From positions 744,001-808,000 of the forward strand of contig CP112999.1 of the NCBI GenBank assembly GCA_026625165.1: a stretch of DNA of 64,000 bases. Reading direction: 5' to 3'. Each line of letters starts with the position of its first letter. Position 1 is the first letter of the stretch. Source of the stretch: Methanoregula sp. (GTDB taxonomy: Archaea > Halobacteriota > Methanomicrobia > Methanomicrobiales > Methanospirillaceae). Of this stretch, positions 1 through 64,000 are shown one piece after another. The position numbers and the translations under genes are program-made. The notes under the pieces are model-generated. The model did no database searches, was not told the origin of the DNA, and saw only the letters and a list, made by a program, of their open reading frames with translations.

Positions 1-94
1 CCCAGCGCTCCTGGTTGTAAAAAATATAAAATAACTTGAGCGGTTCGGGTTCTGGTGCCTTTTTGCTATCCTTTTTTGCCATTTCAGTACACAT
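1..94 (-). CDS. Start of an unidentified leftward gene (partial)
   Basis: An open frame reads leftward from an ATG at 94 and runs off the window edge, giving 31 codons. The start MCTEMAKKDSKKAPEPEP is lysine- and proline-rich, followed by LKLFYIFYNQERW. A GAGAGGGA ribosome-binding site lies just upstream, which favours the ATG at 94 over the one at 82. It is divergent from thiI, with 159 bp between them. The stretch is too short to assign a family. Confidence rests only on the start signal and the coding-like codon pattern. Confidence 0.5.
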   Translation of the reverse strand, partial: MCTEMAKKDSKKAPEPEPLKLFYIFYNQERW

Positions 95-253
95 GTTTCC
101 CTCTCAAATTAAAGTATTTTTGTTACCGGGCTGAACAATGGAAGAGGTTTTTTAAGATAAAGAACTGCCTTTTTTCCTGTTCATTACCACCCAACTGTTA
201 TCTTAAACAACAGTCAATGATCTGTGACGAAATCTTTTATGAGGTGCTGATCT

Positions 254-1426
254 GTGAAATGCGTGATGGTGAGGTACGGCGAGCTGTTTTTGAAAAGTGA
301 GCCGGTCAAACGCCATTTTATCGGCCTTCTGATGCGCAATATCAAAAAGGCGCTGGACTCCGAAGGGCTCCCTCATAAATTTGACCTTTTCCGGGGCAGG
401 ATGCTGGTGCCGGGCGATGACCCCGAACGGATTGCGTCTGTCGTCTGCCGGGTCTTCGGGGTAGTCGATGTGAGCGTCTGCACCCGGACGACAAACAGCC
501 TTGACGACCTCTGCTCCGCAGCCATTGATACTGCAGAAGGAAACCTGAAACCGGGGATGAGCTTTGCCATTAGGGCAAAACGGCAGGGGGTTTTTGGGTA
601 CACCAGCCAGCAGATGGGGGAGGTGATCGGCAGGGTGGTATCCGGCCACATTGCCGGTGCCCGTGTCGACCTCTCGCACCCCGATTATGAAATTTTTATC
701 GAGGCACGGGACTTCGGGGGGTTTGTGTATGACCGGCGGATTGAAGCGCCCGGAGGACTCCCGCTCGGCACGCAGGGCAGGGTCTGCGTCCTGCTCTCAT
801 CTGGTATTGATTCGCCTGTTGCATCGTGGCTTTCAATGAAGCGCGGGTGCGAAGTGACGCACCTGCACATGGATGCCGGGCGTTGGGCAGGCCCGGACGT
901 TAAAGAGGCTGCGGTTGAGAACCACCGGCGGCTTTCGCTCTGGTGCCGGGGCTTTGCCCTCCCGATGCTCGTGTTTGACAGCGAACCGCTCTATGATGCG
1001 ATGGAGGAGCACCGGATCCCGCCCCGTAACCGGTGCGTGATCTGCAAACGGTTCATGATGCGGGCAGGCAGCGTCATTGTCCCAAAGCAGCACGCCCTTG
1101 CGCTTGTTACCGGCGACAGCCTCGGGCAGGTCGCCTCCCAGACGCTCCCCAACGTTGTTGTCATTTCGGACGCAGCAACTGTTCCGGTGCTTCGCCCCCT
1201 CATCACGTATGACAAGCAGGAAACAATCGACATCGCCCGCCGGATCGGGACGTTCGATGCCCATCCAAAAGATCTTGCGTGCCGGGCAGTCCCGAGAATG
1301 CCGGCGACTGCTGCCATGTCTGAAGAGATCCGGGCTTGCGAGGAAAAAATGGATATGGAGTCTCTTGTTGCCTGCGCAGTAAAGGGACCGGAAATTATCA
1401 TTGCAAAAAACGGGACAATCCTTTGA
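254..1426 (+). CDS. thiI: tRNA 4-thiouridine synthetase ThiI, archaeal type
   Basis: This 390-residue protein adenylates and thiolates uridine 8 of tRNA, and may also supply sulfur for thiamine. The N-terminal part fits the ferredoxin-like plus THUMP RNA-binding region. A PP-loop nucleotide motif, SSGIDSPVASW, follows at about residue 180. There is no C-terminal rhodanese domain, as is usual in archaea. Instead Cys261 and Cys264 (CVIC) and Cys343 (LACR) match the three cysteines known to hold a [3Fe-4S] cluster in methanogen ThiI; that assignment is by analogy. The start is a GTG at 254 with GAGGTG upstream. The downstream radical SAM gene begins 73 bp after the stop. Confidence 0.9.
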   Translation: MKCVMVRYGELFLKSEPVKRHFIGLLMRNIKKALDSEGLPHKFDLFRGRMLVPGDDPERIASVVCRVFGVVDVSVCTRTTNSLDDLCSAAIDTAEGNLKPGMSFAIRAKRQGVFGYTSQQMGEVIGRVVSGHIAGARVDLSHPDYEIFIEARDFGGFVYDRRIEAPGGLPLGTQGRVCVLLSSGIDSPVASWLSMKRGCEVTHLHMDAGRWAGPDVKEAAVENHRRLSLWCRGFALPMLVFDSEPLYDAMEEHRIPPRNRCVICKRFMMRAGSVIVPKQHALALVTGDSLGQVASQTLPNVVVISDAATVPVLRPLITYDKQETIDIARRIGTFDAHPKDLACRAVPRMPATAAMSEEIRACEEKMDMESLVACAVKGPEIIIAKNGTIL

Positions 1427-1499
1427 GACGGGATATCATAACCGGTTTTTAACAACAACCCTTACATCTCTAAAACGAGATTCTCATACAGCGATCCCG

Positions 1500-2441
1500 A
1501 TGCCGCCTTCAGAGCATCAGCCCCGATACCTCAGACTGCTCGCAACCGGTGAACTGGAAGACCGGAGAGAGAAAGCATCAGCACTCCTGCAGGAGTGCAC
1601 GGTCTGCCCCCGCGGGTGCCGGGTGAACCGCTCCGAGGGGGAAACGGGTTTTTGCAAAACAGGTATGCGGGCGCAGGTAACAAGTTTCGGGCCGCATTTC
1701 GGCGAGGAGCCGGAACTTGTCGGGCGAAGGGGTTCCGGCACGATCTTTATATCTCACTGTAACCTTGCATGCGAGTATTGCCAGAACTATACCATCAGCC
1801 AGTGCGGGCACGGGCAGGAAACAACTCCCGGAGATCTTGGGGCAATGATGCTCTCATTGCAGCGGCAGGGATGCCATAACATCAACATTGTCACGCCTTC
1901 GCATGTCGTGCCGCAGATCCTCGATGCCGTAAGCGTCGCTGCAGCACAGGGGCTCCGCATCCCGCTCGTTTATAATTCCGGGGGATATGACTCCGTGGAC
2001 ACGATCAGACTTCTTGACGGGGTAGTTGACATTTACATGCCGGATGCAAAATACGGGAGGGATGAGATTGCCCTTGCGCTCTCCCATGCCCCTGATTATG
2101 TACCGGTCATGAAATCGGCCCTAAGGGAGATGCACCGGCAGGTCGGAGACCTCGTGGTTGAGCAGGGTGTTGCGGCAAGGGGGATGATCATCCGCCATCT
2201 TGTCCTGCCGGGTAATCTTGCTGACAGCGAAATTGTCCTGAAATTTATTGCAGACGGGATCTCGCGGGATTCGTACGTCAATATCATGGCACAGTACCGT
2301 CCCGCGTGGCATGCTGTGCACATTGCAGACCGGCAACCCGCATTCCACAGCCTGAAAAGACCGGTGACGGGCAGGGAGTTCCGTTACGCGATCCAGTGTG
2401 CAAAGGATGCCGGATTATATCGCGGGTTTCCTGTTTTATAA
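1500..2441 (+). CDS. Radical SAM protein of the pyruvate formate-lyase activase-like group (COG1313)
   Basis: This is a roughly 313-residue single-domain radical SAM protein. The CNLACEYC motif gives the CxxxCxxC triad that binds the catalytic [4Fe-4S] cluster and S-adenosylmethionine. Before it lies an extra cysteine pair in CTVCPRGCRVNR, typical of this group. The frame stays open back to 1401, overlapping thiI, but family members begin close to the YLRLLATGELEDR stretch, so the ATG at 1500 is preferred. The family resembles PflA, yet no pyruvate formate-lyase gene is nearby, so the substrate is unknown. The spacing after thiI would allow cotranscription. Confidence 0.8.
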   Translation: MPPSEHQPRYLRLLATGELEDRREKASALLQECTVCPRGCRVNRSEGETGFCKTGMRAQVTSFGPHFGEEPELVGRRGSGTIFISHCNLACEYCQNYTISQCGHGQETTPGDLGAMMLSLQRQGCHNINIVTPSHVVPQILDAVSVAAAQGLRIPLVYNSGGYDSVDTIRLLDGVVDIYMPDAKYGRDEIALALSHAPDYVPVMKSALREMHRQVGDLVVEQGVAARGMIIRHLVLPGNLADSEIVLKFIADGISRDSYVNIMAQYRPAWHAVHIADRQPAFHSLKRPVTGREFRYAIQCAKDAGLYRGFPVL

Positions 2442-2521
2442 AAAATTCCTGCTGGAGTGCTGTGCCGGACTAATAAAACGCCGGTCAATGATTGCAGGAC
2501 CTGGTCGCTGGATGAGAACGG

Positions 2522-4738
2522 TTATTTTTCTTTTACAATTATTGTAAACATTGTTCCTTTGGCCCGGTCCAGTCCGATGGTACCCGAGAGCTGCTCTACA
2601 AGGGAAATCACCAGCCGGAGTCCCAGCGACGGGGCATTACGCCAGTCAAAACCCTCCGGGATTCCCACCCCGTTATCCTTGTATATGATCGTGAGCTGGC
2701 GTTCTGTTTTTTTTATTGAAATTTCAATCTCGCCTTTTCTTCCTTCGGGAAATGCATGTTTTAGTGAGTTTGAGATCAGTTCATTGACCATAAGGCCGAT
2801 GGGGATGGCGGTGTCAATATTCAAGGTGATGTCCTTCATCTCGATTTTTGCAGTGACCAGGCCCCGGTCAAGGACGTAATAATCAAGGAGGATCGTCACC
2901 AGATTGCGGATGTATTCTGAAAGGATGATATGGGAAAGATCTTCGGAACGGTACAGCTTCTCGTGCACCAGTGCCATGACTTTGATCCGGTTCTGGCTTT
3001 CCTGGAGCATCTTTTTTACATTCTCATCATCAATCTGCCGTGTCTGGAGGTTTAAGAGGCTGATGACTATCTGGAGGTTATTTTTGACGCGATGATGGAT
3101 CTCTCGCAGGAGCACGACTTTTTCCTGCAGGGACGCATTGATCTTGGCGGTGCGTTCTGCAATTCCCCGTTCCAGTTCCTCATTGAAGGAGCGGAGCCTG
3201 TCCTCGGCTTTTTTACGTTCCGTGACATCCCGGATCGTCTCGATAGCCCCGGTCTTGTTTCCCTTTTCATCATAGAGGGGGCTTGCCTTTCCCCATAAGG
3301 TCCTGACTCTCCCGAGCGGCTGTGGCAGGTCTGTTTCCGCAATGATCAGGTCCCCGTATCTCTGGATAATATTGTAATATTTCCGCTCCAGCACCTCGTC
3401 TGATTCAAATATAAGGTCGACAAGGATAGGTCTTCTTGTCCCGTAAAAGGGGAGTGCGTATTCATAGTTTCCCTTTCCCACCATATCCTGTGCCTTAACA
3501 CCGGTCATCTCTTCGATCGCCTTATTCCATGCAACGACCTTTCCCGCCCGATCGATAACGAGCGTCGCATCCGGCAGGTGATCGATGATCTCGGCAAGCT
3601 GGTGTTCAGACTCTTTTAATGCCGCCTCGGCCTTCTTCCGGTCCGTAATGTCATGGATGATCGAATAAAAGAGCGGCTTGCCCCTGACGGTGATGGGGCC
3701 GGAGAAGATCTCAACGTTCCGGCGTTCCCCGCTGGCAAGGAAGTGATTTGAGAAGAAATGCCGCTCCTTCTCATTTTTTGCAACGGACAGGTCCCGGAGC
3801 ACTTTTTCTGCGGGGAGCCGGTTGAGATCGAAGATCCGCATGCCGGTCAGCTGTTCGCGGGTGTATCCGTAATAGGTGCAGGCGGCAGAGTTTGCATCGA
3901 CTATCATCCCGGTATCCGGGTCGATGAGCAGGGAAACGGTGTTGTTATGATAGAACAGTGCGCTGTAGCGCGCCTCGCTCTCTTTTAATGCATCTTCAGC
4001 CTGTTTTCGTTCGGTGATGTCTGTCCCGATCGCGACAAAACTGGGCAAAACACCCTGTTCGGAGGGGATCGCACGGGTGTTCCACGAGATTATCCTGAGA
4101 TCACCTTTTTTTGTGAGGATAACCGATTCGAAATGTTCGAAGTATTTGTTCTCATTGATGATCCTCCTGATGGTACCGGTAATATTTTTCCGGTACAACA
4201 TGTCGGGATACAGCTGCTTCCAGATGGAGTTTTTTCCCACAACTTCGCCGGCCAAGTACCCGCTGATATCTTCAGCAGCCTTGTTCCAGACCAGGATCGT
4301 CCCCTTTGAATCAAGCACCGTCAGCCATACCAATGCATTGGAAATGATATTTTCCTGGAACTGGCTGAGCCTCTGGATCTCAGATTGTTTCCTTTTAAGG
4401 TGTATTGAGAGGTACGCAATGATCAGCGCAACCCCCATAAATGTGATAAAACGTTCGACTGCACCAATGATTTCAGAACCATTCAGGGGATTAAAATACA
4501 CCACCATCAGGACGTAGGACACTCCCAGTAATGCTGAACACAAAACCCCTTTTTTCTGGTACCGGTAGGCGAATATGATGATTGGGAAATAATACAGGTG
4601 CATGAAAATTGTGGTTATTCCCCGGGAAACACAGTAATACGTGAAAAAAACCAGCAGCGCTGTTATAGTAAAGAGAAATATCCTCCAGATCCGTTCAGAT
4701 ATTCCGGAAAAACTTAGTTCAGTCCAGTCGAATTTCAT
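2522..4738 (-). CDS. Membrane PAS sensor kinase, HisKA_2 type
   Basis: The roughly 738-residue sensor kinase begins with about four membrane segments (residues 15-115), including GITTIFMHLYYFPIIIFAY. Three or four PAS domains follow, each ending in an ITERK or ITDRK PAC-like motif (for example GTDITERKQ and IHDITDRKK). The C-terminus carries a HisKA_2 phosphoacceptor region, REIHHRVKNNLQIVISLL, and an HATPase domain with NELISNSLKHAF and DNGVGIPEGF. The membrane module and first PAS closely resemble those of the 1689-residue kinase at 23870-28939, so the two are paralogs. No response regulator lies beside it. The longer frame opens with TTG at 4744; ATG at 4738 is preferred. Confidence 0.9.
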   Translation of the reverse strand: MKFDWTELSFSGISERIWRIFLFTITALLVFFTYYCVSRGITTIFMHLYYFPIIIFAYRYQKKGVLCSALLGVSYVLMVVYFNPLNGSEIIGAVERFITFMGVALIIAYLSIHLKRKQSEIQRLSQFQENIISNALVWLTVLDSKGTILVWNKAAEDISGYLAGEVVGKNSIWKQLYPDMLYRKNITGTIRRIINENKYFEHFESVILTKKGDLRIISWNTRAIPSEQGVLPSFVAIGTDITERKQAEDALKESEARYSALFYHNNTVSLLIDPDTGMIVDANSAACTYYGYTREQLTGMRIFDLNRLPAEKVLRDLSVAKNEKERHFFSNHFLASGERRNVEIFSGPITVRGKPLFYSIIHDITDRKKAEAALKESEHQLAEIIDHLPDATLVIDRAGKVVAWNKAIEEMTGVKAQDMVGKGNYEYALPFYGTRRPILVDLIFESDEVLERKYYNIIQRYGDLIIAETDLPQPLGRVRTLWGKASPLYDEKGNKTGAIETIRDVTERKKAEDRLRSFNEELERGIAERTAKINASLQEKVVLLREIHHRVKNNLQIVISLLNLQTRQIDDENVKKMLQESQNRIKVMALVHEKLYRSEDLSHIILSEYIRNLVTILLDYYVLDRGLVTAKIEMKDITLNIDTAIPIGLMVNELISNSLKHAFPEGRKGEIEISIKKTERQLTIIYKDNGVGIPEGFDWRNAPSLGLRLVISLVEQLSGTIGLDRAKGTMFTIIVKEK

Positions 4739-5046
4739 CAGCAAACAACGCTCGCATTACGAAACTGTTATGGGTTATTTGTGGGGAAATATGTTAAATA
4801 CAACGGTGCGCGCCGGTGCAAGCCCCTCCTTATCATAAGATTTCAGGTCTAATATGTAAAAACAGGAATACGGGGGTAGGTCCCTCGGATTATGGTGGGA
4901 AACAAACCACGGACGGACATGCAGAGCAAAATGCGTTTATCTTTTAATGACGGGTACCTAAAAGGGAATACGGAATATGGGTAATCCCGCAATGCAGGCA
5001 GGCTGGTCCAACTTTAGTACGGATTGCATCTTTAATTAAAAAGGAT
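4739..5046. other. Intergenic region upstream of the PAS kinase
   Basis: No convincing gene is seen on either strand. It holds the promoter side of the leftward kinase (an AT-rich TATA-like stretch near 4790-4800 on the minus strand) and the 3' side of the polyphosphate enzyme. A TTTAATTAAA palindrome lies just downstream of the stop at 5047 and may aid termination. Confidence 0.4.
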
Positions 5047-6525
5047 TTATCGTAACAACCACTCTTCGATATAGTCGGTGACGGTCCGGAGCGTCTTTAC
5101 CCTCGCGTACTGTTTGTCATCCGATTCGACAACAGTCCACGGGGCAAGCTGGGTACTGGTGCGTGCGAGCATCTCGTCTAACGCCTCCTCGTATTCGTCC
5201 CATTTCTTCCGGTTCCTCCAGTCCTCATCGGTAATCTTCCACTGCTTGAGCGGGTCGTTCTGCCGCTGGTTGAAACGGTCAAGCTGCTCATCCTTTGAGA
5301 TCTCGAGCCAGAACTTCACAAGCCCCCCCCCGCTCCCGACATAGACCTCCTCCATCTCGTTGATCTCGTTATACGCCCGCTTCCATTCATGGGGTTTGCA
5401 GAATCCTTCAACACGCTCCACAAGCACCCGGCCGTACCAGCTGCGGTCAAAGACCGTGATATGTCCGTTGTTCGGGAATCTCGTATAAAAACGCCAGAGG
5501 TAGTGATGATCAAGTTCTGTCTGGTCGGGGGGCCCAATCGGGACGACATCATAACCCCGGGGGTTCATGTGCCGTACAAGCCGCATTATATTGCCTCCTT
5601 TCCCGGCAGCATCCCAACCCTCATACACGATTATGAGGGGGATCTTGCGTTTGTACAGGGAATACTGGAGATCACGGATCTTTTCCTGATACTTCAACAG
5701 ATCCGCCTGGTATTCAGCCTTTGATAAAGAGACGGGTGCTGCAGACTTTCGTTTGAAACCGGTCTTTTTTGGCTTTATGATATCCTCCTCTTTCTCTTTT
5801 TTTCCGTGGGAATTTTTTGAGGGGAGGTGCTTTTCAAGCGTTTTGATGACTGTTGAATAAACTTTTAAGATTGTATGGTTCTTATCGGTCGCTTCCACGA
5901 TTGTCCATGGTGCATTGGGAAAATCCGTGCCCTGAATGAACTGTTCGATGATGGGCAGGTAATTGTCGTAATGGTGGTGGAAGTCCCAATCCCCGCGGGT
6001 GATCATCCACGAAGTCAGGGGATCGTTCTCCCGTTCATTAAGCCGTTTTTTCTGCTCTTCCTTGCTTATATGCAGGAAAAATTTTATGACAATAGCCCCG
6101 TCGTCCGAGAGATGCCGTTCGTAACTGTTGATCGATGAGATTGAGCGTTTCATGCCATTCTTCCAGTCGATCCCCGACATCTTTTCTGCAAGGGCCCGGC
6201 TGTACCAGCTCCTTGCAAAGATTGCAATCCGTCCCTTGGCGGGTGTCCGCACCTGGAAGCGCCAGAGAAGCGGGCGTGCACGCTCTTCATCATTTGGGGA
6301 ACCGATCGAGTGCATGGAAAAGCCACGGGGATCGAGGAAATGGATGAGTTCGTTGATGACCATCGTGATCCCGGATGCATTCCACCCCTCGACTACGATG
6401 ATGGTCGGAATCTTATGGTCGCGAAGGGAACGCTGCAGGACGCCAAGCTGCTGCTGGAGAGGTTCAATGGACTTCTCAAAGGTCTTGTCATCGGTCGTTT
6501 TGGTCAGGTCATAATGTTCAAACAT
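5047..6525 (-). CDS. pap: Two-domain PPK2 protein, polyphosphate:AMP phosphotransferase type
   Basis: The 492 residues hold two PPK2 kinase domains, the layout of polyphosphate:AMP phosphotransferases, which make ADP from AMP and polyphosphate. The C-terminal domain has an intact Walker A, EGWDAAGKGGNIMRL, and lid/Walker B motif, FDRSWYGRVLVERVEG, so it should be the catalytic half. In the N-terminal domain the loop reads EGWNASGITMVINEL, without the lysine, and the second motif is FARSWYSRALAEKMSG. That half is probably structural, as known for this class. A lysine-rich linker at about residues 235-265 joins them. The gene stands alone, and regulation is not evident. ADP versus GDP specificity cannot be read from the sequence. 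Confidence 0.88.
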   Translation of the reverse strand: MFEHYDLTKTTDDKTFEKSIEPLQQQLGVLQRSLRDHKIPTIIVVEGWNASGITMVINELIHFLDPRGFSMHSIGSPNDEERARPLLWRFQVRTPAKGRIAIFARSWYSRALAEKMSGIDWKNGMKRSISSINSYERHLSDDGAIVIKFFLHISKEEQKKRLNERENDPLTSWMITRGDWDFHHHYDNYLPIIEQFIQGTDFPNAPWTIVEATDKNHTILKVYSTVIKTLEKHLPSKNSHGKKEKEEDIIKPKKTGFKRKSAAPVSLSKAEYQADLLKYQEKIRDLQYSLYKRKIPLIIVYEGWDAAGKGGNIMRLVRHMNPRGYDVVPIGPPDQTELDHHYLWRFYTRFPNNGHITVFDRSWYGRVLVERVEGFCKPHEWKRAYNEINEMEEVYVGSGGGLVKFWLEISKDEQLDRFNQRQNDPLKQWKITDEDWRNRKKWDEYEEALDEMLARTSTQLAPWTVVESDDKQYARVKTLRTVTDYIEEWLLR

Positions 6526-6667
6526 GCTTTTGCCCCGCTTGTGTCTGCATGCGCAGAATATGCCGGATTAACCGAATCCTATCTCGCTGCTTGCTGATAA
6601 AATCAGTGCAACCGTTCCCGGTAAAAAAAGATGGCAAAAATGAGGTGTTGGGAGTATACAGGAACGG

Positions 6668-7846
6668 TCAGGTGACCTTCAGCCCGTTCTCCTGTGCAAT
6701 CCCTATAAACACTGCTGCGACGTACTGTGCCTGCCGCTGTGTCATACCATAGGTATTGTATTTCCAGACGCGTGTTGCGCCGGGAATGATCCCGGTGACG
6801 CCTCTCTCTGACAGTGCACCGGAGAAAAAGAACCCGCGTTTTTTATGCGTCTGTGCAACCGTGTCAAACGATGCGGTCGTATCCACACGGGTGAGGGCGT
6901 GTTTCCGTGGATATTCTGACAGCACGCGTGTCCCTTCAATGGAACGGAGTGCGTCGATGACAACCGCCGCGTTTTCCAATTCGCGTCCAAAATGCTTCAC
7001 CCGCTCCTTCACATGGGGGAATGACGCCATCATGCCGACAAGGGTAACGCCCATCAGCGTGCACCCCATCATCTCAGGTTCCTTGATCCCAAATTTCCTG
7101 CCGGTCACATCCCCGGCGATCATTGTCGTGCGGAACACTTCTTTGGCACGTTCCGCGGTGCATGCAAGTACTCCGGATGGCGCAGGTGCCGCCATGCTCT
7201 TGTGCCCGGAACCGATCACAAAGTCAGCGCCCAGGCTTTTGCCATCTACCGGCATGATCCCGACCGTGTATGCACCGTTATACAGCACGGGGATGTCATA
7301 CTGGTGCGCGACCTTTGCTATTGCCTGCACTTCATGGACATTGCCGTACTGGTAATCCACATGGTCGATAAAGGCAAGGACGGGGAGCCGCCCGTGCTGC
7401 TTACGGACTTCCTCAATCTTGTGCGCTGCAGCGTCCGCTGTCACGATTTGCCGGTCGTCTGCCGGGATCTCGCACGCGATACCCCCCGCCCCCTCCACTG
7501 CGAGGAATCCGGTATAATGAGACAGGGATGTGAGCAGGACGGGATCGCCTTTGTGCACGTACGTGTGGGCGACTGCCTGGAACCCCCGGCGTGCACCGGG
7601 CACGACACGGGCTGCGTCCATGTTCAGCCATACCGCGATATCCTTATGGAACTCCGCGATCGGCGGTTTGCTGATATAATCCAGACGGTTGGGCTTGCGG
7701 CAGTTATCGCAGACCGAGTACCCGTCGCCGTACGCGATCACCGCTTTCATCGCGTCCGCCGTCAGCCTTCCCCCGGCCTGTATCGGGTCGATGTTGATCG
7801 CAAGCTCGTCGACCATCCGGGCTTCGATGCCGGCACCGCACCTCAT
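6668..7846 (-). CDS. pscS: O-phosphoseryl-tRNA:Cys-tRNA synthase (SepCysS)
   Basis: This PLP enzyme converts phosphoserine on tRNA-Cys into cysteine, the second step of tRNA-dependent cysteine synthesis in methanogens. The PLP lysine is Lys216 in GSGHKSMAAP, preceded by the FIDHVDYQYGN aspartate region. Cys46 and Cys49 (CDNC) and Cys262 (MMGC) match the cysteines that form the sulfur-carrying cluster in characterised SepCysS. Length (392) is normal for the family. The start codon overlaps the stop of the small upstream gene by ATGA, so translation is probably coupled. The partner SepRS gene is not in this window. Confidence 0.95.
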   Translation of the reverse strand: MRCGAGIEARMVDELAINIDPIQAGGRLTADAMKAVIAYGDGYSVCDNCRKPNRLDYISKPPIAEFHKDIAVWLNMDAARVVPGARRGFQAVAHTYVHKGDPVLLTSLSHYTGFLAVEGAGGIACEIPADDRQIVTADAAAHKIEEVRKQHGRLPVLAFIDHVDYQYGNVHEVQAIAKVAHQYDIPVLYNGAYTVGIMPVDGKSLGADFVIGSGHKSMAAPAPSGVLACTAERAKEVFRTTMIAGDVTGRKFGIKEPEMMGCTLMGVTLVGMMASFPHVKERVKHFGRELENAAVVIDALRSIEGTRVLSEYPRKHALTRVDTTASFDTVAQTHKKRGFFFSGALSERGVTGIIPGATRVWKYNTYGMTQRQAQYVAAVFIGIAQENGLKVT

Positions 7847-8037
7847 TTCTGCATCTCCTGTTTAAGCGATGCGACCTGCCGTTCGAGGTTGTCCAGGAGG
7901 CGCTGCACCTGTGCCTTCTGCTCATCGTCAAACTTGTGGAGCGGAGCGGTCTCCCGTAGCAGGACCCTGAGGTCAGTCAGTGTATACATCGCCTGGAATA
8001 ACATGTCAGCAGCCCGCCGGGACAATAAAATCACCAT
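7843..8037 (-). CDS. Probable SepCysE-like small helical partner of SepCysS
   Basis: This small all-helical protein (about 64 residues from ATG at 8037) is mostly heptad-like, with LRVLLRETAPLHKF and a C-terminal VQRLLDNLERQVASLKQE helix. Its stop overlaps the SepCysS start by 4 bp. In methanogens the transamidosome for tRNA-dependent cysteine synthesis includes SepCysE, a helical linker between SepRS and SepCysS. Position and character support that role here, but the assignment is inference. The frame opens back to 8076. The ATG at 8037 sits about 26 bp from a TACTTAATT TATA-like box, which suggests a leaderless message. Confidence 0.6.
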   Translation of the reverse strand: MVILLSRRAADMLFQAMYTLTDLRVLLRETAPLHKFDDEQKAQVQRLLDNLERQVASLKQEMQK

Positions 8038-8252
8038 ATTACTATTGGACTGGTATGAATTAAGTATCCGGTTCAAGGGTTAAGGGGCCTTATTGAAACC
8101 CCTTGTATTGAGACGCTCTCATTGGGTTCAATGAGTTCCTCAGATAATCGGGAATATTTCCAGGGTAATAAAAATTTGGGGTAAAAAGACCGGCGATGAC
8201 TTTGTTTTTTTGGGTACCAGGAAAAAATGGTTGCGTGCGGGGGTGTCCGTTA

Positions 8253-9065
8253 TCAGGTCTTTCTTTCTCCCAACCGTTCGGCAAAGGAGATCTCACTGCT
8301 TTTTTTCCGGGAGGGATCCTGACGGGGAGTATCCTTTGGGACGGTATCACCATCCGGGATGAAATCCAGCCGGGTTTCATCACCTGATCCGGGCCGGGTA
8401 TCTGATGAGGAGTGCCGTTTTCCTGTAAACGCAAACCTGCTGCGGGCCATCAGGGGAGCCCCCTCTCTCCGGCCGGTGTCTTCAGGTATCCCCCGTCGGC
8501 CTGCGTCCGCTTCCCCCTCATGCTGTTCGGTAAATACATAAAACTGCAGGAAGGCTTCCGGTTCACGGAACACCGAAGCATCGATCCCCTCAAACACGAG
8601 TGTCCGGTCAACCGTGCCGTACCACCCGCCTGCCCGTTCGGTGATGGTGTCGCGGGTTGGCTCAAATATATAGACCCTCTCGATCTCGCCGTGGCGCCCC
8701 CAGGCGGTCTCCGAAATACCGGTACCCTCAAACGTGAAGGTCTTGCCGACTGCCCCGTACTGTCCCCCCTCCCGGACCGCAATCTGCTGCCCGCCGTTCT
8801 CGTACCGGAATGTCCGTGGCGACTGCCCGAACGAAAACGTCTCTTCGAGCATCCCGTACCGGTCGAACAAAAACCTTCTTACGACCTTCTCCTGCCGTGC
8901 AGGGTCGCGTTCCGTCATCATATCCGATGCATGGTCAAAAAGATAGAGACGGCGGAGGATTTTTCTCTCATCCAGTACCCGCACACCGCCGCTGCCATAC
9001 TGGTAGTACCTGAAGATTGATCCCCGTTTTGTCCCCGCATATTCCGTAATGACCGGATCTGCCAT
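8253..9065 (-). CDS. Uncharacterised protein of four degenerate ~44-residue repeats
   Basis: No family is recognised. The first 180 residues fall into four tandem units of about 44 residues, each with a tyrosine/glycine core and alternating aromatic strands; YGMLEETFSF, YGAVGKTFTFEG and YGTVDRTLVFEG are aligned pieces. Units begin with TEYAG, TERD, VREGG and TERAGG. The pattern recalls YD/RHS-type beta repeats, but the match is only structural. The C-terminal 90 residues are charged, of low complexity and probably disordered. No signal peptide is seen, so it is likely cytosolic. GTG at 9074 is an alternative start. Confidence 0.7.
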   Translation of the reverse strand: MADPVITEYAGTKRGSIFRYYQYGSGGVRVLDERKILRRLYLFDHASDMMTERDPARQEKVVRRFLFDRYGMLEETFSFGQSPRTFRYENGGQQIAVREGGQYGAVGKTFTFEGTGISETAWGRHGEIERVYIFEPTRDTITERAGGWYGTVDRTLVFEGIDASVFREPEAFLQFYVFTEQHEGEADAGRRGIPEDTGRREGAPLMARSRFAFTGKRHSSSDTRPGSGDETRLDFIPDGDTVPKDTPRQDPSRKKSSEISFAERLGERKT

Positions 9066-9309
9066 ATCAACCACTCACTTTTGTCATCCTCTGGTTTTCT
9101 AGCGTTATTTCTTTGTGCAAGAAATAGTTTCTTCTGGCATATCGCACTGCTTCTGACTTTGGACCGGATACGAAGTATGAGAGGTCTCAAGCAATAACTA
9201 TTCACGGACCCGGTTTTCCTCATCATTTTATCATGTAACATGAACAAAATTAAGCATCAGGTTACGAGAACGGATTGTACGTAACAATAAAAAAACCGGG
9301 AGTCTTTTC

Positions 9310-10752
9310 ATGGAATTCAAAAACAAGGTGTTGATCATCGGGTATGGTGCCGTGTCCAAGTGTATGCTCCCAATCTTGCTGCGGCACGTAAACATCCCGC
9401 TTGAAATGATCACGATCATCGATTTCAAGGAAAAATCAACGGACCTCAAGGCATGGACCTCGCAGGGGCTCAGGTTTTTCAAGAGGAAAGTGTCTCCTAA
9501 AAATCTCGACCGGATACTCTCCGATTACCTTTCACCGGGAGGGCTGCTGATCGACCTTGCATGGAACATTGACTGCTGTGCGATCGTGCAGTGGTGTCAT
9601 GACCATGACGTCCTGTACGTGAACACCTCGGTTGAAGCATGGGACCCGCAGGGCGAAAGGTTTACGGCGAGCCCGTACGAGAAGTCCCTGTACTTCCGGC
9701 AGATGAAGCTCCGCGAGCTCACCAAAGACTGGAAGGATACCACCACATGCGTGGTCGACCATGGCGCCAATCCCGGCCTGATCTCCCATTTTGCCAAGCA
9801 CGGGCTTGTGGATATTGCAGAACGGATGATTTATGACGGGATCGCACCGGACCCGAATAGGATGAATAATCTGATCCAGGCGGAGGACTTTGCCGGGCTT
9901 GCCATGGAGACCGGCATAAAAGTGATCCACTGCTCCGAAAGGGACACCCAGATCTCGCGGTCGCCAAAAAAGGTTGACGAGTTTGTGGGTACATGGTGTA
10001 TCGAAGGGCTGCTGGAGGAAGGGACCGCCCCGGCAGAGATCGGATGGGGCACTCATGAAAAAGAGCTGCCTGAACAGGCCCATGTACCTCCCGCAGGGCC
10101 AAAGAACGGAATCATGCTCGCCCGCATGGGGATCAATACCTGGGTCCGGTCATGGATCCCGCACCAGGAGATCGTGGGGATGGTCATCCGGCACGGGGAG
10201 GCATTCGGCATCTCGGACCGGTGGACGGTCTGGAAGGACGGAAAGGCAATCTACCGCCCAACGGTGAATTACGCGTACATGCCCTGCGATGCAACGATTG
10301 CGTCACTGCACGAGCTGCGGGGCAGGAATTACGAGCTCCAGCCTAAACTCCGGATCATGAACGACCGGGAGATCGTGAGCGGCTCTGATATTTTAGGCGC
10401 TCTTTTAATGGGCCACCCGTACAATTCGTGGTGGACCGGCAGCATCCTCCCGATCGAGGAAGCACGAAGACTTGCACCCGGGCAGAATGCGACCACGATC
10501 CAGGTCGCGCTGGGGGTCGTCTCCGCCGTGATGTGGATGATCGGCAACCCGAGGAAAGGTTTCTGCCTCCCGGATGACCTCCCGCACGAATTTGTCCTAA
10601 ATATTGCAAAACCGTACCTTGGTGAGTTCCTGTCCGGCCCGTCAGACTGGACGCCTGTAAAGAACAGGGTGGTATATTTCAAGGAAAATCCGAAAAATGC
10701 TTTTGACCGGACCGATGTCTGGCAATTCAAAAACTTCTTATTTGTGCAATGA
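9310..10752 (+). CDS. hss: Homospermidine synthase
   Basis: The 480-residue length equals that of bacterial-type homospermidine synthases, which use NAD to join two putrescines (or putrescine and spermidine) into sym-homospermidine. A Rossmann loop opens the protein (VLIIGYGAVSKCMLPILL), and the VDHGANPGLISHF and NTWVRSWIPHQE segments fit this family. The next gene, 12 bp downstream, is a decarboxylase that would make putrescine. The pair therefore reads as a short polyamine operon. A saccharopine dehydrogenase-like enzyme of other specificity is less likely given the length and the neighbour. Confidence 0.88.
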   Translation: MEFKNKVLIIGYGAVSKCMLPILLRHVNIPLEMITIIDFKEKSTDLKAWTSQGLRFFKRKVSPKNLDRILSDYLSPGGLLIDLAWNIDCCAIVQWCHDHDVLYVNTSVEAWDPQGERFTASPYEKSLYFRQMKLRELTKDWKDTTTCVVDHGANPGLISHFAKHGLVDIAERMIYDGIAPDPNRMNNLIQAEDFAGLAMETGIKVIHCSERDTQISRSPKKVDEFVGTWCIEGLLEEGTAPAEIGWGTHEKELPEQAHVPPAGPKNGIMLARMGINTWVRSWIPHQEIVGMVIRHGEAFGISDRWTVWKDGKAIYRPTVNYAYMPCDATIASLHELRGRNYELQPKLRIMNDREIVSGSDILGALLMGHPYNSWWTGSILPIEEARRLAPGQNATTIQVALGVVSAVMWMIGNPRKGFCLPDDLPHEFVLNIAKPYLGEFLSGPSDWTPVKNRVVYFKENPKNAFDRTDVWQFKNFLFVQ

Positions 10753-10764
10753 GTCACTCATGTA

Positions 10765-11979
10765 ATGGCAATAGCTGCAAAACCAAAAGAAAAGAGATCC
10801 AATAGTGAGGGGCATGACAGCGGGGTCCCCCATATTGACCTGGCACGAAAGGAACTGCTGCAGGGTCTTGCAGCGGAGCACGGGACCCCCCTCTTTGTCA
10901 TAGACCACGAGAAGATCCGGGAGAACTACCACGAGTTCAGGGAGCACATGCCCAATGTGCAGGTCTACTATGCTGTCAAGGCAAACTCGAACCCCGAGAT
11001 TGTGAAAACGCTTTTTTCCCTGGGCTGCAGTTTTGATGTCGCGTCCATGCCGGAGTTCATGATCGTGTGGGAAAATATCCGGGATATGCCGGACAAGGAA
11101 CGGCAGGACTGGATCTGGGACAAGATCATCTATGCCAATACGATAAAACCCATCGAGACGCTGGAGTCCCTTGACCAGTACAAGCCGCTGGTCACTTTCG
11201 ATAACAGCTTTGAGCTTGTAAAGATCAGGGAACATGCCCCACACGCAGGTCTTGTCCTGCGGCTGAGAGTCCCCAATACCGGTTCCATGGTGGAGCTCTC
11301 CTCAAAGTTCGGGGCGCACCCCGGGGAAGCAGTCGACCTGATCGTGAAAGCGTTTGAACTCGGTCTTGTTGTGGAAGGTTTAAGCTTCCATGTCGGCAGC
11401 CAGTGCACCAATTTCGAGAACTATATCCAGGCCCTGCACCTGTCTGCGGATATTATTAAAGAGACCGAGACCCGTACCGGGCAGAAGATCAGGATCCTGG
11501 ATATCGGCGGCGGTTTCCCGGTAAAGTACCATCCCGATGTAAAATCCATAAAAACGCTTGCAAGAAAACTGAATGCCGAGATCAAACGGCTGTTCCCTCC
11601 GGATATGCAGATCCTTGCCGAGCCCGGGAGGTTCCTTGTCGCCAATACCTGTTCGCTGGTGTCTAAAGTGATCGGCAAGGCATTCCGCGACGGGAAACCC
11701 TGCTATTATATCAATGACGGTATCTATCACACGTATTCCGGGCAGATCTTTGACCATGTGAATTACCCGGTGTTGTCGTTTAAGGACGGCAAGACAAGGA
11801 TATCAGCAGTGTTCGGGCCGACCTGCGACGCTTTTGATACGATCACCCTCTCCGCAGAGCTGCCGGACCTTGAGATCGGCGACCTTGTATATTCTGAAAA
11901 TATGGGCGCTTATACGATCGCCTCGTCAACATTCTTCAACGGGTTCCCGCCGGCAAAAGTTGTGCATATCAACCGGTGA
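10765..11979 (+). CDS. Fold-type III PLP decarboxylase, probably ornithine decarboxylase
   Basis: The protein is an alanine-racemase-fold decarboxylase of the eukaryotic ODC/DAP decarboxylase group. The PLP lysine lies in VYYAVKANSNPEIV near residue 74. SFHVGSQC, LDIGGGFPVKYHP and the glycine-rich GPTCDAFD loop with the conserved catalytic cysteine follow. The C-terminal GAYTIASSTFFNGF matches ODC rather than diaminopimelate decarboxylase. It follows homospermidine synthase with 12 bp between them, so ornithine to putrescine is the likely reaction. Lysine or arginine as substrate cannot be excluded. The N-terminus carries a short basic extension of about 25 residues. Confidence 0.85.
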   Translation: MAIAAKPKEKRSNSEGHDSGVPHIDLARKELLQGLAAEHGTPLFVIDHEKIRENYHEFREHMPNVQVYYAVKANSNPEIVKTLFSLGCSFDVASMPEFMIVWENIRDMPDKERQDWIWDKIIYANTIKPIETLESLDQYKPLVTFDNSFELVKIREHAPHAGLVLRLRVPNTGSMVELSSKFGAHPGEAVDLIVKAFELGLVVEGLSFHVGSQCTNFENYIQALHLSADIIKETETRTGQKIRILDIGGGFPVKYHPDVKSIKTLARKLNAEIKRLFPPDMQILAEPGRFLVANTCSLVSKVIGKAFRDGKPCYYINDGIYHTYSGQIFDHVNYPVLSFKDGKTRISAVFGPTCDAFDTITLSAELPDLEIGDLVYSENMGAYTIASSTFFNGFPPAKVVHINR

Positions 11980-12322
11980 TTCTCCTCACCGGATCCTGTC
12001 CTTTTTACCTGGCCATTTACCTTGTATTAAAATGAATGCGGATGACCGGGTGAAAAGGATCATCTCATCGGTCGGGCCCGCATTTTGCCGGCATGTTCCG
12101 GACCGGCGTGGTGATAATGTATTCATGCCCGTCCTGCCACCGGTTCATGGGCCGGAACACCGCTTCTATCGCAAACCCTATGAACTTACAATCCGACATA
12201 AGTGGAATCATGATCTCCGGATCCGGTTCTCCGGATTATTATCAAATCATGCCCGGTGCCGATGAGTCAGCCGGACCCCTGTGCATGAACTCTTAAAAAA
12301 CGTCTATGAAAGGAACAGGATA
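11980..12322. other. Intergenic region between the decarboxylase and the P-type ATPase
   Basis: No well-supported gene is seen. A short rightward frame starting near 12117 opens with MYSCPSCHRFMGRN, a single CxxC pair, but has no ribosome-binding site or further pattern. A CCGGATCCGG palindrome lies near 12225. The ATPase ribosome-binding site AGGAACAGGA sits at 12311-12320. Confidence 0.35.
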
Positions 12323-14881
12323 ATGCCAGTTCTTGATATCAGTTCAGTTACCGGCCTCTCTGATCAGGAGGCTGAAGAGCGACTCCGTCGCGGGGGATAT
12401 AATGAGCTGCCCTCTGCGAAAAAACGGGGTTTTCTCCATATTGTCTTTGAAGTGGTCCACGAGCCGATGTTCCTCCTCCTTGTCGCAGGCGGGCTTCTCT
12501 ATTTTATTCTCGGCGACGTTTCCGAAGGGATGATGCTTTTAAGCTTCGTCATCGTCATCATCGGCATCACTGTCTGGCAGGAACGCAAGACCGAACGGGC
12601 TCTCGAGGCTCTCAGGAACCTCTCGAGCCCCCGGGCCCTCGTCATCCGGAACGGGGTGCAGAAACGGGTCCCCGGCCGGGATGTTGTGACCGGCGATTCG
12701 GTGATCCTCTCTGAGGGCGATCGTGTGCCGGCGGACGGGATATTGCTCATTTCCAACAATGTGTCGGTTGACGAATCCCTGCTGACGGGAGAATCGGGTC
12801 CGGTCAGGAAAATCGCAGGAAGAACGGGTGTCCATGCAGAGCGGCCGGGCGGGGATGACCAGCCCTTTGTATACTCCGGCACACTCGTCGTTTTGGGCCA
12901 GGGCCTTGCGCAGATTACCGCAACGGGTGCTGCCACCGAGATGGGGAAGATCGGCACCGTCCTCCAGACAGTCGAACGGGGCGAGACCCGGCTGAAGATG
13001 GAGATAGACCGGATTGTCAGGACGATTGCCCTTGCCGGGATCTCGCTGTGTGCGATCATTGTGATCGTGTACGGTCTTACCAGGTTCAACTGGCTCGGGG
13101 GATTTTTGGCCGGTATCACGCTTGCCATGGCGATCCTGCCCGAGGAGTTCCCGGTCGTGCTCACAATCTTTCTTGCCCTTGGAGCATGGCGGATCTCCCG
13201 GAGAAATGTACTCACCCGGCAGATCCCCGCTATCGAGACACTGGGTTCTGCTACTGTCCTTTGTGTTGACAAGACAGGCACCCTCACAGAGAACCGGATG
13301 TCTGTGGCGAAATTACTTGCCGGAGGGCAGACCTGCGGTCATGACACCACGACCTCGAATACTGTTCCGGACAGCTGCCATGAAGTTGCCGAATATGCCA
13401 TCCTTGCCTGCAAGAAAGACCCGTTCGACCCGATGGAGAAGGCACTTCTCCAGCTCAAAGACGGGGATTTCGGAAAGACCGAGCATATCCATGCGAACTG
13501 GAACCTTGTACAGGAATACCCTCTCTCCACGGAGCTCCTTGCCATGTCCAATGTCTGGCGGTCGCCCAGTGGCAACCAGTACATCATCGCTGCAAAAGGA
13601 GCACCTGAAGCGATTGCGGATCTCTGTCATCTCGATGCAGCTGCCTTACAGGAACTTTCGGAATCCGTCAACCTGATGGCTGCTGACGGGCTCCGAGTTC
13701 TTGGTGTTGCAAAGGCATCGTTCTCGATCTCCGGCCTTCCTGAAGAACAGCACGATTTTGTCTTTGAATTCCTTGGCCTTGCCGGTTTTGCCGACCCGGT
13801 CCGCCCGCAGGTCGCTGATGCGGTCAGGGAATGCTATACAGCAGGTATCCGGGTCATCATGATCACCGGGGACTACCCGCTGACTGCACAGAACATCGCC
13901 CGGCAGATCGGGCTTGCAGACGGTGCCCGGTACATCACCGGTCCCGAACTGGATGCAATGGATGACAATGAACTGGGAAAGCGGATCAATTCCGTTACGG
14001 TCTTTGCCCGGGTCGTTCCCGAGCAGAAACTCCGGATTGTCAATGCCTTAAAGGAGAACGGGGAGGTCGTTGCGATGACCGGCGACGGCGTGAATGATGC
14101 GCCGGCACTGAAATCCGCAGACATCGGCATTGCCATGGGCGGCAGGGGGACCGATGTTGCCCGCGAGGCCTCATCTCTTGTCCTGCTGGATGACAATTTC
14201 ACATCTATTGTTTCAGCAGTCCGGCTGGGCCGGCGGATCTTTGACAACTTAAAAAAAGCGATGGCCTACATATTCTCCATCCATGTTCCCATTGCCGGAA
14301 TGTCGCTTATCCCCGTCCTCTTTAACATGCCGCTTGTACTCCTTCCGGTCCATATCGTGTTCCTTGAGCTGATCATCGACCCGGCCTGCTCGGTTGTTTT
14401 TGAGGCCGAGAAAGAAGAGCGGGGCGTCATGGACCGCCCGCCCCGGAAAAAGGACGAGGGGCTCTTTACCCGGCGCACGCTTGTGCTCAGCCTCCTGCAG
14501 GGATTTGTCGTGCTCGCTGTCGTGCTCGCCATTTATCTCATCGCATGTGCACGTGGCCTTTCAGAGGACGAGGTCCGGGCCCTGACCTTCACGACCATCG
14601 TTGTTGCCAACCTCTGCCTGATCCTCACCAACCGCTCATGGTCGGAGACAATCATGTCTTCGCTGCGCTCGTACAACAAGGCGCTTTTATGGGTCTTTTC
14701 CGGGGCTCTTGTCTGCCTCTTGCTCGTGCTGTACGTTCCGGTACTCCGGGAACTCTTCGGGTTTGGCGTTCTCGATCCCGCCGACCTGGCGCTCTGTGTC
14801 TGGGCAGGAGTGGCAAGCATCCTGTGGTTCGAGCTTTACAAAATCCGGCAGCGGGCTGCGGGCGATTTGAGATCACCCTGA
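12323..14881 (+). CDS. P-type cation-transporting ATPase, PEEFP subgroup
   Basis: This is an ion-pumping P-type ATPase of about 852 residues. It has the phosphorylated aspartate in DKTGTLTENRM (about residue 316), the actuator motif LTGESGPV, the hinge TGDGVNDAPALKSADIG, and about eight to ten membrane helices. The fourth-helix motif is PEEFP instead of the PEGLP of calcium pumps. That variant marks a poorly characterised branch of P2-type pumps, so the ion is not assigned. ATG at 12323 follows AGGAACAGGA and is preferred over 12281. The ATPase is separated by over 300 bp from its upstream neighbour and is probably monocistronic. Confidence 0.9.
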   Translation: MPVLDISSVTGLSDQEAEERLRRGGYNELPSAKKRGFLHIVFEVVHEPMFLLLVAGGLLYFILGDVSEGMMLLSFVIVIIGITVWQERKTERALEALRNLSSPRALVIRNGVQKRVPGRDVVTGDSVILSEGDRVPADGILLISNNVSVDESLLTGESGPVRKIAGRTGVHAERPGGDDQPFVYSGTLVVLGQGLAQITATGAATEMGKIGTVLQTVERGETRLKMEIDRIVRTIALAGISLCAIIVIVYGLTRFNWLGGFLAGITLAMAILPEEFPVVLTIFLALGAWRISRRNVLTRQIPAIETLGSATVLCVDKTGTLTENRMSVAKLLAGGQTCGHDTTTSNTVPDSCHEVAEYAILACKKDPFDPMEKALLQLKDGDFGKTEHIHANWNLVQEYPLSTELLAMSNVWRSPSGNQYIIAAKGAPEAIADLCHLDAAALQELSESVNLMAADGLRVLGVAKASFSISGLPEEQHDFVFEFLGLAGFADPVRPQVADAVRECYTAGIRVIMITGDYPLTAQNIARQIGLADGARYITGPELDAMDDNELGKRINSVTVFARVVPEQKLRIVNALKENGEVVAMTGDGVNDAPALKSADIGIAMGGRGTDVAREASSLVLLDDNFTSIVSAVRLGRRIFDNLKKAMAYIFSIHVPIAGMSLIPVLFNMPLVLLPVHIVFLELIIDPACSVVFEAEKEERGVMDRPPRKKDEGLFTRRTLVLSLLQGFVVLAVVLAIYLIACARGLSEDEVRALTFTTIVVANLCLILTNRSWSETIMSSLRSYNKALLWVFSGALVCLLLVLYVPVLRELFGFGVLDPADLALCVWAGVASILWFELYKIRQRAAGDLRSP

Positions 14882-15021
14882 GGGCAGTGATCCTGATCCT
14901 GGAAATGTGACTGTTCAGGATCATTCATGGTATAATAGGGATAAAAACCAGTCCGTTCCGGTTCTTATTTTACGGGCGTATCAGGCCGGTGTATTCTCCC
15001 AGTCCCCAAAAAAGTGCATTG

Positions 15022-15423
15022 TCACGGCGCTGTGTCCCGGCATGCGGGACAGTTCAGGGCATAGTCACGGACGGGCTCGTTCCAGGGTGTGAAACTGGTG
15101 CACACTTTCGGTTTGGCGCCATGAATCCTGCACCATACCTTTCCGTCATCTGCCCGGAAGAAGAACGGGCAGTGTCGCATTTTCCTTCCGTGCCCGTCCA
15201 CCCAGTAATCGATCCGTGTGACCTGCGGCAGGTCATTGAGACCAATCGCTGTCCCGGTGCAGCGCGATCCATCCCGGAGCCGCACGAGGACATGCCGGAG
15301 GATATCGGTGCGGCCGTTTTCTATCCATGGCCGGATATCCTCGACAATTCCCTTCTGGCCCCAGCCCCATTTCTCACAGCACTTCCCGCACTGGAGGCAG
15401 TCCTGTCCGTCTGTCAGGGGCAA
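15022..15423 (-). CDS. YkgJ-like cysteine-cluster protein (UPF0153)
   Basis: The 133-residue cytosolic protein opens with CLQCGKCCEKWGWG, the CxxCxxCC signature of the YkgJ family. More cysteines follow in MRHCPFFF, VWCRIHGAKPKVC and NCPACRD. The family is thought to bind zinc or an iron-sulfur cluster, but its role is not established. The pattern and length are complete, with no frameshift. The efflux pump gene upstream is also leftward but separated by a strong hairpin at 15491-15513, so this gene probably has its own promoter. Confidence 0.8.
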   Translation of the reverse strand: MPLTDGQDCLQCGKCCEKWGWGQKGIVEDIRPWIENGRTDILRHVLVRLRDGSRCTGTAIGLNDLPQVTRIDYWVDGHGRKMRHCPFFFRADDGKVWCRIHGAKPKVCTSFTPWNEPVRDYALNCPACRDTAP

Positions 15424-15490
15424 TCACCATGTGACTGTATGCCGGGCTCCATGATAGTCGTTCTTTTTATAATCGCTACGGTCCGGTGAA

Positions 15491-15523
15491 AGCAGGGGGG
15501 ATATCCCCCTGCTTGATTTTTTT
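15491..15523. terminator. Perfect 9-bp hairpin with adjacent T7 run
   Basis: AGCAGGGGG (15491-15499) pairs with CCCCCTGCT (15505-15513) across a 5-base loop, and a run of seven T follows at 15517-15523 on the plus strand. The hairpin lies directly 3' of the leftward efflux pump gene. In that direction the run reads as A7 before the stem. It looks like a bacterial-style terminator facing right, yet no rightward gene ends nearby. Confidence 0.6.
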
Positions 15524-15525
15524 AT

Positions 15526-17019
15526 TCAGATCATCCCCGTCATCGTGTCGCCCGAATCATCCCCGGAGAGGTAATCGGGATGGATTTCCTGCCGTGCGAT
15601 ACATGCCAGCGCGAGGATCACGATCCCGAAGATAAATGTCCAGAGAAATGCAAGGTCAAAACCGGCAGTCAGCACCTTCAATTGGATCGCCTGGGGTGTG
15701 CTCTGGGTAATGCCCCGGTGGGCTGCAATCACTGCCATGCCCTGCACAAAGATCAGGTTTGATATGGCGATCCCCAGAGTCATTGGTGCAAAACGCTCAA
15801 GGCTCGTGAGGCTGGAGACCATTCCCTGGTACTTTTTTGAAACAGAGTTCATGATCATATTGGCTATGGGTGTCACAAGGAGGCCAAGACCAAGGCCGAT
15901 CACAATCAGGCTCAGGATCACAAATTCCGTTGTTGTGTTCACGCGCAGGTGTATCATCATGTAATATCCGGCGGCCAGGATGATCCCGGCGGCAATGCAG
16001 AGGGGCCTTCCCCCTGTTTTGTTATAGAGCATGCCGGCACAGATGCCGCCAGCCATCATGGCAAACGACAGGGCTGTCAGGATCAGCCCTGTGGTGGACG
16101 TGTCATACCCCTGCACATATTTTAAGTAAAACGGGAGCAGGTAGTTGACCCCTGCAAAGCTAAAAAAGATCAGCGCCATGATCAGGTTTGTCACAAGGAA
16201 ATTTTTGTTAGAAAAGAGCCGCAATTCAAGCAGGGGGTCTTCCGTTTTGAGTTCATGGCGGACAAACCCCCCGAGCGTTAAGACGGCGATCACAAACCCT
16301 CCGACAATACAGGGAGATGTCCAGCCGAATGCGTCACCTTCTGACACAGAGAAAAGCAGGGCTGCAAGCCCGGTGAATATCAGTGCCGCACCGGTACTGT
16401 CAAAGCCGGCGATCCTCTGGCTGCTCCCCGGTGCCGGTATGACCTTTGCACCAAGGAGCACGGCAACAATTCCTACGGGGACATTGATGAAAAATATCCA
16501 GTGCCATGAGAGAAACTGTGTCAGCGCACCGCCGATAGTCGGGCCGATTGCCATCCCCAGTGCGGCAACGGTCATGATGATGCCCATGGCTTTCCCTTTT
16601 TTTTCCATCGGGATGTATGCGGTGACCATGGCGGGAGCAATTGCGGTCATCATCGCTCCGCCGATTGCCTGGAATGCCCGTGAACCGACAAGCATAAGAA
16701 ACGAATGGAATAGGTCCGGCAGGAGACCACAGGCAAAGGATCCGACAGTAAAAATGACAAAACCCCAAAGGAAAATCTTCCTGAACCCGATCATGTCCGA
16801 CACTTTCCCGAAAATCAGCACGCAGCCTGCCATCACCAGCAGGTAGGCTGTGGCAACCCAGCTCACGGTACTGGAAGAGATACCAAACGACTCTGAGATG
16901 GCGGGCAGCGCGATATTGACAATCGTGCCGTCAAGCGAGGACATAAAAATAGCAAGGGAGATGGAGACGATCAGCAGACTATCCCCGGCAGAAGAACCAT
17001 TACCGGCAGAATTGTTCAT
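15526..17019 (-). CDS. DHA2-family MFS drug efflux transporter (14 TM)
   Basis: The 497-residue integral membrane protein has about 14 hydrophobic segments and fits the EmrB/QacA-type DHA2 drug:proton antiporters. The early motif ASLDGTIVN-like stretch (MSSLDGTIVNIALPAI) and WVATAYLLVMAGC are typical of this group, as is GRAFQAIGGAMM-like sequence (GSRAFQAIGGAMMTAI). It probably exports toxic organic compounds, but its substrate is unknown. A perfect 7-bp inverted repeat 130 bp upstream (17149-17165) is a candidate repressor site. No regulator gene is adjacent. Confidence 0.88.
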   Translation of the reverse strand: MNNSAGNGSSAGDSLLIVSISLAIFMSSLDGTIVNIALPAISESFGISSSTVSWVATAYLLVMAGCVLIFGKVSDMIGFRKIFLWGFVIFTVGSFACGLLPDLFHSFLMLVGSRAFQAIGGAMMTAIAPAMVTAYIPMEKKGKAMGIIMTVAALGMAIGPTIGGALTQFLSWHWIFFINVPVGIVAVLLGAKVIPAPGSSQRIAGFDSTGAALIFTGLAALLFSVSEGDAFGWTSPCIVGGFVIAVLTLGGFVRHELKTEDPLLELRLFSNKNFLVTNLIMALIFFSFAGVNYLLPFYLKYVQGYDTSTTGLILTALSFAMMAGGICAGMLYNKTGGRPLCIAAGIILAAGYYMMIHLRVNTTTEFVILSLIVIGLGLGLLVTPIANMIMNSVSKKYQGMVSSLTSLERFAPMTLGIAISNLIFVQGMAVIAAHRGITQSTPQAIQLKVLTAGFDLAFLWTFIFGIVILALACIARQEIHPDYLSGDDSGDTMTGMI

Positions 17020-17148
17020 TGATGACTATTGATGCGCCGGTTGCATTAGCACTTTGGTTGTGTAAGAAGGAATCCGGGGCGCAGGGAGCGGTTATAACTT
17101 TTTTTTAAAAAACGATCCTTACCTGCCCCTCTACCGGCTAATACTCTC

Positions 17149-17165
17149 TCCCACATTGTGTGGGA
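17149..17165. promoter_or_regulatory. Inverted repeat TCCCACA-N3-TGTGGGA upstream of the efflux pump
   Basis: TCCCACATTGTGTGGGA is a perfect 7-bp inverted repeat with a 3-base centre. It lies 130 bp before the pump start and 111 bp after the stop of the gene behind it. It may be an operator for the pump, or a hairpin ending the upstream message. No T-run follows it directly in the leftward direction, which slightly favours an operator. Confidence 0.45.
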
Positions 17166-17275
17166 ATGGGATAAAGAAATGAGGTAAAACGGCGGGGAGA
17201 GACAGGGAGGGGGGAGCACCAGAAAGGGTAACAGAATAATTATTAAAAAAAATCATCGGGTGAATAAGGGGAGTA

Positions 17276-17614
17276 TCAATACGCCTTTGGGAAAGTGTAA
17301 GTCTCCTGGCTCATGGCAAGGATCTGATCGATATTGTCAAGGAGGCCGGCGAGATATTTCTGTACCCATTCCTCGTTTTCATATTCCACAAACGGGCGGT
17401 ACGACCCCTGCACTAACGTATTCTCCTTGTCAAACCGCAGCAGCCCTATCGGGGAACCGCCCTTTTGCACCAGCTGGTTGAGCTCTTCGAGCGGGTGTCT
17501 CCGCGAACTGAAAACAAATTTTGTCTCGTCTGGGAAGCCGACGGCAATTGCGACCAGCCAGGCTTTTTTTGCCTCTGCACGCATCTCATCGATCAGGTCG
17601 GACGTTTCTCTCAT
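17276..17614 (-). CDS. Conserved-looking hypothetical protein, 112 aa
   Basis: No family is recognised. The soluble 112-residue protein has an amphipathic N-terminal helix (SDLIDEMRAEAKKAWLVAIA), a central part rich in beta-forming residues and a helical C-terminus (QKYLAGLLDNIDQILAM). It has no cysteines and no signal peptide. A GAGAGAGACG ribosome-binding stretch precedes the ATG at 17614. It lies downstream of the leftward kinase but is separated from it by a hairpin, so it is probably transcribed alone. Confidence 0.65.
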   Translation of the reverse strand: MRETSDLIDEMRAEAKKAWLVAIAVGFPDETKFVFSSRRHPLEELNQLVQKGGSPIGLLRFDKENTLVQGSYRPFVEYENEEWVQKYLAGLLDNIDQILAMSQETYTFPKAY

Positions 17615-17728
17615 CGTCTCTCTCTGGGTATGGATTGCAATTCATCGCATAAATAATTCTTCAAAAGCATCACGGGCCACAATGGAGGAGAGGTGCGCTT
17701 TTTTTAAAAAAAATTTTAAATTAAAAAA

Positions 17729-17762
17729 TTCCGGTTATTGAATTTTTTTAATAACCCGGAAA
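17729..17762 (-). terminator. Hairpin spanning the kinase stop codon
   Basis: TTCCGG and TTATT at the left pair with AATAA and CCCGGAA at the right, across a T-rich loop, with one bulged base. The kinase stop codon (17735-17737) lies inside the left arm. An AT-rich stretch with A and T runs follows leftward. This is a probable transcription end for the kinase gene. Confidence 0.45.
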
Positions 17763-18736
17763 TTGCCACGGGGGATTACGATCTCAAACCGGGCGCCCTT
17801 TCCAAAAGTCCCGTTTTCATTGATCGTGATCCCGGTGATGGCGAGGATCTCCCTGCTGAGGAATAAACCAAGGCCGGAGTGTTTCCCGTGGCCTTTGGAA
17901 AAGAGCCCGGCCCGGTCTTCAGGGCTGATGCCAACACCATCGTCCTCAAAGATCATGAGAAGTGAACCGTCCTCCTGTTCCTGTGCATCCAGGCTGATGG
18001 TTGTCAGATTATCACCTCCATACCTGAGGGCATTTTCAATGAGATTGTAGAATACCTTTACCAGCAGGGGATCGGCAAAGACCTCAAGGTCCTGCCGTTT
18101 TACGTCGATGCGGATATTCCCCGGCAGCTGGTCCTTTGAGGCGGTGCTTATGATCTCAGAAACATTCTGCCATAACGGGGATTTTACCCCCATATCCTCG
18201 TAGTCCTTTGTGAAACTGATCTGGCGTTCGATAGTATCAGCGATCTTCTGCTCTTTTGCAAAAAATTCCGCAAGCTCTGCCGGCTTATCGACAGCGTCTT
18301 CACTCAACTGCAGATACGCTTTGAGTGCCATGAGCTGGTTCCTGATATCGTGCCGGGTGATCCCCGAGAGCAGATTGAGTTTTTTATTTGCTGTCCGGAG
18401 CGCATCCTCGCTGCGCCGGAGTTCCACGGTTTTTTCCAGCAGTTCGCGTTTCCTTACAAGCTGGTAATACCGGACCAGAAATGCACTGTCAGCGATGATC
18501 AGCACAAGGAGAAATGTCGTGGCAGAAAATGTGAACTGCACATCAGGCGATTGCAGGACCTGCCCGGACCACTGGACTGCAAGCCACCAGTACGGGAGCA
18601 TGATCGCAGCAAGCAGTACGGCAGCAAAAAGCGCCCGTGCCGCCGGTCCTTCTGACCATTTCTGTACGACAGGCATGCAGGAAAACCTCCGCCCGAGCTC
18701 TCCCATTCGTTCAGTGATTTTGGGGGATGACCTCAT
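17735..18736 (-). CDS. Small membrane sensor histidine kinase
   Basis: The roughly 333-residue kinase has two membrane segments (about residues 35-90), a short coiled linker and a phosphoacceptor region LLSGITRHDIRNQLMALKAY. The HATPase domain follows, with NLIENALRYGG, FEDDGVGISPED and GLGLFLSREILAITG. It has no PAS domain, so sensing must use the short membrane part or partners. The preferred ATG at 18736 is only 36 bp from the divergent membrane protein start at 18772, so the two promoters must overlap. The frame extends back to 18805 without a good start. No cognate regulator is adjacent. Confidence 0.85.
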   Translation of the reverse strand: MRSSPKITERMGELGRRFSCMPVVQKWSEGPAARALFAAVLLAAIMLPYWWLAVQWSGQVLQSPDVQFTFSATTFLLVLIIADSAFLVRYYQLVRKRELLEKTVELRRSEDALRTANKKLNLLSGITRHDIRNQLMALKAYLQLSEDAVDKPAELAEFFAKEQKIADTIERQISFTKDYEDMGVKSPLWQNVSEIISTASKDQLPGNIRIDVKRQDLEVFADPLLVKVFYNLIENALRYGGDNLTTISLDAQEQEDGSLLMIFEDDGVGISPEDRAGLFSKGHGKHSGLGLFLSREILAITGITINENGTFGKGARFEIVIPRGNFRVIKKIQ

Positions 18737-18771
18737 ATAGTATTTGTATGGATATTTAACCGGAGTGCCAG

Positions 18772-19383
18772 GTGACCACGCAGCCTGCTGTATCCCCGGA
18801 CACAAAAGGGCGGAAAACTGTTCCTTTATTCCTGTATATCGCGCTCTTTTTCCTGCTTGTCTGTATCAATACCCTTGTCGCAAAGTTCGTGGTCTTCTCC
18901 TTTGGGATCGCTCCGGGGGCGTCCTCGTTGTATGTCGTAGTTGCCCTGATGATTGTCTTTACCTTATGGTTTGGCATGTACGGGGCTGCGGCTTCTTACG
19001 CGGGCTGTTACATCGGGGCCGGGCTCTTAAGCGGTCTCCCGCCGGATGTCAGCCTGTACTGGTCGCTTGCCGATCTCTGGCAGGTGCTCATCCCGCTCAT
19101 TGCATTCAGGGCGTTTGCATGTGACCCGGCGCTGAAGACCCGGCGTGACATGGGGGTTCTTGTGGTCTTTGGCATCATTCTCAATAATGCTGCCGGTGCC
19201 GTCTGGGGTTCGGTTACTCTTGCGCTTGGTGGAACCATCCTGTGGAGCGAAGTCGGGCCGGTGTTGAATGGCTGGCTTGCGGGAAACCTCGTCGTCTGCA
19301 TCGTGTTCATCCCTGCGATCCTCCATTTCTTCACGCCAATCATACAGGACCATGAGCTCTATATCAGGCGTTACTGGCATTAG
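18772..19383 (+). CDS. MASE1-like integral membrane protein
   Basis: The 203 residues form about six membrane helices with a short cytosolic N-terminus. The spacing of helices and the FGIAPGASSLYVVVAL and GVLVVFGIILNNAAGAVWG segments resemble MASE1 or ECF-like membrane sensor domains, but no signalling domain is attached. The start is a GTG at 18772 with CGGAG upstream at 18761. It is divergent from the small histidine kinase 36 bp away. That arrangement suggests a detached input module for the kinase, which is inference. A small-molecule transporter subunit is the alternative. Confidence 0.65.
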   Translation: MTTQPAVSPDTKGRKTVPLFLYIALFFLLVCINTLVAKFVVFSFGIAPGASSLYVVVALMIVFTLWFGMYGAAASYAGCYIGAGLLSGLPPDVSLYWSLADLWQVLIPLIAFRAFACDPALKTRRDMGVLVVFGIILNNAAGAVWGSVTLALGGTILWSEVGPVLNGWLAGNLVVCIVFIPAILHFFTPIIQDHELYIRRYWH

Positions 19384-19447
19384 GTGCCCGGAACATTGAT
19401 GTTGCGATTCGGGTTAAATTAAAAAAATACCGGGGAATTCTCTCCTG

Positions 19448-20215
19448 TTACAGCCGCACCAGAAGGACAGTCCCTGCAACAAGTCCGATCCCGGCAACCG
19501 TCCACCGCAGCAGTTCGGGATTGATGTATCCTGCAAACCGGCCGCCGGCAGCTCCCCCTGCAAGGGCTCCTGCAGCCATCACCGCGGCAACCGGCCAGAT
19601 GATCATTCCCGAGAAGAGGAAGAAGACAGCTGCGGCGACATTGGACGCAAGTGTGATGCATTGCTTGAGTGCATTTAGCCGGGTCAGGTTATCGGAAATA
19701 AAAAGCCCGAGCACGGACAGGATGATGACGCTCTGCCCCGCACCAAAGTACCCGCCATAGACTGCTGTCAGGCTGACCGGCACCAGCGCCTTTGCAGCCC
19801 CGTCATCACCGGGCAGGTGCCGGTCCCAGCTGTTACTAATCCAGTCCCGTAGCCGGTTCCGGACTGCCAGCAAAAACGAGGCGAGCAGGATCAAAAACGG
19901 GACAAGGGCCCGGAATACCTGGGCGCCGGTTACAAGCAGGAGGACGCCCCCGGCAATCCCGCCGAGGATACCGGCCGGGAGGAAAAGCCGGAGGCGCCTG
20001 CCCTGCCCTGCAAGGTCTTTTCTCTGGGCAAGCGAACCCCCGAGGTAGCCCGGGCAGAGTGCCACGGTATTGGTGATATTTGCAGCAACCTCGGGTATCC
20101 CGATCGCGATAAGGGCGGGAAAAGAGACCAGTGTACCGCCCCCGGCAAGGGCGTTGATGATCCCTGCCGCGAATGCAGCGAACCCGGCGAGCGCGAGTTC
20201 CGTTCCTGTCAGCAT
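19448..20215 (-). CDS. TauE/SafE-family anion exporter
   Basis: This 255-residue membrane protein of about eight helices fits the TauE/SafE family, which moves sulfite, sulfoacetate and related organic anions across the membrane. The N-terminal GIINALAGGGTLVSFPALIAIGI segment, with its glycine-rich turn, is the family hallmark and is echoed in the second half at AVYGGYFGAGQSVIIL. The order of two similar halves is intact. The isochorismatase-like gene lies 29 bp upstream on the same strand and may be cotranscribed. The real substrate cannot be told from sequence. Confidence 0.85.
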   Translation of the reverse strand: MLTGTELALAGFAAFAAGIINALAGGGTLVSFPALIAIGIPEVAANITNTVALCPGYLGGSLAQRKDLAGQGRRLRLFLPAGILGGIAGGVLLLVTGAQVFRALVPFLILLASFLLAVRNRLRDWISNSWDRHLPGDDGAAKALVPVSLTAVYGGYFGAGQSVIILSVLGLFISDNLTRLNALKQCITLASNVAAAVFFLFSGMIIWPVAAVMAAGALAGGAAGGRFAGYINPELLRWTVAGIGLVAGTVLLVRL

Positions 20216-20244
20216 GGTTATTTTATCCTCTCACGCTGGCAGCT

Positions 20245-20808
20245 TCAGAGGACGGATGCAAGGTCCTTTGCTTTCACAATCCTGACCCCGATGTTTGCCA
20301 TGTCCTCCAGATTGGCATTATGGATCTGGTCATTTCTTGCGCCGACTGCATCTTTTACCAGAGTCACCCGGAAATTATATGCGATCGCATCGAACACGGT
20401 GGTCCGGATGCAGTTTGGGGTCTGGATGCCGGTCACGATGAGGTCCGTGATGCCGAGGGTCCGGAGCATGAGGTCGAGTTCCGTCCCGATAAACGCACTC
20501 ATCCGTGTCTTATGGATGACATACTCACCCGGGGCAGGAGCCAGTTCATCGATTACCGCTGCACCATATGTCCCTTCAACGGCAAAGGGCTGGACCTTAA
20601 AAAGTTCCTGCCGTATGATCTCGACATCAGAACCGTCCCTGCGGTGGACCCGCAGGATATGGAAGACGGGGAGGTTTTTTGCCCGGAACAATTCGAGTAC
20701 TTCCCGGATTGCCGGTATGACAGATGTTGCCTGCGCAACTCTGAGCGGCGCATTGTCACACACAAAATCATTCTGCATATCGATGATGAGAAGGGCAGGT
20801 CGTTTCAT
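20245..20808 (-). CDS. Isochorismatase-family cysteine hydrolase
   Basis: The 187-residue protein has the full catalytic triad of the isochorismatase-like hydrolases: Asp10 (LIIDMQNDF), Lys100 (VIHKTRMSAF) and Cys133 (QTPNCIRTT). The cis-peptide-type VTGIQTPNC turn is present. Members act on isochorismate, nicotinamide or N-carbamoyl compounds, and none can be chosen here. The nicotinamidase metal-site pattern is not obvious, so a carbamoyl-amide hydrolase is as likely. It sits upstream of the TauE-type exporter with a 29-bp gap, probably as an operon. Confidence 0.85.
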   Translation of the reverse strand: MKRPALLIIDMQNDFVCDNAPLRVAQATSVIPAIREVLELFRAKNLPVFHILRVHRRDGSDVEIIRQELFKVQPFAVEGTYGAAVIDELAPAPGEYVIHKTRMSAFIGTELDLMLRTLGITDLIVTGIQTPNCIRTTVFDAIAYNFRVTLVKDAVGARNDQIHNANLEDMANIGVRIVKAKDLASVL

Positions 20809-20991
20809 ACCATCACTCTCATAAGACTGATAGAGCGGGGTGGTAATATATGGTGCGTGTCCGCGTACGGTTCATGTGAGGTAACAGACAGGTGAAGATG
20901 CCGGAGACCGCGGGGGTCATCCGGACAATTACAGACCAGAAAAGAAGAATCAGGCTGCCGATGGCATGATTCCCCGAGGGAATAAAAAAAA

Positions 20992-22164
20992 TTAAAAGTT
21001 CTGGCCCGAACTACCGGGAATGTACCGCTGCACTGGAGTCTGTTCCGGTTCCGGAGCCTGAACAGGTTCGGGAGTCTGTGAAGGGGTAACGACGGGGCCG
21101 ATCACCGGCATATGGGTATGGTCATCGCTGCCCGGCAGGTAGATGCGATCGCCCTCGTTACCACTGCAGAATGTGACAATGTATTCGGTTAATGTATCAG
21201 GACCTGCGTTTTTACAGGTGAATGTCGAAGCTTTATCATCGTCAGCATAGCTGTAGGCAAGTTTGTAATATTTCTTGAACAGCGTCGCTGAGTTCAGGTT
21301 ATCCGGCCATGTCGTTGGATCACAGTACAGGCCGCCGTTATTGTCTCTGTCCTTGAATTGCCCGTACGGTGGAATGCAGCAGTATTCTTTGTTCTCGCTT
21401 CCTGTGGCCACAAAGGAATACTTGCACGCGCTGAAAACCCCGATGGTTCTTCCGTCTTGGGTTTTATTGGCAAGCAGTGCCGCCTCAGCATTTACTACAG
21501 CGTTGAGATCCGCACCCCCGCCGGCAGCCGCGCAGTCATACTGGAAATCGGGTCTTCCGACTTTCTTGTATGTGCCCGGCTTAAGTTCAATCTGGATCGG
21601 GAGATTATACCCGTCAACGATGCTCATATCATAAAAATCCTGATCACCATACCCGTCGAATGTTATCTCGCCCTTTGTTGCCGGGAACTTGGAACTGATG
21701 CCCCCGGCCTGCAGTTTGTCCTTGTTGTCCTGATTACTCAGGGCACCGGCTGTCTCGCACTGGAGGTCATTGTGGTCATCCGAACAACCGGTACGTCCCC
21801 AGAACGCCGCCCCCCACCCCTTCTTTACGGTCAGCGAATGTGTACCTGTCGACCCTGATTCAAGCTTGAACCCCCCGCCATCCGGGAGGGCTTCACCGCT
21901 GGTGCATGATGAAGTTCCGTTGCACTTTACTTCCGGACAAACAGAAGAGGGACAGCAAAAATCCACGGAGCACTGGCATGGAGCACATATACCTGTAGGA
22001 TTAGGAGATGCCGCAGGGAATTTTGAAAATGGGCCTATAATAGAGTTGACCCAGACGGGATATGTACAATGGTTCTGGAACGTTATTTTGTGATCTGCTG
22101 CAGATGCACCGGGGACAAGGGCAACCGCCGCAAGCACGAGGCAAACAACAAGTAATTCTCTCAT
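20992..22164 (-). CDS. Secreted thaumatin-like protein
   Basis: The 390-residue protein starts with a clear Sec signal (MRELLVVCLVLAAVALVPG, cut after GASA) and then shows the thaumatin fold in order. These are ITFQNHCTYPVWV, WGRTGC, GEITF, QDFYDMSIVDGYNLPIQI, then a second half with YCCIPPYG, YSYADDDKASTFTC and YIVTFC. The acidic-cleft residues (Arg of WGRTGC, Glu of GEITF, the two Asp of FYDMSIVDG, Asp of ADDDK) are all kept. More than 16 cysteines imply many disulfides outside the cell. A cysteine-dense insert at residues 60-85 and a proline-rich tail (about 355-390) are unusual. AGGTAAGGT precedes the start. The family is common in plants and fungi and rare in prokaryotes, so transfer is likely. 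Confidence 0.85.
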   Translation of the reverse strand: MRELLVVCLVLAAVALVPGASAADHKITFQNHCTYPVWVNSIIGPFSKFPAASPNPTGICAPCQCSVDFCCPSSVCPEVKCNGTSSCTSGEALPDGGGFKLESGSTGTHSLTVKKGWGAAFWGRTGCSDDHNDLQCETAGALSNQDNKDKLQAGGISSKFPATKGEITFDGYGDQDFYDMSIVDGYNLPIQIELKPGTYKKVGRPDFQYDCAAAGGGADLNAVVNAEAALLANKTQDGRTIGVFSACKYSFVATGSENKEYCCIPPYGQFKDRDNNGGLYCDPTTWPDNLNSATLFKKYYKLAYSYADDDKASTFTCKNAGPDTLTEYIVTFCSGNEGDRIYLPGSDDHTHMPVIGPVVTPSQTPEPVQAPEPEQTPVQRYIPGSSGQNF

Positions 22165-22284
22165 TTCTAAAAACCTTACCTGATTGAAAATTGGATACGA
22201 TGTTCATGAACGTTTCGTTTTTTACCCCATACATAAAAAAATGCCAAAAATGAAATACGGGAAGAGAATAGATCAGTTGTCTTC

Positions 22285-23343
22285 ATGAACCGCACAGGTA
22301 ATTCTGCCATCGCTCTTCTTATTGTAACCCTCTTTCTTTGCGGGTGCGTGCAGGTAACTATCAACCCCCAGATACCGGGATCTGCTGCACCCACCTCTAC
22401 TATGACACCTGCGGTTGTGCCGGGTACCCCGGTGCCTTCACCGGCCCAAAGCCCAATAAAAGGTGCGGCGGAAACAACGGGGGCCCCGTCCCCGAAATTC
22501 ATTATCCCGGTCGGCGACGTGTCCCGGGTCGGTCACCGGACTTTCACGTTCAACTATGCCCCTTACTCGGGCTCCCACGAGTACACCATCCGGGTGCCGG
22601 TCAATATGTCGGTGTATTACGGCGCCCGGCAGACAAAGGTTTACCTGCCGCAAAACGCCCAGGACCCTGAAGCAATCAAAGCCTACATCAGCTCTTTTGA
22701 ATCTGACCCGGCAATGGAGGAGCTCTACGGTAATGTTTTGAGGGAGTTGCGGAATGCACGGTACCGGCACGGGGGATACCTCTCTGACGATGAGTATTTC
22801 GAGCTGATCGTCGCGTTCGTCCAGCAGATCCCGTTTGTGGAAAACCCGTCGCCGAAGCGCAGGTATCCCATCGAGGTTATCTATGACAAGGCAGGCGACT
22901 CGGACGAAAAGAGCCTGCTTTTGGTAAACCTGCTCGCACGCGAAGGTTATGATGTCGCCCTCATGGTATACGAAGACCTCGGGTACGAGACAACGGGGAT
23001 CCGGGTTGTCGAGGAGATCCCCGACGCCTCGCTTAAGGTGTTCTCGGACGGGAAGAAGGATTACGTCTTCATCGATGCGGGCGTGCCGCGGTTCATCGGC
23101 AGCGTGCCGGATGTTTTCCTGACTGCCGATGACCCGGCGATCTACCCGGTCGGGAATGGTACGAAGAGCTACGGTCCGATCAATTATGTCTGGAAGGTTG
23201 TTGCCGATCTGAAAACGATGGTAAAGATTGGAAAGATCACCCGTTCCACGGTGATCAACCCATGGGACAAGTTCGGGACATGTTCGATGATCAAGAACTC
23301 CAAGGCATTGCAGAATACCACGTGCTACTGCTGCGACATGTGA
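22285..23343 (+). CDS. Transglutaminase-like lipoprotein lacking the catalytic cysteine
   Basis: The 352-residue protein has a lipoprotein signal ending in the lipobox LFLCGC, a threonine/proline-rich spacer (residues 35-75), and a transglutaminase-like domain. In that domain the usual GDCDDKS reads GDSDEKSLLLVNLLAREGYD, so serine replaces the catalytic cysteine. It is probably a binding or structural protein anchored outside the membrane. The C-terminus ends in a cysteine cluster, TTCYCCDM. It is divergent from the thaumatin-like gene (120 bp apart), and both are exported. The two may share regulation, but this is only inferred. Confidence 0.7.
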   Translation: MNRTGNSAIALLIVTLFLCGCVQVTINPQIPGSAAPTSTMTPAVVPGTPVPSPAQSPIKGAAETTGAPSPKFIIPVGDVSRVGHRTFTFNYAPYSGSHEYTIRVPVNMSVYYGARQTKVYLPQNAQDPEAIKAYISSFESDPAMEELYGNVLRELRNARYRHGGYLSDDEYFELIVAFVQQIPFVENPSPKRRYPIEVIYDKAGDSDEKSLLLVNLLAREGYDVALMVYEDLGYETTGIRVVEEIPDASLKVFSDGKKDYVFIDAGVPRFIGSVPDVFLTADDPAIYPVGNGTKSYGPINYVWKVVADLKTMVKIGKITRSTVINPWDKFGTCSMIKNSKALQNTTCYCCDM

Positions 23344-23869
23344 GGCGGCTGCCATGCCGTATCAGAAATTTTTTTTGACCCCGGTAATCAATCAGGATAA
23401 TATGCCAACTTAGCGCCTGAAATCTTCACGTTTTTCACACTTAATCGTTCGTGGGGGCTTTGGCTTACGCCTCGAAGAATTCAGACGAGTTCTTCTCCTG
23501 TCTCATCTCTTCGAGATTCGACAATTTAAAGAACCTTGCAGTTCTTCTCCTGTCTCATCTCTTCGAGATTCGACAATTTAAAGAACCTTGCAGTTCTTCT
23601 CCTGTCTCATCTCTTCGAGATTCGACAATTTAAAGAACCTTGCAGTTCTTCTCCTGTCTCATCTCTTCGAGATTCGACAATTTAAAGAACCTTGCAGTTC
23701 TTCTCCTGTCTCATCTCTTCGAGATTCGACAATTTAAAGAACCTTGCAGTTCTTCTCATGGCCTTCTCGTTGCCGTTTGCTCCGGTTGTCGAAAACAACT
23801 ATTTTTGAGAAAAACCAGGTTGTATTGAAAGCAGGGTTTTCGACTATATTTCCTGCGTGGCATGTATGA
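23344..23869. other. Gene-free convergent region holding the tandem repeats
   Basis: This 526-bp stretch lies between the stops of the lipoprotein and the large kinase. No gene is supported on either strand. It contains the 52-bp repeat array (23489-23758) and, after it, a GTTGT-CGAAA-ACAAC hairpin near 23785. Short rightward frames across the repeats change frame each unit because 52 is not a multiple of three. Confidence 0.6.
23489..23758. repeat. Five perfect 52-bp tandem repeats plus a partial sixth
   Basis: The unit recurs with phase points at 23491, 23543, 23595, 23647, 23699 and 23751. Units one to five appear identical; the sixth diverges after about 10 bases (TTCTTCTCATGG). Each unit holds a 5-bp stem, ATCTC-TTC-GAGAT, and an AT-rich centre, AATTTAAAG. 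There is no spacer, so it is not a CRISPR array. It lies between two converging genes. The perfect identity suggests recent expansion or active homogenisation. Confidence 0.92.
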
Positions 23870-26800
23870 TCATTCCGGCACCGGGTTGAATGTCCCATGG
23901 GTTTTTCCTTTCTCGTCTGTTTTTCTTTTTATCGTGATTTCAAACCGGGTGCCTTCTCCGGGTTGCTGTTCGATAGTCCCGTCCAGTTGTTCTACCAGAC
24001 CAATAATAAGCTTAAACCCAAGGGTATCGGTAGTGCGCCAGTCAAAATCCTTCCCAAACCCGACCCCGTTATCGCGATAGCTCAACGTGAGACCTTTTTT
24101 ATCATCCCTGACGCTGATGGAAATTTCACCTTTCCTCCCCCCGGGGAACGCATGTTTGAGGGAGTTTGAGACCAGTTCGTTGACAATAAGGCCGAATGGA
24201 ATTGTGGTGTTAATATCTGCAAAAATGTTAGTGGCATCAATGACAAGTCCGATGGTTCTGGGGGGCACCTTAAAGAGGGTAAATAATTGGGTAGTCAGGT
24301 ATTTTATATACGGTTCCAGTTCTATTTTTGCAAGGTCTTGCGAGGTATAGAGTTTTTCATGGACAAACGCCATCGCCCGTATCCGGTTCTGGCTCTCCTG
24401 CATCGCAGCAGCACATACCTCATCTCCGATGCTCCGTGACTGCAGCGAGAGCAGGCTGATGATGATCTGGAAATTGTTCCTGACCCGGTGGTGTACCTCG
24501 CGGAGGAGGAACTCTTTTTCATGGAGTGATTTGACGATCTGCTCTTCTGCAGCTTTCCGTCCGGTAATGTCACGGGCGATCCCACGGTATCCCAGGAGGT
24601 TCCTGTTCGTATCAAAAAAAGGGACGCCATTTGTTTCGAACACAACACGCTGCCCGTCTTTATGCAGGTTAATGCTTTCCAGTCCTACGATGAACTTTTG
24701 ACCCGCAACGATCTCCAGAAATATTTTTCCTGTTTTTTCTGCTTCATCAGGCGGCATCAGGTCAAACGGCGTCTTCCCGATGACTTCTTCAGGTTCGTAT
24801 CCCAGCAGGTCCCTGACTTTCGGGCTGACATAGATAAATTTCCCGTCCTGGTTTACTTCCCAGACAAAGTCGCTGGTCGTTTCAACAAGGGAACGGAAGC
24901 GCTCCTCGCTCTCCTTCAGGGCGTCATCGGCCATTCCTTTCAGGATGACCTGCGATGCCGTACTGGCGATATCTTCCAGTAATTTTTCTTCCCATGGTTC
25001 GATTTTGTTCTTGCTGAAAAGCGCGATAACACCGATCGGCCGGCCTTCAGCCGAGCTGAGCCGGTACCCTGCAAATGAGACCAGCCCTAACGAACGTGCC
25101 CATTCGTGGTCGTGGACACGGGGATCGTTTATGACATCATTGGTGACAAATCCCGGGTGTTCGGCAGTTGCAACACGCCCAATCTTATAGGCACCCATGG
25201 GGACCCTGCGGTGACCGCCATCGATATGGGTATACCGCCCGGAACTGGCCATGAGATGGAGGCAGCGGGTGCGGTCCCGGCAGACATGCGGACCTTCTGT
25301 CACGGCAGCGTGCTGGCAGCCTTTTTCGCAGAGATCGGAGTCTCTAGTCATCCAGATCCGGGCAAAATCGGCATTGAAAATTTCCACGACCCCTTCAGTG
25401 ATGAGTTTGAGTTTCTCATTTAGACTCAGAGCGGCAAGAAGTCCCTCTTTTACCGCGCTCAGTTTTGTAATGTGTTCGTTGATCCGCTTGCGCTCGGTGA
25501 TCTCATCTTCAAGTTCGATGTTTACATGGGCAAGCTCTGCAGTGCGTTCACGGACCCGCATCTCCAGTTCATCATGGGCTTTTTTCAGTGCAGTTTCCTT
25601 ATCCTTCAGTTCAGTAATGTCCCGTGAAATTCCAAGTATGGAAAAGACGTCCCCGTCCTTATCCAGGAGAGGTACAAAATGGGTATCATACCACCGGTGA
25701 GAAGAGGGAAGAGGGATCTCCATCTCAATATGTTGTGTTTTTCCCCTCTCGACAACTTGGTGAATGATGGCACTTATTTTTTCAAAGGTCTCCTGTGGAA
25801 ACAGCGCCTGTAATAACATTCCGGTCAATTCTCCGGGTGATTTTCCGAACTGATCCGCTCCGAATGAATTCATGTATGAAAACTTCAAATCAGGATTAAT
25901 GATGAAGATGACATCCTGCGCTGACTCGGCAAGGATACGGTACCGGTATTCACTTTGTGCAAGTGCTTTCTCTACCATCTTACGTTCGGTGATGTCAATA
26001 ACAATTCCCTCGTAATGGGTGATTTTTCCATCCTTATCCCGGCGGATATGTGTATAGTCATCGATCCAGTATTCCGACCTGTCTTTTCCAAAGATTCTGT
26101 AGATTTGCTTGAATTCGTCGATATTATTCTTACTATTGTATTCCACTTCAGCAGCTACCTGCCCAAGATCATCAGGATGAATAATGGAACTGTATAAAAC
26201 GCTGCCCGATACAAAATCATTAACTGAATACCCGAATTGTGAAATATTTCTGCTTACCATTTCCACCGGCCAGTTCTCTTCAGCCTTCCAGAGAAAAGCA
26301 ACCGCCGGGCTCGTGTTGATAATCCTGAGCTGCTCTTCCTGCAGGTGGAGCAGTACTTCAATGCGATCCTGGGTGGCTTTCTTTTCGGTGATATCCCTGA
26401 CCGTTCCCTGGAACCCTACCACGTTGCCATTTTTGTCTTTCCGGACGACTGATGTGATGAGCGTGTTGATAACTGAGCCGTCTTTTTTCCTCAGTTCAAT
26501 CGGGAAGTCCCTGGTAAATCCCTTCTGCCTGATAATGTCGATATGCCGGGTTCTTTCACCGGGATTCGCATAGAGGTCACGTATGTTGACCTGAAGCAGC
26601 TCCTCCCTGCTGCCGTACCCAAAGAGCTCCACCGCCCCATCGTTGAGGTCGACCCATCTGCCGTCAGCTGTAGTGATAAACACGCAGTCACGCGAGGTAT
26701 TGAAGAATGCACGGTATTTTTCTTCGCTCTCACGTAGCGTAGACTCGGCCTGCTTCAGGTCAGAGATATCGATGAAGCTTTCAAGAAGGTGGGGACGTTC

Positions 26801-28939
26801 ATTAATGGTAATAGGGACAACCGATTTGAGGATTGGGATTTTTTCGCCATGGTGCGTCAGCAAAACTTTCTCAGATTTATCGACCGTCAGTTCCGGATCT
26901 GTAATAGGACATGCCCCGATCTCTGCGGGACAGATATAGCGGTGGCAGACCGAACCGACGATCTGGTCCTTCCGGGCCCCAATCATTCTGGCTGCAACTG
27001 AATTGAGATCGACAATAGTATGGGTTTCTGGATCGATGATTACCACGCCGGCGATCATCGATTCAAGGATCTCTTTTAACCGCCCCTCGCTCTCTGTCAG
27101 ACTGATCTCCAGCCGCTTGCGGTCAGTGATATCCCGGTTGCTCACCCGTCTTCCGACAGCGTTCCCTTCAGCATCGTAGACATGCCGGCAGGCATGACCA
27201 ATCCAGCGCACGGTGCCGTCCCGGTGCATAATCCTGAAATCCTTGGACAATACCTGACGGGTTTCCCATGCGACCCGGTTATGTTCCTGCATTGATGAGA
27301 GATCATCAGGATGTACAATTGTTTCCAAAAGGTTCAGATCTGCAAAAAATTCCTCCGGGGTATAACCCGTGATTCGTTCACAGGACGGGGTCATGTAGAT
27401 GATCTGTTTGTCCTCTGCCTGCCAGTATTCCCAGTCGGAAGTGAAATCTGCTATGGTATGGAACTTTGCTTCACTCTCATAAATCTCCTTTTCAGCGCGT
27501 TTTCGTTCGGTAATATCACGCACAAAGACGATAAACTGCCGTTTTTGAGCCTGAAAAGATACGCTTACTTCGACATCAATTATCCCGCCGTCCTTTGTCC
27601 GGTGCCGGGTCTCAAACCGGTCTGAGCCTGTTTTAAGAATTTTCTGCATGTGCGCAACCGCAGCGTCTTTGCTCTCGTTTGCATCCTGGTCAGAAATGGA
27701 TCTTCCCAGCAGTTCCTCGCGGGAAAACCCGGTCATACGGCAGTAATTGTCGTTTACTTCAATCAGCCGGCCCTTGGCATCAACAAGGTTATAGCCGTCC
27801 CGGGTTGTCCTGAGGAGGGTTGAGTACCATTCCGCATACTCCCTTGATACCTGCCCGGCCTTTTCGCGATCGGTGATATCAATGCCAATTGCAATATAAT
27901 TGCCAGGGGTACCTTTGCTGTCTGGCAGGCCGCGGGTATTCCAGAGGAGGGTCTTTTTCGTCCCGTTTTTGGCAACAATTGTAGACTGAAGGTTCTCAAG
28001 ATAATTGTCACGCTTAATGATCCCCGATATCTTTTCCGTAATTTCCTTACGGTAAATTTTCTCCGGGTAAAGAAGTTTCCAAACAGCGTTTGAACCGGTA
28101 ACTTCGGCGGCCGCATATCCACTGATCTCTTCAGCAGCCTTGTTCCATTCGAGGATCCGGCCACGTGGATCGATCAACATCAGCCAGACGTTCGCATTTT
28201 TAATGATGCTCTCCCGTACATCGGAAAGCCTGCGCATCTCTGAGAGCATGAGCTCGCGATCGGTGATGTCGGTGACCGTCAGGACGACGCGGTGTTCAGG
28301 AAGTGCCCCGGCGGACAGGAGAACCGTTCGCGTCTCTCCGGATTTTTGGACTAGGTGCACTTCGAAATTCCGGGCAAATCCTGCGGAACTGATTAAGTCC
28401 GAACACCGGATCAGCTCCTGCCGTTCATGCCAGATTGTATCGAGGGGTTGGTTGACCAGCTCGTCTGTCGTATATCCCAGCATGCCGGCACCACGGCGGT
28501 TCACCTCCGTAATCATTCGCAGGGGCATATCGACAACGAAGATACCGTCCTCGGAGTTAGCAATAATGGTGTTGCGCTCCAGTTCCCTTTTTTTGAGGGT
28601 TTCAGAAAGGTACGAAACTACCGCTGCGATCCCGACAAAGACAACAAACCGGACAAGAGCTCCGGCTATAACCTCCATGTCCGGGAACACAAAAAATGTG
28701 ACAAGGGCGACGTAGAGCAGCCCGAGCACGGCAGACAGGATTACACCTTTTTTATGGTAATGGTACGCAAGCAGGATGATCGGGAAATAATACAGGTGCA
28801 TGAAGATGATCGTGATGCCATGCGCGAGACAATAGACCGTAAAGAGAAGAATAAGGACAGAAGTGCTAAGGAGAAGGACCCTCCACCCGTTTTCCGTTAA
28901 TAAGGATCCGGATTCCCGGGTACCGGTCATACCAGTCAT
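23870..28939 (-). CDS. Giant membrane sensor kinase: about nine PAS, one GAF, HisKA_2
   Basis: The 1689-residue protein opens with about four membrane helices (residues 18-118), including HGITIIFMHLYYFPIILLAYH. About eight PAS domains follow in tandem, most closed by a PAC-like VRDITERK-type motif. Then come a coiled linker, a GAF domain with a cysteine-rich stretch (CEKGC, VCRDRTRC), and a ninth PAS. The C-terminus has the HisKA_2 box REVHHRVRNNFQIIISLL and an HATPase domain (NELVSNSLKHAF, DNGVGFGKDF). Many inputs, perhaps redox or gas ligands, probably converge on one output. It is the second gene of a leftward operon, 27 bp after the 496-residue kinase. ATG at 28930 is an alternative start. 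No receiver gene is adjacent. Confidence 0.92.
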   Translation of the reverse strand: MTGMTGTRESGSLLTENGWRVLLLSTSVLILLFTVYCLAHGITIIFMHLYYFPIILLAYHYHKKGVILSAVLGLLYVALVTFFVFPDMEVIAGALVRFVVFVGIAAVVSYLSETLKKRELERNTIIANSEDGIFVVDMPLRMITEVNRRGAGMLGYTTDELVNQPLDTIWHERQELIRCSDLISSAGFARNFEVHLVQKSGETRTVLLSAGALPEHRVVLTVTDITDRELMLSEMRRLSDVRESIIKNANVWLMLIDPRGRILEWNKAAEEISGYAAAEVTGSNAVWKLLYPEKIYRKEITEKISGIIKRDNYLENLQSTIVAKNGTKKTLLWNTRGLPDSKGTPGNYIAIGIDITDREKAGQVSREYAEWYSTLLRTTRDGYNLVDAKGRLIEVNDNYCRMTGFSREELLGRSISDQDANESKDAAVAHMQKILKTGSDRFETRHRTKDGGIIDVEVSVSFQAQKRQFIVFVRDITERKRAEKEIYESEAKFHTIADFTSDWEYWQAEDKQIIYMTPSCERITGYTPEEFFADLNLLETIVHPDDLSSMQEHNRVAWETRQVLSKDFRIMHRDGTVRWIGHACRHVYDAEGNAVGRRVSNRDITDRKRLEISLTESEGRLKEILESMIAGVVIIDPETHTIVDLNSVAARMIGARKDQIVGSVCHRYICPAEIGACPITDPELTVDKSEKVLLTHHGEKIPILKSVVPITINERPHLLESFIDISDLKQAESTLRESEEKYRAFFNTSRDCVFITTADGRWVDLNDGAVELFGYGSREELLQVNIRDLYANPGERTRHIDIIRQKGFTRDFPIELRKKDGSVINTLITSVVRKDKNGNVVGFQGTVRDITEKKATQDRIEVLLHLQEEQLRIINTSPAVAFLWKAEENWPVEMVSRNISQFGYSVNDFVSGSVLYSSIIHPDDLGQVAAEVEYNSKNNIDEFKQIYRIFGKDRSEYWIDDYTHIRRDKDGKITHYEGIVIDITERKMVEKALAQSEYRYRILAESAQDVIFIINPDLKFSYMNSFGADQFGKSPGELTGMLLQALFPQETFEKISAIIHQVVERGKTQHIEMEIPLPSSHRWYDTHFVPLLDKDGDVFSILGISRDITELKDKETALKKAHDELEMRVRERTAELAHVNIELEDEITERKRINEHITKLSAVKEGLLAALSLNEKLKLITEGVVEIFNADFARIWMTRDSDLCEKGCQHAAVTEGPHVCRDRTRCLHLMASSGRYTHIDGGHRRVPMGAYKIGRVATAEHPGFVTNDVINDPRVHDHEWARSLGLVSFAGYRLSSAEGRPIGVIALFSKNKIEPWEEKLLEDIASTASQVILKGMADDALKESEERFRSLVETTSDFVWEVNQDGKFIYVSPKVRDLLGYEPEEVIGKTPFDLMPPDEAEKTGKIFLEIVAGQKFIVGLESINLHKDGQRVVFETNGVPFFDTNRNLLGYRGIARDITGRKAAEEQIVKSLHEKEFLLREVHHRVRNNFQIIISLLSLQSRSIGDEVCAAAMQESQNRIRAMAFVHEKLYTSQDLAKIELEPYIKYLTTQLFTLFKVPPRTIGLVIDATNIFADINTTIPFGLIVNELVSNSLKHAFPGGRKGEISISVRDDKKGLTLSYRDNGVGFGKDFDWRTTDTLGFKLIIGLVEQLDGTIEQQPGEGTRFEITIKRKTDEKGKTHGTFNPVPE

Positions 28940-28966
28940 CCTCTCCTTTTGTCATTGGGAACATCA

Positions 28967-30457
28967 TCAGGAAGCTGCATCATGATTGCCCCCCTGACCC
29001 GGCCTTTTTGGGATAATGATCTTAAATGTCGTCCCGCCTGACCGGTCAAGTTCGATTGTGCCCTGTAACTGTTCCACAAGGGAGATCACCAGCCTGAGCC
29101 CGAGGGATTTGGCATTGCGCCAGTCGAAATCTGCCGGGATACCGGGGCCGGTGTCATGAACTGTCAGCACAAGGGCACTTTCGTCCCGCCTGATGGTAAC
29201 AGTGAGTTCTCCCTTTTCTCCTTCCGGAAATGCGTGTTTGAGCGAGTTCGAGACGAGTTCATTCATGATCAGGCCTATCGGGATCGCCTGATTGATGTCC
29301 ACTTTTACGTCCCCTGCATCGAAAGCCAGCCGCACCATCTGCGGGTTTACCCCATAAAACCCGAACAGGTTGTCGATAAGATACCGCAGGTAATCTGCAA
29401 GGGCAACCGAGGAAAGATTTTCCGAACGGTAGAGCCGTTCATGCACGAGCGCCATCGCCTTGATACGGTTCTGGCTCTCTTTTAACGCATTCAGCACATT
29501 TTCATCGGTGATATAACGCGACTGGAGGGAGAGGAGGCTTGCAATAATCTGCAGGTTGTTCTTTACCCGGTGATGAATCTCCTTTAACAGGATCTCTTTT
29601 TCCTTAAGTGAGGCGAGGACTACCTTTTCCATCTGCTTGCGCTCGGTGACATCACGAAAAATGCCGCGGGTGTATGTTGGTTTTCCATTAACAAACCGAC
29701 AATTTGCATTTCCCTCGACAGAGACCTTTTTGCCATCCTTGCTGATGAAAACAGCATCAATATCGCGAATATTCTCTCCGGACAATACGCGTTTAAAGGC
29801 TTCCATGCAATGTGACAGGGAATCCGGATGGACAAAATCCATCAATGATAAGTGAGGGATGTCTTTTTCCGAATAACCAAGCGTTTTTTTCCATGCCTTG
29901 TTGACATATTCAATTTTCCCTTCGGGCGTGACGCTCTGTATTAAATCGGTTGCATTATCGATGAAATCCTGATATTTCTCTTCGATTTCCCTCAATGCTT
30001 CTTTGGACCGCTTGCGCCCGGTAATATCCCGGACAACAGATAGCACCCGCCTCTTTCCGCCAAACTGGATGACATGTGCATTGACCTCGACAGGGATGAT
30101 GACCCCGTCTTTTCTTTTGTGTTCTGTTTCAAACAGGGCTGAACCATGGGTTGCAAGCTCCGCTATGATCTGCTTAAGGGGCCGGCTGTGGTAATCCGTG
30201 GTAAAGTCAAGCGGGGTGCGGCTGAGGAATTCTTCTTTTGAATACTGCAGCATCCGGCATGCAACCTCATTTACCTCAATGAACCGGCCCGGGCTCCCGT
30301 CATCCAGAATTTCATGGATGTGAATCGCGTCGTTTATCTTGTCGAATATCTCGCGGAATTTTTCCTCCCTTTCAGATGCTGCTTTTTCTGCTGCGGGATG
30401 TACAGGTACCTGCCTGTTTTTCGTGTTTTCTGCCGGCATTCTCCGAATATCATCCAT
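28967..30457 (-). CDS. Soluble PAS sensor kinase, HisKA_2 type
   Basis: This 496-residue kinase lacks membrane segments, so it is cytosolic. Two PAS domains (about residues 25-150 and 160-280) end in SVVRDITGRKR and IFRDVTERKQ. The HisKA_2 box KEIHHRVKNNLQIIASLL and the HATPase motifs NELVSNSLKHAF and HDTGPGIPADF follow. A GGGGAAAAGAG ribosome-binding stretch precedes the ATG; ATG at 30439 is an alternative. It is the first gene of a two-kinase operon with the 1689-residue kinase. It may phosphorylate the same target, but no target can be named. Confidence 0.9.
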   Translation of the reverse strand: MDDIRRMPAENTKNRQVPVHPAAEKAASEREEKFREIFDKINDAIHIHEILDDGSPGRFIEVNEVACRMLQYSKEEFLSRTPLDFTTDYHSRPLKQIIAELATHGSALFETEHKRKDGVIIPVEVNAHVIQFGGKRRVLSVVRDITGRKRSKEALREIEEKYQDFIDNATDLIQSVTPEGKIEYVNKAWKKTLGYSEKDIPHLSLMDFVHPDSLSHCMEAFKRVLSGENIRDIDAVFISKDGKKVSVEGNANCRFVNGKPTYTRGIFRDVTERKQMEKVVLASLKEKEILLKEIHHRVKNNLQIIASLLSLQSRYITDENVLNALKESQNRIKAMALVHERLYRSENLSSVALADYLRYLIDNLFGFYGVNPQMVRLAFDAGDVKVDINQAIPIGLIMNELVSNSLKHAFPEGEKGELTVTIRRDESALVLTVHDTGPGIPADFDWRNAKSLGLRLVISLVEQLQGTIELDRSGGTTFKIIIPKRPGQGGNHDAAS

Positions 30458-30608
30458 TGTCTCTTTTCCCCGGCATTTTTTGCTCTTTTTTTACCCCAGA
30501 TTAATTGTTGAGGATTTTAATGCCATCCATATATATGTATGGGAAACTGATCCTGTTTGTTTATAGTTTCGTCACATTTATGATTCGCCAACCCTGATCT
30601 TCTCCATT

Positions 30609-31316
30609 GTGTTTGGGCGATACGAAGGGGATATTTCCTATACGGATAATTTTGTCACCATACATCTTGAACGGTCTGCAGAGATCCCGCGGTACATCCG
30701 TTCGTGCTGCGGGGAGACCGTTGAGAAGATCCTGCCTTCCGGCAGGGGTACCATCATCATCAACCCGGTAGAGCCGGTGAACCTTCCGCTCCCCCTGACC
30801 CGCCTGCTCGAGATTGCATTCCCCGCAACTGCCATTCCCCCCCAGTCAGAACAGCAGGTGTTCCTGACATTTCCTGTCGAGATGGGGGTGTTCCTTGAAG
30901 CTGGCGGTGACCTCCACGTTCTTGATATCTTCTCAAAGACCCCCACGAAGTATTCGCTCTATGGCTCGCCCGGTGACGGGCAGATCACCCGGTTTTACCA
31001 GAGCAGAATTTTTGGAAAAATACCGGTCGTCGACCATTTTTCGGAGGGAGTACTCGCGCTGACGCTTAAAAACACCTCGGCACGGACTATCGAGGTATCA
31101 CGTGCTGTTTTTGACAGTCACAGCATGCACATCTTCTACGGGGAGTATGTTGCGATGACAGCAGTCATGGAGCTGTATTCACCCATGATTGCCCGGACAT
31201 CCGTTGATGAGAAGCCCGCGGTTTCGGGCATGAGCCCGTGCATCGAGCTCTACATGGCACGCAGGATCCCGGCTGTGCATGGCAGGGGGCACCTCATGGA
31301 GTTTGGTGTGGCATGA
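30609..31316 (+). CDS. DUF432-family protein
   Basis: The 235-residue soluble protein matches the archaeal DUF432 family in my reading, with the PVEPVNLPLPLTRLLEIAF and EVSRAVFDSHSMHIFYG stretches. Its function is not known. It starts at a GTG and its stop overlaps the start of a mechanosensitive channel gene by ATGA, so the two are translated together. That coupling suggests a channel accessory or regulator, which is inference. It is divergent from the two-kinase operon, about 150 bp away. Confidence 0.75.
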   Translation: MFGRYEGDISYTDNFVTIHLERSAEIPRYIRSCCGETVEKILPSGRGTIIINPVEPVNLPLPLTRLLEIAFPATAIPPQSEQQVFLTFPVEMGVFLEAGGDLHVLDIFSKTPTKYSLYGSPGDGQITRFYQSRIFGKIPVVDHFSEGVLALTLKNTSARTIEVSRAVFDSHSMHIFYGEYVAMTAVMELYSPMIARTSVDEKPAVSGMSPCIELYMARRIPAVHGRGHLMEFGVA

Positions 31317-32200
31317 TTCCGGTCAACGTTTCCGCGCTGGGCGGAATGGATGCACAAAGCATGATCTACCTGATCCAGTCTGATGAGAACCTTGTGGGAA
31401 CGGCAAGCCCTGTCGAACTTGTTGGGTTTATTCTTGCCATTATCATCGCATATATCGCCGGTATCTTTGCAGCCTATTACCTCAAGCGGCATTTCTCCCA
31501 CCGTGTAAAAAAAGAACACCTCGATTTCTGGATCAGGGTCGTGCGGATCCTTTTTGTACTGGCTGCAATGGCGATCACCGTTCCCCCCTTCTTTGATGCC
31601 GGGCTGATTATAGTGTTCTGGATCCTCATCGGGTCGCTTGCCGTTTTTGCGCTTGCCGGGCAGAAAGTCATTGCAAATGCTGTCGCCGGTGTTGCCCTCA
31701 TGTATGAGCGCCCGTTTGCCAGAGGCGATTTTATTTGTGTCGGCGAGACGTCCGGCACGGTTGTCTCCATCACCCTGTTTGCCACTATGGTCAGGACGGT
31801 TCGCGGAGTAACCGTCCACATCCCGAACGACCAGGTCTACACGACTGCGAGCAGCAACTACTACAGCAATGCAGCCCGCCGGTACGATTACGAAATAAAT
31901 ATCCGGTACCGTGACGACAGCGGACGGGCGGTATCCATCATTAAAGAGGCCCTGGACAGATTTACCTTTGTACTAAAAAACCCGGTACCCGAGGTCTTTG
32001 TCAGCGACCTTGCACAGAGCAGCGTTACCATCAAGATCAGGGCCTGGTTCCCTTCGGTATGGGCTAACACGCAGGATGACGTGTCGTCCCTGACCGATCT
32101 CCTCCCGCAGCTCAAAACTGCCCTTGAGAGAGCAGGCATCGAAATACCGTTCCCGCAGCGTACGGTATGGTTCGGGAATGAGATGCACCCGAAAAAATAG
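31313..32200 (+). CDS. MscS-type mechanosensitive channel
   Basis: The roughly 295-residue protein has three to four membrane helices in the first 130 residues. The pore helix and hinge region, with ALAGQKVIANAVAGVAL, and the beta domain GDFICVGETSGTVVSITLF with PNDQV follow. The C-terminal alpha/beta domain ends at IPFPQRTVWF, the standard MscS end. Such channels release solutes on hypo-osmotic shock. The start at 31313 overlaps the DUF432 stop. The frame extends upstream to 31238 inside DUF432 but without a start signal. Confidence 0.9.
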   Translation: MIPVNVSALGGMDAQSMIYLIQSDENLVGTASPVELVGFILAIIIAYIAGIFAAYYLKRHFSHRVKKEHLDFWIRVVRILFVLAAMAITVPPFFDAGLIIVFWILIGSLAVFALAGQKVIANAVAGVALMYERPFARGDFICVGETSGTVVSITLFATMVRTVRGVTVHIPNDQVYTTASSNYYSNAARRYDYEINIRYRDDSGRAVSIIKEALDRFTFVLKNPVPEVFVSDLAQSSVTIKIRAWFPSVWANTQDDVSSLTDLLPQLKTALERAGIEIPFPQRTVWFGNEMHPKK

Positions 32201-32254
32201 TGAAAACTGACATGAGAATATGTTTGGGATTTTGGTATTACCGGCCCGGCATAT

Positions 32255-32488
32255 TCATTCGTACCCGTCCCGGTTTATGCCAAAAAAACTGATGCCAAAT
32301 ATTTTCTCGATCCCGTACAGGATGGCAAAAAAGAGCACTGCATAGAGGATAAAGCTGACCAGAAATCTGGGCCATCCACCGATACCGGCTGCAGTTACAA
32401 TAAGGTTTGAGAGCCAGTCGGCGATGATGATTGCCGCAAGAATTCCGGCAAAAAACACAACCCATTTTTTGACCGTTTTAAAATCCAT
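32255..32488 (-). CDS. Small two-helix membrane protein
   Basis: The 77 residues form two hydrophobic helices, WVVFFAGILAAIIIADWLSNLIV and FLVSFILYAVLFFAILYGI, each flanked by charged residues. No family is recognised. It lies tail-to-tail with the mechanosensitive channel gene and divergent from an acyltransferase gene. Length and topology suggest a small integral membrane protein, perhaps a subunit of another complex. Confidence 0.6.
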   Translation of the reverse strand: MDFKTVKKWVVFFAGILAAIIIADWLSNLIVTAAGIGGWPRFLVSFILYAVLFFAILYGIEKIFGISFFGINRDGYE

Positions 32489-32589
32489 GTAAATCTATCG
32501 GTGCGGAACCTATTAAAAGATTAAAAGGGGACCCCTGCGCAACCACACCGTAGCACAATGCTCATCTCCTATGGGCATGATTACACTGT

Positions 32590-33348
32590 ATGGCAGATCA
32601 GACTGACGGGAAAGAGACCGCAAAGTTGCTGGATGAACTCACCGGGATCATAAAGACCGGCCTTGATGCGAAAAAGACCGCATCCGTCCTGTACCGGATA
32701 GGGTGCCCGGTGCCCGAGGAATCACTGCTTGAAGAGATCAGGCTTTATGCCGAATACCTCCCGATAGCAAATGAGTACCCCTTCACCGATGAACAGCGGT
32801 ACCTGCACTTTTTATGGGAAGCAATGGAACGCTCGCCCCTGTGCCTTGCAACAAACTTTGCATTCCCTTTCCGGAGGGTGCTGGCAAAAAAGCTGTTCAG
32901 GAAGTGCGGCAAAAACTTCTGCTGCGAGAACGGGGTGAGGTTCAATTTCGGGCAGTTCATTGAATCGGGCGATAATGTGTTCATGAACGCAGGTACGTTC
33001 ATCGACAGCAAGGGGGGCGTCACCATCGGCAGCTCAGTCGGTATCGGGGAATATGTGCGCATCCTCACCCATACCCACTCCGAGTCCAACCATGAGGAGC
33101 GGACGTACGGGCGCGTGTTCATCGGGGATTATGCAAAGATTTACTCCGGTGCTACTATCCTCTACGGGATTAAGATCGGCGACCAGGCGATTGTTGCCGC
33201 AGGAGCAGTCGTCACCAAGGACGTACCGGCAAACCATGTCGTTGCCGGCATCCCTGCAGAGGTGATCCGCGAGCGGCATACCGAGGGAAAACGACGGGAG
33301 CAGCTGAACCACCGCTGGCTTTTTAAAAGCGCATTCCAGCAGGATTGA
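32590..33348 (+). CDS. Left-handed beta-helix acyltransferase
   Basis: The 252-residue protein has an N-terminal helical part of about 100 residues and then hexapeptide repeats of the left-handed beta helix (FIDSKGGVTIGSSVGIGEYV, KIYSGATILYGIKIGDQAIV). The likely catalytic histidine lies in RILTHTHSESN. The C-terminal AGAVVTKDVPANHVVAGIPA is typical of acetyltransferases acting on sugars. The acceptor is unknown. It is not linked to any sugar-pathway gene in this window. Confidence 0.85.
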   Translation: MADQTDGKETAKLLDELTGIIKTGLDAKKTASVLYRIGCPVPEESLLEEIRLYAEYLPIANEYPFTDEQRYLHFLWEAMERSPLCLATNFAFPFRRVLAKKLFRKCGKNFCCENGVRFNFGQFIESGDNVFMNAGTFIDSKGGVTIGSSVGIGEYVRILTHTHSESNHEERTYGRVFIGDYAKIYSGATILYGIKIGDQAIVAAGAVVTKDVPANHVVAGIPAEVIRERHTEGKRREQLNHRWLFKSAFQQD

Positions 33349-33569
33349 TTGCCACTGGTGTAAAACCCTCATTTATTTTTACACTTTTTGTATGCGTTCC
33401 CTGCCGGAGACGGAAGTTCCGGTTTATATGCAGATACCCTTTTTAAAAAGCAGCACAGGTAATTCATGGGTTCGCCGATAAACAGGCATATAAAAGATTA
33501 CGATATATCTCTGGATATTAAGGTCATTTCCATGAGCGCTCAAAATTATATCTTTCGGATGGTGAACAC

Positions 33570-35732
33570 ATGATCATTTTTGTAAGTGATAACCCGGAAC
33601 GGGCTGAAGGTCTCCTTACCCACCTCAAACAGAAAGGGTACCTCTATTCGGTTGTTTCGGATGAAAAAAAAGCGCTCGATGCCATCAGGACGGACCGTGC
33701 AAACCTGATCCTGATCGATACCGGGTGCGCATCGTTTCATGGCTTTACACTCTGTAAAACAATCAAGGAGGATGAGGCACAAAAGGACCTCCCCGTCCTG
33801 CTGCTGACAGATCTCTGTGATGTCAGCGTGCTTCTTGCGGTGCTGGATTCCCGCGCAGATGCTTTTATTCCGAAACCCGCCGACCCGGAGGCCCTGCTCT
33901 CTGCCATCGATGACCTTGTGAAGGCGCACGAAGCAGAAAAGCCGCAGCCATCAGTAAGGACGCGGTTTGTAGTGTCCCACGAGGGGTGCGATTACTCGGT
34001 CTATGCCGACCGCAGGCAGCTCCTTGAATTCCTGCTTTCCACGTTCGAGATTGCCGTCCGCATCCGCCATGAACAGGAGAGGATGCAGGATGAACTGCAG
34101 GGGGCGATAAAGGAACTCAGCGAACGGCTCCTCGCCGTCACAGGTGAACGGGACGCAACGGTAAAGAACCTTCATATGGAGGTTGAGGAGCGGACGAAAA
34201 CAATCAACAGGCTCAATGCCGCCCTGCAGGCAAAAGACCAGCAGGAAACCCTGTTGCGCACGCAATCCGACAAGTTCCTGCAGGATCTCGCGGAAAAGGG
34301 GACGGCGCTCGAGAGCACACGGCGCTTGCTTGAAGAAGAGAGCCGTATGGCTGCTGCCCTCAAAGAACAGGTTGCCGCACTTAACAAAGAGAGAGAGAGC
34401 ATACAGCAGGAACAAAAAGAGCGACTTGAAGATCTTGCCGTGAATGTTGAACGCCTCAACTCGGAAATTTCCTCAAAGTCGACAGCGCTTGCACAGGAAC
34501 AACTGGCCAGAAAAGGCCTTGAAGAGCAACTGGTCCTGACAGGCGGGGCATTGAAACAGGAACAGGAAAAGAACCGGGCAATTTCTGAAGAACTCGCATC
34601 AGCCGCTTCAGCGCGGGAGGCAGAGGCACTGGGCCGGGTAAAGCTTGAAGAGGATGCACAGAATCTCCGGCGGGAACTGGATGCAAGGGAGAAGGAGTCC
34701 CATGATCGGATCAGTCATGTGAGCCAGAGCCTTGCCGACATGCAGTCAGCACTGATCCAGGCACAGGATCGGCTTTCGGACGAAACCGTGGCAAACCGGG
34801 AACTCCGGGAACAGGTCGCCATTCTTACGTGTGAACGCGACCGGTTAGCCCAGTCTCACGAGGTATTCTCAGACTCTCAGGGAAAGGCACAGGCAGATCT
34901 TGAAGCGCAGTTCCATACCCTTGAGCAGGAGCAGTGCCTCCTTACAGCAGCCGAAACCGAGCGGGAAGAGCTCCGCGCAAAGTATGCAAACGTTCAGCAG
35001 TTTCTCGATTCAGCATCACGGGACATCGGCCTGCTGACCGCCGCGTTATCTGAAGAGAAGGAGAAACACAAATCCGCAGAAGACCGTCTGAACGCTGCTG
35101 TACGTGAGATGGAAGAGAAAGATCGCGTCATTCATGCTCTCACAAAAGGGCGTACAACCCTCACCGGTGAACCCGGCGGACAAAAGACGCAGTCGGCCGG
35201 AGTGATTGAGCTGCCCCCGGCCCCTTCACCACGACAGGAGCAGGCCGGGGATCAAACGCGGAAGCCGGATGATGATATTCCCGGGCCATCTCATGATCCC
35301 GCCGGACAACAAGAGCAGGAGCCTCTCCTCCCTTCGCCTTCCGTCAAGTTGCAGCTCCCGGAACCGTCACCGCCGGCCATGCTTCCAGAAACTCCTGCAC
35401 CGGCCCCTGAAGGAGTGGGGGCAGAGCCACAAAAGTCCCCATCCGTTCCTGATGAAAGGGGGGCCGAACCAAAGACTGCCGAAACAATTCCCACACCACC
35501 CCCTCTTCGGCAACCGGCAGACTGGAGCATGAACCGCAACCTCTGGTTTGACATGATCAAATGGGTCCATCACACCGACAAGGTCCCCGAAGACAAGCGC
35601 AAGTCCCTTCTTTCAGACTTGATGAAAATGAGCAGGCTCGTGCAGCAGGGCAGGCACCTTACCAACCGGCAGGAGACAGAGATACGCACGCTCCTTGCAA
35701 AGATGAAGGCGCTGGGTTACCTTTTCCCGTAA
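33570..35732 (+). CDS. Receiver domain fused to a long coiled coil
   Basis: This 720-residue protein begins with a receiver domain (1-120). The phosphoacceptor aspartate lies in LILIDTGCASFHGF, the N-terminal acidic residue in FVSDNPERAE, and the conserved lysine in FIPKPADPEALL. Residues of about 160-530 form an almost unbroken coiled coil with EERTKTINRLN-type heptads. A proline-rich low-complexity linker (about 545-650) follows, then a compact helical C-terminus, LWFDMIKWVHHTDKVPEDKR to the end. No output domain is recognised. It could be a scaffold responding to one of the orphan kinases upstream. A GGATGGTGA stretch precedes the ATG. Confidence 0.75.
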   Translation: MIIFVSDNPERAEGLLTHLKQKGYLYSVVSDEKKALDAIRTDRANLILIDTGCASFHGFTLCKTIKEDEAQKDLPVLLLTDLCDVSVLLAVLDSRADAFIPKPADPEALLSAIDDLVKAHEAEKPQPSVRTRFVVSHEGCDYSVYADRRQLLEFLLSTFEIAVRIRHEQERMQDELQGAIKELSERLLAVTGERDATVKNLHMEVEERTKTINRLNAALQAKDQQETLLRTQSDKFLQDLAEKGTALESTRRLLEEESRMAAALKEQVAALNKERESIQQEQKERLEDLAVNVERLNSEISSKSTALAQEQLARKGLEEQLVLTGGALKQEQEKNRAISEELASAASAREAEALGRVKLEEDAQNLRRELDAREKESHDRISHVSQSLADMQSALIQAQDRLSDETVANRELREQVAILTCERDRLAQSHEVFSDSQGKAQADLEAQFHTLEQEQCLLTAAETEREELRAKYANVQQFLDSASRDIGLLTAALSEEKEKHKSAEDRLNAAVREMEEKDRVIHALTKGRTTLTGEPGGQKTQSAGVIELPPAPSPRQEQAGDQTRKPDDDIPGPSHDPAGQQEQEPLLPSPSVKLQLPEPSPPAMLPETPAPAPEGVGAEPQKSPSVPDERGAEPKTAETIPTPPPLRQPADWSMNRNLWFDMIKWVHHTDKVPEDKRKSLLSDLMKMSRLVQQGRHLTNRQETEIRTLLAKMKALGYLFP

Positions 35733-35752
35733 AAATCAAAAACCATCCAAAA

Positions 35753-35760
35753 TTTTTTTT
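35753..35760 (+). terminator. T8 tract after the coiled-coil gene
   Basis: A run of eight T begins 21 bp after the stop of the receiver/coiled-coil gene, preceded by a weak A-rich stretch. Archaeal polymerase stops at such T runs, so this is a probable transcription end. Confidence 0.45.
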
Positions 35761-35922
35761 GTGACAACAGGCAAAATCCGCGTTTTTCTCACGGTCGGAT
35801 TTTCTCCCGGTTGAAAAACGATAACGGCGATAAAAAAATTACCATTGGGATGCCGTTCATCCGTTAAGGAAACCTATTTAGCATGCCATGGGATAATGCA
35901 CCAATGAGCAAGGAGGCATACC

Positions 35923-36321
35923 ATGACAGAACCATGGTGCAAGGGCATCTCTCCCCGGAATGAAGAGAAGATCAAGCGAGCCCTTGAATCCACGTGCGAA
36001 CTCTGCAGGGATTACATACCCCTCTCCCTGCTCGAGCTGCATGGTTTTCCTTCAAAAATGAAGGGAAACGATCCACCTCCAAAGGAGCGCGAGCGGCATA
36101 TCCTTGTCGTCTGCTCCCCCTGCCACCTCCTGATTCATGAAATACCGGTACCGGTTGAAAAACTCAGGGCGCTCATCAGCAGGCGGCCGTTTTCAGTACG
36201 AAAGGAAATTCTCCGTGCGCTTGGGTATATTCCCGGACCGTACTTTCCGCCCGAAGACCCTGACATTCCCCAGTCATTTGAAGATGGCCTGAATTCATCA
36301 TCAGCAGGTTATTACAGATGA
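35923..36321 (+). CDS. HNH-like zinc-finger protein
   Basis: The 132-residue protein has the cysteine-histidine spacing of an HNH nuclease: CELC at about 24-27, LELHGF, and ILVVCSPCHLLIHE (compare the NLVxLCxxCHxLIH end of HNH proteins). The first motif histidine is followed by glycine rather than by the usual histidine. Nuclease activity is therefore plausible but not assured. The start is supported by a perfect AAGGAGG ahead of the ATG. It stands alone between the coiled-coil gene and msrA. Confidence 0.65.
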   Translation: MTEPWCKGISPRNEEKIKRALESTCELCRDYIPLSLLELHGFPSKMKGNDPPPKERERHILVVCSPCHLLIHEIPVPVEKLRALISRRPFSVRKEILRALGYIPGPYFPPEDPDIPQSFEDGLNSSSAGYYR

Positions 36322-36358
36322 TGCTGTGTTTTTTAAAAACGATCTGATCACGAAATAC

Positions 36359-36895
36359 TCATGGCGTGTGATTTTTTTGGGTTAAAAGGGTTTTACCGAT
36401 CCTGCATCCGGACCCTCCTCTTTTTTCATAATATCTCTGGTGGTAATCCTCCGCTCTCCAGAAAATTTTTGCCGGTATGATCTCTGTGACGACCGGATCC
36501 TCAAACCGGCCGGAACAGGCTGCCTGCTCCCTTGACGCCTCAGCCGCCGTCTTCTGTTCAGGAGTATTGTAAAAGATTGCCGAGCGGTACTGGCTGCCGG
36601 TATCAACGCCCTGGCGGCCGTGAGTTGTCGGGTCATGGATTGTCCAGAACACGTCCAGCAGTTGCGGGTAGGATATAATCCCCGGATCGAATATGACCTC
36701 CACGACCTCTGCATGCCTGGTCAGACCGGTGCAGACATCGCGATATGAAGGGTGTTCACGCGTACCACCCATATACCCGACTGCCGTACCGGTGACTCCC
36801 GGCACCCCGCGGAACGCAGCTTCGGCTCCCCAGAAACAGCCCGCACCAAATGTCGCTTTCTCCAGATAAGGGAGACGTGTTGGAATTGCCAGCAT
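36359..36895 (-). CDS. msrA: Peptide methionine-S-sulfoxide reductase MsrA
   Basis: The 178-residue enzyme reduces methionine-S-sulfoxide in proteins. The catalytic cysteine is Cys20 in GAGCFWGAE. GYMGGTREHPSYRDVC, HAEVVEVIFDP, FWTIHDPTTHGRQGVDTGSQYRSAIF and EDYHQRYYEK follow in the family order. The length is standard for MsrA. No msrB is adjacent. The gene is transcribed leftward from a 128-bp gap shared with pth2. Confidence 0.95.
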   Translation of the reverse strand: MLAIPTRLPYLEKATFGAGCFWGAEAAFRGVPGVTGTAVGYMGGTREHPSYRDVCTGLTRHAEVVEVIFDPGIISYPQLLDVFWTIHDPTTHGRQGVDTGSQYRSAIFYNTPEQKTAAEASREQAACSGRFEDPVVTEIIPAKIFWRAEDYHQRYYEKRGGSGCRIGKTLLTQKNHTP

Positions 36896-37023
36896 TGCAT
36901 GAACCTCTCGTGATTACTATTGGAATACACCCTTGTAAAGCTCGTGATGGTGACTGGAAAATCCCCCGACTGATTTAACCGTGACACTACCTATTTGACA
37001 GGGGAGCACCAAGATCATACCCG

Positions 37024-37386
37024 ATGGCAGACGAGCCAATTTTCAGGTACAAGCAGTGCCTGATTGTACGAAACGATATCAAAATGAGCTGCGGCAAGAA
37101 GTGCGCACAGGCAGCACACGCGTCCATCGGGGCGTATGAGCATGCCGACAAAAACCTTAAAAAAGCATGGTACAGCGAAGGGCAGAAGAAAGTGGTACTC
37201 AGGGCTGACAACGAGCGTACGCTCCATGAACTTAAAGTGATCGCGGAACGCGCTGGTATCTCCTCGTCCCTGATACAGGACGCCGGGATGACCGAAATAC
37301 CGCAGGGCACCATCACCGCACTCGGCCTTGGGCCGGCAAAGAGTGAAGACCTAGACAGGATTTCCGGAAACCTTTCCCTCCTATGA
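37024..37386 (+). CDS. pth2: Peptidyl-tRNA hydrolase, archaeal type (Pth2)
   Basis: The 120-residue enzyme frees tRNA from stalled peptidyl-tRNA. It has the Pth2 signature KQCLIVRNDIKMSCGKKCAQ and the later GMTEIPQGTITALGLGP. It belongs to the archaeal and eukaryotic family, not to bacterial Pth. The stop overlaps the truD start by ATGA, so the two tRNA genes are coupled. Length is normal. Confidence 0.95.
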   Translation: MADEPIFRYKQCLIVRNDIKMSCGKKCAQAAHASIGAYEHADKNLKKAWYSEGQKKVVLRADNERTLHELKVIAERAGISSSLIQDAGMTEIPQGTITALGLGPAKSEDLDRISGNLSLL

Positions 37387-38654
37387 TTAAAAGCCCCTTC
37401 CCTCTTGAAAAGGACCTCGGCATGCGCTGGTATGCAAGCGATTCGGGAGGATTCGGGGGAAAGTTACGCCTGAGTGCTGAAGATTTTATTGTCGGGGAAC
37501 TCCCGCTTCCCCAAATGCCCGGCACCGGGCCGTACCTCATCTGCCGGCTCACCAAAAAAAACTGGGAACACCAGCATGCCATAAAAGAGATTGCAAAACA
37601 TCTCGGGATCAGCCACCGCAGGATCGGCTGGGCAGGCACCAAGGACCGCCGGGCAGTCACCACACAGCTCATCTCGATCTACAAAGTGGAGCCCGAATCT
37701 CTTGAACATGTCAGGCTCAAGGATATCACCCTTGAGGCTGTCGGCCGGCAGAATACCCGGCTCTCGCTTGGTGACCTGCTGGGAAACCGGTTCGATATCA
37801 TGATCCGTGAGTGCGCAGCTGAGGGTCTGGAAGAGCAGGTCAAAAAAATATCCCACGATACAGAACCGGGCATCCCGAATTATTACGGCCTGCAGCGGTT
37901 CGGGGGAATACGCCCGGTCACCCACAAAGTCGGTGAACACATCCTTACCGGCGACTATGAAGGGGCTGTGCTCACGTACATCGGACTGGCATTTCCACTG
38001 GAACCGGAGAATGTACGGCTGGTCCGCACCGCATTTTTAACAAACCGCGATCCTCAGGCCGCCCTCCGGGAACTGCCCGTCGCGATGGGATATGAACGGG
38101 CGATGCTCCAGCACCTCCATAACCATCCCGGGGATTATGCCGGTGCCCTCCACGTGCTCCCCCCAAAACTCCTCTCGATGTTTGTCTCGGCGTTCCAGTC
38201 ATACCTGTTCAACGAGGGACTAAGCCACAGGATAGAAGAGGGATTTTCCTTTACTGAGCCCCGCACAGGAGACCGGCTCCTCTTTGCAAACAAAAAAGAG
38301 GACATTGTTAATGCCGGGAACGCAGCAACCGCTGCACAGCACATCAGCCGCGGCAGGTGCAGCATCGCGATCTTTATGCCGGGAAAAGAGCAGCCCCGGC
38401 CGGTATCGGAGAGCGAACAATACATCACAGGGCTCATGGAAGAACGGCGTATCGGACCAGAACAGTTCCGGCACGCTTCCGTCTTTGTCAAAACAAGGTT
38501 CGATGGTGCCCTGCGCCCCATCGCACTACGCACAGAGATACGGGCCAGCACAAAAAATACTGATGTCCGGTTGCAGTTCACGCTGCCACCCGGCCACTAT
38601 GCGACGACCGTTGCCCGCGAATTCATGAAAGCGGACCCGGTGCAGATGATCTAA
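37383..38654 (+). CDS. truD: tRNA pseudouridine(13) synthase TruD
   Basis: The 423-residue enzyme makes pseudouridine 13 in tRNA. The catalytic aspartate lies in GWAGTKDRRAVTTQ at about residues 80-93. The NYYGLQRFGG and SAFQSYLFNEGLS segments are typical of TruD. It overlaps pth2 by 4 bp at its start and the convergent sppA by 4 bp at its end. A tRNA modification and quality-control operon with pth2 is clear. Confidence 0.95.
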   Translation: MIKSPFPLEKDLGMRWYASDSGGFGGKLRLSAEDFIVGELPLPQMPGTGPYLICRLTKKNWEHQHAIKEIAKHLGISHRRIGWAGTKDRRAVTTQLISIYKVEPESLEHVRLKDITLEAVGRQNTRLSLGDLLGNRFDIMIRECAAEGLEEQVKKISHDTEPGIPNYYGLQRFGGIRPVTHKVGEHILTGDYEGAVLTYIGLAFPLEPENVRLVRTAFLTNRDPQAALRELPVAMGYERAMLQHLHNHPGDYAGALHVLPPKLLSMFVSAFQSYLFNEGLSHRIEEGFSFTEPRTGDRLLFANKKEDIVNAGNAATAAQHISRGRCSIAIFMPGKEQPRPVSESEQYITGLMEERRIGPEQFRHASVFVKTRFDGALRPIALRTEIRASTKNTDVRLQFTLPPGHYATTVAREFMKADPVQMI

Positions 38655-39448
38655 AGGAACCCCCTGCTCCCGGCAAGCGCTTTTGCGCCGTCAATTGCAT
38701 CGTTTAAATTGCCGATCTCGTCCACAATATTGATCCTGACTGCATCGGCACCGCGGATCACCCTGCCGTCCTCGATATCGGCGCGGGCGATCTGCCGTTG
38801 CACCAAAACATCGCTGATGAACTCCTCAAAGCTCGCGTCAACAATCCCCTGTGCATAGGAGAACTCATCCTCGGTCAACGGCCGCGATGACGAGCCCATG
38901 TCTTTCTTGCTCCCCGACTTGACGATACTGACATTATATCCTTCCTTGCTCATCCACCGCGATATATCGGGGAACGTCCACATCACGCCAACGCCTGCGG
39001 TAAAGGTGTCTGGGTCGGCGTAGATTTTGTCGGCATGGGCGCACACGTAGTAGGCGGCGGATGTCGCCATATCGCCCATCGAGACCACGACCGGCTTTTT
39101 TGATTTTGCATAATCGAGGTCGCGGATGATCTCCTGCGCTGCTGCAGGCGTGCCGCCAGGGCTGTTCACCCGGAGCACGATCGCCTCCACCATGGGGTCA
39201 TCCGCAGCATCACGCAGCTCCCTGCCGACCTGCTCGCTTGCGGAAAAATCGTCGCCCGATTTATCACCCGTGACAAGCGTCCCTTCCATCCTGACCACAG
39301 TGACTCCTCCCCCATCGGAGTAGGAGAGAAGGAAGATGGCAATAAAGAACCCGATCACCAGGATTATGATGAACAGGACGAGCAGGATCCATGCCGTTGC
39401 TGAAGGACGTGGTGCGGGCGAACCATGGTGTTCCGGAAACAGGGCCAT
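38651..39448 (-). CDS. sppA: Signal peptide peptidase SppA (S49)
   Basis: The 265-residue protein has one membrane anchor (residues 18-42) and a serine protease S49 domain facing out. The catalytic Ser130 lies in GDMATSAAYY and the general-base lysine in GSKKDMGSSSRP (about residue 182). RVNSPGGTPAAAQE precedes it. It degrades cleaved signal peptides in the membrane. It is the single-domain archaeal form. It lies 3 bp downstream of arfC on the same strand, so they share a message. Confidence 0.92.
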   Translation of the reverse strand: MALFPEHHGSPAPRPSATAWILLVLFIIILVIGFFIAIFLLSYSDGGGVTVVRMEGTLVTGDKSGDDFSASEQVGRELRDAADDPMVEAIVLRVNSPGGTPAAAQEIIRDLDYAKSKKPVVVSMGDMATSAAYYVCAHADKIYADPDTFTAGVGVMWTFPDISRWMSKEGYNVSIVKSGSKKDMGSSSRPLTEDEFSYAQGIVDASFEEFISDVLVQRQIARADIEDGRVIRGADAVRINIVDEIGNLNDAIDGAKALAGSRGFL

Positions 39449-39451
39449 AGA

Positions 39452-40138
39452 TTACCCTTCGCGGTACAGCACATCATACTCGGAGACGAGGTTGGTGCCG
39501 CACATGTAATGGTTCTTGAGCCTCAGCCGTATCATCTCGTCCTCGGAATTGATATGCATCCCGCCGACAAGCGACGGGGTGTCCGAACCACCGACGATAA
39601 AGGGGAGGTGGATCAGCCGGATCTCATCGACGAGCTGGTGATGGAGCATGTGCCAGTTCAGCGTCGGGCCTCCCTCGATCATGAGCCTGTTGACATGAAA
39701 TTTTTCTTTGAGTATCTTCATTAAAAGCGGGAGTTCGACATGGTGCTTTCCCGCGACTGCCACATGAACGCCCCTGTTCTTTATCGCCGCGACGCGATCT
39801 GCCGGTGCCTGATCGCAGACAGCGATCACGCTCGGGGCATCCGGACCAAGAACATTTGCATCCATCGGGATGTCTGCCATGCTGCAGGGGATTACCCGCA
39901 GAGGGCTTTTCCCGGGGACGAGCCGTACGGTCAGGAAGGAATTGTCAATCCGGATCGTGTTTGCGCCGACCATGATCGCATCATATGCCGCACGGGTCTC
40001 GTGGAGAAGGATCTCGGTCTCGTGCGCCATGTACTTCATCAGGATCTTGCTTGACGCTCCTTTCTTTAGCGTCAGTTTGCCGTCAGCAGTGATCTCTGAC
40101 ATCATCAGGACATGCGGACGGTTCATTGTGTCTGGCAT
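39452..40138 (-). CDS. arfC: 2,5-diamino-6-ribosylamino-pyrimidinone phosphate reductase (riboflavin/F420 route)
   Basis: The roughly 228-residue enzyme is the archaeal RIB7/RibD-C type reductase of the pyrimidine step in riboflavin, and hence F420, biosynthesis. It shows the MMSEITADGKLTLKKG start, IMVGANTIRIDN, and LMIEGGPTLNWHML, all standard for this family. There is no deaminase domain, as in other archaea. The ATG at 40138 has GTGGA just upstream; ATG at 40162 is the longer choice. It is cotranscribed with sppA, 3 bp apart. Confidence 0.9.
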   Translation of the reverse strand: MPDTMNRPHVLMMSEITADGKLTLKKGASSKILMKYMAHETEILLHETRAAYDAIMVGANTIRIDNSFLTVRLVPGKSPLRVIPCSMADIPMDANVLGPDAPSVIAVCDQAPADRVAAIKNRGVHVAVAGKHHVELPLLMKILKEKFHVNRLMIEGGPTLNWHMLHHQLVDEIRLIHLPFIVGGSDTPSLVGGMHINSEDEMIRLRLKNHYMCGTNLVSEYDVLYREG

Positions 40139-40278
40139 TTCCACTCCACTCTTGTCTATCATTTGTCAGGGCATATAAAGAAGATGACGATGGCCAAGCA
40201 GGTGGGATTTTAATTCAGGACGGGATGTTATTTTTTTAGGCAACAATTTTTATGAGGCGCAAACCCATGATTTGAGCT

Positions 40279-40911
40279 ATGAATATTACTGCGTACCGGT
40301 CAAGGTTCATAGGCTATCTCGAACCGGTAGCAGACCTGTTTGTGAAGGCCGGGATCACGCCAAACCAGATCTCGCTTCTTGCACTGTTCGCAGGTGTTCT
40401 GTGCGCCATCCTTTTCTACCGTGGTGAATTTCTCTGGGGCAGCCTCGCGCTGTTTGTATCAGCGGTCTTTGACCTTGTTGACGGGAGTGTGGCACGAAAG
40501 ACCGGTGCCCATACCGATTTCGGGGCGGTCTTTGACTGGATCGTTGACAAGTACGTTGACGCCCTCGCCCTGCTGGGCGTCGGGCTCTCGGGTATTGCAA
40601 TCGTGAGCGGGCTTTTGCCGGTATCTCCAATGGCCGATTACGCGATTGTCGCGTTTGCGATTATCGGTTCGCTCATGAACACCTTCATCAAACCCGTCGT
40701 GTATGCAGAGATCGGGTACCGGGAGAAGGTGGGGGGCAAAATCGACGACCCGCTTGAAGGGGTCGGGTTCTTCGGCAGGCCCGAAACCCTTCTGGTCCTG
40801 ATCCTAGGAGGGGTGTCTGGTTATATCTGGGTATCGGTCATCATCATCGCGGCCTGCACGAACCTCTCGGCAGTCCAGCGGATTATTTACCTCTATAGAA
40901 CATTGCCCTGA
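40279..40911 (+). CDS. CDP-alcohol phosphatidyltransferase family (archaeal phospholipid synthase)
   Basis: The 210-residue membrane enzyme has the family catalytic motif, with its DG-AR and G-D-D residues in DLVDGSVARKTG and GAVFDWIVDKYVDAL. It joins a CDP-archaeol-type donor to an alcohol head group; inositol phosphate and serine are both possible. It has about five or six membrane helices. Its stop lies inside the 3' end of artA (29 bp tail-to-tail overlap). In haloarchaea a lipid synthase of this group works with ArtA in lipid anchoring, which makes the neighbour interesting but does not prove a link here. Confidence 0.8.
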   Translation: MNITAYRSRFIGYLEPVADLFVKAGITPNQISLLALFAGVLCAILFYRGEFLWGSLALFVSAVFDLVDGSVARKTGAHTDFGAVFDWIVDKYVDALALLGVGLSGIAIVSGLLPVSPMADYAIVAFAIIGSLMNTFIKPVVYAEIGYREKVGGKIDDPLEGVGFFGRPETLLVLILGGVSGYIWVSVIIIAACTNLSAVQRIIYLYRTLP

Positions 40912-41701
40912 CTTCACTGTAATACAACTGGTACAGGTCGTCAGCAAAATTCCCAAGGTCCGGGATGATCCGGAACAACCCGTATGCGATGGCAACCAGC
41001 AGCACAAGCGCAAGCAGTTCGGCGATCACGTTGTGCGCCCAGAAGAAACTCTCGTACCCGAACTCGCCGTTGCCCGCGATCTCCGGGTGATACGGGAACC
41101 ACTGTCCGGTATACGCCATGATCACAAAGACGTTGCGGAGCAGGTTTAAGATGTAGATGGTCGGTGCGACAAGGAGGAATGCAGTTATCTTCTGCCGGAA
41201 GCTCGTGGAAACGGCAGAGGCAACCCCCAGCATGATCGCAATGCTCTGGATGCCCGTGCAGGCGAGGATGATCTCGACGCGCAGGTTGTTTCGGGCGATG
41301 ATGTTCCAGTCGGTGAGCGTGACCGTGTGGCCGAGCGAGTCAAGGATAAAAGCTACCTGCCCGACAACGATCCCGATCAGCCAGTCCCCGACTGCCGGGA
41401 TATATTCAAACGGGGCATAGATCAAGAACGCAACGGCCGCCGCCCGCGACAGGCTGATGACCCGCCGGTCATCGCGGAGCAGGTATTTGACGGTGATATA
41501 CAAAAACGGCACCGAGAGTACCGCCATCAGGGGGTACATGAAATTATTTTCAGCGAAATATTCAGGAAGGTTTGCAAAGAGGGAAAGGACAATGAACGTC
41601 CAGCCGATGATCGCGGCATACTTCCTGGACCGACCGGGTATCAGGAATGCCAGAAAACCGATGCATGAGATCAGCACCAGATACTCGATCATTAAAGACA
41701 T
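40883..41701 (-). CDS. artA: Archaeosortase A
   Basis: The 272-residue membrane protein has about eight helices and the sortase-like triad of exosortase/archaeosortase proteins: Cys148 in ILACTGIQSIA, Arg189 in NLLRNVF and His223 in FWAHNVIAE. Archaeosortase A cleaves PGF-CTERM tails of exported proteins and helps fix them to lipid at the cell surface. The gene overlaps the CDP-alcohol phosphotransferase at the 3' end. No protein with an obvious PGF-CTERM tail was seen in this window. Confidence 0.92.
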   Translation of the reverse strand: MSLMIEYLVLISCIGFLAFLIPGRSRKYAAIIGWTFIVLSLFANLPEYFAENNFMYPLMAVLSVPFLYITVKYLLRDDRRVISLSRAAAVAFLIYAPFEYIPAVGDWLIGIVVGQVAFILDSLGHTVTLTDWNIIARNNLRVEIILACTGIQSIAIMLGVASAVSTSFRQKITAFLLVAPTIYILNLLRNVFVIMAYTGQWFPYHPEIAGNGEFGYESFFWAHNVIAELLALVLLVAIAYGLFRIIPDLGNFADDLYQLYYSEVRAMFYRGK

Positions 41702-41830
41702 ATTCTCGTCAAACCAAAAAAAGGATTCTCAAAACCTGCAGGATTAATCAGGTATGTTTGACTCTCGTGCAGTCTGCGTCGTTGGGATCATCCACAGGTT
41801 CATCTCCTTTGGGAGCGCATTACTGTAGCA

Positions 41831-42145
41831 ATGTTCTGCCCTGAATGTAAAACCATGCTGATCTCTTCGGGGGGCCAGCTCAAGTGCAGGAAATGCGGCT
41901 ATATCAGGAAGATCGGCGGGGCTGACCAGATGGTAAAAGAGAGGAAGCGCACCGAGAACGAGATTACCATAGTGGATGATGAGGATGAAAAGATCAAGAC
42001 CATGCCCACCATCCAGATCAGGTGCCCGAAATGCGATAACAACCTCGCCTTCTGGTGGCTGCGCCAGCTCCGTGCCGCAGATGAGAGCGAGGTCAGGTTC
42101 TTCCGGTGCGTCGAATGCAGCCACACCTGGCGGCAATACGATTAA
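41831..42145 (+). CDS. tfs: Transcription factor S (TFS, archaeal TFIIS-like)
   Basis: The 104-residue protein has two zinc ribbons: CPECKTMLISSGGQLKCRKC at the N-terminus and CPKCDNNLAFWWLRQLRAAD with VECSHTWRQYD at the C-terminus. TFS restarts backtracked RNA polymerase by stimulating RNA cleavage. In classical TFS the acidic loop reads DE, and here RAADESEVRFFRC keeps it, so the factor should be active. It is divergent from artA, 130 bp away. Confidence 0.92.
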   Translation: MFCPECKTMLISSGGQLKCRKCGYIRKIGGADQMVKERKRTENEITIVDDEDEKIKTMPTIQIRCPKCDNNLAFWWLRQLRAADESEVRFFRCVECSHTWRQYD

Positions 42146-42228
42146 TAGAATAATGTGCTTTTCTGATACATGCTAAAAAAATAAAAAATATCCGGCTTTT
42201 AACTCAAAATAAAAAAAATCAATTCGGT

Positions 42229-42411
42229 TTATTCCGGTAAAAACCGTTCGAGGTGACATTCATCACCCGTAAGTTTCTCACCGGGTCTGAGCGCCAGAAG
42301 GTTGGGGTGGGCATGGTCGGCACACACGTATGCCGAGCAGCACCCGAACCCCTGGTACCCGATCGCATCTTTCCCGCAGTACTGGCATGTATGGCGTACC
42401 ATTTCTCCCAT
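42229..42411 (-). CDS. Small AN1-type zinc-finger protein
   Basis: The roughly 60-residue protein has the AN1-like zinc pattern, CQYCGKDAIGYQGFGCCSAYVCADH, with a C-terminal HLERFLPE tail. Such fingers bind protein or ubiquitin-like partners in eukaryotes; the archaeal role is unknown. ATG at 42411 is preferred; TTG at 42414 and ATG at 42402 are alternatives. It lies between tfs and a decayed ferritin-like gene. Confidence 0.7.
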   Translation of the reverse strand: MGEMVRHTCQYCGKDAIGYQGFGCCSAYVCADHAHPNLLALRPGEKLTGDECHLERFLPE

Positions 42412-42471
42412 CAATCTTTACCTTACCTGTGGACTGGTTACCCGTCCAAGAACAATAAGGTTGTTTTTTAG

Positions 42472-42873
42472 ATTCCGGCATTTTCAGATTCGGGTGATGT
42501 AATGGTCATCAAGGGTCCCGCATTGAAAAAGATGTTTGCCGAACTTGCCGGCGGTGAGACAAAACACCGCGAATTCCTGCAGAATTTGCTCACAAAGGAC
42601 ATCAAGGCAATGAACATCGATGCAAAGGAGGATTTCAAGGTCGGCGACCCGTAAAAAACACCAGCCCTTATGCCCGACATGAAACCACTCGACGGACTTG
42701 TCGTTGCGATCAAAAAATAGCTCGAAGCAATGTCGATGTATACCCAGCATGCAAACGCCAGCATGGACGCGGCAATAAAAAAACTCTTCACTGACCTCGC
42801 CTCAATGGAGCGGGGGCACAAGGCCCGGCTAAAAGACATCTACATCGAGATGGTATTTCCCGGAGTGTGGTAA
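42472..42873 (+). pseudogene. Decayed ferritin-like (rubrerythrin-type) gene
   Basis: A single frame, opening after a stop at 42469, reads ALKKMFAELAGGETKHREFL, then KAMNIDAKEDFKVGDP, a TAA stop (42652), KTPALMPDMKPLDGLVVAIKK, a TAG stop (42718), LEAMSMYTQHANASMDAA, and ERGHKARLKDIYIEM to TAA at 42871. This matches the C-terminal two-thirds of methanogen ferritin-like proteins. The first helix with its metal ligands is missing. The TAG is one base from the GAG expected in KKELEAM. No frameshift is present, so decay looks recent. Pyrrolysine readthrough is unlikely because a TAA also interrupts it. Confidence 0.85.
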
Positions 42874-42971
42874 CGCAGTAATTGTTGCCTGTATTACTCC
42901 ATCTGGTTTGCAGGCAATTTTTCTTCTCTTTTTTTCAGGCAGAGAGCTAATTTTCCGCAATTTTTATTAAT

Positions 42972-43002
42972 CCGATCCGGATCGGTCACATTCGCGAGCG
43001 AA
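42972..43002. promoter_or_regulatory. Two neighbouring palindromes 240 bp before tbp
   Basis: CCGATCCGGATCGG at 42972-42985 is a perfect 14-bp palindrome. TTCGC-GA-GCGAA at 42991-43002 is a second inverted repeat, five bases later. Paired symmetric sites of this kind suit a dimeric regulator. The gene they control is unclear; tbp is the nearest downstream. Confidence 0.4.
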
Positions 43003-43210
43003 CGGTTACAAAACGAGCTCATCTGCCATGTGCGGATTATGCTTTTGCCCGATAGCAATACCTTCAGAGATCGAATTTGTCCCGTCTTGTCCAAGACCCG
43101 GTCCGGCAGGATCATACAGAGTGTTCTCAAGGCAAAAGAGAAGTGGATCAATCCCGGGGATATCCCGACCCTTAAAGTTTAATGTTAATGCAGTTTATCT
43201 AACCCAACTT

Positions 43211-43218
43211 TTTAAATA
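43211..43218 (+). promoter_or_regulatory. TATA box of tbp
   Basis: TTTAAATA is centred about 27 bp before the tbp ATG at 43241. That spacing puts the transcript start at or next to the start codon, so tbp is probably a leaderless message. The lack of a ribosome-binding site fits. Confidence 0.6.
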
Positions 43219-43240
43219 CTGTTCTGTGGCATTTATAAAC

Positions 43241-43801
43241 ATGAAGGTCAGACCAGAAGATTCCCTTAAGATTGAAAATATCGTTGCCTCTGCAAAGGTG
43301 ACCGATTATCTGGATCTCCCGGAGCTCGCGTCAAAGATCAAGGACGCCGAATACAACAAGAAACGCTTCCCGGGTGTTGTCCTGCGGATGCAGAACCCTA
43401 AGATCGCTGCTCTGGTCTTTGGTTCAGGCAAGGTGGTCTTGACCGGTGCAAAGAGTATCGAGAGCCTGAGCAAAGGCCTGGAAATTCTGGGAAAACAGCT
43501 TCGTGACTTAAAGATCGACATCCCGAAGAAACTGACGTATAAGATCCAGAATATTGTCACTTCCGCAGACCTTGCCACCGCAATCAACCTCAACAAGATC
43601 GCCGTCGGGTTCAACCTGGACCGGATCGAGTACGAACCCGAACAGTTCCCTGGCCTCGTGTACCGGCTCGAGAACCCCAAGGTGGTTGTCCTTCTCTTCG
43701 GGTCCGGCAAACTGATCATCACCGGCGGCAAGGAACCGGAGGATGCAAAGAAAGCGGTTGTCAAGATCCTCGCTGACCTGCGCAGCCTTGGCCTGATGTA
43801 A
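43241..43801 (+). CDS. tbp: TATA-box binding protein
   Basis: The 186-residue saddle protein positions archaeal RNA polymerase at promoters with TFB. It shows two pseudo-repeats, each with the F-P-G-x-V/Y core (KRFPGVVLRMQNPKIAALVFGSGK and QFPGLVYRLENPKVVVLLFGSGK, split here for clarity), and the DNA-intercalating phenylalanines. The acidic C-terminal tail found in some archaea is absent; it ends in RSLGLM. ATG at 43241 is chosen because earlier in-frame starts lie in non-homologous sequence. Confidence 0.95.
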   Translation: MKVRPEDSLKIENIVASAKVTDYLDLPELASKIKDAEYNKKRFPGVVLRMQNPKIAALVFGSGKVVLTGAKSIESLSKGLEILGKQLRDLKIDIPKKLTYKIQNIVTSADLATAINLNKIAVGFNLDRIEYEPEQFPGLVYRLENPKVVVLLFGSGKLIITGGKEPEDAKKAVVKILADLRSLGLM

Positions 43802-43986
43802 ACATTTTCCTCATTATTTTCTTTAAAAAACCATTAGTTATATTTAAGTTATAATTTTTTTATCAGACTCATCAGGGTTATTATATTTAAATTATTCTCT
43901 CATTGATGAACGATACCATAATATATATATCGCATATTAGATATGGATATCTGGAATTTATAGAAAAAATATTCCGGATGTGTTGT

Positions 43987-44361
43987 ATGCGACAGGAAAA
44001 TGTGATGTATTTTACGGAAAAGGAAGAAGAGTTTGCAAACCTCCTCATTGAGATCGGCACCAAGAGAAATGTTGCCAAAGTGCTCGTGTTTTTAGCAAAC
44101 ACTCCGGAGGCGACCTCCCGCGCCATCGAGCGGGGCACGGACCTCCGCCAGCCTGAAGTCAGCATTGCAATGCGGTACCTGATGGAACATGCATGGATCA
44201 CGAGCAGGGAGAGCAAGGCAGAGAGCAAGGGAAGACCGGTCAAGATCTACGAGCTGGCTAAACCGATCAACGACATCATGGACAGCATAGAGAAAGAAAA
44301 GAAGAAAGAAGCCAACCACCAGCTCCAGCTCATTCAGAAATTACGCAATTATATCAACTGA
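43987..44361 (+). CDS. Winged-helix transcriptional regulator (ArsR/TrmB-like)
   Basis: The roughly 124-residue protein has a helix-turn-helix from about residue 20, KRNVAKVLVFLANTPEATSR, with DLRQPEVSIAMRYLMEHAWI as recognition helix and wing. A coiled C-terminus (DIMDSIEKEKKKEANHQLQ) should dimerise. Targets are unknown. The start at 43987 is uncertain; ATG at 43903 and 44005 are alternatives. The AT-rich box ATATATATATCGCATATT near 43921-43940 is a plausible promoter. It overlaps rpiA tail-to-tail by 8 bp. Confidence 0.75.
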   Translation: MRQENVMYFTEKEEEFANLLIEIGTKRNVAKVLVFLANTPEATSRAIERGTDLRQPEVSIAMRYLMEHAWITSRESKAESKGRPVKIYELAKPINDIMDSIEKEKKKEANHQLQLIQKLRNYIN

Positions 44362-45052
44362 TTTTTTTTAGGACCCGGCACCTTTTTTCATCGCCTGCGA
44401 TTACTTTTGTCTTTTTGTAAAAGCCGGTAAAAAGTCCGCTCCCGATGACCCCCGGGATCCCCACAAGGGCGGCTTCTAGTGCTTCCGGGTCACCGATCGC
44501 CCCGAAGGCACAGTCAATTTCAAAGTTGCCATTGTCGGTTATGACCGGCCCGTCTTTTTTTATCGCCTCGCGCACGACCGGCACGCCGCCCATTGATTTC
44601 AGCTTCGCCATCACCGGAGTGAGGGCAAACGGCAGTACTTCGACAGGGACCGGGGCATTCAGGCAGGGTGTCAGTTTTGATGCATCAACCACGACGATGA
44701 ACCTGCGGGCGGCGGCAGCCACGCACTTTTCCCGGGTCTGGGCAGCACCCCTGCCCTTGATCAACCGGAATTGCGGGTCGACCTGGTCGGCGCCATCGAT
44801 TGCGAGGTCGAGAACAGGGTGCTCATCAAGAGTTGTCAGCGGGATGCCGTACACCCGTGCCCGGATGGCAGTCTGGTACGAAGTCGGGACTCCGCTGATC
44901 TCAAGACCGGCCGAAATTCGTTCCTGCAGACGCTCCATCGCAAAAAAGACCGTTGAGCCCGTGCCAAGGCCGATAACCATGCCTTTCTTCACAAGGTCCG
45001 CGGCTTTATATCCTGCGGCGCGTTTGCCCGCGTTTGCTGCCTGCTTTTCCAT
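44354..45052 (-). CDS. rpiA: Ribose-5-phosphate isomerase A
   Basis: The roughly 232-residue enzyme interconverts ribose 5-phosphate and ribulose 5-phosphate. Substrate-loop GLGTGSTVFFAMERL, DGADQVDPQFRLIKGRGAA (with the catalytic-site aspartates) and the C-terminal VIAGDEKRC fit RpiA. The start at 45052 is the first family-like methionine, MEKQAANAG; upstream frame to 45187 is not homologous. A TTAATTATT box about 30 bp before it suggests a leaderless message. The gene is convergent with the winged-helix regulator. Confidence 0.95.
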   Translation of the reverse strand: MEKQAANAGKRAAGYKAADLVKKGMVIGLGTGSTVFFAMERLQERISAGLEISGVPTSYQTAIRARVYGIPLTTLDEHPVLDLAIDGADQVDPQFRLIKGRGAAQTREKCVAAAARRFIVVVDASKLTPCLNAPVPVEVLPFALTPVMAKLKSMGGVPVVREAIKKDGPVITDNGNFEIDCAFGAIGDPEALEAALVGIPGVIGSGLFTGFYKKTKVIAGDEKRCRVLKKIS

Positions 45053-45247
45053 CAATCTGATAGATATCGGTGCATGAATAATTAAGCGTGGCGTCCCGGT
45101 TCTTTCCGGACGGACTGCGGCCCGGCATGTCTCCAAAGGTACGTGGCATCCGGCAGGAAAAAAACAGGATGCGGCACGCTTCCTCACAGGAACGCGGGAA
45201 TACCTTCACACAAATGTTTATTGTGCAGGGTTTCCAAGGAGAAGACG

Positions 45248-45658
45248 ATGACAACTGTGAAGGTCCTCTCTTTAATTCTTATCATCATGCTGTCCCTCCT
45301 TGCCTGTGGCTGTACCCAGCCTGCAGCTCCCCCATCGGGCAGCAGCACCAGCTATACCGATGTGACACCGGCAGAAGCAAAGACGCTGATCGATACTCAT
45401 CCCGATCTCGTTATCATCGATGTATCGCCGTATTATGACCGCGGGCACCTGCCCGGTGCAATCAGCATTCCTGTTTCAGCCCTGTCGTCACGGCTTCCTG
45501 ATCTTGACAGAACACGACCGTACCTTGTCTATTGCCACGGTGATGCCCCGAGCATCCAGGGTGCGACCACGCTCGTCAATGCCGGTTTCTCCCCGGTTTA
45601 CCGTCTGAAAGGTAACTATGCCGCGTGGGTTTCGGCAGGGTATAAGGTGGAGATGTAA
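45248..45658 (+). CDS. Rhodanese-domain lipoprotein
   Basis: The 136-residue protein has a lipoprotein signal with lipobox LLACGC and a serine-rich spacer, and then a single rhodanese domain: YTDVTPAEAKTLID, DVSPYYDRGHLPGAISIP, and the active-site cysteine in LVYCHGDAPS. It probably handles sulfur or thiol groups on the outside of the membrane. AAGGAG precedes the ATG at 45248. It is convergent with surE (16 bp apart). Confidence 0.88.
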   Translation: MTTVKVLSLILIIMLSLLACGCTQPAAPPSGSSTSYTDVTPAEAKTLIDTHPDLVIIDVSPYYDRGHLPGAISIPVSALSSRLPDLDRTRPYLVYCHGDAPSIQGATTLVNAGFSPVYRLKGNYAAWVSAGYKVEM

Positions 45659-45674
45659 GAGCACCTCCGGCTCA

Positions 45675-46463
45675 TTATTTTTTTTCTGACAAAAGATCTT
45701 TGAGTTCCCCGTCTGCAGAAAACGCGGTGCAGTCAAGCGTTATCGGCGTGACTGAAATGTTGCCTTTGCGGATTGCGTGAACATCAGTGCCCTCCTCAGC
45801 ATCGTCGATAAGCGGCCCGTTGATCCAGTAATACGGGCGTCCGCGGGGATCAAGGCGCTGTTCAACGCCGGTCCTGAACAGTTTGTGTGCAAGGCGCGTG
45901 ATCTCATAACCGCCTTTGATGGTTGAGGGAATGTTGACGTTGATCACATCAGCGCCCGGGGGAAAACCCTCTTTGAGGACGCGGGACACGACATCGCAAA
46001 TGACCTTTTTTGCGGGTTCAAAACTCTGGCTGTGGTGCCGGGGATCATCAAACTTTTCCCCCTGGTCCTCGACCTGGAGCGAGAATGCGATCCCTTTGGT
46101 GCCCTGGTTGGAGGCTTCCAGGGCTGCACCGACAGTTCCCGAGGTCATGATTGACTCAAAAGAAAGGTTCTCCCCGATGTTCACCCCGCTCACGACCAGC
46201 GTCGGGTTTAGTTTTAACGCGTAGAGCCCGATGATGACCGCATCGGTCGGTTTTCCTGCGACCGCATATGCCGGGTTCCCGTTGATCATCACCTTGTTTG
46301 CCCGTATCGGTTCGAAGATGGAAATTGACCTGCCGACTGCGCTCTGCTGGGTCGCCGGTGCAACTACGGTCACGTCAGCAATGCCGGACAGCGCTTCGTA
46401 CGCCGCCCAGATGCCCACCGAGTTGACGCCATCATCGTTGGTCAGCAGGATCGAGTCTCTCAT
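45675..46463 (-). CDS. surE: 5'-nucleotidase SurE
   Basis: The roughly 262-residue metal phosphatase removes phosphate from nucleoside monophosphates. It shows the SurE metal site ILLTNDDGVNS near the N-terminus, VVAPATQQSAVGRSI, and the serine-loop SGVNIGENL with MTSGTVGAALEA. The ATG at 46463 has AGAGGATGA at good distance, which decides it against 46484. It is divergent from mfnD (80 bp apart). Confidence 0.95.
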   Translation of the reverse strand: MRDSILLTNDDGVNSVGIWAAYEALSGIADVTVVAPATQQSAVGRSISIFEPIRANKVMINGNPAYAVAGKPTDAVIIGLYALKLNPTLVVSGVNIGENLSFESIMTSGTVGAALEASNQGTKGIAFSLQVEDQGEKFDDPRHHSQSFEPAKKVICDVVSRVLKEGFPPGADVINVNIPSTIKGGYEITRLAHKLFRTGVEQRLDPRGRPYYWINGPLIDDAEEGTDVHAIRKGNISVTPITLDCTAFSADGELKDLLSEKK

Positions 46464-46543
46464 GCTCATCCTCTTTGCACGCACCCTTCAAATAATTCAC
46501 CGATCCGTCAGTCTCATCACCCTGCCAGTGCTACAGATCAGGG

Positions 46544-47431
46544 ATGAGAGCCCTGCTTGCCGAATACACGGTGTCGCACGACCCCTCCCTTGCCCCGGAG
46601 GGCGCGGCGATGCTTGCTGTCCTTTCACAGAGTTTTATCCGCTGCGGGTATGATGTCGTCAGCCCCGGGGCCGGGGATTTCGGGGATGAGATCGCCCGCC
46701 TCGCACCGTCCTGCGACGTTGGCCTTGTGATCGCACCCGACCATCTGCTGTCCCGGTATACGATGATCCTTGAACAGCACACCCACAACATCGGGTGTGG
46801 CGCCATGAGTGCCGCAGTCTGCGCGAACAAGGTGCACACGGCAAAGATCTTAAGAAGTCACGGCATCCCGGTCCCTGATGAAATGAGCACGGGAAGGCGC
46901 GTGGTCAAACCGGTGAACGGGTGCGGTGCGGCCGGTGTCCGGCTGACGGAAGAACCCACCGGACCAAAAGAGTTCGGCCAGAGGTATATCGAGGGCGAAC
47001 ACATTTCCGTCAGCCTTGTCGGGAGCAGGGTGGTGGGGGACGCGTGCATGTATTTCTCGGGTGCGCCGCCGCTCGTGCTCGCCCTGAACCGCCAGTCCAT
47101 AAATGTGGGGGATGATGGTGTATTCCATTACCTCGGCGGGGAGACACCGGTCGATCACCCGCGTCTTGCGGAGATCGCGGACTGTGCAAAAAAGACTGCC
47201 GAAGTCCTCGGCTGCCAGGGCTACTGCGGGGTTGATGTCGTTGTATCTGACCGGGTGTACGTGGTCGACGTCAATGCCCGCATCACAACAAGTCTTGTCG
47301 GGATTGCTGCGTGCATGAAAGAAGAGATCGCAGAAATTCTCGTTGCTGCCTCAAAAGGTGAGCCGCCTGCGCAGGTTCACCTGTCCGGCACTGTGAAGTT
47401 TGACAAGGCAGGGAAGGTCACGGCTGCATGA
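46544..47431 (+). CDS. mfnD: Tyramine-L-glutamate ligase MfnD (ATP-grasp)
   Basis: The 295-residue ATP-grasp enzyme fits MfnD, which joins tyramine to glutamate in methanofuran synthesis. The ATP-grasp motifs are VVKPVNGCGAAGVRL, YIEGEHISVSLVG and the metal-binding GVDVVVSDRVYVVDVNARI. It is followed by mfnF with an ATGA overlap, so both methanofuran steps are coupled. A general carbamoyl phosphate or amino-acid ligase is less likely given that neighbour. Confidence 0.9.
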   Translation: MRALLAEYTVSHDPSLAPEGAAMLAVLSQSFIRCGYDVVSPGAGDFGDEIARLAPSCDVGLVIAPDHLLSRYTMILEQHTHNIGCGAMSAAVCANKVHTAKILRSHGIPVPDEMSTGRRVVKPVNGCGAAGVRLTEEPTGPKEFGQRYIEGEHISVSLVGSRVVGDACMYFSGAPPLVLALNRQSINVGDDGVFHYLGGETPVDHPRLAEIADCAKKTAEVLGCQGYCGVDVVVSDRVYVVDVNARITTSLVGIAACMKEEIAEILVAASKGEPPAQVHLSGTVKFDKAGKVTAA

Positions 47432-48390
47432 TCGGGATTGATGTTGGCGGCGCGAACCTGAAGATCGTTGACGGTGACGGTGTCCACATCCATTATTGCC
47501 CGCTCTGGACAGGATCGCCGCTCACCAGGCTGCTCGCGCAGTACCGGAAAAAATCCAGCGAGCCGGCAGCAGTTGTCATGAGCGGCGAGCTTGCCGACTG
47601 CTTTTCTGGCAAAGCGGAAGGTATCGCATATATCATGCGTGCAGTTCAGGAGGTATTCCCGTCAGCCCTCTTTTACGGGACTGATGCAGCATTCCATGCC
47701 GTAGCCGTCCCGCAGCTTGCTGCGGCAAACTGGCTTGCTTCAGCGGATTATTTAAGAGAACAGTACCCGGATTCCGTGCTTGTGGACGTGGGGAGCACTA
47801 CGACAGATATCATCCCGCTCCCGTGTTTTGCAGACCTTAAAGGGCTGACTGACCTCAGGCGTCTCCAGAAGGGATACCTGCTTTACACCGGCATGCTGCG
47901 GACAACGCTGCCTGCCCTTGTGCGCACGTTTGATATTGACGGTACAAAGACACCGGGCAGCTCCGAATATTTTGCCATTTCTGCTGATGCCCACCTCGTG
48001 CTCGGGCATATCACGCCGGAGGAGTACTCCTGCGATACTCCTGATAAAAAGGGGAAGACTGAAAATGCGTCCCTGCGCCGGCTCTCCCGGGTGGTCTGCG
48101 CGGACTTAGAAGAGATCGGGGAGCAGAATGCAATTGGGATCGCCTCGCAGTTCTGGGACGCGCAGCGGACACTTGTCTGTGACCGGGTGCGTGCTGTCAT
48201 GAAAGAGTCCGGCGCCTCATCGGTCGTAACAGCCGGCACCGGTGCGGCGCTCTTTGCAAAGGAGCTTTCCGGCACGGATCTTTCAGATGAGATCGGCCCG
48301 TTTGCTGACGCTCTGCCTGCGTACGCTGTACGGGAAGTGGCGGCACGGGAAAATGTCCCTGAATCCCGTTCCCGTCGCGCGAAACGGTGA
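47428..48390 (+). CDS. mfnF: Methanofuran synthesis protein MfnF
   Basis: The 320-residue ASKHA-fold protein matches the enzyme that condenses the furan and glutamyl-tyramine halves of methanofuran. It opens with GIDVGGANLKIVDGDG and carries VDVGSTTTDIIPL and VVTAGTGAALFAKEL, the phosphate-binding loops of the fold. Older names call it an H4MPT-linked C1 pathway protein. It overlaps mfnD by ATGA and ends in a basic tail. Confidence 0.9.
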   Translation: MIGIDVGGANLKIVDGDGVHIHYCPLWTGSPLTRLLAQYRKKSSEPAAVVMSGELADCFSGKAEGIAYIMRAVQEVFPSALFYGTDAAFHAVAVPQLAAANWLASADYLREQYPDSVLVDVGSTTTDIIPLPCFADLKGLTDLRRLQKGYLLYTGMLRTTLPALVRTFDIDGTKTPGSSEYFAISADAHLVLGHITPEEYSCDTPDKKGKTENASLRRLSRVVCADLEEIGEQNAIGIASQFWDAQRTLVCDRVRAVMKESGASSVVTAGTGAALFAKELSGTDLSDEIGPFADALPAYAVREVAARENVPESRSRRAKR

Positions 48391-48444
48391 GACAATGAAG
48401 CAGAGGCTTATTATGCCTCCACCCTTCCCGCGGGTGTCGGCAAA

Positions 48445-48699
48445 ATGAATCGGGCATGGCTGATTGCAGGAGGTCTGTTTGCCGGCTCACTACTGCTCTC
48501 ACTCATATTCTGGATGATCGGATTACCGTTCTTTGTCGCCTTCCTCTTCCTTCCGTTTATCCCGTTCCTTTCCCGGAGCTGGCGGCTGAAGCGGTGCCCG
48601 CGATGCGGATGGGAAACCACAGGCAGCGAGCGCTTCTGCCCCTTTGATGCGGTCCCCCTCGCTGAGGCTGGTGGCGAGGGAGGAGAGGGCAACAACTGA
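48445..48699 (+). CDS. Small membrane protein with a zinc ribbon
   Basis: The 84 residues form two membrane helices (about 5-25 and 28-45) and then a zinc-ribbon-like CPRCGWETTGSERFCPFDA. The final glycine-rich tail, GGEGGEGNN, is probably disordered. It lies 54 bp after mfnF on the same strand. Its last 177 bp overlap the 3' part of the leftward zinc-ribbon gene at 48523-49143 on the opposite strand. The cysteine pattern supports this reading. Confidence 0.65.
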   Translation: MNRAWLIAGGLFAGSLLLSLIFWMIGLPFFVAFLFLPFIPFLSRSWRLKRCPRCGWETTGSERFCPFDAVPLAEAGGEGGEGNN

Positions 48700-49143
48700 C
48701 ATCGGGAGCCGGATGCCAAATACGCTGGCTGTGGCAATGGGCGGGAGCGGACGGCGCACAAAATTCCGGACACTCATCCGGTCGATGTAAATTCCAACTT
48801 TTTCAAGATATGTGGCAGTCCGCGTGAGGGGCATTGTCCCGGGCAGGGTGACGCAGAGGTCGACGACCGGTGAACCAACCCGTGTCCCCGGATAGAACGG
48901 TTCATCGGCAAAGCAGACTTTTTTGCAGTCTTTGCAAAAGAACCGTCTGACAAAAACATGGATCGGGCGGCGCCCCACCCCATCTGCCATTATCGCGAAC
49001 TGTTTCTTCTTGGTGTCATACCCGGATAATGCACCGCCACACGCCGGGCAGGCACCCCGTTCATCAAAGACCACCCCGTCGCAGGCAGATAGTGCCGTCT
49101 GTATGAGATCCGCAATCATGGGCGGGATGCGGGGGCTTTTCAC
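48523..49143 (-). CDS. Zinc-ribbon protein with transposase-like DNA-binding features
   Basis: The 206-residue protein has an N-terminal zinc ribbon, CPACGG with FFCKDCKK, and later a helical region (MPLTRTATYLEKVGIYIDRMSVRNFV) like a helix-turn-helix. It looks like the N-terminal part of a transposase, but no catalytic domain is attached. Its last 59 codons overlap 48445-48699 and become low-complexity (KERDKRKEEEGDKER), so the true 3' end may be shorter in function. No terminal inverted repeats were seen. It is divergent from fdhA. Confidence 0.6.
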   Translation of the reverse strand: MKSPRIPPMIADLIQTALSACDGVVFDERGACPACGGALSGYDTKKKQFAIMADGVGRRPIHVFVRRFFCKDCKKVCFADEPFYPGTRVGSPVVDLCVTLPGTMPLTRTATYLEKVGIYIDRMSVRNFVRRPLPPIATASVFGIRLPMSVVALSSLATSLSEGDRIKGAEALAACGFPSASRAPLQPPAPGKERDKRKEEEGDKER

Positions 49144-49331
49144 TGGCGGACACCCTCCTCTGGATTTTTCTTATGCGAAAAAGCCGGAATTTCAAGAACC
49201 ATGAACTCCACTCGCAATGAAGGTATTGAATTTCATCAGGGATGAACCCACCGCTATTCATCAATTTTTCATAAAATTTCAGAATCCTTAAATAATGTTA
49301 AGTACAGATGATTGTCGTTCGAGGTTAGAAC

Positions 49332-51392
49332 ATGGATATGAAATACGTACCAACAACATGCCCGTACTGCGGTACCGGCTGCGGCTTCAACCTTGTTGTC
49401 GTGGACAAGAAGGTTGTCGGCGTCCAGCCATGGCACCGCAATCCCGTCAACGAGGGCAAGCTCTGCCCCAAGGGGAACTACGCGCATGAGTTCATCAACA
49501 GTCCTGACCGGCTGACAAAGCCGTTAATCAAGAAAGACGGCAAGTTCGTCGAAGCAAGCTGGGACGAGGCCTACAAGCTGATCGCCGAGAAGTTCAAGAA
49601 GTACCAGGGCGAGCAGAGTGCATGCCTTGCTTCTGCACGTGTCTCCAACGAGGAGAACTACTTAATGCAGAAGTTTGCGCGTGCAGTCCTCAAGACCCCC
49701 AACATCGACCACTGCGCCCGGCTCTGCCACGCATCGACAGTTGTCGGGCTTGCCGGTGCATTCGGGTCCGGTGCAATGACCCAGTCGATCGCAGACATTG
49801 CCGAATCAAAGTGTCTTTTGATTATCGGCAGCAACACGTTTGAGACCCACCCGCTGATCGGGCGCCGCGTGATGCAGGCAAAGGCGAATGGTGCGAAAGT
49901 CATCTATGCGGATCCACGGCTCACTCCGACCGGTAAATTCGCAGACCTGTACCTGCCCTTTTACTCGGGCACAGATGTGGCCATCTTCAACTGCTTCATG
50001 CAGCAGATCATAAAGAACGGCTGGGAGAACAAGGAGTTCGTCAAGAACCGTACCAAGGATTTCGAGAAGGTCAAAGAGATCGTGATGAAGGACACCTACA
50101 GCCCGGCGAATGTCTCGAAGATCTCCGGCATTCCCGAGAAGGACCTCATCACTGCAGCAGAGTGGTTCGGGAAGTCCGGCCAGTCCGCAGTCCTTTACTC
50201 GATGGGGATCACCCAGCACACGACCGGCGTAGACAATGTCAAGTCGATTGCAAACCTCCAGATGCTGACCGGAAACCTCGGCAGGCCCGGCACCGGTATC
50301 TGCGCACTGCGTGGCCAGAACAACGTGCAGGGCGCCTGCGATATGGGAGCGCTCGCAAACGTGTACTCCGGCTACCAGGCTGTCATCGTCCCCGAGATGA
50401 AGAAGAAGATGGAGGACGCGTGGGGATGCACGATTGCCGAGGGCAAGGTCGGTCTTACCGTCACCAAGCTGATCAACACGCTCGCTGACGAACCCGGCAA
50501 GGTCAAGTGCGTCTATATCATGGGTGAGAACCCGATGATCTCCGACCCCGATCTCCACCATGTCGAGAAAGCAATGAAGAATGTCGAATTCATGGTCGTG
50601 CAGGATATCTTCCTGACCGAGACTGCGCAGTTTGCAAACGTCGTGTTGCCCGCTGCCTGCTATGCCGAGAAAGACGGCACCCAGACCAACACCGAACGCC
50701 GCGTCCAGAAGTGGCGCAAAGCCCAGGACCCGCCCGGCGAGGCAAAAGCCGACTGGCAGATCTTCTGCGAGCTGGCAAAGTACATGGGATTCGAGAAACA
50801 GTTCCCGTACAAGAGCGCGGAAGAGGTATTCACGGAGATCTCCAAGGTCACCCCGTCCTATGGTGGCATGGACTATGCACGGCTCGAAAAACCCGAAGCC
50901 CTCCACTGGCCCTGCCCCACCAAGGAACACCCGGGGACCCCGATCCTTCATAAGGAGAAGTTCACCCACCCGGACGGACTGGGCATCTTCACGCCAATCG
51001 AGTTCAAATACCCGGCTGAAGTTCCGGATAAGGACTACCCGCTCATCCTGACCACCGGGCGCTGTATCTGGCAATGGCACACCGGCACGATGACCCGCCG
51101 GTCCGAGAACCTCGAGCGCGAGGAGCCCACGGGCTGGGTCGAGATCAACACCGAGGACGCAAAAGCAATGGGCATCAAGGACAAGGAGATGGTCAAGGCA
51201 ATCACCCGCCGTGGCGAGATCACGGTTGGCGCCCGTGTCACAACGGGGATCAAGAAGGGCGAGGTATTCATCCCGTTCCACTACGTGGAGTGCGCGGCAA
51301 ACACCCTCACCAACAATGCGCTGGATCCGACTGCAGCCATCCCCGAGTTCAAGGCCTGTGCTGTGAGAATTGAGAAGATCAAGGAGGCCTGA
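49332..51392 (+). CDS. fdhA: Formate dehydrogenase catalytic subunit FdhA
   Basis: The 686-residue molybdopterin enzyme oxidises formate to CO2. Cys10, Cys13, Cys17 (CPYCGTGC) and Cys45 hold the [4Fe-4S] cluster. The metal ligand is a cysteine, Cys132 in CARLCHAST, coded by TGC; it is not selenocysteine. LRGQNNVQGACDMGA and the C-terminal cofactor domain are intact. It is followed by fdhB after 2 bp. GAGGT at 49321-49325 precedes the ATG, with a CTTAAATAA TATA-like box near 49287. Electrons pass to F420 through FdhB, or to heterodisulfide reductase in some methanogens. Confidence 0.97.
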   Translation: MDMKYVPTTCPYCGTGCGFNLVVVDKKVVGVQPWHRNPVNEGKLCPKGNYAHEFINSPDRLTKPLIKKDGKFVEASWDEAYKLIAEKFKKYQGEQSACLASARVSNEENYLMQKFARAVLKTPNIDHCARLCHASTVVGLAGAFGSGAMTQSIADIAESKCLLIIGSNTFETHPLIGRRVMQAKANGAKVIYADPRLTPTGKFADLYLPFYSGTDVAIFNCFMQQIIKNGWENKEFVKNRTKDFEKVKEIVMKDTYSPANVSKISGIPEKDLITAAEWFGKSGQSAVLYSMGITQHTTGVDNVKSIANLQMLTGNLGRPGTGICALRGQNNVQGACDMGALANVYSGYQAVIVPEMKKKMEDAWGCTIAEGKVGLTVTKLINTLADEPGKVKCVYIMGENPMISDPDLHHVEKAMKNVEFMVVQDIFLTETAQFANVVLPAACYAEKDGTQTNTERRVQKWRKAQDPPGEAKADWQIFCELAKYMGFEKQFPYKSAEEVFTEISKVTPSYGGMDYARLEKPEALHWPCPTKEHPGTPILHKEKFTHPDGLGIFTPIEFKYPAEVPDKDYPLILTTGRCIWQWHTGTMTRRSENLEREEPTGWVEINTEDAKAMGIKDKEMVKAITRRGEITVGARVTTGIKKGEVFIPFHYVECAANTLTNNALDPTAAIPEFKACAVRIEKIKEA

Positions 51393-51394
51393 CC

Positions 51395-52648
51395 ATGGCA
51401 AAGAAAGGCGATATGCTCTACGCGTGGACAAACGACGCAGAGATCAAGAAAAAGGCTGAGCTTGGCGGCGCAGTCACCGGGCTCTGGAAATACGCGCTCG
51501 AGTCCAAGATGGTGGACGCTGTCCTTGCCATCACAAAGGGAACAGACCTCTATGACGCACAACCCGTGCTGATCACCGATCCCAAGGATCTTGTGAAAAC
51601 AGCCGGCTCCCTCCACTGCGGGACGCTCCTCCTCCCCAAGCTCGTCAAGAAATACCTTGACGGGGCTGCTACGAAAAAGATCGGGGTAACTGTCAAGGGA
51701 TGCGACGCGATGGCGTTCTATGAACTCGCCAAGCGCAAGCAGATCAACCTTGACAATGTCATAATGATCGGGGTCAACTGCGGTGGATCGGTCAGCCCGG
51801 TCACCGCCCGTAAGATGATTGCCGACAAATTCGGTGTCGACCCGGACAAGGTGCACAAGGAAGAGATCGACAAGGGCCAGTTCATCATCGAGTACGAGGG
51901 AGGCCACAAGGGCATATCCATCGACGAGCTTGAGGAACAGGGCTACGGCCGCAGGTCCAACTGCCGCCGGTGCAAGATGAAAATCCCCCGCCAGGCGGAC
52001 CTTGCCTGCGGCAACTGGGGTGTCATCGGTGACAAGGCAGGCAAGGCAACCTTTGTCGAGGTCTGCAGCGAGAAGGGTGCAAACCTTGTCAACGGGGCAG
52101 TGAAAGCAGGCGTCCTCGCAACCGAGGCACCGAACCCGAAGGGGCTCGAGATGCGCGGAAAGGTCGAGGGCGCGATGATGAAGCTTGGCGACAAGTGGCG
52201 CAAGCACGATTTCGAGAGCCTTGGCGAGGGCAAGGACCGGTTAAAGAAGATCATGACCGAGACAAGCCGGTGCATCAAGTGCTACTCCTGTATCGAGGCG
52301 TGCCCGATCTGCTACTGTGTGGACTGCACCACGAAGAACCCGGCGTACGTGACCCCCGGCCAGCTGCCGCCGAACTTCATGTTCCACCTCATCCGCTTTG
52401 CCCACATTGCGGACAGTTGTGTCAACTGCGGCCAGTGCCAGGAACTCTGCCCTGCCGAGATACCCAACGCATTGTTCATGCACGCCCAGCAGGTCGAACT
52501 CGAGAAGATGTTCGGCCATGTGCCGGGCACCGACATGAAACTCCCGCTCCTTGCACTCGTTGAGGAGAAAGCGGAACGCGAACGCCTGCACAACACCGGC
52601 AGCGACATGATCTACGAGAACGTGTTCAACCCCGTGCCAAAACACTAA
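51395..52648 (+). CDS. fdhB: Formate dehydrogenase beta subunit FdhB (F420-reducing)
   Basis: The 417-residue subunit has an FrhB-like F420/FAD region in the first 290 residues (GCDAMAFYEL, GVNCGGSVSPVTA, RRSNCRRCKMKIPRQADLAC split across about 180-200). Two [4Fe-4S] sites follow, CIKCYSCIEACPICYC and CVNCGQCQELCPAEIP. It moves electrons from FdhA to F420. It is coupled to fdhA by 2 bp and followed by a T-rich end. Confidence 0.97.
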   Translation: MAKKGDMLYAWTNDAEIKKKAELGGAVTGLWKYALESKMVDAVLAITKGTDLYDAQPVLITDPKDLVKTAGSLHCGTLLLPKLVKKYLDGAATKKIGVTVKGCDAMAFYELAKRKQINLDNVIMIGVNCGGSVSPVTARKMIADKFGVDPDKVHKEEIDKGQFIIEYEGGHKGISIDELEEQGYGRRSNCRRCKMKIPRQADLACGNWGVIGDKAGKATFVEVCSEKGANLVNGAVKAGVLATEAPNPKGLEMRGKVEGAMMKLGDKWRKHDFESLGEGKDRLKKIMTETSRCIKCYSCIEACPICYCVDCTTKNPAYVTPGQLPPNFMFHLIRFAHIADSCVNCGQCQELCPAEIPNALFMHAQQVELEKMFGHVPGTDMKLPLLALVEEKAERERLHNTGSDMIYENVFNPVPKH

Positions 52649-52989
52649 ATAACCCTTTTTTTGTATTATTTTTAATTTTGATAGGCAATTTGTAAACTAT
52701 TCTTCATTTGCGCGCATCTAATCTTCTGGATTTATTTAAATACCACGACATGCCCGAAGACTGTCTGCCGGGATCATTTCGTGATAAAATTTCATTATTT
52801 TTTAAAAAATTAATGCAAACTGTTTAACATATTTCTTTACCAGTACACCAAAATATCACAATAAAAGTCCCGTTCACAGAAACAATCCGATAATTATTAA
52901 TATTCCCATTAAAGATTTTTATTTGGCCTATACACAATTGATTTAATATGTTGCTGGTATAGGTGGACGTTTCAGAGGTGTGTAAAAAA
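52649..52989. other. fdhB-fdhC intergenic region: T-tracts and leader
   Basis: No gene is seen in this 341-bp AT-rich stretch. A T7 run at 52656-52662 and further T-runs to 52680 form a probable end for fdhAB. TATA-like boxes occur at about 52731-52742 and 52912-52920, so fdhC may have its own promoter with a leader. The ribosome-binding site GAGGTG lies at 52975-52980. An intergenic gap of this size within the fdh locus suggests separate control of the transporter. Confidence 0.5.
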
Positions 52990-53883
52990 ATGGTGTTTCA
53001 TCCTCCGGTAGCAATCGTCGCTAAGGCTGGCGATGCCGGTAAGTACAAAGTGGGCCTGCCCGCATGGAACATGGTCCTTCGTGGATTCATGTCCGGCGCA
53101 TATATCGCCATGGGTGGCGCTCTTGCAACCGTGTGCAGCACGGGGATTGCCTATTCGGCAGCACAAATTACTGCCGGAGCCGTTCCAGGTGGTTTCGCAT
53201 CAGCTGGTATCGCACAGTTGATTCTGGGAGCAGTGTTCCCGGTTGGGCTTATCATCACCGTTCTTACGGGTGCTGAGCTCTTTACGGGCGATGCAATGCT
53301 CGCCCCGATGGCTGCATTCATCCACAAGATCAGCTGGATGCAGGTCCTGAACCTGTGGGTCTTTGTCTATATCGGGAACCTGATCGGCTCAATCTTCTGG
53401 GCATATCTTATGGCAAACGGTCCGTTTGTATCATTTGACGCAGCAGGAGCCGCCACGGTTACCGCATTTGGTTCACGTGCAATTGCCATCGCAGGCGCAA
53501 AGGTAAGTTACGTCGGCATGATGGGCATGTATTCAGCGTTCCTCAAGGCAATCGGCTGCAACTACCTTGTCAACCTCGCCATCCTGCTCGGGATCTGTTC
53601 CGATGACATGGTCGGCAAGTTCTTTGGCATCTGGTTCCCGATCATGGCCTTCGTTTCCAGCGGACTGGAACACTCGATCGCCAACATGTACTTCATACCG
53701 GCAGGAATCTTCACTCAGGGCTTTATCACTGACCCGACCAAGATCAACGCAGGTATCAACTGGGTTTCGATGTGGACGGCAAACGTCATCCCGGTTACCC
53801 TCGGTAACATTGTCGGAGGCCTGTTCTTCGTCGGTGTTCTCTACTGGGTTGCGTTCCAAAAAGAGATCGCAGCACTGAAGTAG
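52990..53883 (+). CDS. fdhC: Formate channel FdhC (FocA/NirC family)
   Basis: The roughly 297-residue protein has six to eight membrane helices of the formate/nitrite transporter family. Family landmarks include RGFMSGAYIAMGGALATV near the N-terminus and ISWVSMW-like sequence (INWVSMWTANVIPVTLGNIVGG) near the end, and a channel histidine fits LEHSIANMYFIPAGIF. ATG at 52990 is set by GAGGTG 9 bp before it; GTG at 52963 is less likely. It brings formate to FdhAB and lies in the same locus. Confidence 0.93.
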   Translation: MVFHPPVAIVAKAGDAGKYKVGLPAWNMVLRGFMSGAYIAMGGALATVCSTGIAYSAAQITAGAVPGGFASAGIAQLILGAVFPVGLIITVLTGAELFTGDAMLAPMAAFIHKISWMQVLNLWVFVYIGNLIGSIFWAYLMANGPFVSFDAAGAATVTAFGSRAIAIAGAKVSYVGMMGMYSAFLKAIGCNYLVNLAILLGICSDDMVGKFFGIWFPIMAFVSSGLEHSIANMYFIPAGIFTQGFITDPTKINAGINWVSMWTANVIPVTLGNIVGGLFFVGVLYWVAFQKEIAALK

Positions 53884-53906
53884 ATTAACCACAAACACTC
53901 TTTTTA

Positions 53907-54410
53907 ATGAAGATTGGAAATGTTGACGTCAAGGTCTCGATCGTATCGATCGCGGTCTTTGTGTTCTTCACGATTTTTCTGGTTGCTGCCTCCGTGTTCA
54001 GCCCCGAAGTCAGGTCACAGCTCATCTGGCTGATCCCGGTCCTGTTCATGCTCCTTGTCATCCCCATCGCGCTCAATTATATGAGCCGCAGCCAGTATGC
54101 GGATATTGAGCCGATCTATGAGCGTGAGGCAAAGACGGTGCGGGTCAAGCTTATCAATGAGAATATGGTCGGCAAAATTGTGCGGATCGAGGGGGTTGTG
54201 GAACGTATCCATTTCCAGTTCTTAAACCGCCCGCAGTATACCGTGGCCGATCGTTCGGGTGATATCTCGGTCAAGATGTTTACCAGCCCTGATGAGGACG
54301 TGAAGGTGAACGATGTGGTCGAAGTGCTGGGGCAGGTGATCCGGCGGTATATCGTCACCGGGGACCCGGTCATCAACTGTGTCTCGATCAAAAAAATAAA
54401 AAAAGAATAA
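53907..54410 (+). CDS. Membrane protein with an OB-fold domain
   Basis: The 167-residue protein has two membrane helices (about residues 10-30 and 38-58) and then a C-terminal OB-fold-like domain: VRIEGVVERIHFQF, YTVADRSGDISVKMF and VNDVVEVLGQVIRRYIV. Such domains usually bind nucleic acid or protein, but here it sits on the membrane, so a nucleic-acid role is doubtful. It follows fdhC by 23 bp with no clear ribosome-binding site. No function is assigned. Confidence 0.6.
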   Translation: MKIGNVDVKVSIVSIAVFVFFTIFLVAASVFSPEVRSQLIWLIPVLFMLLVIPIALNYMSRSQYADIEPIYEREAKTVRVKLINENMVGKIVRIEGVVERIHFQFLNRPQYTVADRSGDISVKMFTSPDEDVKVNDVVEVLGQVIRRYIVTGDPVINCVSIKKIKKE

Positions 54411-54454
54411 AAATACATTACAAGACAAAAAACCGCCTTCAGTCAGGTCTGCAT

Positions 54455-55291
54455 ATGCCGTTTATAAAACCAAAGGAATCCGGCAGTAATTTGTTCCGGT
54501 GGCTTGAACTGTCAGTCCCGGCCCTCTCGTTCGGGGGAGCGTTCATTGCTGTCATCTTCTGGATTACGGATTTCCCTGCGGATTTCCGGATCTCAATTCT
54601 CGGGTGCGTGTTCGCTTCATGGGTGCTTGCCTATCTGGCATGGATGCGGGAAAAAAAAGACATTGTTGCGCTGACAACCCCGATATATTCATTCATCTTT
54701 CTGGCAGTGCCGACAGACAATTTTTCTGCAGTCATACTAGAACTGCTGTATGCGGCAAGCCTGACCATCCTGCTCGTCCGGCTGAAATACCGGTTCGGCA
54801 GATCAGGTGCTGCAGAATCCGACAGGAAAAAACTTGCAGAACCACTCAGGACTTATGTCGAACAGACCCGTGATTCATTTATGGGTACCAGCCCGGAAAC
54901 AGCGCATCACGCAACCGTAGCATTTGTCCGGTTTGCCGAAGGGGAGTTTAAAGAGTCGTCGCAGAGGTCTGTCGTCGCTGCCGGTCAACCTGGTGATACC
55001 GGGCCGGTATCATCGCTGACCCGTGCGTTCATGATCGTTTCAGAGCATGCAATACTTCTCGACCAGTCGCTTCCCCGGCCTGCCACGTACCTTACCTTTT
55101 TACCGGAAGATTCCGGTGTGCTCGCAAATCCACTGCTCCCTGCACAGGACGATGATGCGGGATTTTATACGACTCTTGACAATGCCCTGCTCCTGCTCTT
55201 CTCTGCTGCATGGAATGCGTCCGTAGCGGATGACCGCCCCCACCTGCTTTCATGCCAGGCGTTTGCCCGGAAACTTATGAGCGGGAAATAA
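54455..55291 (+). CDS. Uncharacterised membrane protein, 278 aa
   Basis: The protein has four to five membrane helices in the first 110 residues (for example SFGGAFIAVIFWITDF and ILELLYAASLTILLV) and a soluble C-terminal half with no motif that I recognise. AGGTC precedes the ATG. It follows the OB-fold membrane protein by 44 bp in the same direction, so the two may share a message. It is not similar to the neighbouring nuclease genes. Confidence 0.6.
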   Translation: MPFIKPKESGSNLFRWLELSVPALSFGGAFIAVIFWITDFPADFRISILGCVFASWVLAYLAWMREKKDIVALTTPIYSFIFLAVPTDNFSAVILELLYAASLTILLVRLKYRFGRSGAAESDRKKLAEPLRTYVEQTRDSFMGTSPETAHHATVAFVRFAEGEFKESSQRSVVAAGQPGDTGPVSSLTRAFMIVSEHAILLDQSLPRPATYLTFLPEDSGVLANPLLPAQDDDAGFYTTLDNALLLLFSAAWNASVADDRPHLLSCQAFARKLMSGK

Positions 55292-55483
55292 AATCTTTTT
55301 AAAAACCCTTATGTATTATTGATTTTCTCTCTGGGGGGTTCTTGAGTCCCGGCTGATCGGAGCGTTGGCCTGGTACGGGAGTGATCATTTTTTGGGGGCA
55401 TACCGTATTCTAATAACATTTATCCTCACAAAACTCATCATTCGTGTAGAGACTGTTGCATTGTGCAGCAGGGTGTAACCTTC

Positions 55484-56848
55484 ATGGACGCTCCCTCATT
55501 TGAAAATCTGCGCAGGTTTTTTGAACGGATAAAAAATATCGGCTTTTTTGAACGGCTCTTTTTCTGGCGGTCGTTTGTCTCGGCAAGCCATGATGCTTAT
55601 AGCGAGTACCAGCAGCTTAACGGTTCTGTAAAGGATCTCGCAGAAGAGAGCCGGGCAGCGGCCGAACAAAACCGGACCCTTGGCCGCGACCTTGAGACCG
55701 TGCGGGCGCAGGTTGGGGTGCTGCAGCAGGAGCTTGCGGCAGAACGGGCGCAGATCAAGGTGATTAACGAGCGGATCTCTGATAAAGAGCGGGAGCGGGC
55801 AACGCTGTCGGCCACACTTGCTGAGACACAGGCCAATTCAGAAAAATCAATTCTACAGCTTAAGGCAGAACTTGCGGCAAACCTTGCCAAATGGGATCTA
55901 CTGAATACGCAATACTTAGAAGCTCGGGAGACAATTAGCCAACACGTACAGAGAGAGGAGGGGCGCCTGCGGGATCATGAACAGAGAATTGCTGGACTCA
56001 ATTCCTTCCAAAAGCAACTCGAAGATAACATTCAGCGCATCAATCAGGAGCGAGAAGAGGAAATACACCGTATGTATGAAGACATGGAAAAAACATGGCT
56101 GAATCATGAAGAAATGGTGGAATCTACCCTTCGGAACATCTGCCGTCAGCATAACATCGAATATTGCGATAAAGAAAAGTTCCCATATTCAGGAAAACCT
56201 GATAACTCTGTTGTCATCTGCAACCAGTATGTAATTTTTGATGCCAAGAGTCCGAAGGACTCTGAAAATCTTGAAAATTTCCCATCATACATCAAGAGCC
56301 AAGCACAAAATATTAAAAAATACGTCAAGGGCGATGATATTAAGCGAGAAGTCTTTTTAGTAGTCCCCACAAATGCCATCACATCCCTTCCTGAAGTGGT
56401 TTACAGGATAGGAGAAGTCAGGGTTTACGTTATAACCTATGACAGCATGGAACCGATAATTCTCGCTTTGAAAAAAATCGAGGAATATACTTTCGCGGAA
56501 CAACTAAGTCCGGAGGATAGGGAAAATATCTGTCAGGTTATTGGTAAATTTGTACATGCATCCAAACGGAAGATCCAGATCGATACGTTCTTCTCGAAAT
56601 TATTTATTGAATTGTTAGAAAATTGCGATTCTAGTTTGCCTCAAAACATCCAAGAAAAACTGGATGAAATAGAAAAGTCGGAAATAATGAATCCTCCATC
56701 CGAACAGCGGAATAAAATGACTCCTTTGCCCGGGCTTGTGAAGTCAGTAAAAGTATTGGAAAAGGAGGCCGAAGCCCGCGAGATCGATATGACGGCGGTT
56801 ACAAAAGACAAAATCGAGAAGATCACGCTGAATAAGTTCTTTGAATAA
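55484..56848 (+). CDS. RmuC-like coiled-coil protein with a PD-(D/E)XK-type nuclease domain
   Basis: The roughly 454-residue protein has a long coiled coil (about residues 40-220, EQNRTLGRDLETVRAQVGVL and on) and then a domain that recalls RmuC: DNSVVICNQYVIFDAKSPKD, with the acidic-x-lysine of PD-(D/E)XK nucleases, followed by SQAQNIKKYVKG and REVFLVVPTNAI. RmuC proteins act on DNA at recombination. Base content changes sharply inside the gene: the coiled coil is GC-rich, the nuclease half AT-rich, the last 30 codons normal. ATG at 55484 has AGGGTG 8 bp before it. AddB-like and AddA-like genes follow directly, 36 bp on. Confidence 0.7.
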   Translation: MDAPSFENLRRFFERIKNIGFFERLFFWRSFVSASHDAYSEYQQLNGSVKDLAEESRAAAEQNRTLGRDLETVRAQVGVLQQELAAERAQIKVINERISDKERERATLSATLAETQANSEKSILQLKAELAANLAKWDLLNTQYLEARETISQHVQREEGRLRDHEQRIAGLNSFQKQLEDNIQRINQEREEEIHRMYEDMEKTWLNHEEMVESTLRNICRQHNIEYCDKEKFPYSGKPDNSVVICNQYVIFDAKSPKDSENLENFPSYIKSQAQNIKKYVKGDDIKREVFLVVPTNAITSLPEVVYRIGEVRVYVITYDSMEPIILALKKIEEYTFAEQLSPEDRENICQVIGKFVHASKRKIQIDTFFSKLFIELLENCDSSLPQNIQEKLDEIEKSEIMNPPSEQRNKMTPLPGLVKSVKVLEKEAEAREIDMTAVTKDKIEKITLNKFFE

Positions 56849-56883
56849 TCCTGTTTTTTCATCTGAAAGGTTAATCACCTAGT

Positions 56884-59800
56884 ATGTCAGCACCCCCGGC
56901 CCGGAAACCAGCCCCCCGTACGATAATATACGCGGGTACTCCTGAGAACGGGGTTGATTTATTTGTTGGACAGTTTATCGCTGCGTCTGCTGCCGACGCG
57001 TTCACTTCATGGCTTGTTCTGCCCACGCGGCGACTCGTACGTGAGGCAGTTCAGAAGATCCGGGATCAGAATATCCCGCTAGTCACATCCCGGATCTGCA
57101 CTCCTGATGACCTCTGCAGGACGTATTTTGAGGAGCATCGTACGAGTACGCGTTTCATCTCCCCGGCCGAATCGAATCTGCTCCTTCTCCGGATCCTCAA
57201 CGAAAAAAAAGCGCAAGCCCCTCTCTTTTTTACCGGCAGTTCCCCCTCATCAGGCACCCGGGAGAGTTTCCAGGAATTTATCAATGTCGTCATCCGGAGA
57301 AAGATCGCGTATCCTTCATGTCTTTCCGATCTCCAGAGCGAGAAGAGCCGGCAGATCGGGTTAATCACCGCCGCATACCGGGAACACCTTACCCTTTTGG
57401 GTCTTGTGGATTCCGACACGATTCTTGAATGGGTGATCGGGCAAATCAAATCTTCCGATGAGAATACATTCGGGAAGGTTTTCGTCTATGGTCTTTATGA
57501 GCCGCTACCCCTTGATCAGGATCTTCTTCGTGCCATCCGCGACCATTCAACTGAATTCACCTATGCAATTCCCGGTAATGTCGACCCGGACCAGGTACGG
57601 GGCGTCATGCGCTGGCTGGGGACTGAAGGCACAGAGATGATCCCAGAATCGGGACAACAAAACCCGCTGACGGGAATTTTTCGCAGGAATGACAGGATCG
57701 ATACCGGTGAGAGGATCCGGACCGGAACATTTCCCACACGGTACAGGGAAGTCGCTGCTGTTGCTGAAGAGATCCGCCGGCTCCATGAGAGAAACGTACC
57801 GTTTAAGGAAATTGCGGTCACGTTTCCCGAAGCCCGCGAAGCAGTCACACTCATCGGGGAAATTTTCTCAGATTTTGACATTCCGTGGAACACCACGACA
57901 AAAAAACGAATCTCCCTTGTCCCCATCGTCTCATTTCTTATCAGTATCAGCGGGGTTGTCGCCGGCCAGTATTCCCGCGAAGACGTCGTGCGGCTGGTTG
58001 GCAGTCCCTACTTCAGGTACCGGAAAAGATCTCCTGTCCCCGGTACCCCGCAGGATACGGATCCCGGCGAACTCGACCTTGTCTCCCGTTATGCCCAGAT
58101 CGAACAGGGGCAGCAGGACTGGTTCGAACGACTGGATCGTCTCCATACGAGGCTGTCAGCCAGTGCGGATGCCGGTGATATTGCGCCGTTTTCCCCAGAA
58201 TCTGTTGAGCGGGTACACACACGGATCAGACCCCTGTTAGAGGATCTTGCCCGTCTTGAGGGTACAAAAACACTGCAGGAACATACGGAGGTTTACCTTG
58301 ACCTGCTCTCGGGATGGGGACTGGATGAACCGCCTGCTTCACCGGGACAGGATGAAACGATTAGCCGGGAAGAGGGAGCAGCGCTGGACAAATTTTATGA
58401 GTGTCTCCGAAGTCTTGGTGCCACCGCAGGTTTTCTGGCTGGTGAGAAGATAGACTCTCGTGAATTCCAGCAGATCCTCACAATCCTCGCAAAAGACTCG
58501 GAGATCCCCCTTACCCGGAATCAGGAAGGGGTCGCCCTTTTAGGGGTGAGGGAATGTGTGCATGAACATTTCACGTATCTCTTCCTTGCAGGCCTGACGG
58601 AAGGGGAGATGCCCCGGCTCACCACCCGCATCCCGTTCACCAACACGCTTGAGAACACCCGGCTGGGAACGCGCACGCTGGAAGAGATCCTGCGTGAGGG
58701 CCGGTATTATTTTGTTTCGGCGCTCCTTGGCGGTTCATCCGTTTACTTAAGCGCCCCGCTCTCTGACGGGGAACAACCGCTCCTGACATCAGCATTTCTC
58801 GAAGTGGTGAAGGCGAGGACAACTGCCGTTCCCTGGGATGTGGGAACAGAGGATTTTGTCCATTCCGGAAAGGAGGAAGCGATCCGTGCGGGGGCTATGA
58901 TCGCAGGGGATATTACCTGCGCCTCGCTCGATCATCTTCCCGTTGATGTGGAGATCGATGATCTTGCCGGACGCATTAACATGGAAGGCTATTACCGCAG
59001 GGGTATTCCAGATTCTCCCTTTGACGGCGTGCTGTCGGGCGATGAAGGGATCTGCGCGGAGCTTTCAAAGCGGTACGGTCCGGAACATGTCTACTCCGCG
59101 ACCACACTTGAAACGTACGCAGAGTGTCCGTTCCGGTTTTACCTGATGCGGATCACCGGGCTATCCGCACTTCCTGAAGTCGAACCAAACCTCTCTGCAA
59201 GCGATCGCGGTATTGCGGTCCACAATGTCCTTACAACATTTTACCGGCGCTGGAAGGCCATGGGAAAAAGGAGGGTGATTCCTTCTGAATTGTCAGATGC
59301 AACCACGCTCATGATGGAGATTGCATCAGAAGAACTCATGAAGCAATCATTCCAGAGCCCGCTCTGGGAAGCGACCTGCGTACAGATGCTCGGGAGTAGT
59401 ACGACCGGCCCCGGGATCTTCCGGCTGTTCCTTGAGAAGGAGGCTGCCGAAGAAGGCTCACCGCTTGTGCCGGCATTTTTTGAACTGGCATTCGGCATGA
59501 AATCCCACGACTCTGATGATCCTGAATCGGTACCGAAGCCTGTCGAACTTACCGGGGATGCGGGATCAGAATCCATCCGGATCAAAGGGAGGATCGACCG
59601 GATCGATCTTACGCCAGACGGGTTCTTTTCGATCTCCGATTACAAGACCGGTTCACAGCTTGCCAGTACAAAAGATATCGAGGCCGGCACAGCCCTGCAG
59701 CTTCCCCTGTATCTCCTTGCCTTCGAGAAGATCTCGGGAAAGACCGGGGTTGCTGCAGGGTATTACCGGATCCGGAGGGAGGTTGACAACAAATTCGTGC

Positions 59801-60033
59801 TGCTCGATGAGCCGGCACGGGACTTCATCATCTCATCCCGTCCACGGGTTACAAAAGATTTCCGTGAACTTCTCCTCAGATCGCACCGGCAGGCATCGGG
59901 GTATATCCGCAGGATCCGGAGCGGAAGTTTTCCGCTTCCTGTTGAAGAGAAGTGCCCGAACCAGTACTGCGAGTTTTCAACCATCTGCCGGTTCGATCCA
60001 TTCCGCATGTTCTTTACCGGGGAGGAGGCCTGA
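56884..60033 (+). CDS. AddB-like helicase-nuclease subunit with Fe-S cysteines
   Basis: The 1049-residue protein is like AddB of the bacterial AddAB end-processing complex. The C-terminal PD-(D/E)XK nuclease shows IDRIDLTPDGFFSISDYKTG, and its iron-sulfur staple has one cysteine in YAECPFRFYL (about residue 748) and three in EEKCPNQYCEFSTICRF (about 1023-1034). The N-terminal helicase-like half starts IIYAGTPENGVDLFVG, without a Walker A lysine, so it is probably not an active ATPase. It is coupled to the AddA-like gene (2 bp gap). Archaea usually use HerA-NurA for end resection, so this pair was likely acquired from bacteria. Confidence 0.85.
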   Translation: MSAPPARKPAPRTIIYAGTPENGVDLFVGQFIAASAADAFTSWLVLPTRRLVREAVQKIRDQNIPLVTSRICTPDDLCRTYFEEHRTSTRFISPAESNLLLLRILNEKKAQAPLFFTGSSPSSGTRESFQEFINVVIRRKIAYPSCLSDLQSEKSRQIGLITAAYREHLTLLGLVDSDTILEWVIGQIKSSDENTFGKVFVYGLYEPLPLDQDLLRAIRDHSTEFTYAIPGNVDPDQVRGVMRWLGTEGTEMIPESGQQNPLTGIFRRNDRIDTGERIRTGTFPTRYREVAAVAEEIRRLHERNVPFKEIAVTFPEAREAVTLIGEIFSDFDIPWNTTTKKRISLVPIVSFLISISGVVAGQYSREDVVRLVGSPYFRYRKRSPVPGTPQDTDPGELDLVSRYAQIEQGQQDWFERLDRLHTRLSASADAGDIAPFSPESVERVHTRIRPLLEDLARLEGTKTLQEHTEVYLDLLSGWGLDEPPASPGQDETISREEGAALDKFYECLRSLGATAGFLAGEKIDSREFQQILTILAKDSEIPLTRNQEGVALLGVRECVHEHFTYLFLAGLTEGEMPRLTTRIPFTNTLENTRLGTRTLEEILREGRYYFVSALLGGSSVYLSAPLSDGEQPLLTSAFLEVVKARTTAVPWDVGTEDFVHSGKEEAIRAGAMIAGDITCASLDHLPVDVEIDDLAGRINMEGYYRRGIPDSPFDGVLSGDEGICAELSKRYGPEHVYSATTLETYAECPFRFYLMRITGLSALPEVEPNLSASDRGIAVHNVLTTFYRRWKAMGKRRVIPSELSDATTLMMEIASEELMKQSFQSPLWEATCVQMLGSSTTGPGIFRLFLEKEAAEEGSPLVPAFFELAFGMKSHDSDDPESVPKPVELTGDAGSESIRIKGRIDRIDLTPDGFFSISDYKTGSQLASTKDIEAGTALQLPLYLLAFEKISGKTGVAAGYYRIRREVDNKFVLLDEPARDFIISSRPRVTKDFRELLLRSHRQASGYIRRIRSGSFPLPVEEKCPNQYCEFSTICRFDPFRMFFTGEEA

Positions 60034-60035
60034 TC

Positions 60036-63000
60036 ATGCCGGCAACCGGGCGGCAGAACGAGGCGATAACGGAACATGACCGGAGCATGGTCGTGACTGC
60101 CGGGGCCGGTACCGGCAAGACCTACGTGCTCGTGCAGAAGTATGTCAACCTCATCGAGACCCGGGGTGTGGGTGTTCCGGAAATCCTTGCCCTGACCTTT
60201 ACGGACAAAGCGGCAGCGGAGATGAAAGAGCGGATCAGAAAAGAGATCTCGCGACGGTCCGGGCCTCTCTGGGAGAAGGCGGCAGACGACTTTATGGTCG
60301 CGCCGGTCCAGACATTCCATTCATTCTGTGCGCAGATCCTGCGGGAGTTCCCGCTGGAGACCGGCCTCGATCCCGGGTTTGCAGTGCTGGACGAGGACCT
60401 GATGGCTCGCATTCACAGCCGGTCGTACGAGGAACTGATCCACCGGGCCCAGCCGGAGCCGGTCAACAGGGCAACCGTGCAGGTGCTCTCCTGCACCGAC
60501 CAGTACACGCTCCGCAAAATGCTCTTTTCGATGTACGGGAAGCGGGACCAGTACCTCCGGTTTTTCAAAGCGCTTAAAGAGGATGAATCAGGAGTACTTG
60601 CTTTCTGGCAGGAGGATGTGCACCGGTTCCGGGACGCCGAACTTAGATCCCTTGCAACTGATCCGCAGTTTTCATCGGATGTCAGCACGCTCCGAAATTT
60701 TGCCGCAGCGTACGAGGGAGTGAATGACAAGGCTGTACAGTACCTTTCCGGGATCCGGTCTTCCCTTGATGAGTTATCCCGGTTCTCCGACGCATCGGCA
60801 TTCTGCAGTGCTGCCACTGAAATTCTTTCTAACCGGCCTGGCAACGTGGGGAATAAAAAGGTCTGGAGAGGAAACGATCTCGACCAATTCAGAAGAGCCC
60901 GCAGGAGCCTTGTTCAGGTTCTTGAACAGAAAGAACCGCTCTTCCGCTTAACCGTTGATCCTGCCGATCCGCTGATCACCGGTTCCCTGCAACTGCTTCA
61001 CAATCTCTCCTTTGTATTCCCGCGCTATCTTGAGATTGTTGGCGCTAAGAAATCAACGCACGGCGGGCTTGATTTTTCCGACCTGATCCTGTATGCACGG
61101 GAACTTTTCACGCAGCATTCCGATATCGTCGCAACGCACTTTGCCCGGCGGTACCGGTACATCCTTGTCGATGAATTCCAGGACACCGACCCGACACAGT
61201 TCGATGTCGTGCTCGCGCTTGTCGGCGACCTGCAGCCCACCACGGACTGTCTCTTCATCGTTGGCGATCCCAAGCAGTCCATCTACCTGTTCCGGGATGC
61301 GGACGTGACCCGGTTCAAGGCGGCTCAGGAGATCATCGAACGCTCCTGCATGGGAAAGACAGTAGATCTCGACACCAGCTTCCGGAGCACGGGCGAGGTG
61401 ATCGGGTTTGCCAACATCCTTTTCAGATCGCTCTTTTCGTCAACTGAAAAACCGTGGGAGTTTCCGTACGAGCGGATCCTGACTTCCCCGGGACGGGCGG
61501 AACACCACGGGACGATCGAACTGCTGCTGCCACGTTCGGGAGAGACCAGTTCTGAAACGAAACGGAACGAGGCGGAGATTGTGGCCCGGCGGATCCAGTC
61601 CCTTGTCTCATCGCGGATCGGGGTGTACGAGGAGCAGGCCGATCACACGTTCATGAAACGAGCGGCACGGTACGGGGATATCGCGCTCCTCCTTGAACAG
61701 CGGACGAACCTTCCGCAGTACCTTGCCGCGCTGACCCGGTTCAACATCCCGTACTATGTCCATGGCGGGACGGGCTTTTATGGACGGCAGGAGATCTACG
61801 ATCTTTACAACCTGCTCGCGTTTTTAGAGAATGAGCATAACGATGTGTGTTTGTTCGGTGTGCTGCGCTCGCCGTACTTCGGGATGTCGGATGCCGAACT
61901 CTACTTCCTGTCGCGTGAGCCCGGTGCTTCGTTTATTGAAAAACTCCGGCGCTCTGCCGGAAGGAGTGCGTCTGCCGGACGGGCATTGCGCCTTCTCTCT
62001 TCATGGCAGGAGTACGCAGGCCGGACCGGGCTTGTCGTACTGATCCGGAAGATCCTATCAGAATCCGGCGTGTACGCGGTGTACGGGGCGCTGCCGCAGG
62101 GTGCGCAGATCCTTGCCAACATCGAGAAGCTGGTCGCGATCGCCCGGCAGCGGGAAGAGGAGGGGCTCTACGGTCTTTCTGATTTCACGGCCGACCTCCG
62201 GATCGCGATGGAGGACGAAGAGCGCGAGGGCGAGGCGCCGCTCGATGCGTTATCGGAGCACGCCGTCAACATCATGACCGTCCACGCGGCAAAAGGCCTT
62301 GAGTTCCCGATCATCGTTGTCCCGGACATGGGCGTTTCGTTCCGGGACCGGCCGGAGAACATCATGATCGGCGACGACCCCCGGCTGGTCGGGGTTAAGG
62401 TTCCTGACCCTGACGACGGGTATGCCCCTGCCGAATCGCCGGTCCTCACCGCGCTGCGCGAGATCCAGCGGCAGAAGGAACGGGCGGAGAAAAAACGGTT
62501 GTTGTATGTCGCCCTGACCCGGGCCCGGGACCACCTCATCATGAGCGGGGTTTTACCGGAAGAGCCGCAGGCATCACTGGCCTTTGCCCGGACCCGGATT
62601 GAATGGATCTGCTCGGCGTTCAACATCACACCCGACGCAATCACGGCCGGCGGGATTACACTCGATCCTGGCGAAGGGTTCCGGCCTGTTCATCTCAAAA
62701 TCATAACAGACCCGGCGGCGATTCCTGCGGAGACAGTTGAAGCGAAACCGTCGCTGATTACAGTTCCCGCCGATTGTGCCGGCATGACCGGAGGGCGCGT
62801 CCGGATAGAATATATACCAGAACCGGATTCTCACCGGGTGTACACCGTATCCGAGCTGGAGAAGATTGCCGGTGTTCCGGTTCCGGATCACCGGCCGGTC
62901 GTAGCGAAGTACCTGCCGAACGTTAACGGGACATTAAAGGGAACCATCATCCACGAAGTACTTCGGGGCCGGGATGCCGCAACTGTGCTGAAAGAATATG

Positions 63001-63377
63001 GCGAATATTCGGAAAAGCATGTCCGGCAGTGCGAGGATATTGTTGCAAAGTTCCGTTCGTCCGATCTGATGAAGCGGGTGAAGCGGGAGTTCTGCGAGCT
63101 GCCGTTTGAGGTTACCGTTGATGGGAAGTGGGTAACGGGGAAAATTGACCGGTTATGTGAACTCTCTGAGGGATCTTGGATTGTGATCGATTATAAGTCG
63201 GAGCCGGTTTTACCAGATGAGTATGCTTCTGTGGCGAAGGAGTACGAGGTATCGATGGCAATATACTGTGAGGCTGCCCGGCAAATCATGAAGAAAGCGG
63301 AAATCTCCGGGTACTTTTTCTTCATAGAGACCGGGGATTTTTCCGGGCCGAGGTTTCGTAAGTCTAAATCCGGTTAA
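60036..63377 (+). CDS. AddA-like UvrD-family helicase-nuclease
   Basis: The roughly 1113-residue protein has the whole superfamily 1A helicase set: Walker A VTAGAGTGKTYVLVQKYV, LVDEFQDTDPTQFD, GDPKQSIYLFRDADV, NIMTVHAAKGLEFPII and LLYVALTRARDHLIMSG. A C-terminal RecB-type nuclease has TIIHEVLRG, GKIDRLCELS and VIDYKSE. It should unwind and degrade DNA from double-strand ends with the AddB-like partner. GGAGGAGG lies just before the ATG at 60036. The longer frame from 59952 overlaps the AddB-like gene and is not preferred. Confidence 0.9.
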   Translation: MPATGRQNEAITEHDRSMVVTAGAGTGKTYVLVQKYVNLIETRGVGVPEILALTFTDKAAAEMKERIRKEISRRSGPLWEKAADDFMVAPVQTFHSFCAQILREFPLETGLDPGFAVLDEDLMARIHSRSYEELIHRAQPEPVNRATVQVLSCTDQYTLRKMLFSMYGKRDQYLRFFKALKEDESGVLAFWQEDVHRFRDAELRSLATDPQFSSDVSTLRNFAAAYEGVNDKAVQYLSGIRSSLDELSRFSDASAFCSAATEILSNRPGNVGNKKVWRGNDLDQFRRARRSLVQVLEQKEPLFRLTVDPADPLITGSLQLLHNLSFVFPRYLEIVGAKKSTHGGLDFSDLILYARELFTQHSDIVATHFARRYRYILVDEFQDTDPTQFDVVLALVGDLQPTTDCLFIVGDPKQSIYLFRDADVTRFKAAQEIIERSCMGKTVDLDTSFRSTGEVIGFANILFRSLFSSTEKPWEFPYERILTSPGRAEHHGTIELLLPRSGETSSETKRNEAEIVARRIQSLVSSRIGVYEEQADHTFMKRAARYGDIALLLEQRTNLPQYLAALTRFNIPYYVHGGTGFYGRQEIYDLYNLLAFLENEHNDVCLFGVLRSPYFGMSDAELYFLSREPGASFIEKLRRSAGRSASAGRALRLLSSWQEYAGRTGLVVLIRKILSESGVYAVYGALPQGAQILANIEKLVAIARQREEEGLYGLSDFTADLRIAMEDEEREGEAPLDALSEHAVNIMTVHAAKGLEFPIIVVPDMGVSFRDRPENIMIGDDPRLVGVKVPDPDDGYAPAESPVLTALREIQRQKERAEKKRLLYVALTRARDHLIMSGVLPEEPQASLAFARTRIEWICSAFNITPDAITAGGITLDPGEGFRPVHLKIITDPAAIPAETVEAKPSLITVPADCAGMTGGRVRIEYIPEPDSHRVYTVSELEKIAGVPVPDHRPVVAKYLPNVNGTLKGTIIHEVLRGRDAATVLKEYGEYSEKHVRQCEDIVAKFRSSDLMKRVKREFCELPFEVTVDGKWVTGKIDRLCELSEGSWIVIDYKSEPVLPDEYASVAKEYEVSMAIYCEAARQIMKKAEISGYFFFIETGDFSGPRFRKSKSG

Positions 63378-63687
63378 TTCAACGGGATTAAGTCTGGCGA
63401 ATCCGTACAGCGTTTATCGACCATTTCCCATTCAAACTTCTTCGCGTTATCAAGGTCTTCCCTGCCTGCCCCGGTTCAACAAGAACATTTTGCCCGGGAA
63501 TTCACGAACACTGAGATATCGGTCATATTTCCGGATGTTTGGTTGGATGGGTAAATAGGACGATCGGCCTCAGGAATCTTTCTCAGTACTGATGGAGCAG
63601 TATGAATCTCAATAATTGTGAAATGCAGATTGAATAAATTTTTGTACGAGAAATATTCAATACACTTTTATCATTAGGGGAATTCCA
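63378..63687. other. Intergenic region after the AddA-like gene
   Basis: No reliable gene is present in these 310 bp. The minus strand contains about 30 coding-like codons ending at 63374 (EDLDNAKKFEWEMVDKR) with an upstream stop, perhaps a remnant. An AGGGGA ribosome-binding site at 63676 belongs to the next gene. Confidence 0.35.
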
Positions 63688-64000
63688 ATGAAATCTGAAG
63701 TGATTATCTGCCCCAAATGCCGGACAAAGATCCCTTTGACCGAAGCCATAACATCACAAATTCGGGAAGATCTGAAAAAAGAATTCGAATCTGAACTCAA
63801 AGAAATCAAGGAAAAAACGGAAAAAGATCTGATTGAAGAAAAAGAAAAAATTGCGAATGAAGCCAAAGAAATGGCCGAATTAAAAGTAAAGATCGACTTG
63901 GACGATTTACGGCAACAGATTTCAGAGAAAGATGAAAAATTACAAGCTGCGCATAAGAATGAATTAGAACTTCGGCAAAGAGCCCGGGAACTTGAAGCCA
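63688..64000 (+). CDS. DUF2130-like coiled-coil protein (partial, cut by window edge)
   Basis: An open frame of 104 codons runs off the right edge. It opens with VIICPKCRTKIPLTEAITSQ, a single CxxC and the LTEA/Q stretch typical of the DUF2130 family. A lysine/glutamate coiled coil follows (IREDLKKEFESELKEIKEK and on). Complete members end in a PD-(D/E)XK-like nuclease domain, which would lie outside this window. It is AT-rich like the core of the RmuC-like gene. AGGGGA precedes the ATG. Confidence 0.75.
   Translation, partial: MKSEVIICPKCRTKIPLTEAITSQIREDLKKEFESELKEIKEKTEKDLIEEKEKIANEAKEMAELKVKIDLDDLRQQISEKDEKLQAAHKNELELRQRARELEA

What the first reader, a model, noticed from the sequence alone, without database searches (positions are those of the whole stretch)
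20992..22164. Thaumatin-like protein in a methanogen
Signal peptide, WGRTGC, QDFYDMSIVDGYNLP and the ADDDK-TFTC segments are all in thaumatin order, and the five acidic-cleft residues are kept. The family is mainly plant, fungal and animal, with few prokaryotic members. An exported form with a cysteine-dense insert and a proline-rich tail, in an anaerobic archaeon, suggests horizontal transfer and a role in binding glucans or attacking neighbours. That role is inference.
Basis: partly seen in the sequence, partly recalled or inferred. Interest (0 to 1): 0.8.

Follow-up and report, generated by a model that had tools for sequence, protein, structure and literature searches.

The report
Thaumatin-like surface protein in a methanogen
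This methanogen carries a genuine exported relative of the plant defence and sweet-taste protein thaumatin, part of one old archaeal branch of that family, and it ends in a tail also found on unrelated exported proteins and linked to one neighbouring lipoprotein, which suggests a surface-display system not yet described.

Summary
The ORF is on the minus strand (20992-22164, 390 aa), matches PF00314 at E=3.2e-30 and is predicted to have the thaumatin fold (pLDDT 87; Mal d 2, E=1e-18). The acidic REDDD residues are kept. The genome is a methanogen (MCR present).

The reading changes in three ways. (1) It is not a lone recent import: thaumatin-like proteins (TLPs) occur in 19 of 108 genomes of this archaeal family, nowhere else found in its order, and form one clade (99/97) with an archaeal-specific cysteine-rich insert. 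(2) Bacterial relatives are fused to CBM6, GH16 or ricin-B domains, favouring glycan binding. (3) The 'proline-rich tail' is a module (R-x-x-LPG...HxH...YxP...NF-COOH) also found on exported phosphatase-like proteins. It occurs almost only in genomes that encode close orthologues of the divergent neighbouring lipoprotein (22285-23343 +; 11 genomes have both, 3 have only one), which looks like a transglutaminase/LapG-type protein whose catalytic Cys is Ser.

Best explanation: a surface-retained glycan-binding protein whose tail is recognised by the lipoprotein. Fold, distribution and co-occurrence are shown; the ligand and the anchoring mechanism are inferred. Attack on neighbours is not supported.

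The parts
20992..22164 (-). Thaumatin-like protein CDS (390 aa)
   Evidence: AF2 model; PDB fold match
22099..22164 (-). Sec-type signal peptide, residues 1-22
   Evidence: sequence inspection; hydrophobic core KD19 2.56; helix 2-15 in model
21889..22029 (-). Cysteine-rich insert in domain I (about residues 46-92, 8 Cys), present in all 18 archaeal TLPs aligned; most bacterial TLPs lack it
   Evidence: alignments; Cys list
21163..21903 (-). PF00314 match, residues 88-334, with R124, E166, D176, D184, D309
20995..21156 (-). C-terminal tail module, residues 337-390: R-x-x-LPG-x-x-x-HxHxP, Pro-rich linker, YxPxxSGxxNF-COOH; shared with phosphatase-like proteins
22165..22284 (.). 120-bp divergent intergenic region; conserved GCCAA-N3-T-N-AAATA at 22243-22257 (+), about 28-42 nt before the partner start
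   Evidence: the motif also precedes partner genes with no TLP beside them
22285..23343 (+). Partner: 352-aa lipoprotein (lipobox LCGC, Cys21), transglutaminase/LapG-like, catalytic Cys replaced by Ser206 (GDSDEKS), C-terminal CYCCD motif

Best explanation
The gene encodes an exported, disulphide-rich thaumatin-like protein of an archaeal-specific branch that stays on the producer's own surface and binds glycans, probably beta-1,3-type glucans, through its acidic cleft, tethering the methanogen to polysaccharide matrix or partner cells. Its disordered C-terminal tail is a retention signal recognised by the membrane lipoprotein encoded head-to-head with it, a transglutaminase/LapG-like protein that has lost its catalytic Cys-His and so acts as a binder rather than an enzyme. 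Shown: family, fold, conserved cleft residues, export features, the tail on two unrelated protein families, and tail-partner co-occurrence. Inferred: glycan ligand, surface location, tail-partner contact.
For: PF00314 and fold, including matches to GH64 beta-1,3-glucanases. REDDD kept; in eukaryotes it goes with glucan binding or lysis (PMC3048497). Bacterial TLPs are fused to three CBM6 plus GH16 (L057), CBM6 (L036, L058), ricin-B lectin (L035, L055) or F5/8C (L045). Tail: a single-sequence search of the own genome hits a second, unrelated exported protein at E=1.1e-8; the tail profile finds it on phosphatase-like proteins in other genomes. Partner lies head-to-head with the TLP in 8 of 11 genomes that have a near-complete close orthologue; in L099 it is next to a tail-bearing phosphatase instead. 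Tail versus partner: 11 both, 1 tail only, 2 partner only, 94 neither of 108, Fisher p=3e-12 (p=1e-6 within Methanoregula). Other archaeal TLPs have a lipobox (L002) or a C-terminal transmembrane helix (L009).
Against: No direct evidence of glycan binding, and no carbohydrate genes beside it. Partner fold match is weak (LapG, E=0.007; no Pfam family) and its model is moderate (pLDDT 75). Fisher values ignore shared ancestry. G282 (a Methanoregula genome) has a partner but no tail. In G426 the partner is not beside the tail-bearing TLP.
Confidence: 0.4

Rival explanations
1. It is an active GH152-like endo-beta-1,3-glucanase that trims glucans outside the cell for spatial access, or for syntrophic partners that use the sugars.
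For: REDDD kept; [quoted passage not shown] a bacterial TLP is fused to GH16; GH64 fold kinship.
Against: Hydrogenotrophic methanogens do not ferment sugars (general knowledge); no sugar uptake genes were seen beside it; in L057 catalysis can be supplied by the GH16 domain.
Confidence: 0.18
2. It is a secreted antagonist (membrane-permeabilising, antifungal or antibacterial) as first suggested.
For: Membrane permeabilisation is one reported antifungal mode of plant TLPs (PMC3048497); the protein is exported.
Against: Putative surface-retention features in several archaeal lineages; no immunity or toxin-delivery genes seen beside it; conserved partner is a lipoprotein.
Confidence: 0.1
3. It is an inhibitor of foreign hydrolases or proteases (as TL-XI inhibits xylanases), guarding the archaeal envelope.
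For: TL-XI is in the same fold family; surface location would suit; the neighbour resembles a dead protease.
Against: TL-XI belongs to small TLPs that lack an acidic cleft, whereas the cleft residues here are conserved.
Confidence: 0.12
4. The shared tail has no sorting role; it was spread by domain shuffling and the partner correlates only because all carriers are close relatives.
For: Tail genomes are nearly all Methanoregula; G282 has a partner without a tail; Fisher tests ignore phylogeny.
Against: The association holds within Methanoregula (p=1e-6) and again in the window's genus, where 7 congeners have neither; HxH and the terminal YxP..NF are invariant or nearly so in a stretch predicted disordered; the partner is once next to a tail-bearing phosphatase rather than a TLP (L099).
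Confidence: 0.35

Closest known systems
Thaumatin-like proteins, PF00314 / PR-5 (Mal d 2, Pru av 2, osmotin, Puccinia TLP)
   Same: Pfam match far over cut-off, thaumatin fold by Foldseek, REDDD residues, secretion signal
   Different: Only 10 core Cys instead of 16; archaeal-specific 8-Cys insert in domain I; C-terminal tail; archaeal host; about 29% identity
Bacterial TLPs (Myxococcota, Actinomycetota, Chitinophaga, Spirochaetales, Syntrophorhabdus)
   Same: Same domain; best non-archaeal matches (38-39%); exported; often multidomain
   Different: Most lack the Cys-rich insert; several are fused to CBM6, GH16, ricin-B or F5/8C instead of the tail
GH64 beta-1,3-glucanases and fungal SUN domains
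   Same: Thaumatin-like fold elements; beta-1,3-glucan ligands (PMC13251364)
   Different: Weak matches only (GH64 E about 1e-5; SUN 9t4q E=0.11, not significant); SUN domains lack REDDD
Archaeosortase / PEF-CTERM and LPXTG sorting
   Same: C-terminal signal shared by unrelated exported proteins, co-occurring with one dedicated envelope protein
   Different: No C-terminal transmembrane helix, no known motif, no NCBIfam match; putative receptor is a lipoprotein, not a sortase
LapG-type transglutaminase-like cysteine proteases (compared with the partner)
   Same: Top weak fold hits are all LapG; paralogues in the same genomes keep GDC...H
   Different: Catalytic Cys is Ser and His is lost; lipoprotein; no Pfam family

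Membership tests
Thaumatin family PF00314 | Score over curated cut-off | tested here: met
   105.8 vs 27.4 bits
Thaumatin family PF00314 | Thaumatin fold | tested here: met
   AF2 pLDDT 87; 28 top Foldseek hits are TLPs, TMt 0.72-0.84
Thaumatin family PF00314 | REDDD residues | tested here: met
   R124, E166, D176, D184, D309 by alignment
Thaumatin family PF00314 | Residues arranged as an open acidic cleft in 3D | not tested
Thaumatin family PF00314 | 16 conserved cysteines of typical TLPs (not a strict criterion; small TLPs have 10) | tested here: not met
   10 in the core plus 8 in the insert
GH152 beta-1,3-glucanase | Hydrolytic activity | not testable with these tools
   Needs biochemistry
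Known C-terminal sorting signals (LPXTG, PEF/PGF-CTERM) | Motif plus C-terminal transmembrane helix | tested here: not met
   No hydrophobic C-terminus; no NCBIfam hit at E<=10 for P0001
Transglutaminase / LapG (partner) | Family profile match | tested here: not met
   No Pfam or NCBIfam match over cut-off for P0002; only paralogue L108 reaches Transglut_core, at E=0.039, below cut-off
Transglutaminase / LapG (partner) | Fold | tested here: inconclusive
   Top six hits are LapG chains but E 0.007-0.067
Transglutaminase / LapG (partner) | Catalytic Cys-His | tested here: not met
   GDSDEKS or GDSDEKT in P0002 and nine orthologues, GDTDEKS in L101, GDCDEK/GDCDDK in paralogues; His lost

The most novel reading that the evidence does not exclude
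The tail and the pseudo-transglutaminase lipoprotein form a new archaeal surface-display system: a C-terminal sorting tag with no transmembrane helix on thaumatin-like and phosphatase-like cargo, captured by a catalytically dead LapG-like lipoprotein.
Probability: 0.25. Interest if true: 0.75.

Novelty: new variant of a known kind. Interest (0 to 1): 0.55.

Why it matters
No paper found in the searched library describes thaumatin-like proteins in archaea. A single archaeal branch with its own disulphide-rich insert extends a family studied almost only in plants, fungi and animals, and offers a natural test of what the acidic cleft does in an organism with no plant-type defence role. If the tail-lipoprotein pairing is real, it would be a surface-attachment route in methanogens unlike the known archaeosortase system, and would show how these archaea may attach to matrix and syntrophic partners.

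Tried and rejected
- Viral origin: no relative in IMG/VR with the single-sequence query, no PHROGs match.
- Hit outside the family in the order (G539/L022): below cut-off; the ORF read there is a permease, so rejected as a false positive.
- Recent HGT into this genome alone: rejected, as relatives occur in six genera of the family and form one clade. Gene GC 0.523 is close to window GC 0.529.
- Clean empty site in congeners: G371 and G401 keep only the left flank (TauE, isochorismatase), so inconclusive. A clean TLP-less locus exists in G426 (L100 vs L023).
- GCCAA...AAATA motif as a co-regulation signal: rejected, it precedes the partner gene even without a TLP beside it.
- LPATGA ending of L006/L016 as a sortase motif: no hydrophobic segment follows.
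- LapG assignment of the partner: kept tentative because the fold match is weak.
- Tree caveats: 41 rows, five eukaryotic sequences taken from PDB alignments; the donor domain is not resolved.

Full report
OBSERVATION. The reported interval holds one ORF of 390 aa, on the minus strand. It matches Pfam Thaumatin PF00314 with 105.8 bits (cut-off 27.4; E=3.2e-30). Its PDB sequence relatives are all thaumatin-like proteins (TLPs), best Mal d 2 and Pru av 2. With an alignment of 37 archaeal and bacterial TLPs, AlphaFold2 gave pLDDT 87.4 and pTM 0.82; the cysteine-rich insert is modelled at about 95, and only the tail is below 50. Foldseek's first 28 hits are TLPs (best E=1e-18), followed by the small TLP TL-XI and then GH64 beta-1,3-glucanases. 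The REDDD residues map to R124, E166, D176, D184 and D309. The mature protein has 18 Cys, 8 of them in the insert; the core has 10 rather than the usual 16. The genome encodes MCR, so the host is a methanogen. Close pairs show dN/dS near 0.25, so the gene is under purifying selection.

DISTRIBUTION. In 394 genomes of the phylum, PF00314 rings in six, all in the window's own family. In the family, 19 of 108 genomes and 6 of 17 genera have it; in the rest of the order there is only one sub-threshold false positive. None of seven congeners has it. Bacterial relatives are scattered: Myxococcota, Actinomycetota, Chitinophaga, Spirochaetales, Ktedonobacteria, Syntrophorhabdus and Syntrophobacterales; about 3% of genomes sampled in the phylum of L053.

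TREE. IQ-TREE on 41 sequences puts all archaeal TLPs on one side of a branch (99/97). P0001 is sister to a Methanoregula protein (L008, 100/99); bacteria and five eukaryotic sequences are mixed on the other side. The insert occurs in all 18 archaeal sequences aligned and is missing from most bacterial ones; Geobacter and Syntrophobacterales TLPs (L059, L061) have a very large Cys-rich insert at the same site. One old acquisition followed by patchy gain and loss fits best. In G426 the locus with the same flanks as in G438 has the partner gene but no TLP (L100 vs L023).

FUNCTION CLUES. Bacterial TLPs are fused to CBM6 and GH16 (L057), CBM6 (L036, L058), ricin-B lectin (L035, L055) and F5/8C (L045). 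In eukaryotes the acidic cleft goes with antifungal and beta-1,3-glucanase properties (PMC3048497), and fungal SUN domains use a thaumatin-like half to bind beta-1,3-glucan (PMC13251364). The archaeal TLPs differ in how they could stay on the cell: lipobox in L002, C-terminal transmembrane helix in L009, SdrD-B domain in L007/L031, PKD domain in L006, and the tail in the P0001 group. This favours action at the producer's own surface.

THE TAIL. Searching P0001 in its own genome also hit, at E=1.1e-8, the end of an unrelated exported ORF (L063). That protein carries HCVLGTDRTG, a CX5R phosphatase signature; related tail-bearing proteins reach Pfam DSPc at best E=1.4e-5, below the cut-off. A profile of the tail finds it in 12 genomes at E<=0.001, all Methanoregula plus this one; apart from short fragments, every carrier that I read is a TLP or a phosphatase-like protein. 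Invariant are R, LPG, H and H, Q-T and V, one P near the end, and the terminal F. It has no transmembrane helix, and P0001 has no NCBIfam match even at E<=10.

THE PARTNER. The gene 22285-23343 (+) is conserved head-to-head with the TLP at 59-73% identity in seven other genomes, in L099 next to a tail-bearing phosphatase, and in L100 with neither. Of 108 genomes, 11 have both tail and close partner, 1 tail only (a genome in 810 contigs), 2 partner only (one a fragment), 94 neither (p=3e-12; within Methanoregula p=1e-6). These p-values ignore shared ancestry. The partner has a lipobox, GDSDEK where paralogues have GDCDEK, no His, and a CYCCD end. Its model (pLDDT 75) gives only weak hits, the best six all LapG (E from 0.007). 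I read it as a non-catalytic transglutaminase/LapG-like binder; this is tentative.

CONCLUSION. Membership in the thaumatin family is secure. That it works as a surface-retained glycan binder is the most likely of several readings. That the tail is a sorting signal served by the lipoprotein is a testable inference from co-occurrence, not a demonstrated mechanism. Literature searches found no paper with both 'thaumatin-like protein' and 'Methanoregula', and no relevant archaeal TLP among the listed results of the broader searches; the library holds only open-licence papers.

Noticed in passing
window 23488-23757: Perfect tandem repeat, 52-bp unit, 5.2 copies at 100% identity, just after the partner gene.
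   Followed up: no
window 22243-22257 (+): GCCAA-N3-T-N-AAATA element, conserved upstream of most close partner orthologues, including two with no TLP beside them; likely that gene's promoter element.
   Followed up: partly
L063:1987-3339 (G000:C1 about 868 kb) and L084, L090-L093, L095, L096, L098: Family of exported HCx5R phosphatase-like proteins, poorly covered by Pfam, that carry the same C-terminal tail or its end.
   Followed up: partly
L057:2-2647: Spirochaetales protein joining a TLP, three CBM6 and a GH16 domain; the same MAG has seven TLP matches.
   Followed up: partly
L059:4876-6699 and L061:4876-6723: Syntrophobacterales and Geobacter TLPs of about 600 aa with very long Cys-rich inserts at the same domain I site.
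   Followed up: no
window 23870-28939 (-): 1689-aa ORF that by eye looks like a multi-PAS sensor histidine kinase, next to the repeat array.
   Followed up: no
L105, L106 (same genome), L107, L108: Lipoprotein paralogues of the partner that keep the GDC...H catalytic residues, without a Pfam match over cut-off; partner-like matches occur in 91 of 108 family genomes.
   Followed up: partly

Follow-up and report, generated by a model that had tools for sequence, protein, structure and literature searches.

Mre11-Rad50 is regarded as near-universal. In archaea, its genes form a herA-nurA-rad50-mre11 cluster according to literature cited in PMC9960219, and in Bacillus subtilis the genes addB-addA-sbcD-sbcC lie in a putative operon, with SbcCD thought to open hairpin or blocked ends beside AddAB (PMC1533848). 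Our literature search returned nothing relevant on Methanoregula with Rad50, or on RmuC with AddAB. Here we describe a Methanoregula sp. whose single-contig genome shows neither Mre11-Rad50 nor HerA-NurA; the exchange can be traced at the site itself, and its relatives still carry fragments of the lost genes. In this archaeon, a core repair pathway seems to have been swapped in situ, and the proposed substitution of AddAB and an RmuC-like nuclease, here termed gene1, for the archaeal resection genes is well supported by comparison of related loci.

The window, meaning the whole stretch of 64,000 nucleotides analysed, covers positions 744001-808000 of this 2.17-Mb genome (98.8% complete). At its right end, the four rightward genes described in the first-pass annotation proved to be a real row, and their coordinates were confirmed, all on the plus strand: gene1, a coiled-coil PD-(D/E)XK protein of 454 aa (55484-56848, ATG at 55484); an AddB-like subunit with a C-terminal PD-(D/E)XK nuclease and cysteines of the iron-sulphur type (56884-60033); an AddA-like subunit with a UvrD-type helicase and a C-terminal nuclease (60036-63377); and a DUF2130 gene of 453 aa, which occupies 63688-64000 in the window and runs past its end to 65049 in window numbering (genome 809049). 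The tight spacing reported for the first three genes was equally confirmed, with 35 bp between gene1 and addB and 2 bp between addB and addA (ATG at 60036, 2 bases past the AddB stop). The DUF2130 gene follows addA after 310 bp. It matches PF09903 with 202 bits against a curated cut-off of 26.7 (E 1e-59) and was found in only 2 of the 150 genomes of the order; on this count its proposed role as a partner in the AddAB module was rejected, and we judge it to be a neighbour or cargo of gene1-addB-addA.

To the left of gene1, gene cluster comparison identified a conserved flank consisting of a formate transporter of the FdhC type and an OB-fold-like gene of 167 aa (52963..54410, plus strand), followed by a 278-aa protein without family match, u278 (54455..55291, plus strand). 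The latter also adjoins gene1 in two relatives (G129, G149) and was not observed in any herA-type locus retrieved. Here, an fdhA-fdhB pair (49332-52648) separates FdhC from the conserved left flank; in the related genome G140 it is absent at that spot.

The AddB-like and AddA-like identities were borne out by their domains. AddB carries a PDDEXK_1 nuclease domain (E 8e-40) with the nuclease motif SDYKTG and the cysteines ECPF ... KCPNQYC ... TIC, and AddA carries a UvrD helicase (1e-57; GAGTGKT, DEFQDTD) and a C-terminal PDDEXK_1 domain (1e-7; nuclease motif DYKSEP). The pair thus shows the features expected of AddAB, namely an AddA with helicase and nuclease, an AddB with a nuclease and the cysteine set, and adjacent genes. 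Since the scores fall below the NCBIfam equivalog cut-offs (TIGR02785, 348 bits, cut-off 708; TIGR02773, 85 bits, cut-off 904), we refer to the pair as AddAB-like. AddAB is no local oddity: AddB or AddA was found in 87 of the 150 genomes of the order, nearly always as an adjacent pair.

Gene1 consists of an N-terminal FFERIKN-GFFERLF motif, a coiled coil of ∼180 residues, a PD-(D/E)XK domain and a helical C-terminus. Its motif residues (P239 D240 ... D253 A254 K255) are invariant in the family alignment, and the PD...DAK motif is kept in 80/80 homologs retrieved from a public collection of genomes. In the AlphaFold2 model, a long coiled-coil helix is followed by an alpha/beta PD-(D/E)XK domain, which was also modelled alone. 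The best solved-structure matches to the gene1 model are PD-(D/E)XK nucleases, with McrC first for the domain alone (probability 0.98, E 1.9e-3); for RmuC, too, McrC was reported as the nearest nuclease (PMC1189080). An attempt to place gene1 by sequence in a solved family gave coiled-coil matches only. Membership in Pfam RmuC (PF02646) was ruled out, since this profile matched neither the genome, nor the gene1 protein, nor any of 33 gene1 homologs. A full-length profile-profile comparison with real RmuC was weak (probability 40, E 3e-4) with the PD and DAK motifs aligned, and a domain-only hhalign comparison gave no significant match. No long hydrophobic stretch was visible by eye in the first 60 residues. 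Gene1 is RmuC-like in architecture and not an RmuC member; of its earlier description as RmuC-like, the coiled coil followed by a PD-(D/E)XK fold stands and family membership does not. Most gene1 homologs, from Bacteroidota, Omnitrophota and DPANN, do not lie beside AddAB. In the gene1 tree, the copies from addB-adjoining loci form one clade together with that of G149 (99/92 support), whose contig breaks off inside gene1 or shortly behind it.

The site of exchange can be seen by comparison with G140, a genome of the same genus without AddAB. There, the order is FdhC-OB-herA-nurA-rad50-mre11; in the window genome, the same site reads FdhC-OB-u278-gene1-addB-addA. The FdhC/OB flank borders a herA/nurA/rad50/mre11-type locus in six genomes (G140, G017, G005, G117, G077 and G085). 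Nucleotide (blastn) homology between the window and G140 runs to window position 54397 and then stops; a 243-bp block, single-copy in the stretches compared, pairs window 65539-65778 with G140 14105-14343, and homology in coding sequence is found again from window 71652. The same pattern of exchange was observed for G137 versus G081 and for G101 versus G133, with matching flanks other than the FdhC-OB type.

In the window's single-contig genome we could detect no Mre11, whether SbcD-type or archaeal-type, no NurA and no HerA, and the AAA_23 search for Rad50 candidates yielded one SMC-size protein and short Walker-type matches only. Absence of the archaeal genes was judged by profile and protein searches, for HerA in 19 genomes only. 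Remnants of the old genes are present in relatives: the 3' end of rad50 precedes gene1 in G053 (110 aa, 86%) and G059 (29 aa, 79%), and the 3' end of herA lies beside the new genes in G129 and G101 (75-79%). No rad50 or herA stub was detectable in the window genome itself. Together, the shared site in G140 and the missing genes here support the suggestion that the AddAB run stands in for Mre11-Rad50/HerA-NurA; the gene content, the exchange site, the absence of the four archaeal genes, the stubs in relatives and the alternative partners described below can be read directly from the sequence.

We further observed that three genomes retain only the last 50-63 HerA residues, in small open frames (L065:14716-14868, L069:8402-8560, L067:19428-19613). 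That the same HerA end is kept repeatedly may point to a common junction or to a retained element. No tRNA or known RNA that could serve as an integration site was found in the loci scanned. In G137, a second, divergent Mre11-Rad50 (G137:C1:395052-397134, 51% identity) is located away from the gene1-AddAB genes at the old site, and neither NurA nor HerA was detectable in this genome.

Gene1 immediately precedes addB in the window genome and in six other family members (G053, G059, G129, G137, L101 and L102), and the order gene1-addB-addA is kept down to ∼45-50% AddB identity. These three genes are therefore not scattered in related genomes, and they belong together, as had been proposed. On a further Methanoregula contig (L097:3466-5565), the gene next to FdhC-OB-gene1 encodes a UvrD-type helicase that differs from AddB and resembles a 1019-aa UvrD-nuclease in G064.

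Here and in Methanoregula, the position ahead of addB is taken by gene1; in G029 and G047 it is filled by SbcD-SbcC (divergently oriented in G109), and in G101 by an Mre11/Rad50-like pair. On the AddB tree the gene1 label needs two changes, so that partner and AddAB have recombined relative to each other. SbcD and archaeal Mre11 occurred together in 0/150 genomes of the order. Among the 87 genomes with AddAB, 35 have archaeal Mre11, 33 have SbcD and none has both, according to presence lists entered by hand from profile-search results with short or weak Mre11 matches left out. The other 19 were scored as having neither, and 16 of these carry an intact gene1; the association of intact gene1 with absence of Mre11/SbcD gave a Fisher value of 1e-12 in a test that ignores phylogeny. 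The remaining three are G101, with its own Mre11-like pair, G125, with a contig break, and G057, with a fragmented Mre11. Exceptions in the other direction are G137, where intact gene1 occurs alongside Mre11, and G082, where it occurs alongside SbcD.

This correlation perhaps rests on two or three lineages. Intact gene1 also goes with missing Mre11 in another clade, in which it is unlinked to addB. Eight genomes, which we take to be Methanocorpusculum-like, were scored as having a diverged, second-type gene1, with loss of the DAK motif seen directly in five and the other three assigned by similarity; all eight have SbcD. Two such loci (L084:9323-12314, L085:9133-12123) carry tandem coiled-coil genes, including a gene1-type copy without the DAK motif. 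Two other genomes, G064 (L219, C1 ∼20 kb) and G113 (L220, C17 ∼55 kb), lack both AddAB and a standard Mre11, and their short Mre11-like matches adjoin long AAA_23 proteins; these genes possibly represent another Mre11-Rad50 type.

Our preferred interpretation is that gene1-addB-addA is probably the cell's module for resection of double-strand break ends, exchanged in place for mre11-rad50-nurA-herA and with gene1 in the Mre11-Rad50 role. AddAB would unwind and trim the ends to produce a 3' tail for RadA, providing long-range resection, and gene1 would open ends that are closed to AddAB, such as hairpins and protein-blocked ends, which is the job of SbcCD/Mre11-Rad50; the putative addB-addA-sbcD-sbcC operon of B. 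subtilis (PMC1533848) fits this reading. We infer these biochemical roles, and the substitution of gene1 for Mre11-Rad50, from the gene comparisons; this substitution is a good and testable reading of them. Several observations weigh against it: the gene1 correlation comes from few lineages, intact gene1 is found with Mre11 in G137 and with SbcD in G082, most gene1 homologs are unlinked to AddAB, and the window genome itself has no detectable rad50 or herA stub. AddAB also occurs with archaeal Mre11 in ∼34 other genomes and thus does not by itself force the loss of Mre11.

It might instead be argued that AddAB alone replaced the archaeal set, and that gene1 has another job, for example the curbing of inversions at repeats that has been suggested for RmuC, and sits beside addB for expression reasons. 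The mostly unlinked gene1 homologs would fit such a view, as would G101 and G029, which pair AddAB with other partners, and the L097 contig, where gene1 accompanies a different helicase. We nevertheless consider it rather unlikely, given that the gene1-addB linkage persists in six other family members despite the AddB divergence and that the second clade shows the same relation to Mre11 absence without linkage.

An anti-phage function had also been suggested. On such a reading, gene1-AddAB, with DUF2130 as cargo, would degrade incoming DNA in the manner of Shield's RmuC-domain protein and sit in a defence island. The RmuC domain of ShdA is indeed a nuclease used in defence (PMC10270631), and the right-hand neighbours of addA are defence systems that vary by genome: SIR2-HerA in G059, a DRT4/6-type reverse transcriptase in G053, PDC-M68AB in G137 and SngABC in G129, with YhcG/PDC-S02 in the window genome (L001 13876-14946). 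However, Gabija adjoins mre11 in G089 and G081. Since the hotspot is thus also present with mre11-rad50, the defence genes mark the site rather than gene1-AddAB as a defence system. The module moreover replaces housekeeping repair genes, and on gene1 and AddAB themselves PADLOC reported only generic UvrD (GajB), Cas4-like and weak coiled-coil matches and no known anti-phage system. No clear enrichment of defence genes was seen around bacterial gene1 homologs either, where near and far PADLOC counts were not clearly different (at most ∼8/88 versus ∼4/83), and a defence link of gene1 in bacteria was accordingly dropped. We regard an anti-phage role as improbable.

The variable defence systems can be viewed in L062, L063, L064 and L065 to the right of addA and in L202 and L203 to the right of mre11. 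A Cas4-like PD-(D/E)XK gene on the minus strand (L001 12204-13067, genome 810204-811067) occurs in 9/150 genomes, within the family. It lies near addA in four of them (the window genome, G053, G059 and, ∼50 bp from addA, G029) and near mre11-rad50 in G121.

A third account, in which the co-occurrence reflects shared ancestry through a single ancient transfer and losses that happened to coincide, without functional substitution, seems very improbable to us: the independent lineages are few and the Fisher tests ignore phylogeny, but in-place exchange in three distinct pairings that differ in their flanks and the two gene1-label changes on the AddB tree speak against it, and loss of NurA-HerA without substitution is unlikely because literature cited in PMC9960219 describes NurA-HerA as essential in Sulfolobus.

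Returning to gene1-addB-addA as a resection module, we tentatively propose, as a possibility somewhat short of even, a broader scheme in which the gene1 family, which has no Pfam entry, would take the place of Mre11-Rad50 as a non-homologous partner of AddAB. In this scheme, whole end-processing machines would be exchanged at the archaeal resection locus, next to a hotspot of defence genes, perhaps because viruses target them. The locus offers a natural experiment on which Mre11-Rad50 functions are indispensable, and the gene1 proteins, which occur widely across Bacteroidota and further phyla, become a candidate family for hairpin or blocked-end processing.

Among described systems, Shield ShdA (PMC10270631) shares an RmuC-type nuclease domain with gene1; unlike gene1, it is anti-phage, membrane-bound and unlinked to AddAB. 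RmuC itself (PF02646, E. coli RmuC; PMC1189080) resembles gene1 in its coiled coil followed by PD-(D/E)XK, in motifs that align in one profile comparison and in having McrC as nearest nuclease, whereas gene1 differs in the missing Pfam match, no evident membrane helix, a conserved N-terminal motif, a helical C-terminus and the addB linkage. With the archaeal herA-nurA-rad50-mre11 cluster, as described in the literature cited in PMC9960219, the locus shares the presumed task and, in relatives, the chromosomal site, yet its proteins are entirely different and 0/4 of the archaeal genes were detected here. As in the putative B. subtilis operon, AddAB genes adjoin an Mre11-Rad50-type pair in the relatives G029 and G047, as sbcD-sbcC-addB-addA; in the window genome, with no detectable Mre11/Rad50, the SbcCD slot is instead filled by a single coiled-coil PD-(D/E)XK protein.
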